The position numbers were made by a program, and so were the translations under genes. From a virus: DNA of 21,450 bases. Shown piece by piece: positions 1 through 21,450 of the stretch. The notes beneath the pieces are model-generated. The model had not been told where the DNA came from. It saw only the letters and a list, made by a program, of their open reading frames with translations, and ran no database searches. The DNA lies in IMG/VR virus record IMGVR_UViG_3300010354_000814, positions 1-21,450 of that record; one strand, 5' to 3'. Numbering within the stretch: the stretch's first letter is position 1; every line of letters begins with the position of its first letter.

Positions 1-260
1 ATGACAACACGGAGGTAACTTATTCGCCCGAACGTGATGCTTCATATGTTTATCTGCACGGCAATCATATTGCAACGATTGGTGATACCTTCCTTGAACT
101 TTACACTTGTGGCTGGAAAACTCCCACTACCAAATCACGTCTCAATGCAATCCTGAAAGAGCACGGAAATGATGCCCGTATCTTTCAACGTGATTTTGAA
201 TGGTTTGTGATTGATAACGGCAACACAATTCCTTTCACTGAAGGTATGGTGCTTAAGTGA
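1..260 (+). CDS. Small hypothetical protein, 5' end outside window
   Basis: Open frame from the left edge (first full codon at base 3) to TGA at 258-260, giving 85 visible residues. No in-frame ATG occurs before the extreme C-terminus, so the start must lie upstream. The visible protein has a Y-x-H-G-N-x-I-A stretch followed about 15 residues later by G-W-K-T-P-T-T-K-S-R-L-N. I associate that GWxTxTTKxRLN pattern with small uncharacterised phage proteins, but I cannot name a function. No membrane segment or signal peptide is visible. Its stop shares one base with the next start (TGATG), so the two genes are probably translationally coupled. Real gene: likely. Role: unknown. Confidence 0.75.
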   Translation, partial: DNTEVTYSPERDASYVYLHGNHIATIGDTFLELYTCGWKTPTTKSRLNAILKEHGNDARIFQRDFEWFVIDNGNTIPFTEGMVLK

Positions 261-427
261 TGACTGATACTCAAAAGATCGAAGCACTGACTGATCTTCT
301 CTCCAATGCAATTCATTCTCTGGAGATGACAAAGTATGAGATTGATGATGTAACTGAGGCAGCAAATGTGGTTCGTGATGCTGATCACTATCATCAACAA
401 ATGCTAGACATTCTTCACTCTAACTGA
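260..427 (+). CDS. Small acidic hypothetical protein, 55 aa
   Basis: ATG at 260 overlaps the stop of the preceding gene by one base (a TGATG junction). The frame runs 55 codons to TGA at 425-427. The protein begins MTDTQKIEALTDLLSNAI, is acidic and looks largely helical, with hydrophobic residues spaced as in an amphipathic helix and a His/Gln-rich tail (HYHQQ). There is no recognisable domain. The tight overlap with the upstream gene and the absence of a better frame support it as a real gene. Function not recognised. Confidence 0.6.
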   Translation: MTDTQKIEALTDLLSNAIHSLEMTKYEIDDVTEAANVVRDADHYHQQMLDILHSN

Positions 428-437
428 ATCAAACAAA

Positions 438-572
438 ATGTTCACCATTCGCTACTTTACGCCTTATCAACAACAATGGAGAACACAATCATTCTCTACA
501 TTAGATGAAGCAAAGAGGATGGTTGAGTTCTACAAATCATGTGGTAGCCCTGCTGAATTGATCAACAACTAA
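438..572 (+). CDS. Small hypothetical protein, 44 aa
   Basis: ATG at 438, ten bases after the previous stop, runs to TAA at 570-572. The sequence starts MFTIRYFTPYQQQWRTQSF, then STLDEAKRMVEFYKSCG: a short beta-like start followed by an amphipathic helix. This beta-then-helix layout with a DEA/EEA helix start recurs in other small genes of this window (589-780, 804-1040, 4345-4485). No Shine-Dalgarno sequence precedes it; the leader is A/C-rich, as for most of the small genes here. Function unknown. Confidence 0.55.
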   Translation: MFTIRYFTPYQQQWRTQSFSTLDEAKRMVEFYKSCGSPAELINN

Positions 573-588
573 AACCAAGCAAAAGAAT

Positions 589-780
589 ATGCAAACCATG
601 GAACGTCCAAAGATTGGTGATACCAGAGTTTACATCAGAGAGTATAATAACAAGTTCTCAGTTCAGGTTGATGTGTTCAAAGAAAACACTCTGCGAGGTG
701 ATGCTTACTGGGTGACTAAAGAGTTCAAGACTTATACAAAAGAAAAAGACGCACTTAAGTTTGCGTCACGATTCTCCTGA
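589..780 (+). CDS. Small basic hypothetical protein, 63 aa
   Basis: 63 codons from ATG 589 to TGA 778-780. A second in-frame ATG at 598 (MERPKIGDTRVYIREY) is an equally credible start, because neither has a clear ribosome-binding site. The protein is beta-rich (VYIREYNNKFSVQVDVF) and ends in a helix (KEKDALKFASRFS). Its general plan, a strand pair followed by a lysine-rich K-E-A/D-A-x-x-F/Y-A helix, is shared with the next gene (KRKEAVDYARYRL), so the two could be distant paralogues; that is inference from a short match. It lies in a five-gene run closed by the terminator at 1051-1076. Confidence 0.6.
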   Translation: MQTMERPKIGDTRVYIREYNNKFSVQVDVFKENTLRGDAYWVTKEFKTYTKEKDALKFASRFS

Positions 781-803
781 TAATTCTACACTCTTAAACC
801 ACA

Positions 804-1040
804 ATGTTACTCTCCAAAGAATCATTCAACGATCAAAAAGTTCGTCCTTTCATTGTTACTAAACAGAAGGAAAGATCAGTAGAAGGTCGTTACTCAGTAC
901 ACTTATTCTCCAGAACTGTTATCACTACTGAAGGCAAGAAGTTTAGATATTTGCCTCTACGTTTTGAAGGAGAGTTAGCACTGTTCAAGAAAAGAAAGGA
1001 AGCAGTAGATTATGCTCGGTACAGATTAGGACTTGATTGA
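804..1040 (+). CDS. Small basic hypothetical protein, 78 aa, last gene before terminator
   Basis: 78 codons from ATG 804 to TGA 1038-1040, only 10 bases before a strong hairpin terminator, which makes it the last gene of the first transcription unit. It is Lys/Arg-rich with several beta-like stretches (RYSVHLFSRTVITT, RYLPLRFEG) and a C-terminal helix (KKRKEAVDYARYRL). It carries no signal peptide, membrane segment or catalytic motif that I recognise. The strand-strand-helix layout with a K-E-A helix resembles the 589-780 product. A small nucleic-acid- or protein-binding role would fit the charge, but that is only a guess. Confidence 0.65.
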   Translation: MLLSKESFNDQKVRPFIVTKQKERSVEGRYSVHLFSRTVITTEGKKFRYLPLRFEGELALFKKRKEAVDYARYRLGLD

Positions 1041-1050
1041 ATACACATAG

Positions 1051-1076
1051 AGACCCCATCTACGGGGTCTTTTTTT
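1051..1076 (+). terminator. Intrinsic (Rho-independent) terminator
   Basis: A perfect 7-bp GC-rich stem, AGACCCC (1051-1057) with GGGGTCT (1064-1070), has a 6-base loop and is followed by a run of seven T (1070-1076). It lies 10 bases after the stop of the 78-aa gene. This is the clearest terminator in the window. Confidence 0.9.
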
Positions 1077-1162
1077 ATGCCTTTTCTTATGATTTAATGG
1101 TAAAAAGTATATTAAATGGATAAAAAAGCCTTTTTTAATTATAGCCGTGTTTTCAACAGCCT

Positions 1163-1192
1163 TGTGGAAAAGTGTGTGGAATCTGTGGAAAA
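1163..1192 (-). promoter_or_regulatory. Pair of DnaA-box-like sites (TTTTCCACA on minus strand)
   Basis: TGTGGAAAA occurs at 1163-1171 and again at 1184-1192. Read on the minus strand this is TTTTCCACA, which fits the general DnaA-box consensus TTWTNCACA and the form I recall for Synechococcus oriC. A degenerate third copy (TGTGGAATC) starts at 1175. The two good sites are 21 bases apart, two helical turns, so they lie on the same face of the DNA. They sit beside an AT-rich stretch. Whether DnaA binds here is untested. Confidence 0.4.
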
Positions 1193-1311
1193 AGACCCTT
1201 TTAAATCCTTCTAGACCTTGTGATCATTGCCTGCAAGCTATAACACACTCACCCATACTTTGTCAACCCCCGCGTCATAAAATCCCCACAATTACCCCGT
1301 CTCATATACAC

Positions 1312-1339
1312 AGGTCCTCATAAATACTCCCCAGGACCT
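1312..1339. repeat. Inverted repeat enclosing a late-promoter motif
   Basis: AGGTCCT (1312-1318) and AGGACCT (1333-1339) are perfect reverse complements around a 14-base loop. The loop contains CATAAATA (1319-1326), which matches the T4 late promoter TATAAATA except at the first base. The right arm overlaps the first base of the TTGACA box at 1339. It could be a protein-binding operator, or a hairpin present only in RNA that reads through from upstream. Confidence 0.55.
1319..1326 (+). promoter_or_regulatory. Putative T4-type late promoter (CATAAATA)
   Basis: The octamer matches the T4 late consensus TATAAATA at seven of eight positions. It sits in the loop of the 1312-1339 inverted repeat. 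A start about six bases downstream (near 1332) would give a leader of about 65 bases for the gene at 1397. The motif is short and in an AT-containing region, so chance is possible. Confidence 0.4.
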
Positions 1340-1367
1340 TGACACAAATCCCCCGTCGTCTTATAGT
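1339..1367 (+). promoter_or_regulatory. Sigma-70-type (early) promoter
   Basis: A perfect -35 box TTGACA (1339-1344), a 17-base spacer and the -10 box TATAGT (1362-1367, five of six to consensus). Transcription would start near 1374, giving a short leader to the ATG at 1397. It is the best-formed promoter in the window and would serve the gene cluster 1397-2824 using unmodified host RNA polymerase. Confidence 0.75.
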
Positions 1368-1396
1368 AGCCACACTAACACTCACGGAGCGAACTT

Positions 1397-1570
1397 ATGT
1401 CAGTTGCGTATCACAAGGCACAGAAGCAGCGTTATAGAGTCACTCTAGAGCTTGAGGTTTTTGAGGACTTCGACCCGCATCAGCTTGACTGGGAGAAGTT
1501 ATTCAAGTTGGAACCAGCTGAGCGTGTCGAAGCATATGTCGAAGACCTCAGCTGTCCTGATAGGTGGTGA
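1397..1570 (+). CDS. Small hypothetical protein, 57 aa
   Basis: ATG 1397 is preceded by a good Shine-Dalgarno GGAG (1385-1388, 8 bases upstream) and follows a sigma-70 promoter; TGA is at 1568-1570. The protein begins MSVAYHKAQKQRYRVTLELEVF, so a basic N-terminus leads into a beta strand. A very acidic, Trp-containing C-terminal half follows (EDFDPHQLDWEKLF, then EPAERVEAYVEDL). First gene of the GC-richer early-type cluster. No domain recognised. The promoter and ribosome-binding site make it convincing as a gene although it is short. Confidence 0.7.
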   Translation: MSVAYHKAQKQRYRVTLELEVFEDFDPHQLDWEKLFKLEPAERVEAYVEDLSCPDRW

Positions 1571-1583
1571 TTTAGTGCTGTAG

Positions 1584-1635
1584 AGTTTTGATAGCATAAC
1601 CCCCCCTAAATACCCCCAGTTATGCTATCAAAACT
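1584..1635 (+). repeat. Perfect 17-bp hairpin with late promoter in its loop, abutting a start codon
   Basis: AGTTTTGATAGCATAAC (1584-1600) is the exact reverse complement of 1619-1635, around an 18-base loop (1601-1618) consisting of C runs flanking CTAAATA. The ATG of the next gene begins at 1636, the base after the right arm. RNA starting upstream would fold this stem against the start codon. RNA starting at the loop promoter lacks the left arm and cannot. This geometry matches the T4 gene e and soc arrangement. There is no T run after it, so it does not look like a terminator. Confidence 0.85.
1606..1612 (+). promoter_or_regulatory. Putative late promoter CTAAATA
   Basis: CTAAATA lies in the middle of the hairpin loop, flanked by six and five C residues. 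By the T4 rule (start about six bases past the motif) the RNA would begin near 1618-1619, at the first base of the right arm, giving a leader of about 17 bases to the ATG at 1636. C-type variants of the late box are, to my knowledge, accepted for cyanophages. Confidence 0.6.
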
Positions 1636-1848
1636 ATGAGACCTCTAAAGTATAAGAATTTGGGTTCTGGAGTGATGATTCGAGTGCCCGAAAGTATCAC
1701 CACTATTCTACCACAACTGCAAGACGTTATGCAACAGTTAGAGGAGAAAGGTGAGGATAGTCGTGAGGTGATATTGCAGGTTCTCAGTGACATTCAAGAC
1801 CGCCTGAGTGAGTATTATTGGGCCCCTGAGATTGTCCCTATAGTGTAA
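1636..1848 (+). CDS. Small hypothetical protein, 70 aa, under hairpin/late promoter control
   Basis: 70 codons from ATG 1636 to TAA 1846-1848. The start is fixed by the end of the hairpin at 1635; there is no Shine-Dalgarno sequence. A short basic N-terminus (MRPLKYKNLGSG) is followed by VMIRVPESITTILPQLQDVM. This Arg-Val-Pro-Glu entry into a helix resembles the start of small cyanobacterial and plasmid proteins with a V-R-V-P motif. A long amphipathic helical region then runs to about residue 60, with a hydrophobic tail (APEIVPIV). The helix could support oligomerisation. A weak resemblance to ribbon-helix-helix-type small regulators is possible but not supported by a clear motif. Confidence 0.75.
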   Translation: MRPLKYKNLGSGVMIRVPESITTILPQLQDVMQQLEEKGEDSREVILQVLSDIQDRLSEYYWAPEIVPIV

Positions 1849-1864
1849 GGACAACCACTCACAG

Positions 1865-2110
1865 ATGACTACCACTTTCCAAGCAAATCTGACCGATACT
1901 GAGTATAATGGTTGGGCGAATTATGAGACCTGGAATGTTGCACTCTGGATCAACAATGATGAGGGTTTGTATAACCTCGCTCAGCAGTGTGGTGATTATC
2001 AAACCTTCGTAAATGAGATCGGTGTTGGATACTCTACTCCCGATGGTGTTAAGTATGCTGACCCCAAGATTAACGTCCTTGAGATTAACTCAGACGTGTT
2101 TGATTTCTGA
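1865..2110 (+). CDS. NYETWNVALWI-motif small protein, 81 aa
   Basis: 81 codons from ATG 1865 to TGA 2108-2110; AAGGA (1847-1851) is upstream but rather far. Residues 14-32 carry the stretch YNGWANYETWNVALWINND. This is a distinctive motif of a widespread family of small proteins of unknown function in phages, plasmids and some bacteria (a DUF family in my recollection). After it come LYNLAQQCGDYQTFVNEIG and a C-terminal part ending DVFDF. The family is known to me only as uncharacterised, often near small accessory genes; I make no functional claim. Tryptophan and tyrosine content is high for its size. Confidence 0.8.
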   Translation: MTTTFQANLTDTEYNGWANYETWNVALWINNDEGLYNLAQQCGDYQTFVNEIGVGYSTPDGVKYADPKINVLEINSDVFDF

Positions 2111-2117
2111 CCTTAAG

Positions 2118-2148
2118 TAACACTCACTCATTCGTTCTTAATTAACAC
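2118..2148 (+). repeat. Intergenic leader repeat, copy A (31 bases)
   Basis: This 31-base stretch, beginning TAACACTCACTCATTC and ending TAACAC, is matched at 26 of 31 positions by 2640-2670. Both copies lie between a stop codon and the next small gene's start. A shorter match (TAACACCAACTC) follows the stop at 2434. The sequence is unstructured and C/A/T-rich with no Shine-Dalgarno. Confidence 0.7.
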
Positions 2149-2152
2149 TCTG

Positions 2153-2434
2153 ATGCTGAGCTTCATCCCCTACGCTATTCGTCGTCCGTTCTACTATGTG
2201 TTCGATCTGATCGCATGTTCTGATTTTCGTAATGAAGAATTGGATCGCATCTTCAACGTCGAAGGTTATGATCAATCAATGCAAATCCTGGGGTTCATTA
2301 ACTACTTGGGCATGACAGGTCAGTTAGATCTGAGTGAGAACTTTCACCTGTTCGCTGATGTTGAGACGCTGGAGCAAGCAATCAACAAGTGGAGTGATTA
2401 TCAGGACTTGATGAACACTTCCACTGTCGCCTAA
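2153..2434 (+). CDS. Hypothetical protein, 93 aa
   Basis: 93 codons from ATG 2153 to TAA 2432-2434, just after leader repeat A. The N-terminus MLSFIPYAIRRPFYYVF is hydrophobic and aromatic with two Arg. It may be a membrane-associated helix but is too short and charged for a confident transmembrane call. The rest is acidic with likely helices (EELDRIF, DQSMQILGFINYLG, VETLEQAINKWSDYQDLM). No family recognised. Codons often end in C/G (CTG, ATC, TTC), unlike the structural genes further right. No Shine-Dalgarno was seen before the ATG. Confidence 0.65.
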   Translation: MLSFIPYAIRRPFYYVFDLIACSDFRNEELDRIFNVEGYDQSMQILGFINYLGMTGQLDLSENFHLFADVETLEQAINKWSDYQDLMNTSTVA

Positions 2435-2503
2435 GTAACACCAACTCCTGTCGCATGAGTATAAACTAGGCACTCACAGTTCACAACACTTTTCTTCGTT
2501 ATT

Positions 2504-2638
2504 ATGTCCAAGACCGTTATCCTCTCCATGCTGGCTCAAGGTAACACTGGTGATGAGATTCTCTCCATCCTCGATGTTATCGTCTCCGACATTGAGCAGG
2601 ACGGTATTGATAGTTGCGCTGAAGTCTTTGCCAACTGA
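2504..2638 (+). CDS. Small paralogue pair, first copy, 44 aa
   Basis: 45 codons including the stop, ATG 2504 to TGA 2636-2638. The product MSKTVILSMLAQGNTGDEIL continues SILDVIVSD and then diverges. The next gene (2684-2824) encodes MSKSVMLSMLAECDNGSEIL followed by SILDYLSSD. The two share about 19 of the first 29 residues plus conservative changes, so they are tandem duplicates. The helical N-terminal half with the invariant EILSILD segment is the conserved part; the acidic tail varies. I recall similar short MSK-start proteins in other cyanophages, all uncharacterised. Confidence 0.75.
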   Translation: MSKTVILSMLAQGNTGDEILSILDVIVSDIEQDGIDSCAEVFAN

Positions 2639-2639
2639 T

Positions 2640-2670
2640 TAACACCTACTCATTCACTCTTAACTAACAC
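2640..2670 (+). repeat. Intergenic leader repeat, copy B (31 bases)
   Basis: Second copy of the leader repeat (see 2118-2148), beginning TAACACCTACTCATTC and ending TAACAC. It starts two bases after the stop of the 44-aa gene and ends 13 bases before the ATG at 2684. It precedes the second duplicate, whereas copy A precedes the 93-aa gene. Confidence 0.7.
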
Positions 2671-2683
2671 ACAAGAACACAAC

Positions 2684-2824
2684 ATGTCTAAGTCTGTGAT
2701 GCTTTCGATGCTTGCTGAATGTGATAACGGCAGCGAAATTCTGTCCATCCTGGATTATCTCTCCTCTGATAATGTTTCTGAGGGTTATGATAACGAACCC
2801 ACTGCAGATGTGATCGAGTTCTGA
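2684..2824 (+). CDS. Small paralogue pair, second copy, 46 aa
   Basis: ATG 2684 to TGA 2822-2824. It is the tandem paralogue of the 2504-2638 gene: the N-terminal half MSKSVMLSMLAECDNGSEIL plus SILD aligns without gaps, and the C-terminal half is acidic and unrelated (Y-D-N-E-P-T-A-D-V-I-E-F). Conservation at the protein level with many synonymous or conservative base differences argues that both copies are translated and under selection. The gene ends 10 bases before the inverted repeat and promoter at 2834-2874. A minus-strand open frame across this gene (2660-2860) is a shadow. Confidence 0.75.
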   Translation: MSKSVMLSMLAECDNGSEILSILDYLSSDNVSEGYDNEPTADVIEF

Positions 2825-2833
2825 TACTAACTG

Positions 2834-2863
2834 TGCGTGCTCTGGTTGACACTGGGGCACGCA
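2834..2863. repeat. Inverted repeat spanning a -35 box
   Basis: TGCGTGC (2834-2840) and GCACGCA (2857-2863) are perfect reverse complements with a 16-base loop that contains the TTGACA box of the 2846 promoter. The position suggests an operator for a repressor. No T run follows, so a terminator for the preceding gene is less likely. Confidence 0.5.
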
Positions 2864-2874
2864 TATGTTATGAT
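2846..2874 (+). promoter_or_regulatory. Sigma-70-type promoter
   Basis: A perfect TTGACA (2846-2851), an exact 17-base spacer and TATGAT (2869-2874, five of six to consensus). The start would be near 2881, about 147 bases before the next convincing ATG (3028). The transcript therefore has a long leader containing the GC-rich palindrome at 2922-2933, or ends as a small RNA. Confidence 0.7.
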
Positions 2875-2888
2875 TGATGCTGATAGTC

Positions 2889-2956
2889 GTTTGGCAGTTA
2901 TTTGCGGTCGGTTGTTTATAGCGCCGCGCGGCGTTGCGGTTATAAAAAAACCAAAC
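2889..2956 (+). other. GC-rich structured leader or possible small RNA
   Basis: Within an AT-rich genome this stretch holds a perfect 12-bp palindrome CGCCGCGCGGCG (2922-2933). It can also nest: GTTTGG (2889-2894) pairs with CCAAAC (2951-2956), TTTATA (2915-2920) with TATAAA (2941-2946), and CGCC with GGCG inside. It begins about 8 bases after the predicted start of the 2846 promoter. No open frame crosses it convincingly. It could be a structured 5' leader, a small RNA or a protein-binding site; the sequence alone does not decide. Confidence 0.4.
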
Positions 2957-2987
2957 TACCCTAACCTACAGAGGTGACAAATCGACC

Positions 2988-2995
2988 GATAAATA
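2988..2995 (+). promoter_or_regulatory. Putative late promoter GATAAATA
   Basis: GATAAATA matches the T4 late box at seven of eight positions and lies 32 bases before the ATG at 3028. A start near 3001 would give a leader of about 27 bases. Its position inside the N-terminal extension that a GTG start at 2974 would add argues for the shorter protein start. Confidence 0.5.
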
Positions 2996-3027
2996 TCACA
3001 CTCTTAAAAATTTTCCGGATACAAAAA

Positions 3028-3165
3028 ATGACACCCAAGAAGAAAGCAAACTGTCACGGATGGGGAATCTTCGGAGGAAAGCACAAGAAGAATAAGAGTT
3101 GTGCAACGGGTATTTTTAGAACTCCTGCACAAAAGAAAGCTTCTTCAAAGAGAAAGAAAAGATGA
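3028..3165 (+). CDS. Very basic small protein, 45 aa
   Basis: ATG 3028 to TGA 3163-3165. The same frame is open back to a GTG at 2974, but I prefer 3028 because a late-promoter box lies at 2988-2995 and the product then starts cleanly as MTPKKKANCHGWGIFGGKHK. It is extremely Lys-rich (KKNKS, QKKASSKRKKR) with two cysteines, Gly-Trp-Gly and Gly-Gly turns. Such composition suits binding to nucleic acid or an acidic protein, for example a minor virion or DNA-packaging-associated peptide, but that is only a composition argument. Its stop overlaps the next start (GATGA), so the two are probably co-translated. Confidence 0.6.
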   Translation: MTPKKKANCHGWGIFGGKHKKNKSCATGIFRTPAQKKASSKRKKR

Positions 3166-3290
3166 GAAGAACCCCATATTGGAGTTTCTGGAAGGTTGTC
3201 TTAGCGGGCTGGATGATACGTTATCCACGCCCCTTTTTTGTCGCACTAGGTTTTTGTGTTGCTGTGATATATAATGCAGTGACAAAATAA
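3162..3290 (+). CDS. Small membrane protein, 42 aa
   Basis: ATG 3162 overlaps the previous stop by four bases (ATGA); TAA is at 3288-3290. The product has a basic N-terminus (MRRTPYW), a first hydrophobic stretch (FWKVVLAGWMI), a short RYPRP turn and a second hydrophobic helix (FFVALGFCVAVIYNAV) ending in TK. This predicts one clear transmembrane helix, possibly two in a hairpin, in the host inner or thylakoid membrane. Small membrane proteins next to late genes can be holin-like or superinfection-related. At 42 residues it is short for a holin, so no function is assigned. Confidence 0.6.
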   Translation: MRRTPYWSFWKVVLAGWMIRYPRPFFVALGFCVAVIYNAVTK

Positions 3291-3321
3291 AACTGAAAGA
3301 AAAAATTCCGGGAATATTTTT

Positions 3322-3522
3322 ATGCCTGCAAACGAAAAAATGTATCACATCTACGCAAAGAAGGAGTGTTTATTTCATTCACTCAAAGAAGAAGAATTTC
3401 ATAAGACATGGAAAGATCTGAATAATATGGTTGGTTTAATGCACACGGACTATACAAATGATGATCTATCCTATGAAGAACTCTGTGTTAACAAAGAGGC
3501 AATTTTGAATTCTTCGCATTGA
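3322..3522 (+). CDS. Small hypothetical protein, 66 aa (family of three, member A)
   Basis: Open from ATG 3322 to TGA 3520-3522; a second ATG at 3340 is plausible. From that second Met the protein reads MYHIYAKKECLFHSLKEEEF. It aligns with the starts of two downstream genes (4345: MYNIYYIGEQLHSDLTYEEA; 4488: LYNLLYKGRKIYQDLSHEEC from residue 4). The shared pattern is [ML]Y-[HN]-[IL]-x(6)-[LI]-x(2)-[SD]-L-x(2)-E-E. The alignment favours 3340, but GGGA at 3310-3313 is a possible ribosome site for 3322. The C-terminal half is acidic. Function unknown. Its stop overlaps the TTGACA of the next promoter. Confidence 0.65.
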   Translation: MPANEKMYHIYAKKECLFHSLKEEEFHKTWKDLNNMVGLMHTDYTNDDLSYEELCVNKEAILNSSH

Positions 3523-3548
3523 CAAGTGCATATATAGACTGATAAAAT
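3519..3548 (+). promoter_or_regulatory. Sigma-70-type promoter before the glycosyltransferase
   Basis: A perfect TTGACA (3519-3524) with TAAAAT (3543-3548, five of six to consensus) at an 18-base spacing. Transcription would start near 3555, giving a leader of about 17 bases to ATG 3572. Weaker than the promoters at 1339 and 2846 because of the spacer and the -10 box. Confidence 0.5.
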
Positions 3549-3571
3549 TGATCTGAAGGTTATTTTTTCTT

Positions 3572-4339
3572 ATGTCAAAAGGATTTACTGTTAAAGCTGC
3601 TGCACCAAAACCCAAAGAACAAGAATGGGATTATGATGCAATTAAAGAACGGATGAAAGGAAAGTCAATTGTTTTTTGTCTTCCTGGTCGAGGATGTTCT
3701 TTTATTTTTCTAAAAGCATTTGTACAACTTTGTTTTGATCTTGTACAAAATGGAATGAGTATTCAGATCTCTCAAGATTACTCATCAATGGTTAACTTTG
3801 CACGTTGTAAGGTACTAGGTGCAAATGTACTTCGTGGTCCTAAGCAGGTTCCCTGGGATGGAAAACTAGAGTATGATTATCAACTCTGGATTGACTCGGA
3901 TATCGTCTTCGACTCAAATAAGTTCTGGCAACTCTGTGATCTTGCTCTGAATGAAGAAGGTGAAGAAAAGGAAATCGTTGGTGGTTGGTATGCCACAGAA
4001 GATGGGCACACAACCTCAGTAGCACATTGGTTGGAAGAAGATGACTTCCGCAAGAATGGTGGAGTCATGAACCACGAAACTGTGGAATCGATCAGCAAGC
4101 GTCGTAAGCCGTTCACTGTAGACTACACAGGTTTTGGATGGGTTCTGATTAAGAAAGGTGTATTTGAGAATCTTGAGTATCCTTGGTTTGCTCCGAAGAT
4201 GCAAGTCTTTGAATCCGGTGCTGTTCAAGATATGTGTGGAGAAGATGTTTCATTCTGTCTTGATGCCATTGAGAAAGGCTTTAAGATCTGGTGCGACCCT
4301 CGGATTCGTGTTGGTCATGAAAAAACTCGTATTATCTAA
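3572..4339 (+). CDS. GT-A-fold glycosyltransferase-like protein, 255 aa
   Basis: 255 codons, ATG 3572 to TAA 4337-4339. Likely transfers a sugar from a nucleotide-sugar donor to a protein or glycan in the cytoplasm. Visible features: FCLPGRGCS (about residues 35-43, Rossmann-like entry); WIDSDIVFD (106-114) with D108-S-D110 as the DxD metal/nucleotide-sugar motif; GGWYAT (137-142); YTGFGWVLIKKGVF in the acceptor half; CGEDVSFC (222-229), with E224/D225 in the place of the usual catalytic acidic pair; and a C-terminal CDPRIRVGHEK with H249, typical of a metal-binding His. Length fits a single GT-A domain, with no membrane helix. It sits beside baseplate genes, so it may modify a virion protein or host surface glycan. 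Family certainty is good; substrate is unknown. Confidence 0.8.
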   Translation: MSKGFTVKAAAPKPKEQEWDYDAIKERMKGKSIVFCLPGRGCSFIFLKAFVQLCFDLVQNGMSIQISQDYSSMVNFARCKVLGANVLRGPKQVPWDGKLEYDYQLWIDSDIVFDSNKFWQLCDLALNEEGEEKEIVGGWYATEDGHTTSVAHWLEEDDFRKNGGVMNHETVESISKRRKPFTVDYTGFGWVLIKKGVFENLEYPWFAPKMQVFESGAVQDMCGEDVSFCLDAIEKGFKIWCDPRIRVGHEKTRII

Positions 4340-4344
4340 TCACT

Positions 4345-4485
4345 ATGTACAACATCTATTACATTGGAGAACAACTTCACTCCGATCTGACTTATGAAGA
4401 AGCAATGGATGTTCTTCGGAATCTTGCAGAGACCGGAGGATATGATGCTCAAAAAATCGAAATGATTAAAGTTGAAAACTGTTGA
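4345..4485 (+). CDS. Small hypothetical protein, 46 aa (family of three, member B)
   Basis: ATG 4345, five bases after the glycosyltransferase stop, to TGA 4483-4485. Product MYNIYYIGEQLHSDLTYEEA continues with a helix (MDVLRNLAETGG) and a short basic/hydrophobic tail (KIEMIKVENC). It aligns with the proteins from 3340 and 4488 by the shared YNIY and D-L-x-x-E-E pattern, so it belongs to the same small family. It is tightly packed between the glycosyltransferase and member C, so it is probably co-transcribed with both. Function unknown. Confidence 0.7.
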   Translation: MYNIYYIGEQLHSDLTYEEAMDVLRNLAETGGYDAQKIEMIKVENC

Positions 4486-4487
4486 TC

Positions 4488-4640
4488 ATGACTAAACTTT
4501 ATAACTTGCTTTATAAAGGACGTAAGATCTATCAAGACCTCTCTCATGAAGAATGTGCAGAGGTCCTTCAAGACTTATCTGAAAAGTATTTTTCAGGTGA
4601 AGATATTGACCCTAATTTAATTGAACTGGAGGAAATTTAA
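4488..4640 (+). CDS. Small hypothetical protein, 50 aa (family of three, member C)
   Basis: ATG 4488, two bases after the stop of member B, to TAA 4638-4640. Product MTKLYNLLYKGRKIYQDLSH then EECAEVLQDLSEKYF and an acidic tail ending ELEEI. The N-terminal YNLLYKG and DLSHEE segments match member B (YNIYYIG, DLTYEE) without gaps. The acidic Glu codons near its end double as the GGAGG ribosome-binding site of the next gene (4628-4632). Function unknown. Confidence 0.7.
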   Translation: MTKLYNLLYKGRKIYQDLSHEECAEVLQDLSEKYFSGEDIDPNLIELEEI

Positions 4641-4784
4641 ATGGCAGCAAAAGGCGGAAGCAACAAGACTATTTTTGAGCCAGGAGCTCCTAAAAAGACT
4701 CGTCAAGGTCGCTCTCCTCGCACACTACTCAGTGCCACTTCTCGTAATGGTCGCAAAAAGAAGTATCGCGGGCAAGGTAAATAG
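4641..4784 (+). CDS. Small basic protein, 47 aa
   Basis: ATG 4641 directly abuts the preceding TAA and has a strong ribosome site GGAGG (4628-4632), the best in the window; TAG is at 4782-4784. Product MAAKGGSNKTIFEPGAPKKT, then RQGRSPRTLL and a Lys/Arg-rich end RNGRKKKYRGQGK. It is low in hydrophobic residues and likely disordered or bound to nucleic acid or another protein. I recall similar short basic proteins in other cyanomyoviruses, all of unknown function. The strong ribosome site implies high expression, which would suit a structural or packaging-associated peptide; that is inference. An overlapping frame (4621-4827) is a shadow. Confidence 0.75.
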   Translation: MAAKGGSNKTIFEPGAPKKTRQGRSPRTLLSATSRNGRKKKYRGQGK

Positions 4785-4804
4785 AATAAATTCATTAGAC
4801 CCAT

Positions 4805-5404
4805 ATGTATCACCTAGATTGTTGTGATGAATGGAAATCTATACATTCTGATGATACATGGGTCTATAACAAATTACTTTTAAATCAACGTTTGGGGCAT
4901 CTCTGTGGACCTACAGGGTGCCCCGTTCCATATTCTGGGTATTATATCGTCCGACCAAGTATTAATTTACTTGGTATGGGGCGATTTTCTCGTATAGAGT
5001 GGATTGATAAGTGTACTGATGACTTTCATCCAGCTGAGTTTTGGTGTGAGATCTTCGAAGGAGAGCATATAAGCGTTGATTTTCAGAACCAAGAGGTAAA
5101 GTTAGTCGTTAAAGGTACTAGAGATCCTAATGATCCTCTTTATAAATGGAAAAAATGGGAAAAGATTGATAGAATAATAGAGTTCCCATCAATTTTATCC
5201 AACTTGAAAGGAGATTATGAGTGGATTAACTGTGAATTTATCGGAAATAGTCTAATTGAGGTGCATTTTAGAAGAAATCCAGACTTTAGATATGGGAATA
5301 GTATTGCAATACCAATCTGGAATGATGAAAATAGTGCAAATATAGATAATTTATCATTTGTTGAGGACAAAGACTATCTAAGGAAAGGTTTTTATATCGA
5401 TTAA
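4805..5404 (+). CDS. Uncharacterised conserved-looking protein, 199 aa
   Basis: 199 codons, ATG 4805 to TAA 5402-5404. There is no Shine-Dalgarno, but GTAAATA at 4777-4783 could be a late-promoter-like box. The N-terminus (MYHLDCCDEWKSIHSDDTWV) leads to a Cys/Gly/Pro-rich segment CGPTGCPVPYSGYYIVRPSI with NLLGMGRFS after it (about residues 34-62). PAEFWCEIFEGEHISVDFQ follows near residues 76-94, then a basic Trp-rich stretch and a beta-rich C-terminus (IEVHFRRNPDF). The Y-I-V-R-P-x-x-N-L-x-G-M-G segment faintly recalls the start of ATP-grasp-type proteins, but no complete nucleotide-binding site is seen. I do not recognise the function. Confidence 0.7.
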   Translation: MYHLDCCDEWKSIHSDDTWVYNKLLLNQRLGHLCGPTGCPVPYSGYYIVRPSINLLGMGRFSRIEWIDKCTDDFHPAEFWCEIFEGEHISVDFQNQEVKLVVKGTRDPNDPLYKWKKWEKIDRIIEFPSILSNLKGDYEWINCEFIGNSLIEVHFRRNPDFRYGNSIAIPIWNDENSANIDNLSFVEDKDYLRKGFYID

Positions 5405-5446
5405 CGGGATAGCAACCCCGTAAAAAGTTCTGATTTTTCAAATCAG
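5404..5446 (+). promoter_or_regulatory. Two consecutive stem-loops in front of a ribosome-binding site
   Basis: The first stem is ACGGG (5404-5408) with CCCGT (5417-5421). The second is CTGATTT (5430-5436) with AAATCAG (5440-5446), a perfect 7-bp stem with a 3-base loop. The last AG of the second stem is the start of AGGAG (5445-5449), the ribosome-binding site of the ATG at 5455. No T run follows the first stem on either strand, so this looks more like an RNA processing or translation-control structure than a terminator. Confidence 0.5.
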
Positions 5447-5454
5447 GAGCAAAA

Positions 5455-5706
5455 ATGACAAAACAAACCGATCGAGATTCAAATTACATGCATGAGATGT
5501 GGGGAACCACTCATTTATCAGGTGATTATGGGTGGGAAGACAAGTTACAGAAGCAAAAAATGCTTCGTGAAATTGCAAATGACGATCTTACACCCAAAAA
5601 ACACGATTTCCAAACACAAAAAGATCTTCATGAGAAAATTCGTAATGACGAAGACTATGATGATTGGGAATATGGAACTGAGCCTATACCATTATCCGAA
5701 TTTTGA
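5455..5706 (+). CDS. Acidic hypothetical protein, 83 aa
   Basis: ATG 5455, six bases after AGGAG (5445-5449), to TGA 5704-5706. The protein is hydrophilic with many Asp, Glu and Lys, contains HEMWGTTHLSGDYGWEDKLQ in the first third and ends with an acidic Y-D-D-W-E-Y-G-T-E-P segment. Likely helical in the middle (LQKQKMLREIANDDL). No domain recognised. It lies directly before gene 25, and the late promoter of gene 25 overlaps its stop. A minor structural or assembly role is possible from position only. The overlapping frame 5492-5713 is rejected. Confidence 0.7.
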   Translation: MTKQTDRDSNYMHEMWGTTHLSGDYGWEDKLQKQKMLREIANDDLTPKKHDFQTQKDLHEKIRNDEDYDDWEYGTEPIPLSEF

Positions 5707-5728
5707 TGAATAAATAAGGTAGATTCAT
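5706..5728 (+). repeat. Short inverted repeat around the gene 25 late promoter
   Basis: ATGAAT (5706-5711) and ATTCAT (5723-5728) are reverse complements with an 11-base loop and enclose most of AATAAATA (5709-5716). The right arm ends 8 bases before the gene 25 ATG. The geometry resembles the hairpin at 1584-1635 but is far weaker (6 A/T-rich pairs), so it may be chance. Confidence 0.3.
5709..5716 (+). promoter_or_regulatory. Putative late promoter AATAAATA for the baseplate operon
   Basis: AATAAATA differs from the T4 late box only at the first base and ends 20 bases before the gene 25 ATG, a spacing close to that at 1612-1636 and 20428-20447. A start near 5722 would give a leader of about 14 bases with no Shine-Dalgarno. 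Confidence 0.6.
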
Positions 5729-5736
5729 AGTATCCA

Positions 5737-6138
5737 ATGCCTTTAGAAAGGGTAAGTCAAGGATTTAAAGACATTAGTATGACTTTTCAGGTCAATCCCC
5801 TGAATGGTGATCTCATTGGTCTTAAGAACGAGAATGCAATTGCTCGTTCTGTAAGAAATATTGTATTTACCCTTCCTGGTGAAAAGTTTTTTAATCAAAA
5901 TTTTGGTTCAAGAATAAGCAGATCTCTTTTTGAAAATGTTGATGAGATTTCTGCATCAGTAATTACTGATGAAATTAGAAATTCAATTCGAAATTATGAG
6001 CCAAGAGTCGAATTGATTAGTGTTCAAGCATATCCAGATTATGATAATGGTTCATTTGACGTTACTATTGTTTATAGAATTATTGGTGCAGATGTTCCAG
6101 CTCAACAATTACAGTTCATTTTGCAACCTACTAGATAA
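5737..6138 (+). CDS. 25: gp25-like baseplate wedge protein, 133 aa
   Basis: 133 codons, ATG 5737 to TAA 6136-6138, essentially the length of T4 gp25 (132 aa). The fold is the gp25/TssE family (lysozyme-like in name only, structural in function). Visible signatures are SMTFQVNPLNGDLIGLKN near the N-terminus and RSVRNIVFTLPGEKFFNQNF (about 38-57), then GSRISRSLFENVD, the conserved G-[ST]-x-[IL]-x-x-x-L-F/L run, and a C-terminal beta part ending in FILQPTR. In the virion it sits in the baseplate inner ring with gp6 and gp53 and helps to start sheath assembly. Its stop is directly followed by the gene 6 ATG, so the two are coupled. In T4 gene 25 lies away from gene 6; here they are adjacent. Confidence 0.93.
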   Translation: MPLERVSQGFKDISMTFQVNPLNGDLIGLKNENAIARSVRNIVFTLPGEKFFNQNFGSRISRSLFENVDEISASVITDEIRNSIRNYEPRVELISVQAYPDYDNGSFDVTIVYRIIGADVPAQQLQFILQPTR

Positions 6139-8064
6139 ATGCCATTAGTCAATTTTACCAATCTGGATTTCGACCAGATCAAAACAACTCTAAGAGATTA
6201 TCTAAGAGCAAATTCAAACTTTACCGATTACGATTTTGAGGGTTCGAACCTCTCAAGCATTCTTGATGTATTGGCATATAATACATATATCACTTCATAT
6301 AATGCAAACATGGTTGCAAATGAAGTTTTTATTGATAGTGCTACTCTGAGAGAAAATATTGTTTCATTGGCAAGGAACATTGGATATGTTCCAAGGTCAA
6401 GAAAATCAGCATCAGCAAGAATAAGTTTCTTTGTTGATACTACAAATATCAATCCAACACCAGCAACATTAACACTTCATAAAGGGCCTGTCGCCGCAAC
6501 TACTGGTTCTTTTGGAAATCAGTCTTTTGTTTTCTCGATATTAGATGATGTTACAGTTCCCGTTATAAATGGAATTGCAAACTTTCAAAATATCGAAATT
6601 TATGAGGGTATTTTAATCAATACCAACTTCACATACACCTCATTGAATAAAAATCAAAAATATATTTTACCTAACGCAGGAATTGATACTAAACTAATTT
6701 CAGTGTCAGTGAAGAATAATGAGCAAGCAATTGCTTCCGTAAAATATACGAAACAAGATGACCTCTTTGGCGTTACGGACAAATCAAATGTTTATTTCAT
6801 CCAAGAAATAGAAGATGAGAGATATGAATTAATTTTTGGTGATGGTGTTTTTGGCAGGGCACTAGAAGAAGGAAACTTTATTCAAGTTTCTTATATTATT
6901 TCAAATGGGGATAGTGCAAATGGAGTTAGTCAATTTGCATATTCAGGAAGAATATCATATACAAGAAATTCCATAGAATATACCGTAACATCTGGTATCT
7001 CTCTTTTCAGTACGGATCTGCCATCATCTGGTGGTGAGAACATTGAATCGGTCGAATCTATTAGAAAGTATGCACCAAGAATGTATGCCTCACAGAATAG
7101 AGCTTTGACTGCAAATGACTATGAGACTTTAATTCCAGCAAAGATTTACGAAGAAACGGAATCAATATCCGTTTTTGGTGGCGAAGATTTAGTTCCACCA
7201 CAATATGGAAAAGTTTTTATTAGCATCAAACCAAGATTTGGTGATGTTCTTCCAAACTTAATTAAGGAAGAGATCAAAAGAGATCTTAAAAAATACTCTG
7301 TTGCTGGAATTGTGCCAGAGATTCTTGATCTAAAATATCTTTATATTGAAGCAGATTCTAAGATCTACTATAATACCAATCTTGCCCCAAGTTCAGCATA
7401 CGTATCAAGTATTATCCAGACAAATGCAAATAAGTATGCAGAATCATCGGAGTTAAATAGATATGGAGCAAGATTCAAATATAGTAAATTTTTGAAAGTT
7501 ATTGATGATAGTCACGACTCAGTGACATCAAATATTACAACGATTCAAATGAGGAGAGATCTGAGAGTTCTATTAAATTCTATCGCAGAATATCAAATAG
7601 AATTTGGTAATGCATTTCATATTAAGAGTATGGAAGGTTACAATATAAAATCATCAGCATTTAGAATTAATGATCTTCAAAGTAGCGTTTACTTATCTGA
7701 TGTCCCAAACACAAATAGAACAACTGGATCTATTTTCTTATTTACAGTCCCAACCGCAAATTCACCAACACCTACCGTAGTTAGGAGAAATGTTGGATCT
7801 ATTGATTATGTTAAAGGACTTATAACATTGAATCCAATCAATATTGTGTCTGGAAAGGAAAAAAATGGTCAAACGATCATAGAAATTTCAGCAACTCCAA
7901 AATCAAATGATGTGGTTGGTTATCAAGCACTATCCTTACAATTAGATATTTCCAATAGTAATTTTGAAATGGTTGTTGATAGTATATCATCTGGACTTGA
8001 CCCATCAGCCTCTAACTACACTGTAACTTCAAGTTATACCAACGGGAACCTAGTAAGATCATAA
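6139..8064 (+). CDS. 6: gp6-like baseplate wedge protein, 641 aa
   Basis: 641 codons, ATG 6139 (immediately after the gene 25 stop) to TAA 8062-8064; T4 gp6 is 660 aa. The N-terminus LVNFTNLDFDQIKTTLRDYL, with SNLSSILDVLAYNTYITSYN about 40 residues later, is the typical gp6 beginning. SSGGENIESVESIRKYAPR (about 296-314) followed by A-L-T-A-N-D-Y-E is the baseplate J-like core also seen in P2 gpJ. The C-terminal third is beta-rich. In T4, gp6 dimers link neighbouring wedges and form the iris that opens on infection. There is no Shine-Dalgarno; translation is probably coupled to gene 25. Four bases separate its stop from the next ATG. Confidence 0.93.
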   Translation: MPLVNFTNLDFDQIKTTLRDYLRANSNFTDYDFEGSNLSSILDVLAYNTYITSYNANMVANEVFIDSATLRENIVSLARNIGYVPRSRKSASARISFFVDTTNINPTPATLTLHKGPVAATTGSFGNQSFVFSILDDVTVPVINGIANFQNIEIYEGILINTNFTYTSLNKNQKYILPNAGIDTKLISVSVKNNEQAIASVKYTKQDDLFGVTDKSNVYFIQEIEDERYELIFGDGVFGRALEEGNFIQVSYIISNGDSANGVSQFAYSGRISYTRNSIEYTVTSGISLFSTDLPSSGGENIESVESIRKYAPRMYASQNRALTANDYETLIPAKIYEETESISVFGGEDLVPPQYGKVFISIKPRFGDVLPNLIKEEIKRDLKKYSVAGIVPEILDLKYLYIEADSKIYYNTNLAPSSAYVSSIIQTNANKYAESSELNRYGARFKYSKFLKVIDDSHDSVTSNITTIQMRRDLRVLLNSIAEYQIEFGNAFHIKSMEGYNIKSSAFRINDLQSSVYLSDVPNTNRTTGSIFLFTVPTANSPTPTVVRRNVGSIDYVKGLITLNPINIVSGKEKNGQTIIEISATPKSNDVVGYQALSLQLDISNSNFEMVVDSISSGLDPSASNYTVTSSYTNGNLVRS

Positions 8065-8068
8065 TAAA

Positions 8069-11000
8069 ATGACAGATAAAAGAATTCAGTTCAGTAACAT
8101 TGTAAGAAATCAACTTCCAGCGTATGTTAGGGAAGAATATCCACTAGTAAGTGAATTCTTATCCCAATACTACGTTTCTCAGGAAGTTCAAGGTTCTCCT
8201 GTAGATCTAATACAAAATATTGATCGATATGTAAAAATTGACAATATTACAAATTTAACTGATACTGCTGTTCTTTTAGCGGATATTACATCAATAGATG
8301 ATGTAATTCAAGTCAACTTACTAGAAACTGAAGATGGCATATCACAATTTCCAGATTCTTATGGTTTAATAAAGATTGATGATGAAATAATTACGTATAC
8401 AGGTAGAACTGAAAACTCTTTTACTGGGTGTATTAGGGGATTTAGTGGAATCACATCATATAGAAGTAGCAATGATCCCAACAGTTTAGTTTTTAGCGAG
8501 TCAGAGTCGCAAGAACACAAAGCAGGGGCAACAATTGTAAACCTGAGTTCTCTTTTCTTAAAGGAATTTTTACTAAAAGCAAAGTATCAGTTAATTCCCG
8601 GTATTGAAAATAGATCTCTTTCAGATAAGATCGATCAAGCGACTTTTATTAAGCAAGCAAGAGACTTTTATTCGTCCAAGGGTACTGATGAGTCCTTTGA
8701 AATTTTATTCAGAGCTCTTTATGGAGAAGATGTACAGATAATTAGGCCAAAAGAGTATCTTTTTAGACCATCTGATGCTCATTATAGGGTTACTAAAGAT
8801 CTAGTAGTAGAAAGTATTTCTGGAGACCCAACAAAACTTGAAAAGTCTACTCTAATTCAAGATGCGTATGGAGATATTATTGCAGCAAGAGCTCCAGTTT
8901 CATACGTAGAAAAAATTACCGCTAGAAATGGAAAGGAATTCTACAAATTAAAAATTGATTCTGCGTATGATAAAAACTCAGAATATGGTGGATCGTTTCT
9001 GGGCAAATTTTCTGTACATGCAAAGACAAGGGTAATAGGTCAAGTATCGCAAGGAGCAACAACTATAGATGTTGATTCTACTGTTGGTTTTTCCACTTCA
9101 GGAACTCTTTATGTAAAATATAATGATGATAGTGAAGGAACAATTTCATATTCATCAAAAAATATTAATCAATTTTTAGGATGCTCGAATGTAATTGGAA
9201 TAATCCCAGATGGATCTGACATTTCAATAAACACTTTTGCTTATGGAAATTCCTTTGGAAATTCATCAGAAGTTGTAAAGGTAAAAATTACTTCAGTATT
9301 AAATGATCTAGAGATTCCAGAAGAAAATTATTTTTACTCGAAGGGTGATAGTTCAAAAATAAAAACTTTGGGAATTGGGGCAACTGATTTTATTTCCAAC
9401 AATTGGATTTTTAATGTCGCAACATCATATGATGTAGTATCATTAAGTCTGATTGATACCTCTGATATGACATATTCGGCAGTGCTGAATAATGATCATA
9501 TTTTTAGAATTGGTGATAGTTTGAGAATCGTTGATAATGTTGGTAGTGAGAAAAATTCTACAGTTGTTGATGTAACTTCCTCTAGAAACATTATTATTAG
9601 GGGTCAGGGAAATCTAAATTTAGCAAGTACTTATAAAGTAACTAAGAACTTAGCAAAGGTAAATTCCTCAAAATATCCTTTTGCCAACAATTTGAACGCA
9701 AACGTTCAAAACATTTATAAAGATGATGAAAAAACTTTAATAGCTTCTTCATCAATCCCATATTATGGAAATCAGGGACTAGATGCTTATGCCAATGAAG
9801 TAGTTTTTTCTGGAACATTTTCCAGTGATACTTTTAAAATAACATCTTTAACAGATCATGGATTTTATACCGGAGATCCAGTCTATTACACTCCAGAGAA
9901 AGGAGTATTGACTTCATACGATAGTGATGGAAATGTTATCACTACAGATACCACACTGAGTTCCATATTTGAAGAGGGACTTTATTTTATAAAGAGAGTA
10001 GATTCAAATAACGTAAAATTTGCTAGAAGTAGATCTGATATTTTCAATTCTAGATTTATTTCGGTAGAAAGCACTATCACAGCAACTAACAATAAACTAA
10101 TACCCTTTAGATTTGCAAATAAAACATTAGAATCCCAAAAACTCCTAAGGCAAGTTTCTTCACCAACAAGTGATGGGAATACTTATCCAACTTTGCCAGG
10201 TTCTACAGGTATTCTCGTAAACGGCACAGAAATCCTAAATTACAAATCTACTGAAGTAGTACACTATGGTCAACTTGATGATATTGAAGTTACAAGTGGT
10301 GGTGCTGATTACGATGTAATTAATCCACCAACATTGAACATTATAGACAGAAACCCAGAAGGAGTTATTGTTGGCTCTGGTGCCACCGGGTATGTTTCTG
10401 TTTCTGGTTCTTTAAGGCAAATTCAAATTTTAGATCCAGGATTTGATTATACGGAGACTCCCAAAATTAAAATAACTGGCGGAAATGGATCTGGGGCAAA
10501 TGCCACAGTAAACATGAAACTTATAACTCATCAGGTTTCATTTAATTCGGATCTAGAATCCGGTTCCGTTACCCTAGGATCCTCACAATCAATAATTGGA
10601 TTTTCTACTTACCACAAATTTAGAAATGCCGAACAGGTAGTTTATAGAACAAATTCACAAAGAGGAATTGGCGGAATTTCGACAGACTCTTCATATTTTG
10701 TTTCGGTAAAAACGCCATACACTGTCAAATTACATAATACTCTAAATGATGCTGTTAGTGGGATCAATACGGTCACTTTAACTTCCCATGGAAGTGGAAA
10801 ACACACTTTAGAATCATACAATAAAAAGTCTGTAGTTTCTTCAATAAATGTAGTAAGTCCAGGAAGTGGTTATCAGAATAAAAAAAGAACGGTATCCTCA
10901 TCGGGAATATCTACAGCATCAAATAACATATCAATACACAATCATAGTTTTAATTCGGGCGAAATAGTAAAATATTCAACAACAGGAACTGTTATTGTTG

Positions 11001-14000
11001 GGTTAAGTAGTAATACAAATTACTACGTCACGAAAATAGATGAAAATAGTTTTACACTGTCAAGCATTGGGCCAGACAATGATCCAGAATTTTACTACAA
11101 AACTAAGCAATATGTAGAGTTAACTTCATCGGGAAGTGGAACGCATATTTTCAATTATCCAGATATATCAGTTGAGTTGGTTGGAAATGTTGGAATTTCT
11201 TCAATAAGTGGAGAAACCTTCAAATGTAAAGTTCAACCAATTTTTAAAGGTTCAATTACTTCTGTTCATTTGTCCAATAAAGGATCTGGATATGGATCCG
11301 GTATCATTAATTTTATTAGAAAACCAATTGCAACATTATCAAACGGTCTAAATGCACAATTAACTCCTATAATCAATGGTGGGCAGATAACAGAGGTTCT
11401 TGTTAATAATGTTGGATATAATTATACATCCGTTCCATCACTAGTAGTTGAAGGAAATGGAGTTGGTGCTGTTTTGGTTCCTGTTATATCGAACGGACAG
11501 TTGATTTCAGTAAAAGTATTGGAAGGTGGAATTGGATATGATAAAGAATCAACATCGATAGAAGTAAGATCTGATGGATCTGGGGTAGAATTTGACGTAA
11601 AAGTGCAATCTTGGAGAGTTAATCTACTACAGAAGAACTTAAAAAATATTACCCCAGACGATGGTTTTGTTACAAATGGATTATCTTTGAATAGTGGATT
11701 GCAGTATGCAAATCTCTATGCTCCAAGAAAACTTAGAGAAATATTATATGCAACTGATCAATCTGGAAAAGTTTTGTATGGAAAGAGAGATTTAAAGAGA
11801 GTTAATAATTCTGAAGTTGCTTCAACTGACCATTCCCCAATTATTGGTTGGGCTTATGATGGAAATCCAATTTATGGTCCATATGGTTATATCACTAAGA
11901 AGGGTGGAATAATATCGCAAATGAAGTCTGGTTATAAACTAGAACTGAAACAAAATAGACCATCTTTAACAGATTTTCCTGAAGGATTTTTTGTAGAAGA
12001 TTACACTCATTTCGAAGTAAACGACGAAACAGTACTAGATAAAAATAATGGAAGATTCTGTGTTACCCCAGAGTTTCCAAATGGAACATATGCCTATTTC
12101 GCAACCATCAACCCAGCGAATGTAGATTCCTCTGGTGCTTTCGTTGGATATAAGAGACCAGTATTCCCATATCTAATTGGAGAGAACTATCAGTCACTTC
12201 CAATAAGTTTCAATTTCAATATTTCTTCCAACCAAGACAACATAGATCTTAATAAAACAAATTGGGTCAGAAATACAAAACCATATAATTTGCTTTTGAA
12301 CAGGGAACAATATGCTTATATAAGCATACCAAATTTACTTGACCAAACTATTGACGTAAGATCGGTTACTCCAGGATCAATCAGTGATGTTGGAATATCT
12401 ACTGGTGGAAATAATTATAAGGTAAATGATCAATTAGTTTTTAATAACTTAGATGAAAATAATAACCAAAGAGGATTTGGTGCATCTGCGAAGGTATCAA
12501 GAATTGCAGGAAAGTCTGTAAATTCTGTTAGTGTAGCTACCAGCACACTTTATGAAGTTGAATTTTACCCATCAGGTAATAAAGGAGAATCTGTTGCGTT
12601 TGTCAAAAATCCACATAATTTAATAGACTATGATGTTGTAAGTATTTCTGGATTAAATACTACCTCTTCTTCAATGGAAGGATCTTATAATATTGATATA
12701 ACTAAAAATATTCTGACTTTAGTTGGTTTAGGAAGTACTACTGTAGGAATCAACAGTGTATCAGTAACAGGAATCGTTACTTATATTTCCGTGTCAGGAA
12801 ATCTTCTATATCCATATATTAGAGAAAATGACATTTTAACCATAGGTTCTGAAAAAGTCAGAGTATTAAATATAGATTCCAAGTCATCAAGAATTAGAAT
12901 TTTGAGGCAAGTTGATGGTACGGTTGGAACATCACATTCCGTTTCCACGATCATATACGAGAACCCAAGAAAGTTTGTAACTAACATTGGATTAAGTTCA
13001 AATTATTCTCCCAAAATTAATAAAGAGATATATTTCAATCCAATAGAATCTGTTGGATTGGGAACTTTATCTGGAGTTGGTATTGGAACTACAATTGCAA
13101 TTTCTAATCCAGGTGCCGGATTAACCAGCATTTTCATTCCAACAAAATCAATATACATTCCAAATCACAATCTTAATACTGGGGATCAATTAATTTATTC
13201 GACATATGGTGGAATCCCGATAACAGTATCTAATAATGGAATTTCAACCAATGTGACTATACCCGATCAGTCCCTTCTATATGCAGTAAAAATTAGTAAT
13301 GATCTAATAGGAATTTCAACTGTTAAAGTTGGTCTTGGATCAACAGGTACTTTTGTAGGTATTGCAAGTACAACTAATTCACTGAGTACTTTATTCTTTA
13401 CTGGAATTGGTACCGGAACATACCATAGTTTCAAAACAAATTACCCAGTATTATCAGGTCAAGTAACTAGAAACTTAGTTACAGTTTCTACTGCGGAAAC
13501 TCACGGAATGCGAAATAATGATGTTGTTTATATTGACGTGAATCCATCAATATCTACAACATTCACAATTAGATATAATGATTATAATAGAAGATTATTG
13601 TTAAATCCTAAGAACTTCACAAGTTCAGACGTAAATGTTTTATTGGATCAGATATCTATTCAGAATCATGGTTTTGTATCAGGTCAAAAAGTAATTCATA
13701 CTTCATCATCACCTGCTGCTGGGTTGACCAATAATCAAATTTATTATGTAATTAAAGTCGATAATAATAATATCAAATTATCAAATACTTATTATGACTC
13801 ACTATCACTAACGCCAGTTGTCGTTGCAATTAGTGGTGTTGGTGATGGAACTTTATCTTTAGTCAATCCCCCAATAGTTGCATATAGAAATTCTACAATA
13901 ATATTTGATTTATCAGATTCTTCCCTTTCTTATGTCAGCCAATCTACCCCATATTCTGCTTTTAAATTCAGCGTATATGCTGATTCTACCTTAACACAAG

Positions 14001-17000
14001 AATTCGAATCAACTAAAGAAACTGCACTATTTGATATTGAAAGAGTTGGCAATATCGGCATAAGTACAGATGCGAAGGTTATCTTAAGTATAAAAGAAAG
14101 CACTCCTAACAATCTCTATTACAACTTAGTTCCAGTTTTTGAATCTAATGTTCCAACTGAGAAAAAGGAAATTATTGTTGATGGTTTTGTAGCATCAAAT
14201 AATACGATACAAGTAAAAAATAGTCTTTATAATGGAAAACAAGTAATAACATCATCTTCAGTATACTCATTCACTTACGGACTGCCTTTTGCTCCAGAAA
14301 GATCTTCATATTCAAGTCCATCTATTATATCCTACGAAACTGATTCGTTATTCGCAACTGGTCCTATTTCAAAAATCCAAATTACAAACAAAGGATCCAG
14401 TTATTATTCTTTACCGGGAATCACTACAGTTTCTTCTGCTTCCGGATCAAATGCCATACTTAATGCGGAAACTAAGTCTATTGGTAAAATAAAGAAAACA
14501 AAAATTAACGATATTGGTTTTGACTTCCCATCAGATTTGACATTAAGACCCAGTATTGCTCTCCCACAAACCATAAAGATGAATTTACTTTCATCTTTCG
14601 ATTATATTGGAATAACATCTTATGGTAGAGGTTATAGTTCCATTCCAAAACTTCTTGTTTTTGATGGAAAAACAAATGAAGTAATTAATGATTTGGATTT
14701 AAAATATAGTTATGGTGATACCAGAGTAACAATACTCAAAAATACTTTTGGTATTAATAATGCTACTCCTAGAATTTTACCAATACAGAATTCGAATGGA
14801 GTAAAAATTTCAAACATAGGATTCAATACATCAACTCAACAAGTAACTGTAAATCTAGCAGTAGGATTTAGCACTGCTGACTCTTTCCCATTCAGGGTTA
14901 ATGATAAAGTTTTAATTGAAAATATTAGTGTCAATGATCCTTCTTCGAAAGGATATAATTCTGAAAATTATGATTATAGATTATTCACAATAACATCTAT
15001 TAATCCAAATCTTGGTGGACTTGGATCAGTAACTTACAGTCTTCAGGGCCTTCTTAATAATTCAGAATCTCCTGGCGTTTTTGATCCATTGAATTCTTCT
15101 GGAAGAATTATTCCCGAAAAATATTTCCCAGTATTCAGTCCAGTATTAAAAACGAATAATTATATCATAGGTGAGGCAGTAGAGACATCCGAATCATCTG
15201 GATATGTTCAAAGTTGGGACCCGACAACAAATTACCTAAAGGTTGTTTCTGTTGACACTTTTGGAGAAAATATTATTATTAAAGGATTGACTTCAAAAAC
15301 TCAAGGCGTTTCATCTTCGGTTACTTCTTTTGACTTCTTTACAAAACTAAGCGAATCATCAAAAGTTGAAAATGGATGGAGAGAAAATGCAGGATTCTTA
15401 AATGAAAATATTCAAAGAATTCAAGATAATTTCTATTATCAGAATTTCTCTTATTCTCTAAAATCTAGAGTTGATTATGATAAGTGGGATGATGCAGTAA
15501 GTACATTAAACCATACTGTTGGGTATAAAAAATTCTCAGATTATCAATTAGAATCTAAATTACCAGATTCCTCATCAAATTCTTTGAATGTAGGCCTCTC
15601 AACCAATTTAACATCAATCGAAGTTGTAAATGATATAGTTTCCTATGTTGATTTGAATTGTGTTTATGACTTTGATTTGGTAAGGGAGAATTCGATCCAA
15701 ATCAATTCTCAGGTTTATTCTGATGAGATAATATTCCAAAATAGAGTTTTAACTGATTATTTCGAATCAATCGGAAATAGAGTATTATCTATTGATAATA
15801 TTTCAGATACTTTTAATAGCAACCCAAGACCAACTAGATACGCTGAAATTTTCAGATTCCCATTATCATCAGCAAGAGCCCAAAAGTATATAACACTCAC
15901 TAGCGACAAGAGATTTGTATCACAAAGACAACTTCTTGCGGTAACAGTTCTTCACGACAATTCGCAAGGTTATATTAACCAGTATGCAAGAGTTGAAACG
16001 GCATATGATTTAGGTTCTTTTGATTTTGGAATTGAAGGAACTGATGGAATTTTATTTTTCTATCCAAATAATTATTCGGTAAATGACTATAATGTGACAA
16101 TTTTATCGTACAATATTAATGAAGTTATAACTGGATCTGATGATAGTACTTTTAATGGAATTATTGGGATAACTAACAGTCTGACTGTTGTTCCCACAGG
16201 AACAGCAACAACTATTATTGGTATTGCTAAAACTTATACTTCATTAAAACTACTAGTTCAAATCACTGGTTCTGGTGGAAAATATGAATTTGATGAATTG
16301 AATGTAGTAAGTGACGGCGCTAATGTCGAGTTTGTGGAGTATGGAAAACTAACAACCAATCCAGAATCATATTCGTCAAATGGACTTGGGACATATTATC
16401 CATATATTTCTGGTCCAAACTTAAAAGTTGATTTTATTCCAAATGTCGGAGTCTCTGCAACAATTAGAACGTATAGTGTAGCTTTCACTGACAATTCATT
16501 TACCGGACCTGGTATTGGAACTTATATAATGAAGCATTCCATGTTGGAAGCAAGAAAAACATCCATTGCATCAACAAGCACTCCAACTGCAAATGTTATT
16601 GGGGATTTTATTGATGATTATGATGGAGCATATGTTATTGTTCAAATAAATGATACAACAAATAATAGATATCAACTATCCGAATTTATTATCATTGACG
16701 ACTATAATACAGCAAATCCATCTTCAGAAATATATTATACTGAATTTGCAAATATAGAGACATCGGTTGGCCTAGGAACCATCGGAGCTCAAAGAACAGG
16801 TAATGTAACTCAGATTGTATTTACGCCATTGCCAAACATATCTGTGGAAGCAAAAATTTTCATGAATGCTTTGAGATATCAAGATGACACGAGAGATGTT
16901 GTTGTTTTTAATAATGCAACAATTGAAACAGGGTATTCGGAATATACCGGTACAAATTCTGATATCAAGAGAGCATTCAATTTAACCCACAAAGGAAGTA

Positions 17001-20000
17001 GCATATTTGAAACATACTTTGATGGTAGCAATACTGATATTATTGATCTGCTAGAAAATACTATAAGAATTCCAAATCATTTCTTTGTCAGTGGTGAGAA
17101 TATTACATATTCTCACGCCGGTGCAGGAAGCACTCAGGCAATTGGAATAGCAGCAACTAGTTTTGCTGGAATTGGAGTAACTGATAAAGTTCCTTCGGAC
17201 ATTTATGCAGTTAAAGTTGATGAGAATAGAATAAAAATCGCAAGTAGTGCAGAAAATGCATTAAAATCCACACCAAAAGTTCTAGATTTAACAAGTGTAG
17301 GTATTGGAACTAATCACAGATTTATTTCAAAAAATCAAAATGCAAAGGCACTTATTGCAATTGATAATGCAATTCAATCTCCAGTAGTTGCTACAGCAGT
17401 AACAACTACTTTATCAAATATCGTTTATACTACTGATAATTTAATCTATTTTAGCGGTATCACTTCTTTCTTTGGTGGAGATTTGATTAAAATTCAGGAT
17501 GAAATTATGAAAATTGAAGGTGTTGGTGTAGGAAGCACCAACGCAATTAGAGTTCGTAGACCTTGGTTAGGAACTGTAATTTCTGGGCATTCTACTGGAA
17601 ATCTTGTAACCAAAGTTTCTGGAAATTATAATATTGTTGAAAATGTACTCAATTTTGCTGAGGCTCCATATGGAAATATATCAATTTCATCAATAACTAA
17701 TTCGCCAGGAGAAAGAGATTGGTTAGGAATTACCACTGGTTCAAGCTTCCAAGGAAGAATTTTCTTAAGATCTGGTTTAGTAAATTCCTCAAATGAAACT
17801 TATCATAAAAATTATGTTTTTGATGATGTTTCATCTGGATTTGATGGATTTGAGAACAATTTTACACTAAAATCACAAGGTTCTAGTGTAACAGGAATCT
17901 CAACAGAAAATGCAATTGTTCTAATTAATGGTGTTTTCCAAAATCCAGGATTATCAAATAATTATAGCATACAGGAATCTGCAGGAATCAGTTCAGTTGT
18001 ATTTACTGGGGCTGGAACATCCACTTTATATGATATAAACACTTCAGATTTACCATCGGGTGGAATTATTGTTTCGGTTGGGTCAACCGAAGGTTTTGGT
18101 TATCAACCTTTAGTTACTGCAGGTGGAACTTCCATAGTCTCTTCTGGTGGAACTATACAATCAATTTCAATTGGAAATACTGGATCTGGTTATAGAGCTA
18201 AGTCAACTTATGAAATATTAGTTGATACTTCTCATATCATTGGAGTTGGATCTACGATTATTTACTTAGAGAATAAAAATAGTGTATTCAGTCTACTAAA
18301 TCTATTAAATACTGGATTCAATTGCACTATTGGAGTTGGTACTTTTATTGGAATTGGAAGTGTAATAACTTCTATTGGTTCCACTTTTATTAGAATAGGA
18401 TCTGGATCAACCAGTGCATACCCAATTCCATCCGGAACTCAAGCGATAATTAAAATTTCAAATCCACAAATTGGATTTGCAAACGTTAGTGTTGCAAACA
18501 GTTCAATTGGTGTATCGACAATAACACATGTTGGTTATTCTACTGTTATTTCCGGAAGCATATCAACCTCAGTCGTAATAACAAATCCAGGATTTGGATA
18601 TACATCTCTAATTCCACCAGTAGTAATAATTGACGATCCACTATCATACACAAATATTCCATTAATCTATAGTTCTTCATCATCTGGTGTTGGAACTCAA
18701 GCAACAATTGATATTGTCGTTGGACAAGGATCAAGCGTGATTGATTTTGAAATTTCAAATACTGGATATTCTTATGATATTGGAGATGTTCTTACAATTC
18801 CAACTGGAGGATTAGTTGGAATACCAACATCATCTGGATTTAATGAATTCCAAATTACAGTTCAAAATACATTTATCGATAAGTTTGCCGGATGGTCAAT
18901 AGGAGAACTTGAAGTTCTTGATAGCATTGAAGATTTGTTTGATGGAGAGACTTTAGTGTTCCCATTAACAATATCAGATAATCTAGTTTCAATTAGAGCA
19001 TCTAAAGGATCGTTTATCAATGTTCAAGATGCACTATTGGTCTTTGTAAATAATATCTTACAAGTTCCAGGTAAAGGATATGTATTTAGTGGGGGAAGTT
19101 TAATAACATTTACTGAACCCCCTAAAGTAGGGGATACTTGCTCCATTTTATTCTATAAAGGTAGTGGATCTGTAGATGTTATCGAAAGAGAAATTCTAGA
19201 AACAGTAAAAATTGGGGATGAGTTAACCATTGGATATGATTCTTCTCTAGGACAACAACCCACACTTCAGGAAGAAACTAGATTTGCAACATTAATCAAA
19301 TCAACAGATTTAGTTGAAACAAATCCATATTTTGGCCCAGGAAATACTAATGACGAAAATTTACTTCGTCCAGTTACTTGGTGTAGACAGACTGAGGATA
19401 GAATTATTGATAATAAAGGTGTATCAAAAGATAGAGAACTTTATGAACCAATAATTAATCCATTCGCTTATTTAATTCAACCTGTTGGTATTGGGTCAAC
19501 GATTCTTTATGTTGATAATATTAGACCATTCTTTAACCAATTAAACGAAAGTAGAATTTCTCTAGATTTCCAAAATAATATAACATTCATTTCACAACAA
19601 CAAAAAGTTTCTGCAGCAGCTACTGCAATTGTAGGTATTGCAAACACTATTAGTTCTATAATAGTAAATAATGGTGGTAGTGGATATACATCAGCACCAC
19701 TAGTTACTATACAGGATCCAATTGGTATTGGAACAACAGGAAAAGCAACTGCAATATCTTTAATAACATCTGGTATTGTTACTTCGATTGTTATAACTGG
19801 TGCGGGAATTGGTTATACAACACCACCTTTGGTTCTATTAGAACCACCATCTTTAGAATCGGAAAGTTCTTCGGTCAGTTCTTATGAGGGTGACTCTGGA
19901 ATAATCGTAGGAATATCAACTTCCTCCATAGGAATTGGAACAACATGTATTGTCTTTGACTTTATTATTCCAAAAGATTCTTATCTAAGAGATTCTTCGA

Positions 20001-20422
20001 TAACTGGAATATCAACTTTAAGTGGAATTCAAACGGGATATTATTTTGCAATAAGCAATTCTAATATTGGCACTGGAATTATTTCCTTAGATAATACTGG
20101 GGGAATAGTTGGTGTTGGAACTACTTTCTTAGATGGAATATATAAGGCAATTCAAGTTTCCGTGGCTCAGACTAGTGCTCCCGGAATAGGTATAACTCAT
20201 GTAGTGAGGGTGGCAGCAAGAGTTAATGATTACAATGGATTATCTGGAATTGGATATGATAATTTCTTCGGAACTTACAGTTGGGGAAAAATAAACTTAC
20301 CATTTAGACTTGAAGGAAATTCATACTCATACCCAGCATACACAACAAATGGATACGTTGGCATTTCCACTGGCACAATAATCAAGAGGACAACTCCTCT
20401 AAAATACTCCGATTACACATAA
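8069..20422 (+). CDS. Giant repeat-rich baseplate/tail protein in the gene 7 position, 4117 aa
   Basis: 4117 codons, ATG 8069 to TAA 20420-20422, about four times T4 gp7 (1032 aa), which occupies this place in T4. The N-terminal 300 residues look globular and wedge-like (LPAYVREEYPLVSEFLSQYY; then ARDFYSSKGTDESFEILFRA, LYGEDVQIIRPKEYLFR). Later come an E-x-I short domain (near residues 107, 1595 and 3145), six N-H-x-F-x-S-G-x-x-V-x-Y modules (597, 849, 959, 1700, 1867, 3004), about 14 G-x-G-Y-T-x-x-P beta repeats, a YHYH-like domain (about 1250-1372), a long non-repeat region (about 2430-2970) and two tail-fibre-like segments with N-G-V-F-Q-N-P-G (3287) and N-N-I-L-Q-V-P-G (3661). The layout suggests a long adhesive wedge arm. 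The gene shows no frameshift and uses A/T-ending codons. The gp7 relation is inferred from position and the N-terminus. Confidence 0.85.
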   Translation: MTDKRIQFSNIVRNQLPAYVREEYPLVSEFLSQYYVSQEVQGSPVDLIQNIDRYVKIDNITNLTDTAVLLADITSIDDVIQVNLLETEDGISQFPDSYGLIKIDDEIITYTGRTENSFTGCIRGFSGITSYRSSNDPNSLVFSESESQEHKAGATIVNLSSLFLKEFLLKAKYQLIPGIENRSLSDKIDQATFIKQARDFYSSKGTDESFEILFRALYGEDVQIIRPKEYLFRPSDAHYRVTKDLVVESISGDPTKLEKSTLIQDAYGDIIAARAPVSYVEKITARNGKEFYKLKIDSAYDKNSEYGGSFLGKFSVHAKTRVIGQVSQGATTIDVDSTVGFSTSGTLYVKYNDDSEGTISYSSKNINQFLGCSNVIGIIPDGSDISINTFAYGNSFGNSSEVVKVKITSVLNDLEIPEENYFYSKGDSSKIKTLGIGATDFISNNWIFNVATSYDVVSLSLIDTSDMTYSAVLNNDHIFRIGDSLRIVDNVGSEKNSTVVDVTSSRNIIIRGQGNLNLASTYKVTKNLAKVNSSKYPFANNLNANVQNIYKDDEKTLIASSSIPYYGNQGLDAYANEVVFSGTFSSDTFKITSLTDHGFYTGDPVYYTPEKGVLTSYDSDGNVITTDTTLSSIFEEGLYFIKRVDSNNVKFARSRSDIFNSRFISVESTITATNNKLIPFRFANKTLESQKLLRQVSSPTSDGNTYPTLPGSTGILVNGTEILNYKSTEVVHYGQLDDIEVTSGGADYDVINPPTLNIIDRNPEGVIVGSGATGYVSVSGSLRQIQILDPGFDYTETPKIKITGGNGSGANATVNMKLITHQVSFNSDLESGSVTLGSSQSIIGFSTYHKFRNAEQVVYRTNSQRGIGGISTDSSYFVSVKTPYTVKLHNTLNDAVSGINTVTLTSHGSGKHTLESYNKKSVVSSINVVSPGSGYQNKKRTVSSSGISTASNNISIHNHSFNSGEIVKYSTTGTVIVGLSSNTNYYVTKIDENSFTLSSIGPDNDPEFYYKTKQYVELTSSGSGTHIFNYPDISVELVGNVGISSISGETFKCKVQPIFKGSITSVHLSNKGSGYGSGIINFIRKPIATLSNGLNAQLTPIINGGQITEVLVNNVGYNYTSVPSLVVEGNGVGAVLVPVISNGQLISVKVLEGGIGYDKESTSIEVRSDGSGVEFDVKVQSWRVNLLQKNLKNITPDDGFVTNGLSLNSGLQYANLYAPRKLREILYATDQSGKVLYGKRDLKRVNNSEVASTDHSPIIGWAYDGNPIYGPYGYITKKGGIISQMKSGYKLELKQNRPSLTDFPEGFFVEDYTHFEVNDETVLDKNNGRFCVTPEFPNGTYAYFATINPANVDSSGAFVGYKRPVFPYLIGENYQSLPISFNFNISSNQDNIDLNKTNWVRNTKPYNLLLNREQYAYISIPNLLDQTIDVRSVTPGSISDVGISTGGNNYKVNDQLVFNNLDENNNQRGFGASAKVSRIAGKSVNSVSVATSTLYEVEFYPSGNKGESVAFVKNPHNLIDYDVVSISGLNTTSSSMEGSYNIDITKNILTLVGLGSTTVGINSVSVTGIVTYISVSGNLLYPYIRENDILTIGSEKVRVLNIDSKSSRIRILRQVDGTVGTSHSVSTIIYENPRKFVTNIGLSSNYSPKINKEIYFNPIESVGLGTLSGVGIGTTIAISNPGAGLTSIFIPTKSIYIPNHNLNTGDQLIYSTYGGIPITVSNNGISTNVTIPDQSLLYAVKISNDLIGISTVKVGLGSTGTFVGIASTTNSLSTLFFTGIGTGTYHSFKTNYPVLSGQVTRNLVTVSTAETHGMRNNDVVYIDVNPSISTTFTIRYNDYNRRLLLNPKNFTSSDVNVLLDQISIQNHGFVSGQKVIHTSSSPAAGLTNNQIYYVIKVDNNNIKLSNTYYDSLSLTPVVVAISGVGDGTLSLVNPPIVAYRNSTIIFDLSDSSLSYVSQSTPYSAFKFSVYADSTLTQEFESTKETALFDIERVGNIGISTDAKVILSIKESTPNNLYYNLVPVFESNVPTEKKEIIVDGFVASNNTIQVKNSLYNGKQVITSSSVYSFTYGLPFAPERSSYSSPSIISYETDSLFATGPISKIQITNKGSSYYSLPGITTVSSASGSNAILNAETKSIGKIKKTKINDIGFDFPSDLTLRPSIALPQTIKMNLLSSFDYIGITSYGRGYSSIPKLLVFDGKTNEVINDLDLKYSYGDTRVTILKNTFGINNATPRILPIQNSNGVKISNIGFNTSTQQVTVNLAVGFSTADSFPFRVNDKVLIENISVNDPSSKGYNSENYDYRLFTITSINPNLGGLGSVTYSLQGLLNNSESPGVFDPLNSSGRIIPEKYFPVFSPVLKTNNYIIGEAVETSESSGYVQSWDPTTNYLKVVSVDTFGENIIIKGLTSKTQGVSSSVTSFDFFTKLSESSKVENGWRENAGFLNENIQRIQDNFYYQNFSYSLKSRVDYDKWDDAVSTLNHTVGYKKFSDYQLESKLPDSSSNSLNVGLSTNLTSIEVVNDIVSYVDLNCVYDFDLVRENSIQINSQVYSDEIIFQNRVLTDYFESIGNRVLSIDNISDTFNSNPRPTRYAEIFRFPLSSARAQKYITLTSDKRFVSQRQLLAVTVLHDNSQGYINQYARVETAYDLGSFDFGIEGTDGILFFYPNNYSVNDYNVTILSYNINEVITGSDDSTFNGIIGITNSLTVVPTGTATTIIGIAKTYTSLKLLVQITGSGGKYEFDELNVVSDGANVEFVEYGKLTTNPESYSSNGLGTYYPYISGPNLKVDFIPNVGVSATIRTYSVAFTDNSFTGPGIGTYIMKHSMLEARKTSIASTSTPTANVIGDFIDDYDGAYVIVQINDTTNNRYQLSEFIIIDDYNTANPSSEIYYTEFANIETSVGLGTIGAQRTGNVTQIVFTPLPNISVEAKIFMNALRYQDDTRDVVVFNNATIETGYSEYTGTNSDIKRAFNLTHKGSSIFETYFDGSNTDIIDLLENTIRIPNHFFVSGENITYSHAGAGSTQAIGIAATSFAGIGVTDKVPSDIYAVKVDENRIKIASSAENALKSTPKVLDLTSVGIGTNHRFISKNQNAKALIAIDNAIQSPVVATAVTTTLSNIVYTTDNLIYFSGITSFFGGDLIKIQDEIMKIEGVGVGSTNAIRVRRPWLGTVISGHSTGNLVTKVSGNYNIVENVLNFAEAPYGNISISSITNSPGERDWLGITTGSSFQGRIFLRSGLVNSSNETYHKNYVFDDVSSGFDGFENNFTLKSQGSSVTGISTENAIVLINGVFQNPGLSNNYSIQESAGISSVVFTGAGTSTLYDINTSDLPSGGIIVSVGSTEGFGYQPLVTAGGTSIVSSGGTIQSISIGNTGSGYRAKSTYEILVDTSHIIGVGSTIIYLENKNSVFSLLNLLNTGFNCTIGVGTFIGIGSVITSIGSTFIRIGSGSTSAYPIPSGTQAIIKISNPQIGFANVSVANSSIGVSTITHVGYSTVISGSISTSVVITNPGFGYTSLIPPVVIIDDPLSYTNIPLIYSSSSSGVGTQATIDIVVGQGSSVIDFEISNTGYSYDIGDVLTIPTGGLVGIPTSSGFNEFQITVQNTFIDKFAGWSIGELEVLDSIEDLFDGETLVFPLTISDNLVSIRASKGSFINVQDALLVFVNNILQVPGKGYVFSGGSLITFTEPPKVGDTCSILFYKGSGSVDVIEREILETVKIGDELTIGYDSSLGQQPTLQEETRFATLIKSTDLVETNPYFGPGNTNDENLLRPVTWCRQTEDRIIDNKGVSKDRELYEPIINPFAYLIQPVGIGSTILYVDNIRPFFNQLNESRISLDFQNNITFISQQQKVSAAATAIVGIANTISSIIVNNGGSGYTSAPLVTIQDPIGIGTTGKATAISLITSGIVTSIVITGAGIGYTTPPLVLLEPPSLESESSSVSSYEGDSGIIVGISTSSIGIGTTCIVFDFIIPKDSYLRDSSITGISTLSGIQTGYYFAISNSNIGTGIISLDNTGGIVGVGTTFLDGIYKAIQVSVAQTSAPGIGITHVVRVAARVNDYNGLSGIGYDNFFGTYSWGKINLPFRLEGNSYSYPAYTTNGYVGISTGTIIKRTTPLKYSDYT
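10298..11560 (+). repeat. Protein-level beta repeats (GxGY type), N-terminal block
   Basis: Six copies of a degenerate unit with the core I-x-x-[IV]-x-[IV]-x-x-x-G-x-G/D-Y, often followed by T-x-x-P-x-[IV], at residues 744, 791, 932, 1072, 1116 and 1153 of the giant protein. The DNA has diverged, so the repeat is visible only in translation. Single copies follow at 1446, 2109 and 2186. Confidence 0.75.
11831..12184 (+). other. YHYH-like domain inside the giant protein
   Basis: Residues about 1255-1372 read HSPIIGWAYDGNPIYGPYGY, later LDKNNGRFCVTPEFPNGTYA, YFATINP and finally PYLIGENYQ. This is the order of the YHYH domain: G-x-A-x-D-G-x-P-I-Y-G, then G-R-x-x-x-T-P-E, the Y-H-Y-H-A-T strand, then P-Y-x-I-G. 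Here the name-giving YHYH is YAYF (1341-1344), so both motif histidines are lost. Any metal-linked function of those residues would be gone while the scaffold remains. H1255 is still present just before the first segment. Confidence 0.75.
18182..19840 (+). repeat. Protein-level beta repeats (GxGY type), C-terminal block
   Basis: Five more copies of the same unit at residues 3372, 3508, 3566, 3869 and 3911. The last two are the cleanest, GGSGYTSAP and GAGIGYTTPP, spaced 42 residues apart with a G-K-A-T-A-I-S strand between them. The same unit occurs twice in gp8 (residues 220 and 263), so the repeat type is shared between adjacent genes. Confidence 0.75.
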
Positions 20423-20428
20423 TAAATA
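20421..20428 (+). promoter_or_regulatory. Putative late promoter AATAAATA for gene 8
   Basis: AATAAATA overlaps the stop of the giant gene and ends 18 bases before the gene 8 ATG. A start near 20434 leaves a leader of about 12 bases without Shine-Dalgarno, matching the arrangement at gene 25. It lies in a very A/T-rich stretch, so chance is a real possibility. Confidence 0.5.
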
Positions 20429-20446
20429 ATAAAAAAACTCCGTCAA

Positions 20447-21450
20447 ATGGCTGCTATTATAACTGATCAGATTAGAATATTAAACGCAAAGAATTTCGTT
20501 TCTGGGATTGCAAGTTCCAATAATTCTTATTATTCATTTATTGGACTTACTAATCCAAATGATATACAGTCTGATTGGGATAATAGTCCCCCAGCACCTA
20601 AAGATAGTTTCAACGAAGAAAATGATTATTGGGATACAATGATTGCATTGAAAAAAATCAATGCAAGTGACGTAAGACAAGTTATTCCCAAAAGAGTATG
20701 GTCATCTGGATCAACTTATGATATGTATCGTCACGATTACAGTAGATCAAATACAGCGTCAGTTTCTGGGGCAACTAATTTATATTCATCATTCTTTTAT
20801 GTCTTAAACAGTGACTATAGAGTGTACATTTGTCTCCAAAATGGAAAAAGTCCAGACAATCCAAATGGAAAACCATCTTTAGATGAACCAACTTTTACTG
20901 ATTTGGAGCCAAGAGCTGCTGGAACAAGTGGAGATGGTTATGTTTGGAAGTATCTCTATACTATTAAACCAGCGGACATTATAAAATTTGAATCTACTGA
21001 TTTTATGCCCGTTCCAGGTGACTGGGATACAAGTATTGACAACTCAGCAGTAAGAGATAACGCTGTAGATGGATCAATTAAAATTGTAACAGTTACAAAC
21101 AAAGGAGTTGGAGTAGGAACGGCAAATAGAACATATACTAGAGTTCCCATTAGAGGTGATGGGACTGGAGCAGAATGTACAATTAGTATTAATAATGATC
21201 AGCAAGTAGAATCAATTACAGTTTCTAACCAAGGTTCTGGTTATACTTATGGTAATGTAGATTTAGTTGCTGGTGGAGTTCCTACAGGATCCACAAGACC
21301 AACTTTCGATGTAATTATATCACCTAAAGGTGGCCATGGAGCAGATATTTATAGGGAATTAGGTGCGTACAACGTATTAGTATATTCCAGAATTGAAAAT
21401 GATAATGAAAATCCAGACTTTATTACTGGAAACCAAATGGCGAGAGTTGG
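20447..21450 (+). CDS. 8: gp8-like baseplate wedge protein, 3' end outside window
   Basis: Open from ATG 20447 to the right edge: 334 complete codons without a stop, already the full length of T4 gp8 (334 aa), so this version is longer. The N-terminus MAAIITDQIRILNAKNFVSG with YYSFIGLTNPND, then KKINASDVRQVIPKRVWSSG and YDMYRHDYS, and later G-D-G-Y-V-W-K-Y-L-Y-T-I are typical of cyanophage gp8. In T4, gp8 joins the wedge after gp10-gp7 and before gp6. At residues 220 and 263 it contains the beta repeat units (NKGVGVG, NQGSGYTYG) also found many times in the giant protein, which explains the extra length. Translation starts 24 bases after the giant gene. Confidence 0.9.
   Translation, partial: MAAIITDQIRILNAKNFVSGIASSNNSYYSFIGLTNPNDIQSDWDNSPPAPKDSFNEENDYWDTMIALKKINASDVRQVIPKRVWSSGSTYDMYRHDYSRSNTASVSGATNLYSSFFYVLNSDYRVYICLQNGKSPDNPNGKPSLDEPTFTDLEPRAAGTSGDGYVWKYLYTIKPADIIKFESTDFMPVPGDWDTSIDNSAVRDNAVDGSIKIVTVTNKGVGVGTANRTYTRVPIRGDGTGAECTISINNDQQVESITVSNQGSGYTYGNVDLVAGGVPTGSTRPTFDVIISPKGGHGADIYRELGAYNVLVYSRIENDNENPDFITGNQMARV

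Follow-up and report, generated by a model that had tools for sequence, protein, structure and literature searches.

A hairpin around a putative late promoter in T4-type cyanophages whose arms may also serve as paired autorepression operators

The window analysed here is an entire virus record of 21,450 bases, in which a perfect inverted repeat lies immediately before a gene for a 70-aa protein. We interpret this repeat as a probable T4-type late-translation hairpin whose stem doubles as twin autorepression operators, a model to which we assign a probability of about 0.55. Read-through RNA from upstream would hold both arms, fold and shut the start site, and RNA initiated at a promoter in the loop would start at the right arm, lack the left arm and be translatable. 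The 70-aa protein would in turn bind both dyad arms, which flank its own late promoter, and so limit transcription. Taken separately, the hairpin and late-promoter part of the model is quite probable, and the operator part, in which the arms are bound by the gene's own product, is reasonably likely.

The two arms occupy positions 1584–1600 and 1619–1635 on the plus strand, are 17 nt each with 100% complementarity, and enclose a loop of 18 nt at 1601–1618 (CCCCCCTAAATACCCCCA). Within the loop is CTAAATA (1606–1612, plus strand), a putative late promoter whose last base is 23 nt from the ATG of the 70-aa gene; this ATG, at 1636, is the first base past the right arm. The original prediction had described just this arrangement, a perfect 17-bp inverted repeat with CTAAATA in an 18-base loop and abutting an ATG, and all of its elements are present where it placed them. 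If the motif is followed by a 5-nt spacer, T4 late-promoter geometry puts the predicted late RNA 5′ end at 1617–1619 on the plus strand, such that the right arm would form the 5′ leader of that RNA. There is no Shine–Dalgarno sequence before the 70-aa ATG, and the stem closes the start region only. Two trivial explanations for the repeat were rejected. No other perfect inverted repeat in the window is as long, and 60 Markov surrogates with the same dinucleotide make-up as the window gave values of 9–13 bp, so a chance repeat is not a satisfactory account of 17 bp. Nor is it an intrinsic terminator, since the stem has no T-run behind it and a terminator scan found none at the hairpin.

In IMG/VR the 70-aa protein matches 47 loci, whilst no relatives of its domain were found in the cultured phage records or bacterial genomes searched. 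Relatives were also gathered by hairpin and HNH searches, and the collection was reduced to 38 stand-alone rows and nine HNH-fused rows, the latter having the 70-aa-type domain after an HNH domain. As the relatives come from metagenomes and the rows, where related, are not independent of one another, the p-values given below are indicative only. The design, consisting of two arms, a late-like motif in the loop and a start codon at the right arm or a few bases from it, was found in 47 rows, and nearly all intact relatives of the 70-aa gene are preceded by it. A late-promoter-like motif is present in all 34 distinct stand-alone loops, and its distance to the ATG is 22–24 nt across the stand-alone forms. 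A second family (MRPKNY...RVPY) has a like design with arms AGTTTTGTCCCAAAAC, and an HNH-fused form of its own. In one relative (L091, 1100–1195), and also in L069, the site and late motif are tandemly duplicated, so that there are two left arms to a single right arm. The right arm in the window also contains a five-codon frame, ATG CTA TCA AAA CTA TGA (1622–1639, plus strand), which exists as originally described, with its TGA overlapping the 1636 ATG. Equivalent short frames, of 4 or 5 codons and with the TGA on the start codon, are found in 32/34 distinct stand-alone leaders. Such a frame could allow translational coupling, but it may merely follow from the arm sequence.

If the stem matters as RNA, the arms should be conserved as a pair with compensatory changes in relatives, as the original prediction had anticipated, and this is what was found. 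Over 18 distinct stand-alone arm pairs, 98.7% of positions form standard pairs and four pairs have changed on both sides, giving a covariation score that exceeds all shuffles (0/500); slid control versions of the same arms are only 32–49% paired. The HNH-fused arms are 87.7% paired, and six of their pairs have changed in both arms. Template switching readily corrects inverted repeats, and it could be argued that this mutational homogenisation keeps the arms complementary with no selection for RNA pairing, linkage then joining the right arm, which adjoins the codons of the protein's N-terminus, to codons 11–14. We consider this very improbable, since the arms of stand-alone relatives hold at 87–88% identity whereas the loop and the 30-nt flank diverge to 56% and 45%, respectively, and since the spacing between motif and ATG in the stand-alone forms is fixed.

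The predicted folding is also in line with a translational switch. The computed median unpaired probability of the start region (−12 to +3) is 0.15 in read-through RNA versus 0.54 in the predicted late RNA, the latter being taken to start 5 nt past the motif and to lack the left arm. This folding contrast, the arm covariation and the T4 precedents would all fit a hairpin acting alone, in which the stem hides the start in read-through RNA, the loop promoter gives translatable late RNA, covariation keeps the pairing and the protein has no control role. Such a reading would also accommodate HNH-fused arms that have stayed paired despite losing the inner dyad half, as in L105, where TTTTGCTACTTTAATAC and GTATTAAAGTAACAAAA pair at 16/17 positions. 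It does not, however, predict the dyad symmetry within each arm, the match of the arm core to residues 11, 12 and 14 of the protein or the alleles with direct repeats in the NUMOD4-HNH family, all described below, and we judge it to be rather unlikely as a full account.

A stem does not seem to be a general feature of cyanophage late promoters, a possibility which we rejected. In a scan of ∼1.02 Mb from five cultured phages, stems scoring at least 9 around NTAAATA and followed by an ORF start were seen in eight cases, against 3–6 for four control motifs, so that enrichment is unclear. One cultured phage, S-RSM4 (L256, FM207411), has on its minus strand at ∼87390 a perfect stem of 12 bp that encloses CTAAATA in its loop and lies just ahead of a long ORF.

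The putative source of early read-through RNA is a sigma-70-like promoter at 1339–1367 on the plus strand, TTGACA-17-TATAGT, assigned by its match to 11/12 consensus bases. The terminator scan found no terminator-like site between this promoter and the hairpin. Between them is the 57-aa ORF (phrog_12516; 1397–1570, plus strand), which the cassette follows. Ahead of the 57-aa gene there is also a sequence match to a late-promoter-like motif, ATAAATA, at 1320–1326 on the plus strand; NATAAATA is a late promoter of S-PM2 (PMC2984593). Read-through RNA may thus arise late as well as early, which weakens a strict early/late split. The original proposal of a T4-type early block with a late-only product is partly supported, through the paired arms, the loop motif and the folding contrast, but may be too strict in its timing and overlooked the operator-like character of the arms.

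This character is apparent in the arms themselves. The left arm is internally dyad-symmetric (AGTTTTG-ATAG-CATAAC) and would be operator 1, and the right arm together with A1618 makes an imperfect 18-bp dyad, AGTTATGCTATCAAAACT, which would be operator 2. Each arm is near-palindromic, with the form AGTTTTG-NTAN-CAWAAC. The shuffling p-values are 0.0002–0.02 in family 1, and in family 2 two of three arms are below 0.001 and the third is not; the dyad frames, like the arm classes (TTAA or not) used below, were defined after viewing the sequences, and these values are again only indicative. The arm core also tracks the protein. In 36/36 stand-alone proteins a TTAA core goes with Met12/Ile14 and other cores go with Gly12/Met14, and the mutual information between arm-core class and residues 11, 12 and 14 is 1.00 bit, compared with 0.49 for the next column. 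When mapped on a tree built from the C-terminal part, core and residues change seven times, always together, although most branches of this tree are weakly supported and one independent pair falls on starred branches. Three loops are identical despite different arm cores, which implies that the arms were switched while the loop stayed. Since the right arm adjoins codons 11–14, the association may partly reflect linkage. It is not strict in the HNH-fused forms, where the looser match may stem from how far the arm lies from the domain. Because the arms are dyad sites that track residues 11, 12 and 14, pairing alone is an insufficient explanation for them.

Across five contigs of 76–284 kb that carry the cassette, exact arm sites were confined to the hairpin of the gene itself; there were none in two contigs with fused forms, and two lone matches in one cassette-free contig. 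A genome-wide regulon was rejected on the basis of this confinement. The same confinement would fit two autorepressor sites flanking the late promoter with the RNA hairpin a mere by-product of their inverted orientation, as would the dyad-symmetric arms, the residue–arm match, the site and promoter repeated directly in tandem in L069 and L091, and the direct-repeat sites in L276–L281. Yet in every stand-alone form the promoter is flanked by an inverted pair of arms extending to the ATG, and the HNH-fused forms keep their pairing after loss of the dyad. Operators with no role for the hairpin are thus distinctly unlikely.

A second group of HNH-type genes, which we take from their sequence to be the NUMOD4-HNH family, is unrelated to the 70-aa family. 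On the minus strand of L049, at ∼10931–10884, a NUMOD4/HNH-type gene has TATAAATA or CTAAATA between paired sites, with relatives in L262–L281; in those loci where the distance was measured, the motif lies 24 nt upstream of the ATG. The paired sites around TAAATA are inverted in L262–L275 and are direct repeats in L276–L281, where they cannot form a hairpin. The best support for direct repeats comes from L276 (15 points, shuffle p < 0.002), and those of L278–L281 (p ∼0.09) are no more than suggestive. This indicates that, in the NUMOD4-HNH family, the paired sites rather than the pairing itself can be what is conserved.

The 70-aa ORF runs from 1636 to 1848 on the plus strand. Residues 1 to ∼56 form the conserved domain (RPLKYKNLGSGVMIRVPE...), and the last ∼14 residues derive from flanking DNA. 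Alignment with empty alleles that lack the cassette (L045–L047) places the inserted unit of hairpin, promoter and gene at approximately 1569–1803 on the plus strand. The cassette is likewise absent from the same locus in Synechococcus phages Bellamy and S-SM2. The 57-aa gene is directly upstream of 49/54 cassettes checked, with another gene there in the other five. The stand-alone proteins have a median dN/dS of 0.24, indicating purifying selection. The 70-aa protein has no HNH catalytic domain, whereas its fused relatives carry one N-terminally (in L035, phrog_4234, E 6e-22), and these HNH-fused versions share both their 70-aa-type domain and their locus with the stand-alone gene. Judged by these sequence comparisons, the 70-aa protein is equivalent to the domain at the C-terminus of related HNH proteins minus the nuclease, its gene represents a version, lacking the nuclease, of an HNH cassette found at one locus, and the cassette belongs to T4-type cyanophages and is related to an HNH endonuclease element.

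Two structure models of the 70-aa protein had pLDDT values of 64 (first) and 77.5 (second). In the second, helices at residues 19–38 and 43–58 follow an extended stretch with no assigned strand, and a ribbon-helix-helix-like fold is only a candidate reading of this model. The domain had no Pfam match, Foldseek and VIA-align were uninformative, and hhalign against CopG gave nothing usable. Some neighbouring ORFs may also be mentioned. In L091, a small ORF behind the cassette gene (1362–1541; FKPKYHTPGVTVRIRVPEYYHDQI...) resembles the N-terminus of the domain and has no Pfam match. In the window, adjacent small ORFs at 2504–2638 and 2684–2824 are alike (MSKTVILSMLAQ... and MSKSVMLSMLAE...), apparently through tandem duplication, and a single ORF of 4117 aa spans 8069–20422 behind the baseplate wedge genes.

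We know of no paired operators for T4 e, soc or 49, and these genes, unlike the window cassette, lie outside any endonuclease family. The original prediction took e and soc as its model. They do represent the same kind of switch, the start sites of e, soc and 49 being sequestered in RNA structures and the late e RNA lacking the 5′ strand of the structure (PMC3014915), but the nearer precedents are the hairpin-controlled homing endonucleases I-TevI, SegB and MobE, for which a hairpin/late-promoter switch has been described (PMC2988022). In the case of T4 I-TevI, an intron endonuclease, the start region is concealed in early read-through RNA, late RNA is free of the inhibitory structure, and the protein autorepresses through an operator over its own late promoter (PMC2988022). 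The window gene differs in having no nuclease domain, in that its putative operators are both hairpin arms themselves, and in that no Shine–Dalgarno sequence is hidden. In the free-standing endonuclease genes MobE (Aeromonas phage Aeh1) and SegB (T4), similarly, a late promoter is present and the start region is covered by an RNA hairpin; arms matched to the recognition residues of the protein, as seen here, are not mentioned for them in the available text (PMC2988022). The psbA leader of S-PM2d is also a cyanophage 5′-UTR and contains a 36-bp inverted repeat besides early and late motifs; it is discussed for its light response, and the available part of that source mentions no start-site blocking or link to a self-encoded regulator (PMC5931967). 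We found no description of the hairpin/late-promoter arrangement in cyanophages among the open papers searched, subscription journals being mostly outside the scope of this search. Overall, the window case appears to work like its precedents, except that its product has no nuclease and its arms look like operators.

The switch has so far been known from a few T4-type genes, studied singly, and is seen here in dozens of uncultured cyanophage contigs. In these contigs it is accompanied by covariation, and its stem apparently doubles as a pair of sites for protein binding; the arm–residue match offers a directly testable switch in protein–DNA specificity. More speculatively, and on balance unlikely, the stand-alone gene might be an endonuclease-derived repressor, with its own hairpin arms as operators, that, by sitting on these arms, could shield the locus from HNH-fused versions, the arm core and recognition residues switching together as alleles compete. 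If the proposed double role of the stem is true, one 17-bp sequence would be constrained simultaneously as an RNA stem and as a DNA site.
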